From positions 1 through 44,122 of the forward strand of contig JAJRRA010000031.1 in NCBI GenBank assembly GCA_024279945.1: DNA of 44,122 bases, in the 5' to 3' direction. Positions 1 to 44,122 of the stretch are shown piece by piece (position 1 is the first letter of the stretch; each line of letters begins with the position of its first letter). Position numbers and translations under genes: made by a program. The notes beneath the pieces are model-generated. The model saw only the letters and a program-made list of their open reading frames with translations. It had not been told where the DNA came from and searched no databases. Source of the stretch: Gammaproteobacteria bacterium (GTDB taxonomy: Bacteria; Pseudomonadota; Gammaproteobacteria; Xanthomonadales; SZUA-36).

Positions 1-129
1 CGTTTGAGCTCCGATGCCACAGACTATGACATAACGGGTGCGATGTACGTTAACGGCGATGGTAATGAGATTACTCCGTGCTATTTATTTGGCAGGGATC
101 TGTTTTGGCTATTGACACGGGCTGGCTAA
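1..129 (+). CDS. C-terminal fragment of a possible short-chain dehydrogenase/reductase (partial, 5' end outside window)
   Basis: Frame 1 is open from the left edge to TAA at 127-129. It contains a stretch reading SSDATDYDITGAMYVNGDG, which resembles the conserved end of short-chain dehydrogenases (S-D-A-x-x-x-x-T-G-x-x-x-x-V-D-G-G). The last 15 or so residues (CYLFGRDLFWLLTRAG) do not look like that family. The stop lies one base before a repeat element, so the natural C-terminus may have been replaced. The evidence is short, and this could also be a chance open frame. Confidence 0.4.
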   Translation, partial: RLSSDATDYDITGAMYVNGDGNEITPCYLFGRDLFWLLTRAG

Positions 130-130
130 T

Positions 131-253
131 GGGTGACCCCTGTCCGGAGCGCGAAGCGGTTTCAGCCTGGTTTATGGCCCATTTTTACAAAGCGTGCCGT
201 TTTCAGAACCCGCTCCGCCAGTTCGATGGGGTCAGGTTCGGGAACCTGACCCC
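131..253 (-). repeat. REPIN-like repeat element (copy 1), inverted relative to the copy at 1991-2122
   Basis: It starts with a degraded palindrome half (GGGTGACCCC, 131-140), followed by flank F1 (GTCCGGAGCGCGAAGCGG and on to about 175). Next comes flank F2 in reverse (AACCCGCTCCGCCAGTTCGATG) and a complete palindrome at 228-253: the 12-base arm GGGGTCAGGTTC, a 2-base loop and the reverse complement arm. The same P-F1-F2-P order, reverse complemented, occurs at 1991-2122. Confidence 0.85.
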
Positions 254-261
254 GGCGTTAC

Positions 262-328
262 ACAAAGCGTGCCGTTTTCAGAACCCGCTCCGCCAGTTCG
301 ATGGGGTCAGGTTCGGGAACCTGACCCC
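262..328 (-). repeat. Partial tandem duplication of the repeat (F2 flank plus palindrome)
   Basis: Bases 187-253 are repeated almost exactly at 262-328, a period of 75 bases. The copy holds the F2 flank and a complete GGGGTCAGGTTC palindrome at 303-328. The palindrome ends 4 bases before the murU stop codon (333-335), so in the murU mRNA it would form a hairpin just after the stop and may act as a 3' stabiliser or weak terminator. Confidence 0.85.
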
Positions 329-332
329 TGCT

Positions 333-1963
<1,631 letters not shown>

Positions 1964-1990
1964 TTCTCTGTGGCTGTGAATCGTAAAGCC

Positions 1991-2122
1991 GGGGTCAGGT
2001 TCTGCGAACCTGACCCCATCGAACTGGCGGAGCGGGTTACGTTACTGAAATGCTGAATAGAATGATCGATAAACCAAACTGATCCCGCTTCGCGCTTCGG
2101 ACAGGTTCGGGAACCTGACCCC
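1991..2122 (+). repeat. REPIN-like repeat element (copy 2), P-F2-F1'-P
   Basis: A complete palindrome lies at 1991-2017 (12-base arms GGGGTCAGGTTC and its complement, TGC loop). It is followed by flank F2 (CATCGAACTGGCGGAGCGGG), about 30 intervening bases, the reverse of flank F1 (CCCGCTTCGCGCTTCGGAC), and a degraded palindrome at 2099-2122. Two inverted palindromes about 100 bases apart form a REPIN-like unit. No REP-associated transposase is visible in this window. Confidence 0.85.
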
Positions 2123-2135
2123 GACTTTACTGGAA

Positions 2136-2172
2136 TTGGAATCAAATAGTACTTATATGGTACGATATAAAA
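2136..2172 (+). promoter_or_regulatory. Candidate promoter/operator of the Rrf2-suf operon
   Basis: Immediately upstream of the Rrf2 start is an AT-rich stretch containing an imperfect dyad: ATAGTAC (2146-2152), 7 bases, GTACGAT (2160-2166), with one mismatch. A TTGGAA (2136-2141) and TACGAT/GATATA near 2161-2169 could serve as -35 and -10, although the spacing (19) is loose. There is no recognisable ribosome-binding site between the dyad and the ATG at 2173, so the first gene may be leaderless. Autoregulation by the Rrf2 protein at this dyad is inference. Confidence 0.35.
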
Positions 2173-2619
2173 ATGCTCAGAATTTCGAAATTGACCGACT
2201 ACGCCATCCTGATGATGGTTGAACTGGCCCGGGATGGCGAAATGCTGAGTGCAAATGTTCTGGCTGAACGGGTGAGTGTGGAAATTCCCACTGCCAGCAA
2301 GGTGCTGAAGTTATTGTCGGGTTCAGGCTTGCTTGAATCCTACCGCGGCTCCAGCGGCGGGTACTGCGTCAGTCGCAAAGCAGGTGAAATCAGCGTGGCG
2401 GAGGTGATAGCAGCTATCGAAGGTCCGATTGCCATGACCGAGTGCAGTGTCGAAGAAGGACTGTGCAGCCAGGAAGATAACTGTGGCTTGCGGGGAAACT
2501 GGCAGCGCATCAGCGTGGCCGTGGCTCGCGCACTGCAGGAAGTCAGCCTGGCGGAAATGTCAGTGCCAATGAAAATCACCCGTAATCCACTGAACATCAC
2601 GACTTTGAATACACGGTAA
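2173..2619 (+). CDS. Rrf2-family Fe-S cluster-sensing regulator of the SUF operon
   Basis: A 148-residue Rrf2/IscR-family protein. Residues 1-65 form the winged helix (MLRISKLTDYAILMMVELA through the wing GSSGGY). Three cysteines, C91, C98 and C104, sit in the ECSVEEGLCSQEDNC segment, the place where IscR binds its Fe-S cluster. It heads the operon with sufB 21 bases downstream, matching the SUF-associated regulators of Xanthomonas-like bacteria. The likely role is to repress or activate suf according to cluster status. The upstream dyad at 2146-2166 is a possible binding site. The C-terminal tail after residue 135 is short and has no known motif. Confidence 0.88.
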   Translation: MLRISKLTDYAILMMVELARDGEMLSANVLAERVSVEIPTASKVLKLLSGSGLLESYRGSSGGYCVSRKAGEISVAEVIAAIEGPIAMTECSVEEGLCSQEDNCGLRGNWQRISVAVARALQEVSLAEMSVPMKITRNPLNITTLNTR

Positions 2620-2640
2620 GTTACAGGACTAAACAGGCCA

Positions 2641-4167
2641 ATGAGTAATCAACAAAACCCGGTAGATTCCACCTCGACCCAGGCTTCGCCTGCCGATGCA
2701 CCCTCTGTCGGTTCGGCAACTGCCAATTCATCTACCGTAGATCATTTCGTACAGCAGAAGTACAAGCATGGTTTTGTCACCGACATCGAGTCTGAGACCG
2801 TGCCGCCAGGCCTGGATGAAGACATTGTCCGCTGGATTTCGGCACGCAAGGAAGAGCCCCAGTGGTTGCTGGACTGGCGGCTGGAGGCTTTTCAGCGCTG
2901 GTTGAAAATGTCGCCGCCGGACTGGGCCCACCTTAAAATTGACCCCGTTGATTTCCAGGCCATTTCTTATTTTTCAGCACCCAAATCGGATGAGGACCGT
3001 CCCAAGAGTCTGGATGAGGTTGATCCCAAGTTGCTGGAAACCTATGAAAAGCTGGGTGTTCCGCTGCATGAACGGGCCAAACTGGCTGGTGTCGTGGCTG
3101 TTGATGTGGTCTTTGACTCGGTTTCGGTCGGCACCACATTTCGTAAGGAACTGAAGAAAGCCGGAGTGATTTTCTGTTCTTTCTCTGAAGCGGTGCATGA
3201 TTACCCGGATCTGGTCAAAAAATACCTCGGCACGGTCGTGCCCTCGCGCGATAATTTTTTTGCGGCCCTCAATTCCGCCGTGTTTTCAGACGGCAGTTTC
3301 GTGTTCATTCCCAAGGGTGTGCGCTGCCCGATGGAACTGAGCACCTATTTCCGCATCAACGCCGCCGAGACCGGCCAGTTTGAGCGCACCCTGATCATCG
3401 CTGAAGAAGACGCCCACGTGAGTTACCTCGAAGGCTGCACGGCGCCCATGCGTGACGAAAACCAATTGCATGCCGCCGTGGTGGAACTGGTGGTCATGGA
3501 TGATGCGAGTATCAAGTATTCGACCGTGCAGAACTGGTACCCGGGCGATGAGAACGGCGTGGGCGGTATCTACAACTTTGTTACCAAGCGGGGCGATTGC
3601 CGTGGTGACCGTTCCCGGATTTCATGGACCCAGGTCGAGACCGGTTCTGCGATCACCTGGAAGTATCCATCCTGTATTTTGCGCGGCGATAGTTCTGTGG
3701 GTGAGTTCTACTCGGTGGCGCTGACCAATAATTACCAGCAGGCCGATACCGGCACCAAGATGATTCACATCGGCCCGAATACGCGCAGCAAGATCATCTC
3801 CAAGGGCATCTCGGCCGGGCGTGGACAGAACGCCTATCGTGGCCTGGTGCGAATTGCTAAAGGTGCGGAGAATGCCCGCAATTACACGCAGTGCGATTCG
3901 ATGCTGATTGGGAAAAATTGCGGTGCACACACCTTTCCCTACATCGAGGTCAGTAATCCCACGGCAAAGCTGGAACATGAGGCGACCACCTCGCGAATCG
4001 GCGAGGATCAACTGTTTTATTGCCTCCAACGGGGCATGTCGGAGGAAGATGCGGTATCCCTGATCGTAGATGGATTCTGCAAGCAGGTATTTCGGGAGTT
4101 GCCGATGGAATTTGCGGTGGAAGCGAAGGCCTTATTGGAAGTCAGCCTGGAAGGTGCTGTTGGATAG
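2641..4167 (+). CDS. sufB: Fe-S cluster scaffold protein SufB
   Basis: A 508-residue protein closely resembling SufB throughout: [61 protein letters not shown] and [12 protein letters not shown] are all conserved. Cys427 in [12 protein letters not shown] is the likely cluster/sulfur-accepting cysteine, corresponding as I recall to Cys405 of E. coli. SufB binds SufD and two SufC ATPases in the cytosolic SufBC2D scaffold, where sulfur from SufS is assembled into clusters. The first 30 residues are low-complexity Ser/Thr/Ala-rich and not conserved. Second gene of the operon, with a hairpin repeat between it and sufC. Confidence 0.96.
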
Positions 4168-4176
4168 GAATCAACC

Positions 4177-4207
4177 GGGGTCAGAGTAAGTTTTTTACTC
4201 TGACCCC
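4177..4207. repeat. Variant palindrome in the sufB-sufC gap
   Basis: The 13-base arm GGGGTCAGAGTAA (4177-4189), a 5-base loop and the exact reverse complement TTACTCTGACCCC (4195-4207) lie 9 bases after the sufB stop and 23 bases before the sufC start. It belongs to the same GGGGTCAG family, with AGAGTAA in place of GTTC. In the mRNA it would form a stable hairpin without a U-tract. It could tune sufC expression or protect the sufB transcript. Confidence 0.85.
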
Positions 4208-4230
4208 AAAAGGAATCAAAAGGAAAGAAA

Positions 4231-5010
4231 ATGATGCTGGAAATCAAGAATCTTCATGCTACGGTGGGTGGAAAGGCCATCCTGAAAGGGCTGGATCTCA
4301 CCATCGAAGCCGGGGAAATCCATGCCATTATGGGGCCGAACGGTGCTGGAAAGAGTACCCTGGGTAACGTGATCTCCGGCCGTGAGGGCTATGAGGTGAC
4401 GCAGGGTGAAGTGCTTTTTAATGGCAATAATCTGTTGGAACTCGAACCGGAAGAACGCGCCTGTGAAGGTATTTTCCTGGCCTTCCAGTACCCGGTGGAA
4501 ATCCCGGGTGTCAATAACACTTACTTCCTGCGTGCGGCCCTGAATGCTCAGCGCAAATATCGTGGTGAGCCTGAACTGGATTCCATGCAATTTTTGAAAT
4601 TGGTGCGCGAGAAACTGGAAATCCTGCACATCAGCGATGACCTGTTGCGCCGGTCGGTCAACGAAGGATTCTCCGGGGGCGAGAAAAAGCGCAATGAGAT
4701 TTTCCAGATGGCGGTACTGGAGCCTTCACTGGCGATTCTGGATGAAACGGACTCCGGACTCGATATTGACGCATTGCGCCTGGTGGCCAGGGGTGTGAAC
4801 CGACTGCGCAGTGAGGACCGCGCCATGATCGTAATTACCCATTACCAGCGTTTGCTGGATCATATCGTGCCCGACAGGGTTCATGTGCTGGCGGATGGAA
4901 AAATTGTCGCCAGCGGCGATGCGGATCTGGCCCTCAAGCTGGAGGAACAGGGCTATGCCTGGCTTGACCGGGGTGGTATTCAGTCGCTTGATATCGATTT
5001 AAAGGCGTGA
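4231..5010 (+). CDS. sufC: SUF system ABC-type ATPase SufC
   Basis: A 259-residue ABC ATPase. The Walker A motif GPNGAGKST is at residues 35-43, the ABC signature is FSGGEKKRNE, the Walker B is LAILDETDSGLDID, and the switch His is in VITHYQRLLD. The signature and the TDSGLDID form are characteristic of SufC, a soluble subunit of the SufBC2D scaffold and not a transporter. Two adjacent ATGs (4231, 4234) follow the site AAAGGAAAG. It is 13 bases from sufD and clearly in the same operon. Confidence 0.96.
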   Translation: MMLEIKNLHATVGGKAILKGLDLTIEAGEIHAIMGPNGAGKSTLGNVISGREGYEVTQGEVLFNGNNLLELEPEERACEGIFLAFQYPVEIPGVNNTYFLRAALNAQRKYRGEPELDSMQFLKLVREKLEILHISDDLLRRSVNEGFSGGEKKRNEIFQMAVLEPSLAILDETDSGLDIDALRLVARGVNRLRSEDRAMIVITHYQRLLDHIVPDRVHVLADGKIVASGDADLALKLEEQGYAWLDRGGIQSLDIDLKA

Positions 5011-5023
5011 GAGGAATACCAAA

Positions 5024-6349
5024 ATGAGCGCACTGGCCCAACAATGGAGCGAATCCCTTCGTTCCGCTACTCATCCTCAGGTTTTGCCGTGGCTGGATGC
5101 ACTGCGGCTTCGCGCCGTGGAGCAATTGACCAAGCATGGTTTGCCGCATCGCAAGGATGAAGATTGGAAGTACACGCCGCTGCGGGTGCTTGAACAGCTT
5201 GGCCCTGCAGTTGCAACAGGGGTCAGGGTCGAGAACCTGACCCCGGCCCCGGAACCTGAACTACCCGCTGCATTGATTGACAGTGCGGACTGTGTGATCC
5301 GTATTCATGACGGTGCTTTGGCGGGGACCGAGGGTGGCGATCAGCCCGGTGTGAGCGTTCTTTCGCTCAGCGAAGGCCTCGAGCAACACGAATCCCTGCT
5401 GCGCAAACACATTGAGTCCGTTGATATCAACGGCTCCGCCCAGGCTTTTGCTTCGCTCAACACGGCATCTCTGGACCAGGGACTGGTGATACACGTTAAG
5501 GAGCAAGCGGATGCCGGTACGGTATTGCTGCGCTGGACACTGTCCGGAACAGCCGATCCGTCGATTCACAACTTCCGCGTTTTCCTGTTACTGGGTGAAG
5601 GTTCGCGCATGCAGTTGGTGGAGCAGTACGAGAGCGCGGACCACGGCGGTAGCGCTCTCAATGTGGTATCACACTTTGATCTGGCCAGGGAAGCCGTTGT
5701 GGATCATTTGCTGCTGCAAAATGAGTCGGAAAACACCATCCTGATGAGTTCCACATACATTGAACAGGCCCAGGGCAGTCGCTACAACTATTCGGGTTTC
5801 GATCTCGGTGGCGGACTGGTGCGGCATGAATTGAAAACCGTGATGGCCGGGAGCGGAGCGCATGCGGCATTTGGCGGTGCTTTTGTACTGGATAATTCAA
5901 GGCATGTGGACAATCACATCAGCGTGGAGCATGCCGGCACCGCTTGCAGCAGCGATCAGTTCTTTCGTGGCGTACTCGGTGGGCGCAGCCGCGGTGTGTT
6001 CAACGGCAAGGCGCTGATCCGGCCCGGAGCCGATAAATCCAGCGTTCGGCAATCCAATGCCAACCTGCTGTTGTCTCCGCTGGCACAGATTGATACCAAG
6101 CCCGAGCTGGAAATATATGCCGATGAAGTTGAGGCCAGTCATGGCGCCACGGTGGGCCAGTTGGATGAAACCGCCATTTTTTACCTGCGTTCCCGCGGGC
6201 TCAGCGAGACCGAAGCAAAGCGCCTGCTGGTCGGCGCTTTTTGCCGCTCAGTCACCGACCGCCTGGAAAACCAGGAGTTGGCGGGGCGTATTGCTGAGCT
6301 TATCGACCAGGCCATGCCCAGTTACGAAAGCCGGGGTCAGGTTCTGTGA
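5024..6349 (+). CDS. sufD: Fe-S cluster assembly protein SufD, with repeat-derived segments
   Basis: A 441-residue SufD. DEDWKYTPL (residues 45-53) is the conserved N-terminal motif. The C-terminal beta-helix includes HVDNHISVEH, RGVFNGKALIRPGADK and VEASHGATVGQLDETAIFYLRSRG. SufD pairs with SufB in the scaffold and is needed for iron entry. Residues 66-74 (GVRVENLTP) are encoded by a complete GGGGTCAG-family repeat sitting in frame in the variable segment after the DEDWKYTPL motif. The last six residues (SRGQVL) and the stop codon come from another repeat copy. The core fold motifs are intact, so the protein is probably functional. Confidence 0.94.
   Translation: MSALAQQWSESLRSATHPQVLPWLDALRLRAVEQLTKHGLPHRKDEDWKYTPLRVLEQLGPAVATGVRVENLTPAPEPELPAALIDSADCVIRIHDGALAGTEGGDQPGVSVLSLSEGLEQHESLLRKHIESVDINGSAQAFASLNTASLDQGLVIHVKEQADAGTVLLRWTLSGTADPSIHNFRVFLLLGEGSRMQLVEQYESADHGGSALNVVSHFDLAREAVVDHLLLQNESENTILMSSTYIEQAQGSRYNYSGFDLGGGLVRHELKTVMAGSGAHAAFGGAFVLDNSRHVDNHISVEHAGTACSSDQFFRGVLGGRSRGVFNGKALIRPGADKSSVRQSNANLLLSPLAQIDTKPELEIYADEVEASHGATVGQLDETAIFYLRSRGLSETEAKRLLVGAFCRSVTDRLENQELAGRIAELIDQAMPSYESRGQVL
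5219..5244. repeat. GGGGTCAG-family palindrome inserted in frame inside sufD
   Basis: A 26-base palindrome: arm GGGGTCAGGGTC, loop GA, arm GAACCTGACCCC, with one mismatch in the stem. It starts exactly on a codon boundary (codon 66) and is read through as GVRVENLTP. The surrounding segment is a variable Pro/Glu-rich linker of SufD. Confidence 0.88.
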
Positions 6350-6470
6350 ACCTGACCCCAGTCCGGAGCGCGAAGCGGTGTCAGCCTGGTTTGACGCTCA
6401 TGATTACAGGCCGGGGTCAGGTTCATGGAACCTGACCCCCGTTCGGAGCGCGAAGCGATGTCAGTCCAGT
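6333..6470. repeat. Two repeat units spanning the sufD-sufS junction
   Basis: Palindromes lie at 6333-6359 and 6413-6439, each with 12-base arms and a 3-base loop. Each is followed by flank F1 (GTCCGGAGCGCGAAGCGG and GTTCGGAGCGCGAAGCGA). The sufD TGA (6347-6349) lies in the loop/right arm of the first palindrome. The second F1 flank contributes the GGAG and the ATG of sufS. The whole intergenic region is therefore repeat-derived. Confidence 0.88.
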
Positions 6471-7684
6471 TTAACGTCGAGAAGGTCCGCCATGATTTCC
6501 CCATCCTGACCCGGCAGGTGCATGGCAAACCGCTGGTGTATTTCGACAATGCCGCATCGGTCCAGCGTCCGCTCGCCGTGATCGAGGCCACGGATGATTT
6601 CTACCGCATGCACAACGCCAATGTCCATCGCGGCGTCCACCTGCTTAGCCAGGAAGCGACCGATCTGTACGAGGCGGCGCGCCGGGGATTGACCCGTTTC
6701 ATCAATGCCCCTTCGGAACGGGAAGTGATTTTTACCCGTGGCACGACCGAATCCATCAACCTGGTGGCACAGAGTTTTCTGCGGCCTCGAATCGGCCCGG
6801 GCGATGAAATCCTGATCACCCACATGGAGCACCATTCCAATATCGTTCCCTGGCAGATGCTGTGCGAACAGACCGGCGCCAGCCTGAAAGTCGCACCGAT
6901 CAACCAGCGTGGCGAACTGGAACTGGACGCACTGGAAAACATGCTGTCCGAACGGGTAAAGTTGCTGGGTATCGTGCATGTTTCAAATGCGCTGGGTACC
7001 GTGAACCCGATTGAGAAAGTGGTTCAAATGGCGAAACGATTCGACATCCCGGTGCTGGTGGACGGTGCACAGGCCATGCCGCACCAACAGGTGGACGTGC
7101 AGGCGCTGGGCTGCGATTTTTATGCCCTGTCCGGCCACAAGATGTATGGCCCCACCGGGATCGGCGCGTTGTGGGCGCGTGAGCAGATTCTGGAAGACAT
7201 GCCGCCCTGGCAGGGCGGCGGTGAAATGATCACCAAGGTAACCTTCAATGAGACCATCTACAATGAGCTGCCAGCCAAGTTCGAGGCCGGCACCCCGAAC
7301 ATTGCCGGTGGCGTTGGCCTGGGGGCTGCTATTGAATACCTGACCGGCCTGGGCATGGATGCCATATCAGTCCACGAAGCCACGATACTGGAAGCGGCCA
7401 CCGCGAAACTGTCCGCCGTTGATGGCCTGCGCATTATCGGCACCGCGGCTCACAAGGCCGGTGTCATCAGCTTCACGCTGGGTGACATTCACCCCCACGA
7501 CCTGGGCACAGTGATCGATCACCACGGTGTCGCATTGCGCACCGGGCACCACTGCGCGATGCCGGTCATGCAGTTCTTCAAAGTCCCGGCCACCGCCCGG
7601 GTTTCCTTCGGTCTCTACAACACGCTGGAGGAAGTAGACATCCTCATTGATGCACTGGAACAATCCCGCGAAATGTTCAGTTAA
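6458..7684 (+). CDS. sufS: Cysteine desulfurase SufS
   Basis: A 408-residue class V aminotransferase-fold desulfurase from the start chosen here. The PLP lysine is K228 in SGHKMYGPTG and the catalytic cysteine is C366 in RTGHHCAMP. Both are offset by two from E. coli SufS (K226, C364). An upstream in-frame ATG at 6425 would add MEPDPRSEREA, which is pure repeat sequence, so 6458 is preferred; GGAG at 6445-6448 is well spaced for it. SufS takes sulfur from cysteine as an active-site persulfide. The usual sulfur shuttle SufE or SufU is not encoded nearby. Confidence 0.95.
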   Translation: MSVQFNVEKVRHDFPILTRQVHGKPLVYFDNAASVQRPLAVIEATDDFYRMHNANVHRGVHLLSQEATDLYEAARRGLTRFINAPSEREVIFTRGTTESINLVAQSFLRPRIGPGDEILITHMEHHSNIVPWQMLCEQTGASLKVAPINQRGELELDALENMLSERVKLLGIVHVSNALGTVNPIEKVVQMAKRFDIPVLVDGAQAMPHQQVDVQALGCDFYALSGHKMYGPTGIGALWAREQILEDMPPWQGGGEMITKVTFNETIYNELPAKFEAGTPNIAGGVGLGAAIEYLTGLGMDAISVHEATILEAATAKLSAVDGLRIIGTAAHKAGVISFTLGDIHPHDLGTVIDHHGVALRTGHHCAMPVMQFFKVPATARVSFGLYNTLEEVDILIDALEQSREMFS

Positions 7685-7688
7685 AAAA

Positions 7689-7865
7689 GGGGGTAAAGTG
7701 CCAGAGTGGGCTGACATAAATGGGAGCATTTGGCTTACTTGTTTTTTGGTAATCACGCCAGGGCACGGCAATGTGCATACCAGGGTTTAATTTGCCAGCA
7801 AATATCCGTAATCCTGTGTCAAATCGGCAGAACGCCCTTTGACTCTGACACTTGACTCTGACCCC
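7689..7865. repeat. Degraded repeat pair downstream of sufS
   Basis: The left end reads GGGGGTAAAGTGCCAGAGTGGGC (7689-7711, quoted here as related halves GGGGGTA and AAGTGCCAGAGT). The right end, at 7834-7865, is its approximate reverse complement and contains GACTCTGACACTTGACTCTG followed by ACCCC. About 120 non-coding bases lie between. It looks like the two ends of a decayed GGGGTCAGAGT-type element. No gene is visible in 7685-7964. Confidence 0.55.
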
Positions 7866-7964
7866 CTAACTTCCTACCACCGTCAACACCGGAATCATTG
7901 CTCACATTGCGCTATAGTAACGTGCTCTGTTGTACCGTCAGGCACCTGCCTCAGCAAGGTAATA

Positions 7965-8354
7965 ATGAATATCACTTCCGTCAAAAGATGGTCAAAAATC
8001 AGCCTGAGGACACTCCATTTACTGGCCATCGCTGGTGTAGGTGGCGGTATTTTATTTGGCCTGGATAAAGATTTATGGATCAACTACTGGTGGCTGGCCC
8101 TGGCCTCCGGTGTTTTGATGACCTTGATGGACATCGTGGCAAACCCGGTCTGGGTTGTTCAGATCCGGGGAGTTGCGATCACCTTGAAACTGATTCTGCT
8201 TGCATTGCTGGGTAGCATTCCGGGTTGGGACAGCTACCTGCTGGTAATTATCATTGTTATTTCTGCTGTGATTTCACACGCTCCCGGCAAGCTTCGGTAT
8301 TATTCCCTCTACCACCGCCGGGTGATCAATTCCAGCAACGACACAAAGGGCTGA
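7965..8354 (+). CDS. Small membrane protein of unknown function
   Basis: 129 residues from the ATG at 7965, which has AAGG six bases upstream. A longer in-frame reading from 7839 starts inside the repeat remnant and has no membrane-protein character, so it was not used. At least three hydrophobic segments are visible (around LLAIAGVGGGILFGL, WWLALASGVLMTLMDIV and YLLVIIIVISAVISHA), with a basic N-terminus and a Tyr/Arg-rich C-terminal tail. I do not recognise the family with confidence. The neighbouring convergent gene is an NnrS-like membrane protein, so a respiratory or nitrogen-oxide context is possible but unproven. Confidence 0.7.
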   Translation: MNITSVKRWSKISLRTLHLLAIAGVGGGILFGLDKDLWINYWWLALASGVLMTLMDIVANPVWVVQIRGVAITLKLILLALLGSIPGWDSYLLVIIIVISAVISHAPGKLRYYSLYHRRVINSSNDTKG

Positions 8355-8386
8355 GGACGGACCGGGGAGTATCGGCCGCAAGCTGC

Positions 8387-8404
8387 CTCTTACAACTGTA
8401 AGAG
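8387..8404. terminator. Short perfect hairpin between convergent genes
   Basis: CTCTTACA (8387-8394), a 2-base loop and TGTAAGAG (8397-8404) form a perfect dyad between two convergent genes. No clear T-tract follows on either strand. It may be a weak bidirectional terminator or a protein-binding dyad. Confidence 0.3.
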
Positions 8405-8442
8405 CGCTTTTGGGCGCGACCGGGCTGAATAAAATGACAAGG

Positions 8443-9738
8443 TTAGTCCGGTCGTCTTTTCAGCACATGGAACAGCATACTACCCAGGCTGATCGCAGTG
8501 GCCGCCAGTATTACACCAGTGAGTCGCGCCAGCATATCCTGTTGGATCAGAATTGCCGCTACACCTAAAATAACGGAACTCAAATGTAACACCAGTCCAA
8601 TCTGGATTCGTCGCTGGGGCAGAAGGCTTCTCATGGACGGTACCGGCTCCAGGCCAACCCGTGCCGAGTAGCGGTGGAACCAGACCAGGAACGGTACGAT
8701 ACGGCTCAGCATTCCGTGCATGATCATGCCGGCCCAGCCCCAGATGGCCAGCCAGCCGAACAGCACCTGCCAACGGGGGTCAGGAAGCAGAAACACCAGG
8801 ATTGCGCTGGGAATCAGCAGCAGAGCAATGATCAGGCCGGCTTTCCAGAACATCAATGATGTGTCACGCCGCCGGCGCTTGCGGCGTGAAATATTTCGCA
8901 GAATCAGTAGCGGATGAAGCAGCCAGACAACGACTGCGGCGGGCAATGCTCCAATCGCAGCCAATTGGCCTGGCGTAAGGAAATCACTGACTTCCTGTGC
9001 GGCGAAAATGGCCACAAACGGAAGCACAAGGCCGGCCAGCAACAGGCTGAACAGCAAGCGCATCAGGGTTTTGCTGACCACCGGCGCCAGGTAGAACATC
9101 GGAATAACCTGCCAGGATACCGACATGATCAGTCCGCCAACCCAGCCAATAAGGGCCAGTGTCAGGTGAATCTGCATCCACAGAAAACGATTATCGGGAA
9201 AGCCGTGTCCGCTATACCCCCGGGCCATGACCAGGCCGATCAAAGTGACAGTCATCAGGCTGATGATGGCCAGGCGCATACCCTGGACGGTTTCGTTGTT
9301 GGTTCCGGGACGGAGCAGTGCCCAGCCCAGCGGTATCAGAAAGGCCAGAAAAGCAATTGCGAAACAAAAGATCGCCGCTGACATAGACCATATGGGGCCA
9401 CCCAACAGTCGCCAGATAAATCCGGCCAGCCCCACCACCAGCAAAGCCTGGACCAGGGGTGCGATGCGGGTGAATGGAACCGGTGTGCCTGCAATAACCG
9501 GGGTCATCTGGTATAGCGCGCCGATCATGCCCATGGCGAGAACACCCAGGGTGGCGGCATGCACCAGCGCCAGTGTCTGCGGCATGAGGGGCGTGATCAG
9601 GGCAGTTGAGCCAGTGAACATCAGGATGAAACCCGCCGCCAGGATGCCAGCCGGCAGGGTCAGAAAAAAAGCAGCAGGAATGGAAAGCCGGGGTGCCTGA
9701 TCCAGGCTTAAGCCGCCCGTCGGCATAACGGCGTTCAC
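8443..9738 (-). CDS. Polytopic membrane protein, NnrS / haem-copper-oxidase subunit I-like
   Basis: 431 residues with roughly twelve hydrophobic helices and short loops. Histidines in ALVHAATLGVLAMGMIGA and MQIHLTLALIGWVGG sit within helices, as in the haem-copper oxidase-like NnrS group. The NnrS family is linked to nitric oxide tolerance and denitrification, and some members bind haem. The start overlaps the last 4 bases of the DUF2249 gene, so the pair forms a coupled two-gene operon. Across the divergent promoter is a hemerythrin, also common in NO-response loci. Family assignment rests on topology and motif look, so the exact function is open. Confidence 0.6.
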   Translation of the reverse strand: MNAVMPTGGLSLDQAPRLSIPAAFFLTLPAGILAAGFILMFTGSTALITPLMPQTLALVHAATLGVLAMGMIGALYQMTPVIAGTPVPFTRIAPLVQALLVVGLAGFIWRLLGGPIWSMSAAIFCFAIAFLAFLIPLGWALLRPGTNNETVQGMRLAIISLMTVTLIGLVMARGYSGHGFPDNRFLWMQIHLTLALIGWVGGLIMSVSWQVIPMFYLAPVVSKTLMRLLFSLLLAGLVLPFVAIFAAQEVSDFLTPGQLAAIGALPAAVVVWLLHPLLILRNISRRKRRRRDTSLMFWKAGLIIALLLIPSAILVFLLPDPRWQVLFGWLAIWGWAGMIMHGMLSRIVPFLVWFHRYSARVGLEPVPSMRSLLPQRRIQIGLVLHLSSVILGVAAILIQQDMLARLTGVILAATAISLGSMLFHVLKRRPD

Positions 9739-9998
9739 TGCTCTCTCCTGATCAGCAAAAGTGCACTTTGGTCTTCTTGTTCATGGACCCACCATTTCAG
9801 GCCACGTGCCTCCAGATGAGGAAACAGCGGGGTCGGAATATGGGGCAGTTGTGCCAGGAAAAAATCTCCCACAGCGAGTTCAGAGCAGCTCATTAGTATT
9901 TTCTCCATGGGCTCCGGTGCTTCGAGATCCCGTAGGTCGACGATATCCGGTTTTTCGAACCCCAGTACCGTAAAAATATCTGATACAGATTTGCCCAT
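9735..9998 (-). CDS. DUF2249-type small protein
   Basis: An 87-residue soluble protein. The N-terminal DIVDLRDLEAPEPMEKILMSC, followed by a hydrophobic strand and LPHIPTPLFPHLEARGLKWW, follows the DUF2249 pattern (D-x-R-x-L-x-x-P-E-P, later P-x-P-L-x-x-x-L-x-x-R-G-x-x-W). DUF2249 proteins have a TusA/SirA-like fold and are often found with hemerythrins and nitrogen-oxide genes. Their biochemical role is not known. It is coupled to the downstream membrane protein by a 4-base overlap and divergent from the hemerythrin gene. Confidence 0.75.
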   Translation of the reverse strand: MGKSVSDIFTVLGFEKPDIVDLRDLEAPEPMEKILMSCSELAVGDFFLAQLPHIPTPLFPHLEARGLKWWVHEQEDQSALLLIRREQ

Positions 9999-10022
9999 TA
10001 ATGCTTCAATTTTTGTAACATA

Positions 10023-10050
10023 TTGCTAAAATAAACCATCAGCCGATAAT
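10023..10050 (+). promoter_or_regulatory. Candidate promoter of the hemerythrin-cobS-cobT operon
   Basis: TTGCTA (10023-10028), 16 bases, GATAAT (10045-10050) lies in the 100-base divergent gap, 49 bases before the hemerythrin ATG. No clear FNR/DNR (TTGAT-N4-ATCAA) or NsrR-type dyad could be seen in this gap. Confidence 0.35.
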
Positions 10051-10098
10051 GTACCAGATTGCTCCCCATTCGTATTCGGGTTTGTACAGGAGATACCC

Positions 10099-10554
10099 AT
10101 GACAGCTATAGATATCGAGGCCGGCCTGGCCGGATTTTTCATGCAGGATCATCGCGACTGCGATGCCCGTTGGGCGAAGTTGGAAGAGCTCCTGGACGGT
10201 GGTGATACTGATGCCACCGCGCAGGCCTGGCAGGAATTTGACGACAGCATGCGCCGGCACCTGGCGATGGAAGAGGACATACTGTTTCCTGCTTTCGATT
10301 CCCGCAGTGGAATGGGTGGCGGTGGCCCTACCGCCATGATGAGAATGGAACACCAGCAAATGCGCGGCCTGCTTGACCAGATTGGCGCCGCGATGAGTTC
10401 CGGTGATACCGAGGAAGCCCTGGACCTGGGGGATACGCTGCTCATGCTGATCCAGCAGCACAACGTCAAGGAAGAGGGCATGCTGTACCCGATGGCCGAG
10501 AACATGTTGTTTGACGAGTGGGCCGCACTGGCGGAGCAACTCGAGAAATACTAA
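10099..10554 (+). CDS. Hemerythrin-like (HHE domain) protein
   Basis: A 151-residue all-helical protein with the histidine/glutamate pattern of a di-iron HHE domain: [38 protein letters not shown] and [16 protein letters not shown]. Such proteins bind O2 or NO at a non-haem di-iron site or help repair Fe-S clusters. AGGAG sits 7 bases before the ATG. The stop is only five bases before cobS, so it is co-transcribed with cobS-cobT, an unusual partnership. The divergent DUF2249/NnrS-like pair suggests a nitric-oxide or redox context. Confidence 0.88.
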
Positions 10555-10559
10555 ACCGC

Positions 10560-11564
10560 ATGAAAGACCCTGGACTCACTGCCGCCTATGACAGGCTTCC
10601 GGATCGGAAGGTTGCGGTCCGGGATCTGTTCGGTATTGATTCGGATATGCAGGTGCCGATGTTTTCATCGGCCAGTGAATATGTGCCGGAAGTGGACGAA
10701 GCCTATCTGTTCGACCCGGACACCACCCTCGCCATCCTTGCCGGCTTTGCCTATAACGCACGGGTGATGGTGCAGGGCTATCACGGTTCCGGCAAAACCA
10801 CTCACATTGAGCAGGTAGCGGCAAGGCTGAACTGGGCCTGTGTACGCATTAACCTGGACAGTTACATCAGCCGTGTGGATCTGATCGGTCGGGATGCCAT
10901 TGTGCTGGAAGAGGGCAAACAGGTAACCCGGTTTCGTGAAGGAATTCTGCCCTGGTCTTTGCAGACGCCCACGGCGTTGGTGTTCGATGAGTACGATGCC
11001 GGCCGGCCTGATGTCATGTTTGTGATTCAGCGCGTGCTCGAGTCTGAAGGGCGGCTGACCCTGCTGGATCAGAACCGGATCATCCGGCCACATCCGGCAT
11101 TTCGCCTGTTTTCCACCACCAATACGATCGGACTCGGTGATACGACCGGTCTGTACCACGGGACGCAGCAGATTAACCAGGGGCAACTGGACCGCTGGAA
11201 TATCATTGCCACGCTTAACTACCTTCCTTATGAACAGGAACTGGACATTGCACTGGCCAAGGCACCGGCCTACCAGAGTGATGAGGGCCGTGCGCTGCTC
11301 GGTAAAATGGTCCAGCTTGCCAACCTGACCCGGCAGGGTTTCATGAGCGGTGATCTTTCCACCGTGATGTCACTGCGCACGGTCATCAACTGGTCAGCCA
11401 ATGCCGAAATTTTCGGTGATGTAGCCTATGCGTTTAAAGTCACCTTCGCCAATCGCTGCGATGCTCTCGAGCGCCCGCTGCTCGCCGAGTATTATCAGCG
11501 TTGTTTTGGTGTAGAGTTGCCGGGACCCGTCACCGCCATCAACCCTGATACCGCAGCTACATGA
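10560..11564 (+). CDS. cobS: Aerobic cobaltochelatase subunit CobS (AAA+ ATPase)
   Basis: 334 residues from the ATG at 10560. The sequence is very CobS-like: [33 protein letters not shown], Walker [11 protein letters not shown] (around residues 73-82), [19 protein letters not shown], the Walker B segment [20 protein letters not shown], and [19 protein letters not shown]. This separates it from the related NorQ/CbbQ and MoxR ATPases. CobS and CobT form an AAA+ complex that drives Co2+ insertion into hydrogenobyrinic acid diamide by CobN. No cobN or other cob gene is in the window. The stop overlaps the cobT start (ATGA). An upstream in-frame start at 10518 would overlap the hemerythrin gene and was rejected. 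Confidence 0.9.
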
Positions 11565-13459
11565 ACCTCCCCGCTTCCTGTCCTTCGCGTGACCAGTTTG
11601 AGCACTCGCTCCAGTGCACCTGTCGCGCACTGGCGGGGGAACCAGGCCTGCCCATCAGTTTTTCCCTGAATGAAATCGACAGCAACAGTACACCTTATGC
11701 CGTCATACGCGGGCAGTACGATGTGATCGGCGTGAAGTGTCGCTACCACGATGCCGGTTTGCATCACTCCCTGGCGCCTGCTGGGCCACTATCGCGGGCA
11801 ATTTTTGATGAATTTGAGAATTTACGTGTCGAGGCGCTCGCATCACAAGTGTGGCATGGCGTAGCGGTAAATCTTGCGGCAGCCTTCGACCAGCGCTATG
11901 GCTTGCACGGCCTGAATCTCCTGATAACGGATGCAGCAACGCCGCTGGCCAATGCTCTTGTGTTAATGGTACGCGCACAGTTGCTGGCTACGCTGTTACC
12001 GGAGGCGGCGGTCCGGTTTTTGGATCGTTGGCGGGATGTAATCAGCGCACGCTGCGGTGGCGATATCGGTAACCTACTGGCTGGGCTTACTGCGGCCTGC
12101 CGGGACCAGGCAGAATTTGCCCGTCAGTCAAAGCAATTGATTGACGCACTGGAGTTTCCCGATCAGCCACAGAAGGGCGCACAGGCCGCCCCGGCAGAAA
12201 TATCCCCGGACAGCGAGGAATGCGAAACAGGCTTTGGCCCAGGCAGTGGTGAAAGCCGGTATGCAGACAGTAAGGTTGAGGAAAATTCTGCTGCGGATTC
12301 GGTGCAGGGCAGTGAAGATGATCAGCAGGATTCGGCGGATGATAACCAAGCCCGGCTTGAAAGGGGCGCAAGTCATTCGGTCATCCCTTTCCCGCAGGAG
12401 GGAATGAGTCGGCCTGAGCCAGCAACGTCTGACGCCATACAGGGTTCTCCTATCGAGCCCGATGTGGCGGATGAGCCCACCGCAGGCAGCCTGGTCTATC
12501 GCCCCTGGACTACCCGCTATGATCAGGTCATACGCGCCACTGAACTGCTCGACAGAAATAAACTGTTGCAACTGCGAAGCAAACTTGACCAGGAACTGTC
12601 ACAGCACCGGCAACTTGCGGCGAGACTCGCCGGTCGTTTGCAAAGAAGCCTGGCAACCCTGCAAAAAAGAGCCTGGACCTTCGATCTGGATGACGGCTTG
12701 CTGGATACTTCGCGCCTGGCCCGGTTGGTGGTTGACCCTTCCAGCCCGCTGGTCTACAAGCAGGAGCGTGACAGTGAGAGCCACCACACCGTCATTTCTT
12801 TCCTGATTGATAATTCCGGCTCCATGCGTGGCCAGCCAATCGCACTGGCGGCCATGTTTGCCGATATCCTTGCCCGCGCGCTGGAGCGCTGCCATATCGC
12901 TACCGAGATACTGGGGTTTACCACCCGGCGGTGGCAGGGCGGCTACGCTCGCCGCTCCTGGCATGCCGATGGCAAACCGGATTCCCCGGGGAGGTTAAGT
13001 GATTTGCGGCATGTTATATACAAGACAGCCGATGAACCCTGGCGAAAAGCGCGCCAGGCGCTGGGTGTCATGCTGTGGCCGGAACTACTCAAAGAAAATA
13101 TCGACGGTGAAGCACTTTTGTGGGCGCACCGCCGTTTGAGCGGACGCGGGGAACAGCGGCGTATCCTGGTCGTGATATCTGATGGTGTGCCGGCCGATGA
13201 TGCCACACAGAGGGTTAATGCGGCCGACTACCTTTATTCACATTTGCGCCAGGTAATCGAGTGGATTGAACACCGATCATCGGTGGAGTTACTTGGCGTC
13301 GGTATGGGTCACGATGTCAGTGCAATCTATCAACGCAGCGTCAGCATCGCAGACAGTGAACAACTTGGTGATGCCATGGCGCACGAACTGGTTGAATTAC
13401 TGGCCAATGTGCCGCCGGCAACCTGTCATCCGTTTGCAGTGGCATCCCGGACGACCTGA
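11561..13459 (+). CDS. cobT: Aerobic cobaltochelatase subunit CobT (VWA domain)
   Basis: A 632-residue protein, the usual CobT length. The N-terminal 190 residues are CobT-like. Residues of about 200-310 form an acidic low-complexity linker rich in Asp, Glu, Ser and Gln. The C-terminal half has [16 protein letters not shown], the VWA metal-binding motif [12 protein letters not shown] (around residue 417), [13 protein letters not shown] and [15 protein letters not shown], all shared with CobT. It pairs with the AAA+ CobS ring and is translationally coupled to it by the ATGA overlap. It ends 57 bases before the fusion enzyme gene. NorD was considered, but the shared motifs and paired CobS favour CobT. 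Confidence 0.9.
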
Positions 13460-13516
13460 ACTGAATTTATCTTTAATCACATCCATGAGTCATCACAGAG
13501 GCAGCAGGACAAAAAC

Positions 13517-15535
13517 ATGAGCTATCAATATAAAGACATCGAACTTGCAAAAATTTCCATTATCGGCGCCGGTAATATTGGCCCGGATATCTGTCTTCAC
13601 TTTGCCAAGGTTTTTGCCAAAAATGGCGTAAAGATGGTTTTGCTGGACATTTCCGAGCAGGCTCTGGAAAGCGCCAAAGCACGCATAGAGAAAAAAATCG
13701 CCCGCGGGGTCGAGGTCAGGGCTTTCCGCGCTGACCTGGCGGAAGCCATGCTCGGCTGTATCAGCTATACGACAAATTATGATGATATCTCCGGGTCCAG
13801 CCTGGTGCTCGAAGCGGCAACCGAAGATGAGGCAATCAAGGATGCCATTTTCACGCAGGTAGACGGTATATGTGACCAGGACGCGATCTTCCTGTCGAAT
13901 TCGTCGCATATGCGCCCGGAAGTTATCTTCCGCAATACTTCAAATCCCGGACGTTGCCTCGTGGCCCACTATTTTTTCCCGGCAGAACGCAATCCGATTG
14001 TCGAAATTATTCCGGGTAAAGATACGGACACGACACTGACCGCGAACCTGCTGGGAATGTACGAAGCCATTGGCAAAGTACCCATGGAAGTGGCCAGTTC
14101 CTATGGCTATGCGATCGATCCTATTTTCGAAGGCCTGTTTTTGAACGCTATCCTGTGCCTGCAAAAAGGCTACGGGACCGTCAAGGAAATTGACAAGGTA
14201 TCCATGGATGCGCTGGGTTGTGGTGTGGGTCCGATTACTGCAGTGACACTGGCGGGCGGTAATGAAATAACTGATCACGGTCTGGATGAAATGCACACCC
14301 AGTTGCAGCCCTGGTTCAAGTCGCCAGACCTGTTAAAAGAGCTGATTAAAAAGGGTGACCGCTGGGACATCGCTCGCAAGGGAGACACCATCGAGGTTGC
14401 TGCGGAAACAGAGGAAGTCTTGAGGAACCAGGTGATCGGTGCGTTTTGTGCACTGGCCTCGTATATTGCCGACCTGGGTATCTGCGCCATCAGTGATCTG
14501 GACAAGGCCTGCGAAATCGCACTGGTGATCAAACCACCGTTTTCGATGATGAATGAAATGGGGATTAATAAGGCACACGACATTGTCGAGGCATGGTGTG
14601 CGGAAAATCCCGGTTTCCCGATGCCCGCCAGCCTGGTTGCAGCGCGTGATGCGGGTGGCTGGAAGCTTTCTAATGTGACGCGCAAGACGCTGGGTGATGT
14701 AGCTGTGCTGACCATCAAGCGGCCCAAAGTGCTCAACGCCGTTGATGCGACCGTGCTGGCGGAACTGCGTGAAAAATTTGCCGAGGCCGAAAACGATCCG
14801 GCGATCACCGGTACAGTCCTCACCGGTTTCGGTGTTAAAGCGTTCGTGTCCGGCGCGGACATCAATGAATTGGCAAGCTGCAAGACACCCGAAGCGGGTT
14901 ATCAGAATTCACAGAATTTTCAAAAGGTCTGTAATTACGTTGAGTCACTGAAGAAACCGGTGGTTTGTGCCTGGAACGGTTTTGCCTTCGGCGGCGGTGC
15001 CGAGCTTGCCATGTCCTGTACGGATCGTGTTTGCAGAGCGGGCTTGTCGATTGCAGCTTGCCAGCCGGAAGTCAACCTGGGCTTCATACCGGGTGCCGGA
15101 GGCACGCAACGCCTGCCCAGGCTGGTCGGGATCAGCAAGGCTGCGGAGATTTTACGTACTGCCCGGCCCGTCTCGTCCCGCGAGGCCGTAGAAATCGGAC
15201 TGGCGCGCGAAGAGGTCGAAGGTGATCTGGTGGAGGCCGCAGCCACACTGGTACGGCAGATCGCCGATGGAACGGTCGTGGCTCCGGTGATAGAAACCGG
15301 ACCCTTGAGTGACATACCCAAACCCGAGGATCTCGATATTGGCCATCACAGCCGGAAAATCGACAGTATTTTGATCAATGCCATCTACCATGGCGCACGA
15401 ATGACCCTTGCTGAAGGCCTGGAACTGGAGTCCCGTTCATTCGGCAGGTGCATAGAAACCGAGGACATGTGGATTGGCCTGGAAACGTTTATGAGCAAAG
15501 GAGCAAGCGCTAAAGCGCCCTTTGTACACAAATAA
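13517..15535 (+). CDS. Bifunctional 3-hydroxyacyl-CoA dehydrogenase / enoyl-CoA hydratase, reversed domain order
   Basis: A 672-residue fusion. The N-terminal half is an NAD-dependent 3-hydroxyacyl-CoA dehydrogenase: GAGNIG at 17-22, VLEAATEDEAIKDAIF, NSSHMRPEVIF and the catalytic His in LVAHYFFPAERNPIVEII. The C-terminal domain appears at about residue 395. From there the protein is a crotonase: FVSGADINELA, the oxyanion and first Glu region FGGGAELAMSC, and the second Glu in QPEVNLGFIPGAGGTQRLP, both catalytic Glu present. FadB and FadJ carry these domains in the other order. This order is known from crotonyl-CoA hydratase/3-hydroxybutyryl-CoA dehydrogenases of archaea and some bacteria. 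AGGA lies upstream of the ATG. The likely role is two consecutive beta-oxidation steps, perhaps on an atypical acyl-CoA. Confidence 0.88.
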   Translation: MSYQYKDIELAKISIIGAGNIGPDICLHFAKVFAKNGVKMVLLDISEQALESAKARIEKKIARGVEVRAFRADLAEAMLGCISYTTNYDDISGSSLVLEAATEDEAIKDAIFTQVDGICDQDAIFLSNSSHMRPEVIFRNTSNPGRCLVAHYFFPAERNPIVEIIPGKDTDTTLTANLLGMYEAIGKVPMEVASSYGYAIDPIFEGLFLNAILCLQKGYGTVKEIDKVSMDALGCGVGPITAVTLAGGNEITDHGLDEMHTQLQPWFKSPDLLKELIKKGDRWDIARKGDTIEVAAETEEVLRNQVIGAFCALASYIADLGICAISDLDKACEIALVIKPPFSMMNEMGINKAHDIVEAWCAENPGFPMPASLVAARDAGGWKLSNVTRKTLGDVAVLTIKRPKVLNAVDATVLAELREKFAEAENDPAITGTVLTGFGVKAFVSGADINELASCKTPEAGYQNSQNFQKVCNYVESLKKPVVCAWNGFAFGGGAELAMSCTDRVCRAGLSIAACQPEVNLGFIPGAGGTQRLPRLVGISKAAEILRTARPVSSREAVEIGLAREEVEGDLVEAAATLVRQIADGTVVAPVIETGPLSDIPKPEDLDIGHHSRKIDSILINAIYHGARMTLAEGLELESRSFGRCIETEDMWIGLETFMSKGASAKAPFVHK

Positions 15536-15539
15536 AAAA

Positions 15540-15575
15540 GCAGGCGTGGACTTGTGTCCACGCCTGCAGGTTTTT
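15540..15575. terminator. Bidirectional rho-independent terminator
   Basis: Stem GCAGGCGTGGAC (15540-15551), loop TTGT, complementary stem (15556-15567), followed by AGGTTTTT. On the other strand the preceding AAATAAAAAA supplies the T-tract. It lies between convergent genes (the fusion enzyme, plus; the TonB receptor, minus) and can end both transcripts. Confidence 0.9.
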
Positions 15576-15596
15576 CCAGCGATCTGAGAGTGAACG

Positions 15597-17783
15597 CTAG
15601 TACTGGTAGCGGAAAGTTATACCCCACCAGCGAGGCGGCCCATACATTTGCTGGTTCAAGCCGAAGAAATCGGAGAAATCAAAGGTATAAACTTTGTATT
15701 CCTTTTCAAACAGGTTTTTACCCCAGGCGGATACCTGGAAATTGTCGTTGAAGCGGTAAGTGATCGCCCCATTCCAGACCCAGTACGCTTTTTGACTCGC
15801 GATTTCCTGATTGACGATGTCAAAATACGTTTTGCTCGAATAGTTGGTGTCTAACTGGAAGGTCAGCGCGCCATTGCCGATCGGAATCGTGTACCGGCCA
15901 ATTCCGTTTAGCTGGACATCCGGAGCCAGTACCAGGTTACGGTTCTTGAGGACCGAACCATCCGGCAGCCCGATGCCATCGGCTTTCGCGTCGAGTAAGC
16001 CAAGACCAATACCGAGTTCCAGTGCATCGGTCGGGTTGGCAAAAAACTCAAACTCGGCACCTTTGATGCTGGCGTCTGAAGCGTTACTGATGAACGCACT
16101 GACACCTTCGAAAGTCAGTGCCTGCAAATCGGTGTAGTCATAATAAAATGCGGTGGCATTGAAGCGCGCCCGGCCACCGGCAAAGGTTGATTTCATGCCA
16201 ACTTCATAGGAAATGAGCTCTTCCTTGCCATAGGGAAGATTTTCCAGCGCCAGTGACGGATCGAGGAAACCTGCGTTGAAGCCACCGCTCTTGAATGAGG
16301 AAGAAATGCTGCCGAAAAGCAGCACATCGTCATTGATATTGAAATTTAGCCCGACTTTGCCGGTCACCACGTCCTCTGACTGATTGGTCAAATCTCCGGC
16401 TGTCCGGGGAGAAAATTCGTAGACAAAGGCGCCAAAATTGGTTTCCCGGTTGATGTAGGTATAATCCTTGTCCTCGTTGGTGTAGCGAATACCTCCAATC
16501 AGGCTCCACTGGTCATTCAGTGCAAACTCGACCTGTCCGAAAGCTGCATACGATGTCGTGTTCTGCAGGTAAGTGACATCGAAATTGATGTCGTACAGTC
16601 CGCCAAGATCAAGCCGTGTACCGGTGCCGTCGACTTCATTGTCAAAATAATAAACACCGGCTACCCAGTTGAGCTGTCCAGTGTCGCCAAAGAACCTCAG
16701 TTCACTGGTCACCTGGTCGGTCTTAGCAGCAAAGTCGGGGCGCACCAGTGAACCGGCGCCAAAATCTACATTTCCCGCATCGGTATCTTCCTGATGAAAT
16801 TTTTTGACGTTTTCCACACCGGTGATCCATTTCATCCCAAAGTTTTCACCCTGGTAAGTCAGGTCGAAGAAACCACCTTTGCTTCTTATTTTCAGCGGCC
16901 CAACGCGATCGTAATCACCGGCCCATGGATCGCCATCGGTATCCCGGTAACCGAAAAAGTCAAAACCATCTCCAGCGGTACCCTCATGCTGGTAAGCTGC
17001 GGCCAGTGCGTCGGAGTCGGCATAGTGTCCGTTGAGCAACAATGACCACTGGTCAGCGAGCTGAAACAGAACTTGTCCGCGAATCGCGATATTGTCAGCA
17101 TCGTTCGGATTCTTGCCGACCCGGTTTGTTACATAGCCATCCGCCTGGTTGCTTGCGACCGACAAGCGGGCAGAGACCCGTTCCGTGCCACCGCCGACAG
17201 CGCCTTCAAACTTGATCTGGCTATAGCTTCCAAAGGTCAGGTCACCGTAAGCATCGAAATCTGCGGTTGGTTTCTTGGTCACATAATGGACCAGTCCGCC
17301 TGTCGCATTTCGCCCATAGAGTGTGCCCTGTGGGCCGCGCAGTACCTCTACACGCTCAACGTCAAACAACTGAAAGGTCAGGCCGGCCATCGCACTCTGG
17401 TAGATCTCATCGACATACACGGCAATATTACTTTCGTTATTGTCACTGAAATCATTCAGGCCAACGCCGCGCAACACGATTGACGGGTTGTTGCCGGCGC
17501 CAACCGGTGTGCCAATACTGAAGTTTGGTGTTTGTGTAGCAACATCCACGCTGTCGGTCAGATTCAATTGCCGCAGTGCATCACCAGAAAACGCGGTGAC
17601 GGAAACCGGGGCTTCCTGGATGTTTTGTTCGCGCTTCTGAGCGGTAACAATTATTTCTTCGAGCAGGTTATTGGAATCGGCCAGAACCTGTGTACTGTAT
17701 ACGGCGCTTCCAGACACCACCAGCGTTGCAGCCAGTAGAAACCGCGGCACGCGCTTAAAAGCAAAAAATACTCTGGTATTCAT
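15597..17783 (-). CDS. TonB-dependent outer-membrane receptor
   Basis: 728 residues from the ATG at 17783, chosen because AGAGGG lies just upstream; a longer reading from 17801 lacks a site. It has a signal peptide (RFLLAATLVVSGSAVYSTQVLA), then a TonB box region (EEIIVTAQKREQNIQE). The plug carries VEVLRGPQGTLYGRNATGG, and a beta-barrel ends in an aromatic residue (...TFRYQY). This is the large xenobiotic/siderophore-type receptor group common in marine Proteobacteria, without a SusD partner. It follows the molybdopterin enzyme on the same strand after a 182-base gap, so it may be the last gene of the CoA-catabolism operon or have its own promoter. The substrate is unknown. Confidence 0.92.
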   Translation of the reverse strand: MNTRVFFAFKRVPRFLLAATLVVSGSAVYSTQVLADSNNLLEEIIVTAQKREQNIQEAPVSVTAFSGDALRQLNLTDSVDVATQTPNFSIGTPVGAGNNPSIVLRGVGLNDFSDNNESNIAVYVDEIYQSAMAGLTFQLFDVERVEVLRGPQGTLYGRNATGGLVHYVTKKPTADFDAYGDLTFGSYSQIKFEGAVGGGTERVSARLSVASNQADGYVTNRVGKNPNDADNIAIRGQVLFQLADQWSLLLNGHYADSDALAAAYQHEGTAGDGFDFFGYRDTDGDPWAGDYDRVGPLKIRSKGGFFDLTYQGENFGMKWITGVENVKKFHQEDTDAGNVDFGAGSLVRPDFAAKTDQVTSELRFFGDTGQLNWVAGVYYFDNEVDGTGTRLDLGGLYDINFDVTYLQNTTSYAAFGQVEFALNDQWSLIGGIRYTNEDKDYTYINRETNFGAFVYEFSPRTAGDLTNQSEDVVTGKVGLNFNINDDVLLFGSISSSFKSGGFNAGFLDPSLALENLPYGKEELISYEVGMKSTFAGGRARFNATAFYYDYTDLQALTFEGVSAFISNASDASIKGAEFEFFANPTDALELGIGLGLLDAKADGIGLPDGSVLKNRNLVLAPDVQLNGIGRYTIPIGNGALTFQLDTNYSSKTYFDIVNQEIASQKAYWVWNGAITYRFNDNFQVSAWGKNLFEKEYKVYTFDFSDFFGLNQQMYGPPRWWGITFRYQY

Positions 17784-17821
17784 TTTATCCCTCTCCCACA
17801 CTCACTACGAAAAAAATGACC

Positions 17822-17887
17822 CAAACAAAGACTGTTTGATTTGCATTACCCTGAAAAAACTAGTTTAAGCATAAACCAATTTAAGCA
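17822..17887 (-). promoter_or_regulatory. Possible operator region upstream of the TonB receptor
   Basis: In the gap between the molybdopterin enzyme and the receptor there is a dyad CAAACA-N5-TGTTTG (17822-17838) and a direct repeat TTTAAGCA at 17864-17871 and 17880-17887 (16-base period). Either could bind a regulator. No confident -35/-10 pair was seen, and this does not match the TTACTTC dyad of promoters A-C. Confidence 0.3.
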
Positions 17888-17965
17888 AAATTCAAGGCAC
17901 CGTGGCCCACTACCGTAAAAGGACATGGTATTTGACTTTTTTGTCAATAGAAAAGGGGACAACAG

Positions 17966-20131
17966 CTACCAGGTTCCCATTGCCTCGGGTGGTGTTTCAA
18001 TTTTCTGTATCCGGCAGAGCAGACAGCGGGCGATAGACCCGCCGCATACCGGGTCGACCTCGTCTGTCAACGGCGTGAGTACGTTAGCGCTGACTTCAAG
18101 CACAGCCTCGATCAAATCCTCCTTGCCGGGCATGTACCAGAGTCCTTCAGCATTGACTACGCGTGGGTCCATGCCTTCCAGCAGGCTGACCTGCCGCTTG
18201 ATGGAACGTTTACTGGTCGGTGCTTCAATGCTGACCCAGTCGCCCTCGACCAGGCCGTATTCGGTGGCAGTGGCAGGAGCCATTTCAAGGCCTGGAAACG
18301 GGCGCCGCTTGCGCAGCCTGGGAATTTCGATCCCCAGGGTGCTGTAGTATTCCCGGGTACGCGTGCCGCTGATCAGTATCGAGGGGTAATCTGCGGCGAT
18401 CTCCGGCCTGCGCAGGGGGCTATAGGGCGATTCCACATAGTCCGGCAGTGGGTCGATGCCGAATTTCTTCAGCGTCCCGGAGGTGAACTCGATCTTGTGC
18501 GAGGGTGTGCCGAATCCTCGCTTGCCGTCTTTACGGAGCTTGCCCTGATGGTGTTTTAACGGCTCGTTGGGGGTTGAATAGGTGCCCAGAGCGGTGAACT
18601 GGTCAAAATTCATGCCCAGTGGGGCCAGGCGGTAATCGAGCAGGTCACGGTTGTTGGTGATCGGCAGGTCATCGCCATAACCCATTCGCTGAAGAACCTC
18701 CAGTACCGGCTCGGCTTCGTCCCGGGCCTCACCTCTTGGCTCGACCAGCTTGGGCCGCGCGGTAACAATATTGATACCCGCGTATTCGGTGATGGCATCA
18801 GACTCCAGGTGAGTAGTGAGCGGCAGAATGTAATCCGCCAGCGCGGCGGTCGGTGATTCGAACAGATCGGACACGATCAACAGGTCCAGCTTCTTCATCG
18901 CCTTGATCGTCTGGCAGGTGTCTTCAAGCCCCACCACCGGATTGCAGTCTGTCCACAAGGCGCGAACCGGGTAAGGTTTGCCGGTCAGGATGGCATCGAT
19001 GACCTGGCGCGGATGCGGGTAAGGTGTGGTAATGGCATTGGGACCGGCCAGCAGGGGCAGTCGGTCGGCGCTGAGTTGATCACTGAAATCACGGTTGTCG
19101 TCTATCCCCAGGCTGGAGGCATAATAGCCGGGCATACGAACTCCGGTAGGCGGCAGGAAACCGTTGTTGCCGGGCAAGTCAATTTTACCGGTGAGCGCGG
19201 GAAGGAATCCCATCAGGCGCAGGCTTGCAATTGAGTTGCCACCCATGGTTGCACCGATAAAAGTGTACATGGCCGAAGCACCGGCGGTTGCGAACATTCG
19301 TGCCGCTTTGACTATGTCCGCAGCCGGAACCCAGCACAGTTCAGCCGCGCGCTCCGGCGTGTATTCGGCAGCACGCAATTTGAGTGCGTCGAATCCGATG
19401 GTCCATTCTTCAATGAATGCTTCATCGTACAGGCGCTCGCTGATAATGACATTGATCATGCCCAGCGCCAGCGCTGCATCCGCTCCCGGCCGTACCCGCA
19501 GCCACAGATCCGACTCTTTGGCCGATTGGGTCGGGCGCGGGTCGACAACAATGGTTTTGGCGCCTTTGCGTTGCGCATCGAGCACGCGCTGGTGTTTGGA
19601 CCCGTTGGTCTCGCTGAGATTGACGCCCCATAACATGATGACATCGGAATCAAGGACCGATGTATAGGCGGGGTAGGTCAGCAGATTGCCGAAGGTGAGT
19701 GTGTCGGCCATCAACTGGGGCGTAAAACACTGGTGTGAATCGTGTTTGAAAAAAGTCGGGCTGCCGATGACGGCACAAAAAATGTCATAGGCGAAATAGT
19801 CCTTGGGTGGCAGGGCTTGCACGGACACGGCACGAGCACCGTCTTCCTCAATGATCTTGTTCAGACGAGTTGCAATATCGTCCAGTGCTTCGTCCCACGA
19901 TACCCGCTGCCACTGGCCGGAACCGCGTTCTCCTACCCGGCGCTGTGGATAAATAACCCGCTTGGGTGAGTTGGTGATATCCAGTGTCGCCTTGCCCTTG
20001 ATGCACAGATAACCCTTGCTGAGCGGATGATTCTTGTCGCCGACCAAGCGGGTGACCTTGCCATCTTCAATATTGACCGTCATACCGCAGCGCACCAGGC
20101 ACAGGCGGCAAGTGGTTATTGCTGTTTCCAT
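17966..20131 (-). CDS. Molybdopterin-dependent oxidoreductase (DMSO reductase superfamily)
   Basis: 721 residues from the ATG at 20131 (AGAGGA upstream). N-terminal [4Fe-4S] cysteines are C8, C11, C15 and C43 (TCRLCLVRC ... GYLCIKG). C135 in HDSHQCFTP is a candidate metal ligand. The C-terminal dinucleotide-binding domain includes ISGTRTREYYSTLGIEIP. There is no Tat signal, so it is cytoplasmic. Length and cysteine spacing are similar to the soluble formate-dehydrogenase/acetylene-hydratase branch, but the Asp that follows the second cluster cysteine in acetylene hydratase is Leu12 here. Neighbours are CoA-transferase, hydratase and acyl-CoA dehydrogenase genes on the same strand, which suggests a redox or hydration step in that pathway. 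The substrate cannot be assigned. Confidence 0.85.
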   Translation of the reverse strand: METAITTCRLCLVRCGMTVNIEDGKVTRLVGDKNHPLSKGYLCIKGKATLDITNSPKRVIYPQRRVGERGSGQWQRVSWDEALDDIATRLNKIIEEDGARAVSVQALPPKDYFAYDIFCAVIGSPTFFKHDSHQCFTPQLMADTLTFGNLLTYPAYTSVLDSDVIMLWGVNLSETNGSKHQRVLDAQRKGAKTIVVDPRPTQSAKESDLWLRVRPGADAALALGMINVIISERLYDEAFIEEWTIGFDALKLRAAEYTPERAAELCWVPAADIVKAARMFATAGASAMYTFIGATMGGNSIASLRLMGFLPALTGKIDLPGNNGFLPPTGVRMPGYYASSLGIDDNRDFSDQLSADRLPLLAGPNAITTPYPHPRQVIDAILTGKPYPVRALWTDCNPVVGLEDTCQTIKAMKKLDLLIVSDLFESPTAALADYILPLTTHLESDAITEYAGINIVTARPKLVEPRGEARDEAEPVLEVLQRMGYGDDLPITNNRDLLDYRLAPLGMNFDQFTALGTYSTPNEPLKHHQGKLRKDGKRGFGTPSHKIEFTSGTLKKFGIDPLPDYVESPYSPLRRPEIAADYPSILISGTRTREYYSTLGIEIPRLRKRRPFPGLEMAPATATEYGLVEGDWVSIEAPTSKRSIKRQVSLLEGMDPRVVNAEGLWYMPGKEDLIEAVLEVSANVLTPLTDEVDPVCGGSIARCLLCRIQKIETPPEAMGTW

Positions 20132-20373
20132 GAACTGTGTTCCTCTTGCTTTTTGCTCCCTGTAACGCAATTTCGTCCATGCAGGAGCGGGCTAATGAAT
20201 AATAACCCAGGCAAGGAAAATATGAACGTTTCGATGACTCAAAGAGTAAGCCGGTAAGGCCGCACCAGAGTTTATTGTGATTGGCAAGCCCTCTGGCAAG
20301 ACAGACTATGGCTCTGGCCAGGAATGGGCAGGTTTTTGAGTAAGCAGATAAAAAAATACAGACCTTGCGTATG

Positions 20374-21252
20374 CTAATTCGAAGTCAAAACTGCCGTAGC
20401 ATCCACGGCTAGCTGACCATCTGCATCAAGGGCCTGAAGATTGACTTCACCTCCCCTGCGATGGCCATGAATGGTGAATGCTGCGGTATCGATAAGTGGC
20501 CGTAGTGCGCGGAAACCGTACCGGCTTATGGCTGTTTCGGGACAATGCTCGCGCAGTAGTTCTGCCAGCAGGATTGCCGTCCACGGAGCCTGGACCAGTA
20601 AACCCGGATAGGCTTCCTCCCGGACTGCATAATCGCGGTCAAAATGAATGCGGTGGGTATTGCCGCTTAGTGCTGAGTAGCGAAATAGCATGACCGGGTC
20701 AGGTTCGATACGCCTGAACCAGCCGCTTGGCTTAATCTGCTGGTTACCTTTTCTGGCCGGCCTGCCCGCCGGGTTTTTGTCGACATAGACCAGCGTTTGG
20801 TCTTCGTTTATGCGTTGCCGATTATCAACTGAGTAACGGTGGTTTACGGTCACAAATACCAGTGGGCCGGTGGCGCCTTGCTTGAGCTGTACACTGGTAA
20901 TGCGGGATTGTTTCTGCACGGTTTCACCAAGAAGCAGTGGTGCGTTGAACCGGACCTCGCTGGCTGCCCACATGCGTCGTGGTAGCGTCACAGGCGGCAG
21001 AAAGTTGCCGCGCTTCGGGTGGCCATCGACACCGATTTCTGAGGCCCGTGGACAGGGTATGAAATAAACCCAGTGCCATAAGGGTGGTAATATATCACCC
21101 ATTTGAAGGGTCCTGGATTGATCCAGCATTGCTGCCAGGCTCTGTGCGGGGCGCAGATCCAGAGTTTCAGTCAGGGTGACTGGATCGTGTTGGGTCCACT
21201 GCCGGAGATAGGCAAGATCGATATCCCCAGTACTTTTACTGGTCTCATTCAT
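20374..21252 (-). CDS. HTD2 / mesaconyl- or itaconyl-CoA hydratase-like (hotdog fold)
   Basis: 292 residues from the ATG at 21252. Earlier starts at 21285 and 21276 run deep into the CoA-transferase gene; this one overlaps its end by only 8 bases. The sequence is of the FAS1-like dehydratase/HTD2 group: MGDILPPLWHWVYFIP, LPRRMWAASEVRF, and the hotdog signature FRYSALSGNTHRIHFDRDYA with the catalytic Asp/His region. Members include mesaconyl-C4-CoA hydratase and itaconyl-CoA hydratase. The adjacent class III CoA-transferase and acyl-CoA dehydrogenase resemble bacterial itaconate-type modules, although no citramalyl-CoA lyase gene is present. Other beta-hydroxyacyl-CoA dehydratase roles are possible. 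Confidence 0.8.
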   Translation of the reverse strand: MNETSKSTGDIDLAYLRQWTQHDPVTLTETLDLRPAQSLAAMLDQSRTLQMGDILPPLWHWVYFIPCPRASEIGVDGHPKRGNFLPPVTLPRRMWAASEVRFNAPLLLGETVQKQSRITSVQLKQGATGPLVFVTVNHRYSVDNRQRINEDQTLVYVDKNPAGRPARKGNQQIKPSGWFRRIEPDPVMLFRYSALSGNTHRIHFDRDYAVREEAYPGLLVQAPWTAILLAELLREHCPETAISRYGFRALRPLIDTAAFTIHGHRRGGEVNLQALDADGQLAVDATAVLTSN

Positions 21253-22396
21253 GAAAATCACCGATGTGGCCGTCATTTTGGCCAAATTCTGTTCGGATTG
21301 CTACGCTGTGTTCGCCCAGGGCGGGCACCCGGCTGGGACTGGCACCGCCGCTTTGACCGGGTGGTGCGATCAATTTAATCGTCCCCGCCGCCGTATCCAC
21401 GGTTAACCGTTTTAACTGTGGGTGTTGCGAAAATTCTTCGATGGAATTCAGCGAGGCGAATGCGATTGACGCCTGCTCAAGTCGAGTAACCAATTCCTGC
21501 TTGCTCAATTTTTTCAGGGTGTGACCAAGCAACACATCCAGTTGCTCGCGGTTTTTGACCCGATCGGGATTATGTGCAAAGCGCTTGTCTGATGACAGTT
21601 CCGGCAATCTGCACACGATATTGCAAAAACGTACAAATTCACGGTCATTCTGGATGCCGATTACGATGGTTTCGCCGTCGCCGGTTCGATACGTCCCGTA
21701 GGGAGCTATCGAAGGATGGTTGATACCCACACGCTGTGGTGCTTTGCCACCATATACCTGGTGTAAGTAGGGTACGTTCATCCAGTCGGCCAGCGAATCG
21801 AACAATGAGACCTGGACGCGCGAACCCCTGCCGGTCTTGTCACGTTCGATAAGAGCTTCCAGAATACGCGAGTAGGCGCTGATTCCACAGGCGATGTCGC
21901 AGATTGATACACCAACCCGCCCAGGTTCGGCTGGGCTGCCGGTGACAGCGGTCAAGCCTGTTTCACACTGCACCAGCAGGTCATAGGCTTTCCTATCCCG
22001 GTAGGGCCCGGATTCACCGTAGCCGCTGATGTCGCAACAGACAAGCCGTGGGAAATGAGTGAGCAATACTTCTGAGGCCAGACCCAATCGTGTAGCGGCA
22101 CCAGGCGCCAGGTTCTGGATGAAAACATCTGCCTGGCTAAGGATTTTGAGCAGTAGATCATGGTCACGATCTTCTTTGAGATCAAGTACCAGAGATTCCT
22201 TGCCGTGATTGAGCCAGACGAAATAGGCACTCTCACCGTTTACTACCGAATCATAAGCGCGCGCGAAATCCCCTTCAGCGCGCTCGACCTTGATCACGCG
22301 GGCTCCGGCAGCGGCCAGCCGGGACGAACACAGCGGCGCTGCTACCGCTTGTTCAATCGATACGACCAGGACACCATTGAGTGCGGTGTTGCTCAT
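21245..22396 (-). CDS. Class III (CaiB/BaiF family) CoA-transferase
   Basis: A 383-residue CaiB/BaiF protein. Hallmarks are the N-terminal GVLVVSIEQAVAAPLCSSRLAAAGA, VIKVERAEGDFAR, the RKAYDLLVQCETGL segment in which D139 is the likely catalytic aspartate, and a C-terminal alpha/beta domain. It transfers CoA between a carboxylate and an acyl-CoA. It starts 2 bases after the acyl-CoA dehydrogenase stop and overlaps the hydratase, so the three are tightly coupled. In context it may activate a C5-dicarboxylic or pathway-specific acid, or move CoA within one intermediate, as Mct does. The acid is unknown. Confidence 0.9.
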   Translation of the reverse strand: MSNTALNGVLVVSIEQAVAAPLCSSRLAAAGARVIKVERAEGDFARAYDSVVNGESAYFVWLNHGKESLVLDLKEDRDHDLLLKILSQADVFIQNLAPGAATRLGLASEVLLTHFPRLVCCDISGYGESGPYRDRKAYDLLVQCETGLTAVTGSPAEPGRVGVSICDIACGISAYSRILEALIERDKTGRGSRVQVSLFDSLADWMNVPYLHQVYGGKAPQRVGINHPSIAPYGTYRTGDGETIVIGIQNDREFVRFCNIVCRLPELSSDKRFAHNPDRVKNREQLDVLLGHTLKKLSKQELVTRLEQASIAFASLNSIEEFSQHPQLKRLTVDTAAGTIKLIAPPGQSGGASPSRVPALGEHSVAIRTEFGQNDGHIGDFHE

Positions 22397-22398
22397 AG

Positions 22399-23544
22399 TC
22401 AGAAAGATTTAGGCATGTTCAATACGTGGGTGGCGATGTGGGACAGAATCAGGTTGGTGGATATCGGTGCCACCTGGTACAGTCGTGTCTCACGGAATTT
22501 GCGCTCTATGTCGTATTCTTTGGCGAAGCCATAACCACCAAAGGTTTGCACGCAGGTATCACCGGCAAACCAGGCTGCTTCCGCTGCCAGCATCTTGGCC
22601 ATGTTTGCCTCCGCACCGCAGGGCTTGCCCACTTCAAACAGCTGTGCGGCGTGGTTGACCATAAGTGCTGCGGCTTCGGTCTGGGCATACGCCTTGGCAA
22701 TCGGAAACTGCACTCCCTGGTTCTGCCCGATCGGGCGAGCAAAAACTACTCGCTCGGTTGCATAGCTCGAGGCTTTTTCAATGAAAAACCTCGCGTCTCC
22801 GATACACTCCGATGCGATCAGTATCCTTTCGGCGTTCATGCCATCGAGGATGTAGCGAAATCCTTTGTCCGCTTCACCGATCAGGTTTTCCACAGGCACC
22901 CTGAGATTGTCGATAAACAGTTCTGTACTCGAGTGGTTCATCATGGTATCGATAGGTTTGATGGTGAGGCCGTTCCCAACGGCTTCGCGCAAATCCACAA
23001 TAAGCACTGACATTCCCTCGGTGGTTTTCTTCACCTGATCCCGCGGGGTAGTCCGCACCAGCAGAATCATCAGGTCCGAGTGCTCGGCCCGGGAAATAAA
23101 TACTTTTTGCCCATTAACCACGTAATCATTACCATCGCGTACTGCTCTGGTCCGTATACGCGTGGTATCGGTGCCGCTGGCTGGCTCGGTGACAGCAAAG
23201 GCTTGCAGCCTCAACTCCCCACTTGCGACACGGGGCAGATAATGTTCTTTCTGCTTCTTGCTGCCGTGCCTCAGCAGCGTGCCCATGGTGTAAACCTGTG
23301 CGTGACAGGCTCCGCCATTGCAGCCGCTGCGTTGAATCTCTTCCAGAACAGCACAGGCTGCAGGCAGACCGAGGCCGCTACCACCATATTCCTCAGGAAT
23401 CATCACTGAGAGATAGCCGGCCTCGGCAACTGTACGCACAAACTCAGTTGGATAAGCATGCTCTCGATCCAGTTGTTGCCAGTATTTCCCCGGAAACTGC
23501 TTGCACAGCTTTGCGATTGCTTCACGAATTTCCGGGTAATCCAT
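22399..23544 (-). CDS. Acyl-CoA dehydrogenase with relocated catalytic base
   Basis: A 381-residue FAD enzyme with the ACAD motifs YLSVMIPEEYGGSGLGL, AFAVTEPASGTDTTRIRTRA, FGGYGFAKEYDIERKFRE and REAVGNGLTIKPIDTMMNHSS. At the usual catalytic position (Y-E-G-T in medium-chain enzymes) the sequence is YQVAPIST, with no Glu. E239 in MNAERILIAS lies where isovaleryl- and long-chain acyl-CoA dehydrogenases carry their base, so activity is likely retained. It oxidises an acyl-CoA to the 2-enoyl-CoA and passes electrons to ETF. It is followed directly by the CoA-transferase and preceded by a 3-codon leader ORF. Confidence 0.9.
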   Translation of the reverse strand: MDYPEIREAIAKLCKQFPGKYWQQLDREHAYPTEFVRTVAEAGYLSVMIPEEYGGSGLGLPAACAVLEEIQRSGCNGGACHAQVYTMGTLLRHGSKKQKEHYLPRVASGELRLQAFAVTEPASGTDTTRIRTRAVRDGNDYVVNGQKVFISRAEHSDLMILLVRTTPRDQVKKTTEGMSVLIVDLREAVGNGLTIKPIDTMMNHSSTELFIDNLRVPVENLIGEADKGFRYILDGMNAERILIASECIGDARFFIEKASSYATERVVFARPIGQNQGVQFPIAKAYAQTEAAALMVNHAAQLFEVGKPCGAEANMAKMLAAEAAWFAGDTCVQTFGGYGFAKEYDIERKFRETRLYQVAPISTNLILSHIATHVLNMPKSF

Positions 23545-23568
23545 TTAGATATACATGAGAATTCTCCT
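23545..23568 (-). promoter_or_regulatory. Three-codon leader ORF abutting the acyl-CoA dehydrogenase start
   Basis: On the minus strand AGGAG (23564-23568) sits 7 bases before ATG TAT ATC TAA (23556-23545). The dehydrogenase ATG follows directly (23544-23542). The only good ribosome-binding site therefore serves a Met-Tyr-Ile mini-ORF, and the dehydrogenase would be translated by re-initiation. Alternatively, the same site serves both starts at a long spacing of 19 bases. Confidence 0.45.
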
Positions 23569-23770
23569 ACTTGATATCAACTGAATACAGTACCATCCTG
23601 GCGGCGTTCAGACAGATACTTCTGATGCGCATGAACGCATGTTGGCTTTGATCCACGGTTACAGTGGGTAAGAAATAGTCGAAGCGGTGGCCGGATGCGG
23701 TCGTCGCCCCGAACAACGATGAGTCTTGCAGCTACGCGTGGCCATCATTTCGATGGAGCCTGTCCCGGCC

Positions 23771-25354
23771 TCAACAATTACGCAGTTTGAATCGTTGAAT
23801 TTTTCCGGTAGCTGTCTTTGGTAAATCGTCAACAAAATATATCCAACGGGGATATTTGTAGCGTGCCAGGCCCTGTTTGCAATGCAAAAGCAGTTTTTCG
23901 CGCAAAGCATTGCCTGAATCGGCAGGGTTGGTCAGCACGACATAAGCAGCCGGTTTTACCAAATCATTGTCATCAGTCTGTGCCACCACAGCCACTTCGA
24001 AAACTTTGGGGTGTTCAATCAATTTAGCCTCGATTTCGAACGGCGAACACCATATCCCTCCAACCTTAAGCATATCGTCATTGCGGCCACAATAATAAAA
24101 ATAGCCCGATTCGTCCTGATAAAAAGTATCACCTGTGTTAAGCCAGCCGTCGACTATTGTCTCTGCTGTTTTAGCGGGGTTGTTCCAATAATATTTAGCA
24201 ATTGAGTCGCCTTTTATGAGCAAATTCCCTTGCTCTCCAGGACCCACCGGAGTGCCTGTTTCATCAACTATTTTCGCTGTATATCCTGGTACCAGACGGC
24301 CGGTACACCCGGGTTTCGGATCATTTTCTCGGTTTGAAATAAATATGTGCAGCGCCTCTGTGGATCCGATTCCGTCAATCAATGGCACCCCTACAGTCTC
24401 AATCCAGGTATTTAGTATTTCGGGAGGCAAGGCTTCACCGGCCGATGTACATAAACGCAGTGATGAAAGATCCGGTGACCTTGATTCAAGTTCTCTGAGT
24501 TGCCCGGCGTAGAGGGTAGGAACACCGAAAAACAGTGTTGGCTTGAATGTTTTGATAATCTCAAAAGTGGAAAGAGGCGATGGAGCCGCTCCGTCAAGTA
24601 CAGTGCTTGCACCGACCCACAGCGGGAACATCATTGCATTACCGAGACCATAGGCGAAAAACAGCTTGGCCACTGAGTACATGATGTCATCCTCATGTAT
24701 GCCCAGGGTCTCCACACCGTAGTATTGGCTGACAACGGCCATATCTCTGTGTAAATGCACGGCGGCCTTTGGTCTGCCGGTCGAGCCGGAGGAGTACAGC
24801 CAGAAGCATTCATCAGTGCTGCAACTGGAAACAGCATTCAGATCACCCGATGCTGAAGAGAGCAGCGATTGAATTGAGATTCCGTTTCCTTCAACGGGAA
24901 TGCAGTGCCCTGGTTTTGATGATAGCCCGGATAATGCGGCATCTACTTCAACTTCGTATTCTGGTGAATACACGAGTACGCTGCACTTGCTGTCATCAAT
25001 AATGTATTCATAGTCACCGGCGCGCAGCAAGGTGTTCACGGGTACCGGAATCAAGCCTGCCTTGATTGCTCCCCAGAAGATGTAAAAAAATTCTGCACAG
25101 TCTTTCACGATCATCAAAATGCGATCATTGCGCTGTGCGCCCAAGTTGAGTAAGGCATTACCGCAACGGTTTACCCGGTCGGCAAGTTCACCATAGGTAA
25201 CCTGGTCACCCGTTGTCATGCGGATGACAACCTTATCCGCACGGTTCTCCGTCAGATGCCGGTCAATGAAGGGGACAGCGACATTGAATACAGGCGAATA
25301 TTCGAGTACCACATGGCCGTTGAGTTTTCTGTGCCTGATACTGTGGTCTTTCAT
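23771..25354 (-). CDS. Benzoate-CoA-ligase-like AMP-forming acyl-CoA synthetase
   Basis: 527 residues of the adenylate-forming family. Motifs are the P-loop-like YSSGSTGRPKAAVH, LFFAYGLGNAMMFPLWVG, IDGIGSTEALHIFIS, LNTGDTFYQDESGYFYYCGRNDDMLKVGGIW and the catalytic Lys in KTATGKIQRFK. The VHLHRDM and SVAKLFFAYGLGN parts are typical of the benzoate-CoA ligase (BadA/BclA) branch. It activates a carboxylic acid, probably aromatic or cyclic, to its CoA thioester with ATP. It lies 13 bases after the SCP2 gene in the operon from promoter A. No clear ribosome-binding site precedes the ATG, so coupling is likely. A 226-base gap with no gene separates it from the acyl-CoA dehydrogenase. Confidence 0.88.
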   Translation of the reverse strand: MKDHSIRHRKLNGHVVLEYSPVFNVAVPFIDRHLTENRADKVVIRMTTGDQVTYGELADRVNRCGNALLNLGAQRNDRILMIVKDCAEFFYIFWGAIKAGLIPVPVNTLLRAGDYEYIIDDSKCSVLVYSPEYEVEVDAALSGLSSKPGHCIPVEGNGISIQSLLSSASGDLNAVSSCSTDECFWLYSSGSTGRPKAAVHLHRDMAVVSQYYGVETLGIHEDDIMYSVAKLFFAYGLGNAMMFPLWVGASTVLDGAAPSPLSTFEIIKTFKPTLFFGVPTLYAGQLRELESRSPDLSSLRLCTSAGEALPPEILNTWIETVGVPLIDGIGSTEALHIFISNRENDPKPGCTGRLVPGYTAKIVDETGTPVGPGEQGNLLIKGDSIAKYYWNNPAKTAETIVDGWLNTGDTFYQDESGYFYYCGRNDDMLKVGGIWCSPFEIEAKLIEHPKVFEVAVVAQTDDNDLVKPAAYVVLTNPADSGNALREKLLLHCKQGLARYKYPRWIYFVDDLPKTATGKIQRFKLRNC

Positions 25355-25367
25355 ATCATAAATAGGA

Positions 25368-25760
25368 TTATTGCCAGACTTGGCTCATGCGGCCGCTGAC
25401 GCCACGCTTGATCAGGCGCATCATCCATGAGGTGCCGACATAGTCCGAGAAAGCTCCACCGATCCACCATTGATCATCCATCCATGCTTCACCCGGAGAG
25501 AGCAGTCCTCGAAATACCTGCCGGAAGACATCAGCATTCGCTTTCACTGCAAGATCCGGGTCATCCAGTGATCCTTTGGACAGGCTTATGTTTCCGTCCC
25601 GAACATCAACTACAAAAGGGGGCTCATCCTCAATCATAAATTGTATTGCCCGGTTGTGGCGAGCAATAAAATCCTTGTTTACCGGTTCTCCGGCAAGACC
25701 CTGTAAAAATATCTCGCGAGCCAGCTCATAGCTCTTGCCGTCTTGTTTATCATTAACCAT
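25368..25760 (-). CDS. SCP2 sterol-carrier-like small protein
   Basis: 130 residues from the ATG at 25760 (AGAGGAA upstream; the longer reading from 25784 overlaps the preceding gene). The sequence has the SCP2 pattern: a beta strand MIEDEPPFVVDVRDGNISLSKG, the DPDLAVKANADVFRQVFRG core, and the tail SPGEAWMDDQWWIGGAFSDY. SCP2 domains bind hydrophobic acyl or sterol ligands in a tunnel. In this operon it may present a poorly soluble CoA ester or free acid to neighbouring enzymes. There is no signal peptide. Confidence 0.82.
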   Translation of the reverse strand: MVNDKQDGKSYELAREIFLQGLAGEPVNKDFIARHNRAIQFMIEDEPPFVVDVRDGNISLSKGSLDDPDLAVKANADVFRQVFRGLLSPGEAWMDDQWWIGGAFSDYVGTSWMMRLIKRGVSGRMSQVWQ

Positions 25761-25777
25761 TACACTTCCTCTGATTG

Positions 25778-26833
25778 TTACCAAGAAACGCCATATTCTT
25801 TTGCCATATCCTGGACTTCGGGATCGTCCAGGACCAATAGCTTGCCTTTGTCTACCAAGACGGTGTTATCGAACTTCATTGTCGGTTCGATAATGAAATT
25901 GTCCAGGTGAACGTTGGCATAGACATTGCCGCCCAGGACCTTGCTATTACCAATAGCTGTATGTAATGCACCGGCGTGGCGATGTGCTTCGACGTGGGTC
26001 ACATCTTCATCAAGGATGATACGTGCCTTTGGATTCAATCCAATCATCCACTCTGCCAGATGATCTCCATTGGGGACGTTTTCGACAATATTCCGGAAAT
26101 GCTCCGCTTCTTTACCGCCATCTACCTCGACGACACGCCCGTTTTTGATGACGTACTTCAATGGAACGTCCAGTTTACCCACAAACATGTGTGCAGCATC
26201 AAAATACATAACACCGTTGGCATCACCTTCCGCACCGCCCGGCCACATGCCGTAAATGCCCATGGCGCCTCCGAAGGCAAGGAACTCGCCTTCCTGCATG
26301 GGGAAGTGGGGCATACCTCCAGTAAAGAATTTGGATACAATATTTCCGGTGACATCAGTACCATTTTCGGCAGTAATATGAACTTTTTTTGCCCGCCCCC
26401 AAATCTCATGCACTTTTTCGTAGATTTTGGAAATGAGGGGAGCAGGGAATCTGGCCGCTTCAGATTTCAGAGAATCCATACTCAGTGTGGGCAGGTTCAA
26501 ATAACGTGCGCCATATTCCAGTCTGGCAACGATAGACGCCCTGGTGTGACTGATTGAGTAATAGACCGGCGTGAAGATGACATCAGCATAGCGCATGGCC
26601 TGGGCAACGACTTCCGGAGGTTCCTGCATTGGCCAGTCTCGGGGCTTCATTACAATGGTAGTAACGTCAGCTCCTTGTGCCGTACACATTGCCGCCAGCG
26701 CCTGAATGATACGCTCCTCGCTTTTCGTGTCGGTTACAATCAGTACGTGTTCACCTTTTTTGACTCCGGCGCAGTTCACTACACAGTTGTGAACCCCCTC
26801 CATAATATCCGCAATTTCCAGTCCGTTTAGCAA
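25778..26833 (-). CDS. NicX / M29-aminopeptidase-fold protein (possible ring-cleaving dioxygenase), 351 aa
   Basis: A 351-residue protein of the M29 aminopeptidase-like superfamily that includes 2,5-dihydroxypyridine 5,6-dioxygenase NicX, which is almost the same length. Candidate metal ligands H258 (NGDHLAEW), H309 and D311 (YANVHLDNF) have the spacing of the NicX His-His-Asp site as I recall it (53 there, 51 here). H291 (GALHTAIG) and E261 are also conserved. The start is TTG at 26833 with AGGAG 8 bases upstream. It is the first gene behind promoter A and is followed by SCP2 and CoA-ligase genes, which fits oxidative ring opening better than peptide hydrolysis. A metallopeptidase remains possible. 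Confidence 0.75.
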   Translation of the reverse strand: MLNGLEIADIMEGVHNCVVNCAGVKKGEHVLIVTDTKSEERIIQALAAMCTAQGADVTTIVMKPRDWPMQEPPEVVAQAMRYADVIFTPVYYSISHTRASIVARLEYGARYLNLPTLSMDSLKSEAARFPAPLISKIYEKVHEIWGRAKKVHITAENGTDVTGNIVSKFFTGGMPHFPMQEGEFLAFGGAMGIYGMWPGGAEGDANGVMYFDAAHMFVGKLDVPLKYVIKNGRVVEVDGGKEAEHFRNIVENVPNGDHLAEWMIGLNPKARIILDEDVTHVEAHRHAGALHTAIGNSKVLGGNVYANVHLDNFIIEPTMKFDNTVLVDKGKLLVLDDPEVQDMAKEYGVSW

Positions 26834-27029
26834 TTGACTATCTCCTCATTAAGATAAATTTGTTGCTCGCCAGTTTGTCGTGCCGCTACCGAGAATCATA
26901 AGCAAGCGTTCTTGGTGGCGTGTTTTGCTTGCTGTATCGGCCATCAAGACCGCGTGGTCCTGGAGCCAATTTTCTGCTGCTTCATCACTCTTCATTTAAC
27001 TGACAGTTCATATAGAAAGATGGTTATAA

Positions 27030-27081
27030 TATTAATTCGGTACAGAGGTATTATAATACTTCGTATCAGAAGTAATGTAAA
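27030..27081 (-). promoter_or_regulatory. Promoter A with embedded MarR-type operator
   Basis: Read on the minus strand: -35 TTTACA (27081-27076), a 17-base spacer starting TTACTTC, and -10 TATTAT (27058-27053) overlapping TATAAT. The dyad TACTTC-N6-GAAGTA (27057-27074) lies between and over the promoter boxes. A second motif (TGTACCGAATTAAT, about 27030-27043) follows near the expected start of transcription. The same layout with the same spacing occurs at promoters B and C. It reads toward the NicX-like gene through a leader of about 210 bases. Confidence 0.8.
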
Positions 27082-27102
27082 GAAATATACAGGCTGAAGT
27101 TC

Positions 27103-27131
27103 TTGACGATTGAGAGCAAACTGCCTAATAA
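27103..27131 (+). promoter_or_regulatory. Sigma-70-type promoter of the alpha/beta hydrolase
   Basis: TTGACG (27103-27108), a 17-base spacer, and TAATAA (27126-27131) lie 94 bases before the hydrolase ATG, back-to-back with promoter A. No TTACTTC dyad overlaps it, but the operator of promoter A is only 29 bases away and could affect it. Confidence 0.55.
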
Positions 27132-27224
27132 ACTTCATTACTGGAGCGGGTGTATATTTACAAACTCTTTAGCGGACATTGAGTTGATCTGGGGATATCG
27201 CTTAAACCCCAAAAATTTTGTGCC

Positions 27225-28025
27225 ATGCATTGCAAACAGGATATAGAGGAACATTCAGTTGAGGTAAATGGGCATTCCCTGCGCTATCAATTGATTAATT
27301 ATGTTTCTGGCAAGCCGCTGCTTGTATTTCTTCATGAAGGACTGGGAAGCATTGGGCAATGGAAAGATTTTCCTGTGTTGTTATGCAAAAAAACTGCTTT
27401 ACCCGGCCTGATTTATGATCGTTTCGGGCACGGAAGGTCAGGGAAATGGGAGGAGTCCCGAAAGGTTTCCTACATGCATAACTATTCGTTGATTGAGTTT
27501 CCTGGTTTGTTGGAAGCACTAAACATAAGCAACCCCTTAATACTGATCGGACACAGTGATGGAGGTTCCATCGCGTTGATCTATGCAGCCTATTATCCTG
27601 AGAAAGTGCAGGCCATAATAACTGAGGCGGCTCATGTATTTGTGGAAAAGCGTACGGTAACTAAAATTGCTGAGATGATGGGCCGGTATCGCAAATGTGA
27701 CGACTTGAGAAGCTCACTTTCCAGGTATCATTTTGAGAATACGGCTTCGATGTTTTACGGTTGGGGAAACGTGTGGTTACTGGATGAGTTTTTACATTGG
27801 AATATTGAAGCTGTCTTGCCGAAGGTAAAAGCACCTGTTCTGGCTCTCCAGGGCGGAGATGACGAGTACGGCAGCAAAGCACAGATTGATTCCATTATGC
27901 AAAACACGACGGGTAAAAGTGAATATTTTATGATTCCCGGTTGCAAACATGATCCCCACCATCAAGCCAGGTCGGTCACATTACAAAAGATGGCTGCGTA
28001 CCTTCATGATATTGTGAAGGACTAG
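27225..28025 (+). CDS. Alpha/beta-hydrolase
   Basis: A 266-residue alpha/beta-hydrolase fold protein. The nucleophile elbow is GHSDGG, the oxyanion segment is FLHEGLGSIGQW, the acid is in LQGGDDEYG, and the catalytic His is probably in GCKHDPHH. It has no signal peptide. It is transcribed away from operon A between operons A and B, and may act as an esterase, a C-C bond hydrolase (MhpC type) or a thioesterase in the same pathway. The ATG at 27225 has no obvious ribosome-binding site, but no better in-frame start was found. Confidence 0.85.
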   Translation: MHCKQDIEEHSVEVNGHSLRYQLINYVSGKPLLVFLHEGLGSIGQWKDFPVLLCKKTALPGLIYDRFGHGRSGKWEESRKVSYMHNYSLIEFPGLLEALNISNPLILIGHSDGGSIALIYAAYYPEKVQAIITEAAHVFVEKRTVTKIAEMMGRYRKCDDLRSSLSRYHFENTASMFYGWGNVWLLDEFLHWNIEAVLPKVKAPVLALQGGDDEYGSKAQIDSIMQNTTGKSEYFMIPGCKHDPHHQARSVTLQKMAAYLHDIVKD

Positions 28026-28106
28026 ATGTTATGAAGAGCTATGCAGGGTAAGACACGTTAACAACGACTGGACAACATAGATACCCCCACGCCGAAAACC
28101 ATTGGT

Positions 28107-28610
28107 CTATCCTGGAGTTTGCATCCCATTGCATTCACGTTCGAGCCACTCGGGCAGCAGATCGTCGGGGAGATTCGTATGCCCGGCACACTTTCCCATG
28201 GTACGTCGTATTGCCGAAAACTTTTCCTGGTCCTGTTCGATAAGGATGGATTCTCTGGCTTGTTGCACTCCCCGAGCAACGAGGGCGAACTTACAAGCCT
28301 GTATCACAAGATCAACCAGGTAGGGGCAACCGCAGAGCCCCCCGACAGCCTCGCGAACCTGGCGGTGCAGACCAGCTCCGATCTGAACACCCGCCAGAGT
28401 ATCAATACGGAGCAGGCTATTCGGGCAATGATCTGCGTAGGGCACCCTGATCATTCGGGCCTTCGCCCCATGAATAGTCAGATCGTCCACACTGACCCGT
28501 AATGTAACCTCAATCTCATGGAATGGATCAGTCAGTCGCGCTACCGCATCGAAAATACCGTTGCCTTTGTCTGCTACCTCGGTATCGATACTTCTTTTGA
28601 TGGTATCCAA
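28107..28610 (-). CDS. DUF2889 protein
   Basis: 167 residues. The pattern FHEIEVTLRVSVDDLTIHGAKA, then VPYADHCPNS and LAGVQIGAGLHRQVREAVGGLCGCPYLVDLV, matches DUF2889, whose members show a basic G-W-x-x-x-V followed by G-G-x-x-G-C-x-H/Y-L. The start is TTG at 28610 with AAAGAAG upstream. It is the last gene of the operon from promoter B, 33 bases after the flavoprotein gene. DUF2889 proteins have no known biochemical role but recur in CoA-dependent catabolic clusters of Proteobacteria (from memory, unverified). It is convergent with the hydrolase gene. Confidence 0.72.
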   Translation of the reverse strand: MDTIKRSIDTEVADKGNGIFDAVARLTDPFHEIEVTLRVSVDDLTIHGAKARMIRVPYADHCPNSLLRIDTLAGVQIGAGLHRQVREAVGGLCGCPYLVDLVIQACKFALVARGVQQARESILIEQDQEKFSAIRRTMGKCAGHTNLPDDLLPEWLERECNGMQTPG

Positions 28611-28642
28611 CTTCTTTATCCACTAAGTGAGTTTAATGTCCG

Positions 28643-30661
28643 TCAAATCATTCTGGCATAGTATCCGGCGCTGTGTATGGCCTCCTTGCATGTTTTTGGC
28701 TCGATACAATCTCCCAGTTCATAGAGCGCGCAGGGTTTACCATTCACGCTTAGGTTCAAGCCGGCATAGTGACCCCATTCACCACTTTCCATCATGTTGT
28801 CGTTAGTCCCGAATTGTTGTCGAATCTGTTTCGATAGTGATCGGTTTGCTACTCTTTCCGGAGCAATAATTACCGTGTCGGCCTCAACCATCTCTGATTC
28901 ACCCTTTTCATTAGTAATTCGAACACCACCCTCTTCAATGGCTTCGATCTTGATTCCCGGGCGAGCCTTGATCCCCAATTTTGCAATATGTTCGTACATG
29001 GCGATCATGCGTGTCACGGTCAGCGTAATATAGGGTGCAAAGCTGATCTGGGGTGCCTCTTCCAGTATGGTTACGTCTTGGCTCTTGGCAAGAGAGACGG
29101 CCAGCTCAGTTCCATGGTTGCTGCCGATGACCACAACCGGATCTCCAGCAGCCTGTCGTTTGGCCTTTTTGTCCTGCAACAAATAGTCGTCAATCAAGGT
29201 GATGACGTTGGGTTGTTCCGTGCGATCGCTTCCGGCGATCGTTGGTCGGGGTTCTTTAGCGCCAACAGCGATAAAAAGCACATCTGGTGATTCCTGTTCT
29301 ATCAGTTCGGGCGTCAGTGCCGTTTCCATGTGGATCTCAACGCCGAGTTGCTGTAACTGGCGTTGCTGCCACCTGGAGATGTATCTCAGCTCACGCATAT
29401 AAAGGTGGGGCATGCTGGCTGCCGCGAGCAGCAGTCCGCCTAATGTATTGGTTTTTTCATACAGGACCACCTGGTGTCCCCTTTTTGCCGCAACCCGTGC
29501 AGCTTCCATTCCACCCACACCGCCACCGGCAACCAGTACTTTCTTCAAGACCGGCGCCGGGCGCGTGATTTTGAATTGCTGTTCTCGTTGAAACGATGGA
29601 TTAATGCTGCACTCGGCCATGCGACCGGAAAAACCATCTCCTACACAATGATCGCAACAGATACACATACGGATGTCTTCGTATCGACCTTCCATCATCT
29701 TGCGCGGGAAATGTGGATCGGCAAACATGGGACGCGTATAGGACACCATGTCGACTTTGCCTATTTCAACAATTTTTTCAGCCAGTGGCTGGTGCATGAG
29801 TTTGCCGACGACCATGACCGGAACCCTGGCTACTTTCTTGATTTTCTCTGCGTAAGGAACGTAGTAACCCTCAGGCATGTACAGGGGCAGGGTGGCAAAT
29901 ACTGAAGACTCAAACATACCCGGGTACACATCGATGCAATCTATACCGGCATCTTCCAACACCGGTACGATCTCTACCCAGTCATCTACGGTTAAGCCTC
30001 CTTCCGTTCCTTCATCGACCGCGCCCCGGTAGATCAGGGCGACCTTGTCGCCTACCGCTGCACGAGTCGCCTGAATCATCTCCACAACAAACCGGGTACG
30101 TTCACCATATTTGTCGGTCCGGTCATTTGTCAGTGGAGAAAGAAATTGTGCGGGTAAATGCCCCAGGGACCCATGAAAACATATTGCGTCAAAACCAACT
30201 GAAGCGGCCAGCCCCGCTGATTTTGCATAGAGCTGTATCATTTCCTCGCACTCAGATGTGGTGAGTACGTGTGGCTTGTCCTGCCAGATCAGTTTATCTG
30301 ACGGTGCTACCGGGTCCGCGTCGATAAAATTTTTCTGCGCATTACGCCCGGTATGAATTAGCTGGAGTCCTATTTTGGCACCGTGTAAGTGACAAACCTC
30401 AACGAGTTTACTCAATCCTGGAAGGTATTTAGGATGATCGGCTGCAAGAAAGCAGGGAAATGCCTTGCCATCATCCCTGATCGTGGCAGCCTCAACCTGT
30501 ATGAAGCCAAATCCACCGATGGCCCGTTCGCGATATGACTGGACGTGCCGCTCGGTGACTTCGCCGGTGTGCGAAGCATTATAGGTTACGCTGGGTGCAG
30601 CGGCGATCCGGTTTTTCAGCGTCATGGGGCCGATTTGAATGGGGGTAAATATTTTTTTCAT
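28643..30661 (-). CDS. Old-yellow-enzyme/FAD oxidoreductase (2,4-dienoyl-CoA reductase / TMADH family)
   Basis: 672 residues from the ATG at 30661 (GGAG six bases upstream; the 30709 reading lacks a site). The N-terminal FMN-binding TIM barrel reads FTPIQIGPMTLKNRIAAAP. A [4Fe-4S] motif has cysteines in CICCDHC and AEC (C-x2-C-x2-C-x11-C, trimethylamine-dehydrogenase-like). The C-terminal half binds FAD/NAD(P)H: KKVLVAGGGVGGMEAARVA and VVVIGSNHGTELAVSL. Family members reduce 2,4-dienoyl-CoA or other conjugated acyl-CoA and enone double bonds. It sits between the amidohydrolase and DUF2889 genes, suggesting reduction of an unsaturated ring or chain intermediate. Confidence 0.9.
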   Translation of the reverse strand: MKKIFTPIQIGPMTLKNRIAAAPSVTYNASHTGEVTERHVQSYRERAIGGFGFIQVEAATIRDDGKAFPCFLAADHPKYLPGLSKLVEVCHLHGAKIGLQLIHTGRNAQKNFIDADPVAPSDKLIWQDKPHVLTTSECEEMIQLYAKSAGLAASVGFDAICFHGSLGHLPAQFLSPLTNDRTDKYGERTRFVVEMIQATRAAVGDKVALIYRGAVDEGTEGGLTVDDWVEIVPVLEDAGIDCIDVYPGMFESSVFATLPLYMPEGYYVPYAEKIKKVARVPVMVVGKLMHQPLAEKIVEIGKVDMVSYTRPMFADPHFPRKMMEGRYEDIRMCICCDHCVGDGFSGRMAECSINPSFQREQQFKITRPAPVLKKVLVAGGGVGGMEAARVAAKRGHQVVLYEKTNTLGGLLLAAASMPHLYMRELRYISRWQQRQLQQLGVEIHMETALTPELIEQESPDVLFIAVGAKEPRPTIAGSDRTEQPNVITLIDDYLLQDKKAKRQAAGDPVVVIGSNHGTELAVSLAKSQDVTILEEAPQISFAPYITLTVTRMIAMYEHIAKLGIKARPGIKIEAIEEGGVRITNEKGESEMVEADTVIIAPERVANRSLSKQIRQQFGTNDNMMESGEWGHYAGLNLSVNGKPCALYELGDCIEPKTCKEAIHSAGYYARMI

Positions 30662-30740
30662 TGTCTGCTCCAGTATGCTTGATAGGAAGACAGTTGATGT
30701 GCTTACCAATACCTGTGTGTTTTTCTCACATGCTTGTCGA

Positions 30741-31595
30741 TCAGACCTTGATATCCAGGTTCAGGATGCGGATTGCATTCTTGTAAAATACTTTCTCTAC
30801 AACTTCCGGTTTATAGCGTTCTTCAAATTCATTCAACCAGCGTTCGGGCGAAAGCGCGGGGTAGTCTGAACCGAACATACACTTGTCCTGTAGCCGACCG
30901 TTTACTTCGCGTGCCAGCGCCTCCGGGAAATATTTAGGCATCCAGCCTGATAACTCGTTGAATACATTTCCCTTGTGTAGCAGCACCGCCAGCATTTCAT
31001 CCTGAAACGGCCAACTAGGATGGCATGCGATGATGGTTAAATCAGGAAAATCTGTAGCAAGGTCGTCGATGTATGGAATCGGTCTGCTGTAGTCAAGTCG
31101 TATCCCGGCGCCTCCGGGCATACCTGCCCCTAAACCGGTGGTACCGGTGTGCAGTTGTATCGGGACGCCTAAACCGCTAATAGTTTCCCAAAGGGGGTAG
31201 AAACGACGGTCGTTAGGATAAAATCCCTGCATATTAGGGGCAAATTTAATACCCATCAGACCGAGTTCATTAATGCAGCGCTCGGCCTCAGCGATGGCCA
31301 TTTTGCCCTTCCATGGGTCCACCGATCCGAAGGCGCCAATAAAAGTATCCGGAAACTGCTTAACGACTGAGGCTACATAGTCATTCGTGCATGCGGGCGC
31401 CCCGGTTGCGGTCTCTGCATCTACGGCAACCAGGATAGATTTGATATCCAGCGCTTGGAAATCACCCGCCATTTCCTCTTCTGTGCGTACCGGCGTGGTT
31501 ACTCGATAATATTTTAGCATCGCCTCCCGAAAGGGAAGGAGCGTCTCCTCCATTGTTTGTGTGCTCGGATGGGCATGGACATCAATTGCACGCAT
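30741..31595 (-). CDS. Amidohydrolase (ACMSD / LigW-like Amidohydro_2 family)
   Basis: 284 residues from the ATG at 31595, which has GAGGG upstream and lies 2 bases past the CoA-ligase stop; a TTG at 31601 is the other choice. The metal motif is DVHAHP (H7, H9), followed by GIKFAPN, IQLHTGT, ACHPSW and the Asp in MFGSDYP. This set is that of ACMSD-type metal-dependent decarboxylases and hydrolases, which include gamma-resorcylate decarboxylase and 5-carboxyvanillate decarboxylase. In a CoA-ligase/dioxygenase-like cluster it is a candidate decarboxylase or hydrolase of a ring-cleavage product. The substrate is unknown. Confidence 0.85.
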   Translation of the reverse strand: MRAIDVHAHPSTQTMEETLLPFREAMLKYYRVTTPVRTEEEMAGDFQALDIKSILVAVDAETATGAPACTNDYVASVVKQFPDTFIGAFGSVDPWKGKMAIAEAERCINELGLMGIKFAPNMQGFYPNDRRFYPLWETISGLGVPIQLHTGTTGLGAGMPGGAGIRLDYSRPIPYIDDLATDFPDLTIIACHPSWPFQDEMLAVLLHKGNVFNELSGWMPKYFPEALAREVNGRLQDKCMFGSDYPALSPERWLNEFEERYKPEVVEKVFYKNAIRILNLDIKV

Positions 31596-31597
31596 TT

Positions 31598-32983
31598 TCA
31601 ACCCTCTTTTGAAACAGTTGATTCATAAGTTTTCTCAATCCGCTTACCCTTAAGCGTTGAGCGTTCAAGTGAATCAGGCGCAACCATTTCAAGGACAGCG
31701 GTAAAACGTAAGCGGTTTTTTAACCTGGAAATAAGTTCTGTCCGAAGATTCTCTATTTCACTCTCGCTGAGGCCAGCCCCATACTCAACCTTAATTTTCA
31801 GCGGTGGTTTGACTGCCGGTGGTGGCGCGTCTACGACAATACGCATTTCGCCGGTCGTACGCGGCGCAAACGAATTTATGATATTTCTTACTGCCGCCGG
31901 GTAGACTTTGATGCCCTTGACGTTCAACAGGTCATCCACACGACCGAGGATTTTGAAGCGCCACCCCGGAGCACCGCAACTGCAAGGCTCCGTAAATAGC
32001 TGCAGCGTATCACCAAAAGAATACCGGAATGGCGGCCCTGCCTGATGGTCAAAGGCCGTGATCACACCCTCGCCAACGGCGCCGTTTTCTAAAGGAACAG
32101 GCTCCTTGCTGTTGGGATCGACCAAATCAGTCCAGATGCAGTGTTCCGGTGAAACCACATGCATCCCCTGATACTCTTCGCTGTCGCAGGAAACATTTCC
32201 TAGCCCCCATGCGCCCTGAGCTGAATCAAAAAGCTTGGCGCCACCAAATCCCTCGGTAATGCGTTGGCGAACCTCCGGCAGGCCGGCCCCCGGGGCGCCG
32301 GCAACCAAGAGTGTTTTTATACCCAGTTCGCTTGCTGGGTAGCCAAGAATTTCAGGGCATTTCTCAATAATGTATTCCGCCAGTGAGGGCGTGCCCACCA
32401 GAGCCGTAGGTTTGGTCAGCCGGGCAAACATCAGCATGCGTTCGATTCCACCTTCTGCCCCAGCTGCGATTGGGCGGGCGCCCATAGCGGCCAACGCACG
32501 CACCACGGGTATACCGGCCGACCACATGCTTAAACCAAAACCATGCAAAACAGTATCGCCTGGCCGGATACCTGCTCGCCAAAAAGTACGAGCCCAGCAC
32601 TCGTCATTGATTTTCAGGTCACTCTCGGTAAAAGTGTAGAAACTGGGTTCGCCGGATGTGCCCGAGGTGCAGTAGATATGGGTTACGTCTTTTAGCGGTG
32701 CGCATAAATAGGTCCCATATGAATGGCCATAACGCTCCATTGATTTGAGCTGGGCTTCACGGTCCATTTCTTTGTTGCGCATGATGGGCAGTGTTCGAAA
32801 GTCCTCAAAACTGTGGATGTCCTGCGGATGGACTCCGATACGCTTGAACTGAGGACGATAAAAATCAGGAGACTCGTCATAAATATACTGCATCTGCATT
32901 TGCAGCTTGTGCCACTGAGTTTCCTGAATTTCCTCCATTGATCTGGTTTCCATTTCGTCATTCCAGAACAGTTGTTCAGACAT
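31598..32983 (-). CDS. PaaK-like phenylacetate-CoA ligase family protein
   Basis: 461 residues, close to the usual PaaK length. The P-loop-like motif is IYCTSGTSGEPSFYTF. Other features are DTVLHGFGLSMWSAGIP, GALGEGVI-type segment NGAVGEGVITAFDHQ, EPCSCGAPGWRFKILGRVDDLLNVKGIKVYP and the C-terminal Lys region TLKGKRIEK. It activates an aryl or arylacetic-type acid to its CoA thioester. The operon from promoter A has a different CoA ligase, so the regulon encodes two activation steps. It ends 2 bases before the amidohydrolase and follows the large NicX-like gene by 79 bases. Confidence 0.9.
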   Translation of the reverse strand: MSEQLFWNDEMETRSMEEIQETQWHKLQMQMQYIYDESPDFYRPQFKRIGVHPQDIHSFEDFRTLPIMRNKEMDREAQLKSMERYGHSYGTYLCAPLKDVTHIYCTSGTSGEPSFYTFTESDLKINDECWARTFWRAGIRPGDTVLHGFGLSMWSAGIPVVRALAAMGARPIAAGAEGGIERMLMFARLTKPTALVGTPSLAEYIIEKCPEILGYPASELGIKTLLVAGAPGAGLPEVRQRITEGFGGAKLFDSAQGAWGLGNVSCDSEEYQGMHVVSPEHCIWTDLVDPNSKEPVPLENGAVGEGVITAFDHQAGPPFRYSFGDTLQLFTEPCSCGAPGWRFKILGRVDDLLNVKGIKVYPAAVRNIINSFAPRTTGEMRIVVDAPPPAVKPPLKIKVEYGAGLSESEIENLRTELISRLKNRLRFTAVLEMVAPDSLERSTLKGKRIEKTYESTVSKEG

Positions 32984-33062
32984 GTTGGGTTCCCCTTAAG
33001 TCAAATGTTTTGTTGGAGATGAGTTTGGTTAATCCAGGCACCATAGATCTTGTTGATTCTCC

Positions 33063-34589
33063 CTATTTATGTCCGCAACCACAGGACGAACCAGGCATCC
33101 AAAAATCAGCATGTTCATGGCAGAATTTTGGATCACCACCCACCATCGGCATAAAGAGATGATGCCAGTTCCGGCAGATGTTGAGTTCAGATTTAACCCA
33201 GTGCAGGGGGTCATTGGCATAGTGTTCCCAGTAGTCTCCAGGGACGTTGATACCTGGTACTGCAGGTATCCAACTTTCTTGTAACCATAAATCTCCGTGG
33301 GGATATTTTGCTGCAATTTTTTTGATTTTCGGATCATCAAGTGCACACAATCTGCCGTCTTCAATGATCATTTCGTTATCACCTTCCATTTCGGTTGTAA
33401 CGGTTGGGAAATACAGGTGAAGGTGCCAGTGTCCTACTGTTAGTCCCTGACGTGCAGCCACGCGCTCATCCATTGAAGAAACGATAGTACCGAAGCCCAT
33501 GTGGATTACACCAGAACGAACTCGCTCATAAAGACAGTTGACGAAACCCGATGGAAAATCTTTTCGCGGTCGATGGATGTGAGGGTTGGTTCCAATGGAT
33601 GCTTCCCACCAATACATAAGGCCCTTGCCTGGAAATCCGGGGTACTGGATATTCTGATTTGATACCATCAACTGGCGAAGTTTTTCACCAAACTCCCCAC
33701 CCTCATTGATTTCAATGATACGGCTGTTCTCAACAAGCAGTTGAGTCCATTCCACTGGCGCGATGTGGTTGGTTGTTCCCGCTATAACACCATTGCCATC
33801 TTCCTTTCCAGGTAGAAAAAGCCATGGTCTTCCGGTGATATGTCCAGGGAGGTATGTGCGGCCGAACTTTTCATTTCCGGCCCAGGTTTGAGCGACCAGG
33901 TTTGCATTGTAATATTCTCTTCTTGAATCATAATATTCGGCGTGGTTTGTGTACTCAATATCGGTCCCCTCTGGGTCAACTATCCGCATGCGCCTGGCAT
34001 GTCTGACCCGTTGCCATGTCCATTTGTCAATTGCATCAAGCAGTTCGAACGGCATCGTATGCGCTGGTGACGCCAATATTTCCGGTGTAATGAATGGCAT
34101 TCGCTGGATTTTGACATTTGCATCCACAAGTACTGGTCCACCATACCCCCATAATAGCTTGTCGTAGTCCCCTTCCCGGGACATCTGATCCCACTCATCC
34201 ATCCACCTTGCCAACTCCATCGTACGCTCAAGATAATAATCAACTTCATCGGCCCCGACCCACTCCTTAATCGGCCCCTTGTCAGCCACCCGGATTTCGT
34301 ACTTGCAGCCAAATTTTTCCAGAATCTTCTGGCAGGCTTCAATGACCATGGGATCAGTCCAATTATCTACACGAAGCAATACCTTTTCATTTTTGTGTAG
34401 ATCCCAGCATGCATGAAGACCGTGGTTGTATGGTCGTTTTGCAACCTCCTCCAGATAAGGAAGCAGTTGATCGCTGTTACTTATTTCGAAGTAAGGTGGG
34501 CATCTGGGTGGACGTTTTTCCATTAACGGGGGTGCAGTATAATTTGGCTTGTTATGTGTCCAATTTTTCGTGTAAGTCTCAGCAGTCAA
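33063..34589 (-). CDS. Large NicX / M29-fold protein with altered metal site and Cys/His-rich tail, 508 aa
   Basis: 508 residues, about 150 longer than the NicX-like protein in operon A. Shared landmarks are EASIGTNP (compare EWMIGLNP), GVIHMGFGT (compare GALHTAIGN), HWHLHLYF at 387-394 (compare ANVHLDNF), and the ending IIEDGRLCALDDPKIKKIAAKY. Relative to NicX the first His is Tyr and the Asp is His391, so the metal ligands differ. The last 80 residues add a tail with CRNWHH, FCHEHADFW and SSCGCGHK that could bind a further metal. The start is TTG at 34589 with GGAGG six bases upstream. It lies directly behind the ferredoxin. Probably an unusual oxygenase or hydrolase; the function is unknown. 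Confidence 0.7.
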   Translation of the reverse strand: MTAETYTKNWTHNKPNYTAPPLMEKRPPRCPPYFEISNSDQLLPYLEEVAKRPYNHGLHACWDLHKNEKVLLRVDNWTDPMVIEACQKILEKFGCKYEIRVADKGPIKEWVGADEVDYYLERTMELARWMDEWDQMSREGDYDKLLWGYGGPVLVDANVKIQRMPFITPEILASPAHTMPFELLDAIDKWTWQRVRHARRMRIVDPEGTDIEYTNHAEYYDSRREYYNANLVAQTWAGNEKFGRTYLPGHITGRPWLFLPGKEDGNGVIAGTTNHIAPVEWTQLLVENSRIIEINEGGEFGEKLRQLMVSNQNIQYPGFPGKGLMYWWEASIGTNPHIHRPRKDFPSGFVNCLYERVRSGVIHMGFGTIVSSMDERVAARQGLTVGHWHLHLYFPTVTTEMEGDNEMIIEDGRLCALDDPKIKKIAAKYPHGDLWLQESWIPAVPGINVPGDYWEHYANDPLHWVKSELNICRNWHHLFMPMVGGDPKFCHEHADFWMPGSSCGCGHK

Positions 34590-34664
34590 TTTACCCCTCC
34601 CGTGTGATATCCAATAGCCAATAGCCAGAGCCTTTCCGGATTCATGAAATAGTGTTATTGGGCT

Positions 34665-34970
34665 TTAAAAACCCCATGCGTCCCTTTTTTCCTCTGCACC
34701 CGGTAAAGGATCCCATTTTTCATTACAGACCGGTAGTTTCGGTGCTCGCTCAGCATTAATTGCAATCCATATTTCAAGCTCTTCCGGAATATCATCATCT
34801 TCAAAGATTGCCTCTACGGGGCATTCCGAAATACAGACACTACAATCAATACATTCATCGGGATCGATGTACAGCATGCGGTCATCGTAGTGAAAACAGT
34901 CAACGGGGCAAACCGTAACGCAGTCAGTAAAACGGCAACCATCACAATTTTCAGTCACAACCGTCGTCAT
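34665..34970 (-). CDS. FdI-type 7Fe ferredoxin ([3Fe-4S][4Fe-4S])
   Basis: A 101-residue ferredoxin. Cysteine motifs are CDGCRFTDCVTVCPVDCF and CIDCSVCISECPVEAI, separated by DDRMLYIDPDE, exactly the layout of Azotobacter FdI/FdxA ferredoxins that carry one [3Fe-4S] and one [4Fe-4S] cluster. The C-terminal extension of about 45 residues is normal for the type. It is the first gene behind promoter B and probably passes electrons to, or from, an enzyme of the same operon such as the large NicX-like protein or the Fe-S flavoprotein. Confidence 0.93.
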   Translation of the reverse strand: MTTVVTENCDGCRFTDCVTVCPVDCFHYDDRMLYIDPDECIDCSVCISECPVEAIFEDDDIPEELEIWIAINAERAPKLPVCNEKWDPLPGAEEKRDAWGF

Positions 34971-35070
34971 AATTCCTCCAATTCCAATGCCAGTTTTTGG
35001 TGGTTTCGCATATTACTCACAGTGACAAATCCCACCTTCAAATTGGTTTCCAAATCAGATGACAAGATAC

Positions 35071-35116
35071 TTTGGTACCAAAACATTATATTACTTCGCT
35101 ACAGAAGTAATGTAAA
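35071..35116 (-). promoter_or_regulatory. Promoter B with embedded MarR-type operator
   Basis: Read on the minus strand: -35 TTTACA (35116-35111), a 17-base spacer, -10 TAATAT (35093-35088), with a TATAAT overlapping at 35090-35085. The perfect dyad TTACTTC-N6-GAAGTAA (35091-35110) fills the spacer. The perfect palindrome TTTGGTACCAAA (35071-35082) sits near the expected transcription start. The ferredoxin ATG is about 110 bases downstream. Confidence 0.85.
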
Positions 35117-35138
35117 GGGGTATATGGGTTATTGAGAT

Positions 35139-35229
35139 GGAGCCTGGCAGGTTATTTCAACGATTTGTTCTTGCAGTATTCCTACTGCAAATCACGTACG
35201 GGTTCATCCAGAACAAATCGGATGGCTCC
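35139..35229. repeat. Nested inverted repeat downstream of marR
   Basis: Three nested pairs: GGAGCC (35139-35144) with GGCTCC (35224-35229), CGATTTGTTC (35161-35170) with GAACAAATCG (35211-35220), and TTGCAGTA (35171-35178) with TACTGCAA (35183-35190) around a TTCC loop. It begins 6 bases past the marR stop and could act as its terminator or be a small mobile-element remnant. Confidence 0.7.
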
Positions 35230-35234
35230 TTAGC

Positions 35235-35711
35235 TTAAGACTGGGTATCGTTCAGGTTATCAATAATATTTTGAGTCATGGAATTAAATAGTTTGGTTTC
35301 TTTGGCCGTCATATTTTTCGTGCCCTTTTTGTTCACTTCTCTCGCAATGGGTAGTAGATTTCTGGTTATTCGCTTGGCCTTGGCGGTAAGGCTCAAAGCG
35401 TATTTACGTCGATCAAGGGGAGTACGAATACGTTTAATCAGACCGATATGTTCCATTTCCTGAATAACTGCAACTATCGTTGACTCTTTCACGCGCACAC
35501 GTTTACTCAACTCTTTTTGGGTAAGGCCATCCTCATCCATAAGGTAACGCAGGCAATGCCAGTGGCTCAATTTGACTCCATGCTCTGCCAGTCGTGCTTG
35601 CAGTGCCTGTTGAAACAATCGGTGAGCTATTCTTATCAGATGTCCAGTGCTCTGATCCAAATCCAGTGGCTCATGATTCTGTTGGGCCGAAGTGTTTCGT
35701 TTTCTGACCAT
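35235..35711 (-). CDS. MarR-family transcriptional regulator
   Basis: 158 residues from the ATG at 35711 (AGGGA eight bases upstream); the reading from 35810 adds an unrelated N-terminus. The winged helix-turn-helix is LTQKELSKRVRVKESTIVAVIQEMEHIGLIKR followed by the wing TPLDRRKYALSLT with the usual D-R-R. MarR proteins are dimers that usually repress catabolic genes until an aromatic acid or its CoA thioester binds. The gene lies between promoters B and C, which share a TTACTTC dyad with promoter A, so it is the obvious candidate regulator of all three. A degenerate half-site (TTGCTTC at 35763-35769) lies in its own upstream region. Confidence 0.9.
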   Translation of the reverse strand: MVRKRNTSAQQNHEPLDLDQSTGHLIRIAHRLFQQALQARLAEHGVKLSHWHCLRYLMDEDGLTQKELSKRVRVKESTIVAVIQEMEHIGLIKRIRTPLDRRKYALSLTAKAKRITRNLLPIAREVNKKGTKNMTAKETKLFNSMTQNIIDNLNDTQS

Positions 35712-35762
35712 GAATATTTCCCTGTTGTGATTGGCGCAACCTTTATTGAGAGTACTTGGAAA

Positions 35763-35780
35763 TTGCTTCGGTAGGAATAT
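35763..35780 (-). promoter_or_regulatory. Possible degenerate operator half-site upstream of marR
   Basis: TTGCTTCGGTAG, then GAATATAA, resembles the left half and the -10 side of promoter C (TTGCTTCTGTAG ... AATATAA) but lacks the complete right arm. It lies 52 bases upstream of the marR ATG and could mediate autoregulation. The match is partial. Confidence 0.3.
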
Positions 35781-35866
35781 AACTATATCAGAAGGATTGA
35801 TTTGAAACACAATACTACTTTATCAATGTACAGCTAACTCATATTCACCCAATATTTCTTATATTC

Positions 35867-35916
35867 TTTACATTGCTTCTGTAGCGAAGTAATATAATAT
35901 ATCGGCACCAAAGTAT
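35867..35916 (+). promoter_or_regulatory. Promoter C with embedded MarR-type operator
   Basis: -35 TTTACA (35867-35872), a 17-base spacer, -10 TAATAT (35890-35895) with TATAAT at 35893-35898. The dyad TTGCTTC-N6-GAAGTAA (35873-35892, one mismatch) overlaps the spacer and -10. The downstream motif GGCACCAAAGTAT (35904-35916) matches GGTACCAAAGTAT of promoter B at the identical distance. It reads toward the TonB receptor, with a leader of about 150 bases. Confidence 0.85.
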
Positions 35917-36053
35917 TTAGCTGTTTAGATGTAGGTGACTAGCTAAGAGAATAAGCCGGAGATTTGGAAAAAGAGCAATTCGCAATACGATTCACCATTA
36001 CAACAATTTTGTGTAAAAACATTCAGCGCATGAAACCTGAGGGAGTATGTGAA

Positions 36054-38261
36054 ATGAAATTACATGGAACATCAGTAGGGCGAGTGGGGCTATTGCTGGT
36101 GCTTGTGGGAACATTCTCTACAAGCCACGCTCAACAGATCAAGGTTAATACATCCGAGCAGGAGGGAACAGATAATGTTCTTGAGATTGTAATTGTTACG
36201 GCACAAAAAGTGAGCCAGTCTATACAGGAAGTTGCGGCTGCCGTTTCAGCCATGAGTGGTGAGACACTTGACAATATTGGCGCTACTGAGATGGCTGATA
36301 TACAAAGCCTGGTTCCGTCGATTCGTTTGCAAAGACAATCATCATCAACAGAGATCTATATTCGGGGAGTAGGCACCACTCTCGATCTTCCAATGATTGA
36401 ATCTCCAAATGCTTTTAATATCAACGGTATTTATATCCCACGGGAGGCAGCCAGTGCGAGCATATTTGACATTAGTCGAATTGAGGTGCTTCCAGGGCCT
36501 CAGGGCACACTTTATGGCCGCGGTGCTCTGGGCGGCACGATCAACCTGATCACCAATCGGCCAGGGGATGAATTTGAAAGCTCAGTGATGCTGGAGGTTG
36601 GTAATTACTCGCTGATCCGCGGGACTGCAACCCTGAATGTGCCCGTCAGCGACAAGCTCGCCATGCGTGTTGCGGTGAGTGGTAATTATCGTGATGGCTA
36701 TCTCAAGAGCGGAGCCAAATCTTCGGAAGACATTGCGGGTCTGGTATCACTTGACTGGCATCCCAACGATGATTTTTCCTTGTTTCTCTGGACTCATCTT
36801 GAGGACAAGGGAGGCTATGCAGACAATCTGATGAGTAAAGGCTCTTTCTCAGATCCAAAAAGCCAGGCGTTCCCGCATCCAGATAATCCATGGAACGACC
36901 TGCTGGACGGCGATCTTGAGGTCTACGCGTCCCTTGGCCCGATCGATAAGCAACCCACTGACTGGCAGACCATGATCTTCGGCGCCGAGCTCAACTGGAA
37001 CATCAACGAACATATGCTGCTGACTTACATTCCATCATATCTTTATCTTGACTGGGATCAAAGCTACTGGATTACTCACAAGATCAGTGATTTTGGTGAG
37101 GAAATCAAGCAGACTACTCACGAATTACGACTGAGCTATGATGCCGGTGGAAACTTAGAATGGCTGGCCGGGCTGTATGCTTATCGGTTTGAAACAGATG
37201 GCTATTTTTTTATCAAATTCGGGCCTAATGAACTGGGCGCCGGTCCGACACCCTTTTGGCTTAACGCCAATGATATCCAGAATCATGTGCTTAAAGGAGT
37301 GGCGATGTTTGGTCAGGCCACTTATACCCTGACGGATAATTTGCGTCTTGTATTCGGCGGCCGGATGTCATTTGATGATCGAAAAGCAAACGGCTTTGTG
37401 CCGGGGCTCGTTAAGGGAACAACAGAACCATCCAGAGAGCATATAAATCCTTTTACCGGAATGCCGAATTACAGATGGGAAAACGCAGACAAGTGGGATA
37501 ATCTGGACTGGAAGCTGGGTATTGAGTTTGATTCGGGTGAAAACTCCTTGTTATACGCAACGATACAAACCGGCTTCCAACCGGGTACCTTCGATACCGT
37601 TCCGGGACGAACGACAAAACAATCTGAACTTCTTGCGTTCTCAGCGGGAACAAAAAACACTTTCCTTGACGGTCGTCTTATTGTGAACGATGAGTTGTAT
37701 TATTACGACTATGTTGATCTGCTCACCCAGGCATGGGATGCTGCGACTGCATCCAATCGCTTGACAAACACGGATGCCACTATCTACGGGAACCAATTTG
37801 ACCTGAGCTATTTACCCAGGCGCAGCACCCAGTTCAAATTGTCGGTCGGTTATGTGCATGCTCGCTATGATGATTTCGTGACTGCTGTGGGCGACTTCAC
37901 AGATTATCAGATGCAGTATGCACCGACCTGGACGGTCATTCTGGGTTTTGTACAGGACTGGGATTTGCAATCAAGCGCATATTTGCGCTTTCAGTTAAAT
38001 TCCAGGTATTCAAGTGGCTTCTGGGGCGACTTTTCACATTCTCCAGGTATTTACCAGGCGCCCTATTCCAAAACGGATGTTTTACTTGCTTACCATGCAG
38101 CCAATGAAGCCTGGTCACTGGGTGTTTGGGTGAGGAACATTGGAGACCAGGACGTCCAGGCCGCTTCAGCGCCGGGTAGCCTCTATTTTGACCCGGCTCC
38201 AGGTGCTACATACCTGGAGGCACCGCGAACCTATGGTATCCGCTTTACGGCTAATTTCTAG
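36054..38261 (+). CDS. TonB-dependent outer-membrane receptor of the regulon
   Basis: 735 residues from the ATG at 36054, chosen for GAGGGAG nine bases upstream and because it begins a clean signal peptide (KLHGTSVGRVGLLLVLVG, cut near SHAQQ). Starts at 35964 (TTG) and 36030 lack this. After a TonB box-like ILEIVIVTAQK type segment (LEIVIVTAQKVSQSIQE), the plug carries IEVLPGPQGTLYGRGALGG, and the barrel ends GIRFTANF with a terminal Phe. It is the first gene behind promoter C, so it is probably the dedicated uptake route for the regulon's substrate. It differs from the other receptor at 15597-17783, so the two may take up different compounds. Confidence 0.93.
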   Translation: MKLHGTSVGRVGLLLVLVGTFSTSHAQQIKVNTSEQEGTDNVLEIVIVTAQKVSQSIQEVAAAVSAMSGETLDNIGATEMADIQSLVPSIRLQRQSSSTEIYIRGVGTTLDLPMIESPNAFNINGIYIPREAASASIFDISRIEVLPGPQGTLYGRGALGGTINLITNRPGDEFESSVMLEVGNYSLIRGTATLNVPVSDKLAMRVAVSGNYRDGYLKSGAKSSEDIAGLVSLDWHPNDDFSLFLWTHLEDKGGYADNLMSKGSFSDPKSQAFPHPDNPWNDLLDGDLEVYASLGPIDKQPTDWQTMIFGAELNWNINEHMLLTYIPSYLYLDWDQSYWITHKISDFGEEIKQTTHELRLSYDAGGNLEWLAGLYAYRFETDGYFFIKFGPNELGAGPTPFWLNANDIQNHVLKGVAMFGQATYTLTDNLRLVFGGRMSFDDRKANGFVPGLVKGTTEPSREHINPFTGMPNYRWENADKWDNLDWKLGIEFDSGENSLLYATIQTGFQPGTFDTVPGRTTKQSELLAFSAGTKNTFLDGRLIVNDELYYYDYVDLLTQAWDAATASNRLTNTDATIYGNQFDLSYLPRRSTQFKLSVGYVHARYDDFVTAVGDFTDYQMQYAPTWTVILGFVQDWDLQSSAYLRFQLNSRYSSGFWGDFSHSPGIYQAPYSKTDVLLAYHAANEAWSLGVWVRNIGDQDVQAASAPGSLYFDPAPGATYLEAPRTYGIRFTANF

Positions 38262-38288
38262 TTCACACAAAGATCTGGATATTTTGCA

Positions 38289-38693
38289 ATGAATGAAACC
38301 ACTGAAAAAGACACTGAATCCACGACCGGAAGTAGTGTTCCAGACTGGATAACAGCTCTTTTCCGAGACATCGATTCGATGGATGCGGATGCCTTTCTGG
38401 AATACCTGACAGATGACGCTGTTTTTATTTATGGAAGTGGAAAACCGGTAACAGGGAAAGAAAGTATCAGGGTTTTTCTCGGGGCGTTCTATAGCAACCT
38501 GGCGGCAATAAGACATCTGATTATCGGAGTTTGGCAAATGGATGAGGCTATATTTATCCAAACGAAGTGCACTTATTCGATGAAGGATGACCGGGAGATA
38601 ACCATCCCGGCGCTGAACCTGTTCAATATGAAAGGTAATCTGATTAAGGATTACCTGATTTATGCAGATCCAACCCCCATGCTGGTGGGCTGA
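38289..38693 (+). CDS. SnoaL-like (NTF2-fold) protein
   Basis: A 134-residue cone-shaped NTF2-fold protein. WITALFRDIDSMDADAFLEYLTDDAVFIYG and KPVTGKESIRVFLGAFYSN are typical of SnoaL-like polyketide-cyclase/ketosteroid-isomerase relatives. The C-terminus LFNMKGNLIKDYLIYADPTPM also fits. It begins 27 bases after the TonB receptor stop, in the same transcript. It may be a small isomerase or hydratase in the pathway. No catalytic residue can be assigned with confidence. Confidence 0.8.
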   Translation: MNETTEKDTESTTGSSVPDWITALFRDIDSMDADAFLEYLTDDAVFIYGSGKPVTGKESIRVFLGAFYSNLAAIRHLIIGVWQMDEAIFIQTKCTYSMKDDREITIPALNLFNMKGNLIKDYLIYADPTPMLVG

Positions 38694-38695
38694 AA

Positions 38696-38863
38696 ATGTT
38701 GTCAGGTAAGGTAGCTCGGTTTGTAGAACATGCAGTAGACCAGTACGGCTATCTGGATTGTGCCTTTAATAATGCCGGAATCGAAGGCAGTTATGCCAGG
38801 ACCGCGGCTTCATTTGTTACTGGAACAACACGGTCGGTCGATGGCGCTTACTTGGCTGAATAG
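38696..38863 (+). pseudogene. Internally deleted short-chain dehydrogenase remnant (55 codons, still in frame)
   Basis: The open frame begins MLSGKVA, the usual SDR start, but the Rossmann GxxxGxG loop is missing. It continues VEHAVDQYGYLDCAFNNAGIEG, which contains the NNAG motif, then jumps to AASFVTGTTRSVDGAYLAE, the normal C-terminal signature. The catalytic Ser and Tyr-x-x-x-Lys segments are gone. Two in-frame deletions of an ordinary gene of about 250 codons explain it. All three pieces keep one frame without stop codons. It starts 3 bases after the SnoaL-like stop. It cannot be an active dehydrogenase. Confidence 0.8.
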
Positions 38864-38884
38864 TTCATCGCAGGAGGACAAAGA

Positions 38885-39274
38885 ATGGAAAAGCTATATC
38901 CATATATCGGGCTTGCCGGACGAATTTTGATCGCTCTTATGTATGTTGGAGCCGGCTTGAACTTTATTGGTGATTACAGCGGTACGGCGACATTCATGGA
39001 AAGCAAGGGTGTGCCTGGTGTGTTGTTGGTTCCGACAATTTTGCTCGTGCTCGGAGGGGGGGTGTCTATTATAGTCGGTTGGCAAACCAGGTTTTTTGCC
39101 TTTTTACTTGCATGCTTTACTCTGATTGCCGGAATTATTTTTCATAACCAGTTCAGTGACCCAAATGAATTCAATCATTTTATGAAAAACCTGTCGATTG
39201 TTGGTGCCTTTCTGTATTTGGTGAAATATGGTGCGGGTGAATTAAGTCTGGATAACCGCAAGTCGGGCGATTGA
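38885..39274 (+). CDS. DoxX-family membrane protein
   Basis: 129 residues with four hydrophobic helices (IGLAGRILIALMYVGAGL, VPTILLVLGGGVSIIVGW, FFAFLLACFTLIAGIIF, LSIVGAFLYLVKYG), the DoxX pattern including F-x-x-H-x-x-F near FHNQFSDPNEFNHFMKN. AGGAGG lies just before the ATG. It closes the promoter C operon. DoxX proteins are inner-membrane redox-associated proteins of loosely defined role. Here it could support quinone-linked or export functions of the pathway. Confidence 0.88.
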   Translation: MEKLYPYIGLAGRILIALMYVGAGLNFIGDYSGTATFMESKGVPGVLLVPTILLVLGGGVSIIVGWQTRFFAFLLACFTLIAGIIFHNQFSDPNEFNHFMKNLSIVGAFLYLVKYGAGELSLDNRKSGD

Positions 39275-39333
39275 CAGGTGTAAAACCTATCCTGTCCAGC
39301 TAGTTCGCACGAACCCATACCACCATCGCCACC

Positions 39334-39376
39334 GGGGAAGTCTCCGCTAACAGTCTCTGATAATCTGGACTTCCGG
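39334..39376. terminator. Possible hairpin after the DoxX gene
   Basis: GGAAGTC (39336-39342) pairs with GACTTCC (39368-39374) across a 25-base loop, with flanking CCGG/CCGG that could extend it. There is no clean T-tract. Bases 39275-39425 otherwise show no gene. Confidence 0.25.
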
Positions 39377-39425
39377 GGGAAGGGCTCTTATTCTTTCTGC
39401 ACCTGGCGAGCAGGAATCAACCAGC

Positions 39426-41381
39426 ATGGACCGGTGGAACAAGATATCTGTTTTCTTCCTGGTACTGGCCTTGAATGCAGTTTGCATGGATGAGGTTCAG
39501 GCAGAAGAGCGGATCTATGACTATCACAGTGATATCCAGGTTCTTAAAGACGGGTCGCTGAAAGTTACTGAAACGATCACGGTCAATGTCGAAGGCCGCA
39601 AGATCAAGCGGGGAATCTATCGTGATTTTCCGGTCGCCTACACCACCCGATTCATGGTTCCCGTCCGCTTGCCGTTCCAGGTGCTGTCGGTCGAACGTGA
39701 TGGGGTGACCGAACCTTTTTATACCGAAGAACAAACCAAAAGTGTGCGGGTTTACATTGGCCGGGAAGATTATTTGCTGCCTCCCGGGAAATATACCTAC
39801 GAAATTACGTACACCACGAACTTTCAGCTCGGTTTTTTTGACACACACGATGAACTGTACTGGAACGTAACGGGTAATGGCTGGGATTTTCCCATTGAGC
39901 GTGCCTCGGCCAGTGTTTTTTTGCCGGATGATATCCCGCGCGATGAACTTACTCACGAAGCTTATACCGGCCCACAAGGATCCAGCGCGACAGATTTTAC
40001 TTCTGAAGTAGATCAATTTACCGGAGCGGTAAATTTTATTACCACCAGGAGCCTGGAGCCTCAGGAAGGCTTAACCATCGTCGTGGGCTTTCCCAAGGGG
40101 TATGTCCACCAGCCGACTGCGGCTGAAATGAGTGCAATTTACTTTCCGGCCGATCGAGTTTTGTGGACAGTTTTGGGTGGACTGTTGGTGGTGCTGGGCT
40201 ATTACCTGCTGGCCTGGTTCTTCGTCGGGCGCGACCCTCGAAGTGGCGTGATCTACCCGATCTTCGAGCCACCGTTGGGTCTGCCGCCTGCTTGTATGCG
40301 TTTTGTGCAGCGCATGGCCTATGACAAGAAGTGTTTTGCCGCCGCGTTGATCAATATGGCTGTGAAGCGTCAGCTTGTTATTGAGGAAGAAGACGGCGAA
40401 TATACTTTGCGCCGCACTGAGTTTCCCACAAAAGAGCCACTCTCGCCCGGTGAGAAAAGAGTATTCAAAACTTTGCTCAGTTCCGACTCGATCGTACTGA
40501 AACCATCCAACCCCAAGAAGATCAGCAAGGCGATTGAAGAACTGGGAGAACAGTTGTCGCTGGAATACGAAGGAAGGCTATTTGTAAAAAACCGCTGGTG
40601 GCTGCTACCCGGTTGGGTGCTCTCAGTACTGGCAATCGTTACGGTGGCCCTGGGAATCGGAGGGGAAGCAGTGGGAATCATCCTGTTTTTGACTCTGTGG
40701 CTGTCGTTCTGGACCCTTGGAGTCGTGATGCTTGCCAGGATGACGTTTGGAGCCTGGCGTAGCGTGCTGGCCTTGCGTAAGAGTACATTGCAACGGATCG
40801 GTTCTTTTACCGGCGCTCTGTTTATCACGGCTTTTGCCACGCCCTTCTTTATCGCTGAAGTAGTCGTCCTGGGTATTTTGGCCTTCACAATCTCTATCTG
40901 GATTGCCCCTTTGCTGCTGGGTCTGGTCGCGATTAACTGGTCGTTCTGGTACTGGCTCAAACAGCCGACGCTTGAGGGACAGAAGGTGATGGATCAGATC
41001 GAGGGCTTTCGTATGTACCTGGGGACCGCCGAAGGTGAGTCGCTGGAGCGCCAGTCGCCGCCCGGGATGACGCCGGAATTGTTTGAGAAGTATTTGCCTT
41101 ATGCGCTGGCGCTGGAAGTGGAAAATAAGTGGGCCGAAAAGTTTACTACGGTGCTCGAACAGGCCACAGCGCTGACGGGTCCGGGTAGTGCCTATCAACC
41201 TTCCTGGTATCGCGGCACGAGTTGGGATCCCTCGTCAGTCAGAGCGTTCGCCGGCAACCTGGGCAGTTCGCTGGGTGTCGCAGTCTCCTCTTCCAGTACG
41301 GCACCCGGAGGCTCCAGCGGTGGAGGCGGTGGTGGATCTTCCGGCGGTGGCGGAGGAGGTGGCGGAGGAGGTGGCTGGTAG
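39426..41381 (+). CDS. DUF2207 membrane protein with Gly-rich tail
   Basis: 651 residues. A signal peptide (ISVFFLVLALNAVCMDEVQA) is followed by the DUF2207 beta domain: IYDYHSDIQVLKDGSLKVTETI, KIKRGIYRDFPV, DELYWNVTGNGWDFPIE. One membrane helix sits at about 240-260, a cytosolic region follows, then two or three more helices between 395 and 520. The C-terminus is almost pure Gly/Ser ending in Trp (last 24 residues), as is common in this family. The function is unknown. AGGA precedes the ATG. It faces metZ convergently with only 19 bases between. Confidence 0.92.
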   Translation: MDRWNKISVFFLVLALNAVCMDEVQAEERIYDYHSDIQVLKDGSLKVTETITVNVEGRKIKRGIYRDFPVAYTTRFMVPVRLPFQVLSVERDGVTEPFYTEEQTKSVRVYIGREDYLLPPGKYTYEITYTTNFQLGFFDTHDELYWNVTGNGWDFPIERASASVFLPDDIPRDELTHEAYTGPQGSSATDFTSEVDQFTGAVNFITTRSLEPQEGLTIVVGFPKGYVHQPTAAEMSAIYFPADRVLWTVLGGLLVVLGYYLLAWFFVGRDPRSGVIYPIFEPPLGLPPACMRFVQRMAYDKKCFAAALINMAVKRQLVIEEEDGEYTLRRTEFPTKEPLSPGEKRVFKTLLSSDSIVLKPSNPKKISKAIEELGEQLSLEYEGRLFVKNRWWLLPGWVLSVLAIVTVALGIGGEAVGIILFLTLWLSFWTLGVVMLARMTFGAWRSVLALRKSTLQRIGSFTGALFITAFATPFFIAEVVVLGILAFTISIWIAPLLLGLVAINWSFWYWLKQPTLEGQKVMDQIEGFRMYLGTAEGESLERQSPPGMTPELFEKYLPYALALEVENKWAEKFTTVLEQATALTGPGSAYQPSWYRGTSWDPSSVRAFAGNLGSSLGVAVSSSSTAPGGSSGGGGGGSSGGGGGGGGGGGW

Positions 41382-41400
41382 CGTACCGGTGAGCGGTTAC

Positions 41401-42582
41401 TCAACCCATTCCCCTGGCCAGGTCTGTTTTCAGGTCTTCAATATCTTCAAGTCCCACGGCCACCCGGATCAGGCCATCGGCAATGCCGGCTTGTTCACGT
41501 TGTTCCGGCGTCAGGCGTCCGTGCGTGGTAGTGGCCGGGTGAGTAATGGTGGATTTGGTGTCACCGAGATTTGCGGTGATTGAAATCAGGCGGGTGGCGT
41601 CAATCAGCTTCCATCCGGCATCTTTCCCACCCTTGAGTTCGAAGGACAACAGGCCGCCAAACCCGGATTGCTGCGTTTTCGCCAGTTGATGCTGCGCGTG
41701 GCTCTCCAGTCCGGGATAGAAAACCCGCTCCACCGCTACCTGTTGCTCGAGCCAGCGGGCCAGCGCGAGGGCGTTTGCACTGTGCGCTTTCATCCGCAGG
41801 CTCAGTGTCTCCAGACCTTTCAGAAACACCCAGGCATTGAAGGGGCTCATGGCCGGCCCCGCGGTCCGGTTGAAGCCAAAGATTTCTTCACCGACAATGT
41901 CTTTGGGGCCCAGTATCGCACCGCCCATGCAGCGGCCCTGACCGTCCAGGAACTTGGTCGCCGAATGAATCACGATATCCGCACCGAGCGCGATGGGCTG
42001 TTGCAGGGCGGGTGTACAAAAACAGTTGTCTACAACCAGCAGGCAATCGTTTTGATGGGCCAGTTGCGCCAGTTGTTCAATATCCGCCAGTTCGGTCAAT
42101 GGATTAGATGGGGTTTCGAGAAACAACAGGCGGGTTTCGGGGCGAATCGCGGTCGTCCAGTCCCCGATGTCCGCCAGATCAACAAAGCGGGTTTCAATGC
42201 CGAACTTTGCCAGATAATTGGTGCACAACAGCGTGGTGGTGCCGAAAATACTGCGCGATGAAACAATGTGATCACCGGCCTTCAGCAGGCCCAGGCAGGT
42301 TGCCAGAATAGCCGCCATTCCCGAAGCCGTGGCCACGCAGGACTCTGCACCTTCCAGCGCAGCCAGTCTTTGCTCAAACGTTCTGACGGTCGGGTTAGTG
42401 AATCTGGAATAGATGTTTCCCGGCTGTTCGCCGGAAAAACGTGCCGCCGCCTCTTCTGCTGATGCGAATACATAGCTGGATGTAGTAAAAATGGGCTCGC
42501 TGTGTTCACCCTCGTTCGTTCGCAGTTGTCCTTCCCGGATGGCCAGCGTGTCAAAACTGTAATTATCGTTATATTCCGGCAT
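41401..42582 (-). CDS. metZ: O-succinylhomoserine sulfhydrylase MetZ
   Basis: 393 residues from the ATG at 42582 (AAGG eight bases upstream). A reading from 42663 would add 27 residues upstream of the conserved TLAIREGQ and begin inside the promoter. A PLP enzyme of the Cys/Met metabolism family: SEPIFTTSSYVFASAEEAA, YSRFTNPTVRTFEQRLAALEG, SRSIFGTT, FLETPSNPL, and the PLP lysine in HSATKFLDGQGRCMGGA. It makes homocysteine directly from O-succinylhomoserine and sulfide. The family is closely related to cystathionine gamma-synthase, but the IFGTT and GQGRCMGG variants favour MetZ. Probably monocistronic. Confidence 0.9.
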   Translation of the reverse strand: MPEYNDNYSFDTLAIREGQLRTNEGEHSEPIFTTSSYVFASAEEAAARFSGEQPGNIYSRFTNPTVRTFEQRLAALEGAESCVATASGMAAILATCLGLLKAGDHIVSSRSIFGTTTLLCTNYLAKFGIETRFVDLADIGDWTTAIRPETRLLFLETPSNPLTELADIEQLAQLAHQNDCLLVVDNCFCTPALQQPIALGADIVIHSATKFLDGQGRCMGGAILGPKDIVGEEIFGFNRTAGPAMSPFNAWVFLKGLETLSLRMKAHSANALALARWLEQQVAVERVFYPGLESHAQHQLAKTQQSGFGGLLSFELKGGKDAGWKLIDATRLISITANLGDTKSTITHPATTTHGRLTPEQREQAGIADGLIRVAVGLEDIEDLKTDLARGMG

Positions 42583-42634
42583 GGGTGTGGCCTTGATGAA
42601 TGAGTGGCAATTTGGAGTTGAGTATCCTTTTCTG

Positions 42635-42663
42635 ATAATACGAGCATAGCTTCTTAAGCACAA
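42635..42663 (-). promoter_or_regulatory. Promoter of metZ
   Basis: On the minus strand: -35 TTGTGC (42663-42658), a 17-base spacer, and -10 TATTAT (42640-42635), about 50 bases before the metZ ATG. Its position supports the start at 42582. Confidence 0.55.
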
Positions 42664-42753
42664 TTCAGGCTAATGGCACTCTTTCCAAAACAGAAAGTAT
42701 TATGCTGATTTAGTGAAAGGTAGCACCTCCTGATAAAGAGATCTTCGTTGTGG

Positions 42754-43920
42754 CTACATAATAAACTCCGATAGATCCGACTGTAGGATTCTCTCCAGTT
42801 CGGCGGCATCCTGTGCATCTGTCTCTGTGAACAGAAAGCCGAATAGCGGGTATTCCCGGTGATCGATTTTCCGCAGTTCCAGTGGTTTGCGAAAAAATGA
42901 CAGTAAGCCTTGATAGTCAAAGGCCGTGATGTCGGTTTCGGCGACGCCGGTGGAGTTGTCCAGCACAACAAGGCCGTAGAGTTTTCCCCCACGATTCTGC
43001 AGCAGTGTTTTCCAGTCAGGTCGTTGCTGCCGGAAATAATAAACGTAAGGGTTGAAACCATAGGCAAGGAAAGTGGCGTCGGCTGTCGTACACCATCCGC
43101 CGAAGCGCATCGGATTGATCTCGATGGGCGTCAGGCGACCATTCCCGCTGCGCCTGAGTTCAACATGAACCGGGAAGTTTCTGACCTCCGCCAGCGTTCC
43201 AATAGCTGCCAGAAATGTCGAAAACGGATTGATGTTTTCCTCGATGATTTCTTTTGAGGAGACATAAACCCGGTCGCTGACATCCTCATCGGACGAAAAA
43301 AGATGCTTGTAGATATTGAGGATGACGGGCTCACCGTGTGCATCGAAATAGGCATCGAAAGCATATTCTTCACCCTCAATGCACTGCTCGATTATGAACG
43401 AGGATGTACTCAGCACCTCCTTTGGATATAGACCCTCCGCGCTGCGCATCCCGGCCTCAATGGCGGCCAGCGCCTGCGGCCACTCCCCGGCGTTTGAAAC
43501 TTTTCTGACGCCCATACTGAAAAACCCGGCAGATGGCTTGATGATGAATGGCATAGGAATTTCTTCCACGGCCAGCGCAGCCAACTGATCCCGTGCCACT
43601 TCCCTGAAATAGAAACCCGGGTAGAGCGGTTTTATCAATTCCCTGAACTTCACCTTGTTTTTGAACAGCTCAATCTTTTCGGGAAGACCGGTGTCGGCCA
43701 GGTGTTTGGCTATCCAGCCGATGGAATTCTCGGAATTGGTATAGATGGCAAGGTTATGGCTGGACCGGGCCAGGTGAACCGCCCGTGCTTCATCGATCAG
43801 AAGCGGGTCGCCACGCAATCCGGCAGCACCTGCTATCCCCGTGTCGACAACAGGAAAACCCTCTCTGCGGATAGTGTCGATGAGGAATTGGGAAACGTAC
43901 GGTTTATCTAAAAGGATCAT
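42754..43920 (-). CDS. ATP-grasp domain protein of unknown substrate
   Basis: 388 residues. The ATP-grasp fold is indicated by PFIIKPSAGFFSMGVRKV (the nucleotide-binding strand and loop), FIIEQCIEGEEYAFDAYFDAHG and the metal-binding end LTPIEINPMRFGGWCTTAD. The N-terminal 90 residues form a small Rossmann-like domain starting MILLDKPYVSQFLIDTIRREG. ATP-grasp enzymes ligate a carboxylate to an amine or thiol. There is no partner gene to suggest the substrate. It lies upstream of metZ on the same strand after a 171-base gap containing the metZ promoter, so it is a separate unit. Confidence 0.8.
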   Translation of the reverse strand: MILLDKPYVSQFLIDTIRREGFPVVDTGIAGAAGLRGDPLLIDEARAVHLARSSHNLAIYTNSENSIGWIAKHLADTGLPEKIELFKNKVKFRELIKPLYPGFYFREVARDQLAALAVEEIPMPFIIKPSAGFFSMGVRKVSNAGEWPQALAAIEAGMRSAEGLYPKEVLSTSSFIIEQCIEGEEYAFDAYFDAHGEPVILNIYKHLFSSDEDVSDRVYVSSKEIIEENINPFSTFLAAIGTLAEVRNFPVHVELRRSGNGRLTPIEINPMRFGGWCTTADATFLAYGFNPYVYYFRQQRPDWKTLLQNRGGKLYGLVVLDNSTGVAETDITAFDYQGLLSFFRKPLELRKIDHREYPLFGFLFTETDAQDAAELERILQSDLSEFIM

Positions 43921-44078
43921 TCCCTAGTCGGACACGGCACCCCCCTTCCTTATTATTTAACCGATACTTCATTTGAATATAATTGTTGAACGAAGCCGCT
44001 GCGCGGCAGGATAAAACCTTCATCTACAGTTAAGCTCCTGTTTACCCAATGTCGGGTAGTTACAAAGGAGTTTACCCC

Positions 44079-44122
44079 ATGAAACCCACTGAACAAAAAC
44101 GCTTTGATGCGTTGTATGAACA
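44079..44122 (+). CDS. Start of a probable tyrosine-type recombinase/integrase (truncated by window edge)
   Basis: The ATG at 44079 is preceded by AAGGAG with 8-9 bases spacing and begins MKPTEQKRFDALYE. I associate this N-terminus with phage-integrase-family proteins encoded beside IS91-like elements in Gammaproteobacteria, but only 14 residues are visible. Upstream are a short dyad TACCC-N6-GGGTA (44043-44058) and a GCCGC-N3-GCGGC hairpin near 44002. The remainder lies outside the window. Confidence 0.45.
   Translation, partial: MKPTEQKRFDALYE

Follow-up and report, generated by a model that had tools for sequence, protein, structure and literature searches.

The junction between sufD and sufS in this gammaproteobacterial genome has probably been taken over by a small palindromic repeat, such that the sufD stop and the SufS start region are now made of repeat sequence and the native parts are gone. 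The window, by which we mean the whole 44,122-nt stretch analyzed, encodes a suf operon comprising an Rrf2-type regulator (2173–2619), sufB (2641–4167), sufC (4231–5010), sufD (5024–6349, forward strand), and sufS, which ends at 7684. The first three each pass the cut-off of the fitting NCBIfam model. SufD scored 253.5 bits against TIGR01981 (cut-off 222), and SufS, read on the forward strand from our preferred start at ATG 6458 (6458–7684), scored 592.8 bits against TIGR01979 (cut-off 475.1). The source genome is one metagenome-assembled genome (MAG), 97% complete and in 91 contigs.

The repeat unit consists of a 27-bp palindrome starting GGGGTCAG and a flank, which we call F1, with the core CGGAGCGCGAAGCG. 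Two tandem copies, 80 bp apart and 85% identical over 67 nt, fill the sufD-sufS junction. Palindrome 1 (6333–6359) and palindrome 2 (6413–6439) both have perfect 12-bp arms, around the loops TGT and ATG, respectively; the first is one of 31 exact copies in the genome, and the second is likewise an exact genome copy. Palindrome 1 is followed by its F1 flank and a partial spacer (6360–6409, forward strand), with GTG in place of the later ATG. In copy 2, the F1 flank (6440–6476, forward strand) holds the putative sufS ribosome-binding site, the start codon, and the first six codons. A third palindrome copy, with one arm mismatch, lies in frame inside sufD (5219–5244), where it codes GVRVENLTP and falls in a variable-length linker of the SufD alignment.

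These matches are far too numerous to be chance. Within the window, the arm pattern was found 15 times at up to one mismatch (0.74 expected) and the F1 core four times at up to two mismatches (0.33 expected). Genome-wide, we counted 31 exact palindromes and 41 F1 cores at up to one mismatch, compared to 0 and 2 for the reversed patterns. Searched as a 15-mer at up to one mismatch, the F1 core occurred 36 times in the source genome vs. once for the control, and 0–6 times per genome in 38 other members of the family (controls 0–5). In a sample of 299 genomes from the order, only 3 had the exact palindrome: the source genome (31 copies), the same-genus genome G011 (three), and G263, a genome of another family (six). 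The 31 palindromes are spread over many contigs, with dimers among them. A consensus of 26 full copies, a set without L010, L011, L012, and L027, has a palindrome at each end and a conserved spacer, and folds as one long hairpin; in some copies, one end is a GGGGTCAGAGTAAG-type palindrome instead. At locus L009 (G000:C34:41090–41211), a palindrome is followed by four 36-bp units in tandem that consist of F1 flank only. A further GGGGTCAG-type remnant lies 3′ of sufS at 7685–7866 (GGGGGTAAAGTGCCAGAG ... ACTCTGACACTTGACTCTGACCCCC), and GGGGTCAGAGTAAAGTGCCAGAG ends similar to it occur near transposase matches in G011 (L171 1326, L172 1945). An Rfam scan of positions 1–8200 returned a single match, to the mir-148 model; it scored 22.5 bits, below the gathering score (53), and we attribute it to chance similarity of a hairpin.

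The preliminary description of this DNA had placed the GGAG and ATG of sufS in the F1 flank of the second palindrome, and this held. The GGAG at 6445–6448 (forward strand), a likely Shine-Dalgarno (SD) sequence, is separated by 9 nt from the ATG at 6458–6460, and both, together with the first six codons, are F1 sequence following the palindrome at 6413–6439. Mean six-base agreement with 26 other copies was 0.60–1.0 over 6429–6476 and 0.12–0.29 from 6477 on; in this comparison, the core at 6444–6457 is identical by choice of copies, and L010, L011, L027, and the sufS copy itself are excluded. Because the similarity ends at 6476/6477, the repeat codes ATG TCA GTC CAG TTT AAC (MSVQFN), and the native part of sufS starts near GTC GAG AAG (V7).

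Few other starts are available to this gene. An in-frame stop ends 54 nt before ATG 6458, and the starts listed are an ATG at −33 (6425), the ATG at 0 (6458), and a GTG at +60 that lies within conserved sequence. Both ATG, GTG, or TTG codons that preserve the conserved SufS N-terminus, with rarer start codons outside the count, therefore fall in the repeat, and initiation inside the repeat is close to forced if that N-terminus is kept. Recruitment of the element as the sufS translation-initiation region, as the preliminary description proposed, is thus well supported by the letters, both because the two usable starts are repeat-borne and because the relatives discussed below lack this repeat there and have different native starts. 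A short form of SufS is plausible, as the solved SufS structures have few additional N-terminal residues when aligned to it (residue 3 of 1i29 with query residue 5, and residue 2 of 5db5 with query residue 3). Pairing of the GGAG with what we take to be the 16S tail (anti-SD) was computed at −5.8 kcal/mol, comparable to sufD (−6.0) and sufC (−5.6), while its 9-nt spacing from ATG 6458 is a little long. In local folding, the GGAG was unpaired with a probability of 0.40–0.49 and ATG 6458 with only 0.24–0.31. Between them, the F1 core includes GCGAAGC (6450–6456), a very stable DNA mini-hairpin.

The other repeat-borne ATG, at 6425–6427 on the forward strand, sits in the loop of palindrome 2 and opens an in-frame reading frame to 7684 (6425–7684), so that SufS would begin MEPDPRSEREAMSVQFN... 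and the hairpin itself would bear the start. We consider this unlikely, even though the resulting N-terminus is closer in length to several relatives and an SD-like GGGGU forms a duplex of −5.7 kcal/mol with the same assumed anti-SD, equal to the GGAG of 6458. As a loop, ATG 6425 was unpaired at 0.93 in the shortest-range folding and 0.36 in the widest, but its SD is closed in a 12-bp G+C-rich stem and was unpaired at only 0.16 to 0.02. With that site shut in the stem and the GGAG about half open, we infer that SufS starts at ATG 6458 rather than at 6425.

It had also been suggested that the hairpin just upstream may control access to the sufS start; palindrome 2 ends 5 nt 5′ of the GGAG. Such a switch might act, for example, through two foldings, each palindrome alone or 1 with 2, and the palindromes are indeed 93% complementary to each other. 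The junction region also folds better than shuffled sequence (−88.7 vs. −60.9 kcal/mol, z −6.5), but palindromes fold well by construction, so this value is uninformative on regulation. Moreover, the computed folds leave the GGAG and ATG 6458 outside the palindrome stems, though partly paired with other sequence, and the structure is kept in no relative read. Hairpin control is therefore unsupported speculation and, in our estimate, improbable.

How the ATG at 6458 arose is a separate matter. Its position had been described as reading GTT, GTG, or GGA in other copies, which is correct for the three other copies in the window but does not describe the genome. Across 30 exact cores, the codon is GTT in 11, GTA in 7, GTG in 4, ATG in 2, and ATT in 2, with GCT, CTG, CCT, and GCA once each. 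The accompanying idea that a single base change made the start codon was not borne out, since GTG is already a start codon and the commonest form, GTT, is two bases away from ATG. With the codons spread in this way over 30 copies, we rejected a one-base origin of the sufS ATG as unproven. The other copy with ATG (L025) opens a frame of only 14 amino acids, and one copy with GTG at this position (L029) opens a frame of 100 codons, shorter than the 120 amino acids required in the scans below.

At the other side of the junction, the sufD TGA (6347–6349) lies inside palindrome 1, as had been stated, the T belonging to the loop and the GA to the right arm. Another TGA in the same frame, also in the arm, comes next at 6353–6355. 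The SufD C-terminus, SRGQVL*, is repeat-coded, while SufD of same-genus G011 ends ...MPSFTQEN*. This use of the repeat as a stop is not unique to sufD. When open reading frames of at least 120 amino acids were scanned over the 31 palindromes, six genes stopped inside five of them: sufD and five others, all five with Pfam matches. These encode a histidine kinase (L021), the exonuclease VII large subunit (L043), an AstE/AspA-type protein (L182), and the convergent pair MurB and 5′-nucleotidase, for which one palindrome (L045 1501–1526, G000:C49:104994–105019) stops both. Both proteins of the pair end in GSGSRT, a tail found in three of the five other genes. The stop is an arm TGA in four genes and a loop-formed TGA in two (sufD and L182). 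In addition, an open reading frame of 493 codons (L028) ends in a sister palindrome of GGGGTCAAAGTAAG type.

These gene ends lend some weight to a different emphasis, in which the repeat serves mainly as 3′ punctuation of sufD, through stop-codon stalling or protection of the mRNA end, and sufS is tolerated with a makeshift start. In E. coli, translation is reportedly reduced by palindromic REP repeats that lie no more than 15 nt from a stop (PMC12306157, citing its reference 17, as far as that text relays it). We regard this as a reasonable minority possibility; it is compatible with our main reading, but punctuation alone leaves the repeat-made sufS start unexplained. We also looked for further repeat-borne starts. 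Over 61 repeat segments (palindromes and F1, several from one element) and open reading frames of at least 120 amino acids, two besides sufS began inside the repeat (L023, 244 amino acids, and L031, 144 amino acids); neither had a Pfam match, and L023 lies against a longer opposite frame. A gene with a Yip1 domain (L047) crosses a palindrome but was rejected as repeat-started, its start, with AGGAGAGAG before it, being downstream of the palindrome.

Comparison with relatives, which had been proposed as a check, favored the takeover of the junction. Of 39 genomes searched in the family, 30 yielded a SufS locus, the window's own included, leaving nine junctions outside the comparison. This repeat was absent at the sufS junction in all 29 other family genomes read, and their native starts differ; at one of these loci (L051), where no upstream sufD could be located, the junction was assessed by eye. 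Among 107 loci with sufD directly upstream, a set that counts some species twice (e.g., L049 and L081, L050 and L078), only the window had the palindrome in the junction. The distance from the sufD stop to SufS V7 was 126 nt in the window, compared to 20–81 nt across 28 further loci of the family. Within the genus, the comparison is with G011 alone, as G012 was without a close SufS match. G011 has a native sufS start 22 or 25 residues before V, by choice of ATG, and its junction reads MIEMDTAASTLDGTTVAEPAGHPLDVEKVR in translation. No trace of this stretch is left in the window: aligning the 99 native nucleotides of G011 with the 153 nt of the window gave a score of 15.0, compared to a shuffle mean of 14.1, and 152 of 500 shuffles reached it. 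Measured against G011, the native sequence has thus been replaced and not merely pushed apart.

Repeats mislead assemblers, and a MAG in 91 contigs might have linked sufD to sufS by way of repeat copies that belong to other places. We judge such an artifact very improbable, because sufD and sufS adjoin in the relatives too, the two junction copies differ from each other (85% identity), and the palindrome, F1, and sufS are joined within <100 nt, the frame staying open for 408 codons once the ATG is reached.

For the takeover that we favor, the order of events can only be inferred. A palindromic repeat of the GGGGTCAG class would have come between sufD and sufS as two partial tandem copies, with loss of the native sufD end, of the original ribosome-binding site and start of sufS, and of its native codons before V7 (22–25 in G011). 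SufD now stops in palindrome 1, and translation of SufS would begin in the copy 2 F1 flank, at its GGAG and ATG, with MSVQFN coded by the repeat and native sequence from near V7. A short shared sequence possibly helped the join, as some F1 copies read TTT(G/A)ACG and sufS of some relatives reads TTTGACGT or near it at this point. This is only an idea, since G011 reads CTGGATGT there, not TTTGACGT. A likely effect would be that two strong hairpins now separate the sufD and sufS cistrons.

Unrelated genome-wide repeats of two families also occupy this junction elsewhere, at loci L050, L051, L053, L090, L091, and L092. Palindromes of the form GGAGCGGC-N-GCCGCGA were found in the junction of G001, G002 (at whose locus no sufD was identified), and G007, with 36, 143, and 9 genome copies, respectively. 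Repeats of CGCAAAG type were found in the junction of L090, L092, and L091, where CGCAAAGRCGCNAAG has 18, 21, and 34 genome copies; by the pattern used, they were absent from the L088 and L099 junctions, with 85 and 22 genome copies. It could be that the palindrome offers portable stops and F1 a latent GGAG-9-NTN start that turned into the real one of a conserved gene, and that the junction is a preferred site of landing or retention, reached by unrelated repeats in several lineages because uncoupling the translation of SufBCD from that of SufS is useful. We hold this to be a long shot, and the recurrence was noticed after the fact.

Overall, the repeat is of a known kind but its role here is uncommon, and this use of stray DNA is clear without being unprecedented. 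Small palindromic repeats are usually regarded as extragenic clutter or 3′ elements. A clear case in a conserved iron-sulfur cluster gene, with the native N-terminus lost, would show that they are able to remake the 5′ end of a housekeeping gene, including its ribosome-binding site, start, and first codons, and could help to explain how latent starts carried by mobile repeats come into use. It is also a warning for start-site annotation in repeat-rich genomes.

Among known systems, the repeat likely belongs to the TIR repeats of TIRtrons (the GGGGWSAS class), judging from its motif and arrangement. In the portion of PMC3733652 (Di Nocera et al. 2013) available to us, the TIR repeats of TIRtrons/TIRYT are described as carrying the motif GGGGWSAS, occurring singly, as dimers, or in groups, and being tied to tyrosine transposases. 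GGGGTCAG fits this motif and is part of the pattern matched by all 31 exact palindromes here, and our repeat is similarly dispersed, with dimers and the four-fold 36-bp F1 array. Membership is likely but not closed, because no transposase locus was read with GGGGTCAGGTTC ends: they were found at 0 of 12 Y1_Tnp loci (two in G000, six in G011, and four in G263, G000 and G011 being incomplete). In G263, one Y1_Tnp match is bordered on either side by sister GGGGTCAGAGTAAAT ends, and GGGGTCAGAGTAAAG-type ends lie near two Y1_Tnp loci of the same genus (L171, L172). The transposases at L001 and L002 were rejected as movers of the repeat, their near flanks being GGGGCCGGATACA and GTAAGAG repeats. At L002 (G000:C26:23192–26521), the tyrosine transposase match adjoins arrayed GTAAGAG... 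palindromes, which belong to another REP-like family. A text search of the literature for the exact string GGGGTCAGGTTC gave no match.

A second comparison is with REPINs (Bertels and Rainey 2011). Set beside REPINs as outlined in the accessible text of PMC3116915, full copies here are alike in being two inverted palindromes around a spacer, with a consensus that forms one long hairpin, but differ in that each end is a full palindrome and the sufS copies are partial and tandem. Beside the palindromes, inspection by eye of the copies printed found no consistent unpaired head of GTAG type, a trait of GTAG REPs and REPINs.

Repeats that touch coding sequence are likewise known. According to the available part of PMC3733652, REPs that overlap the ends of open reading frames often supply the stop (TAG) and also occur at NH2 ends, where its authors suspect that many genes start downstream of the repeat. 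SufS differs from such cases in that no downstream ATG, GTG, or TTG keeps its conserved N-terminus. Among the titles listed in our literature search, none names a REP that supplies the start of a conserved gene, which does not imply absence from print. Finally, Rickettsia palindromic elements and ERIC/MITE fusions place small palindromic repeats in frame with conserved genes, as the accessible sections of PMC10969869 and PMC2229807 describe. The in-frame repeat within sufD (5219–5244) resembles these, whereas the sufS junction does not: they are in-frame insertions or fusions, as far as those sections go, and here the repeat would itself provide the ribosome-binding site and the start.
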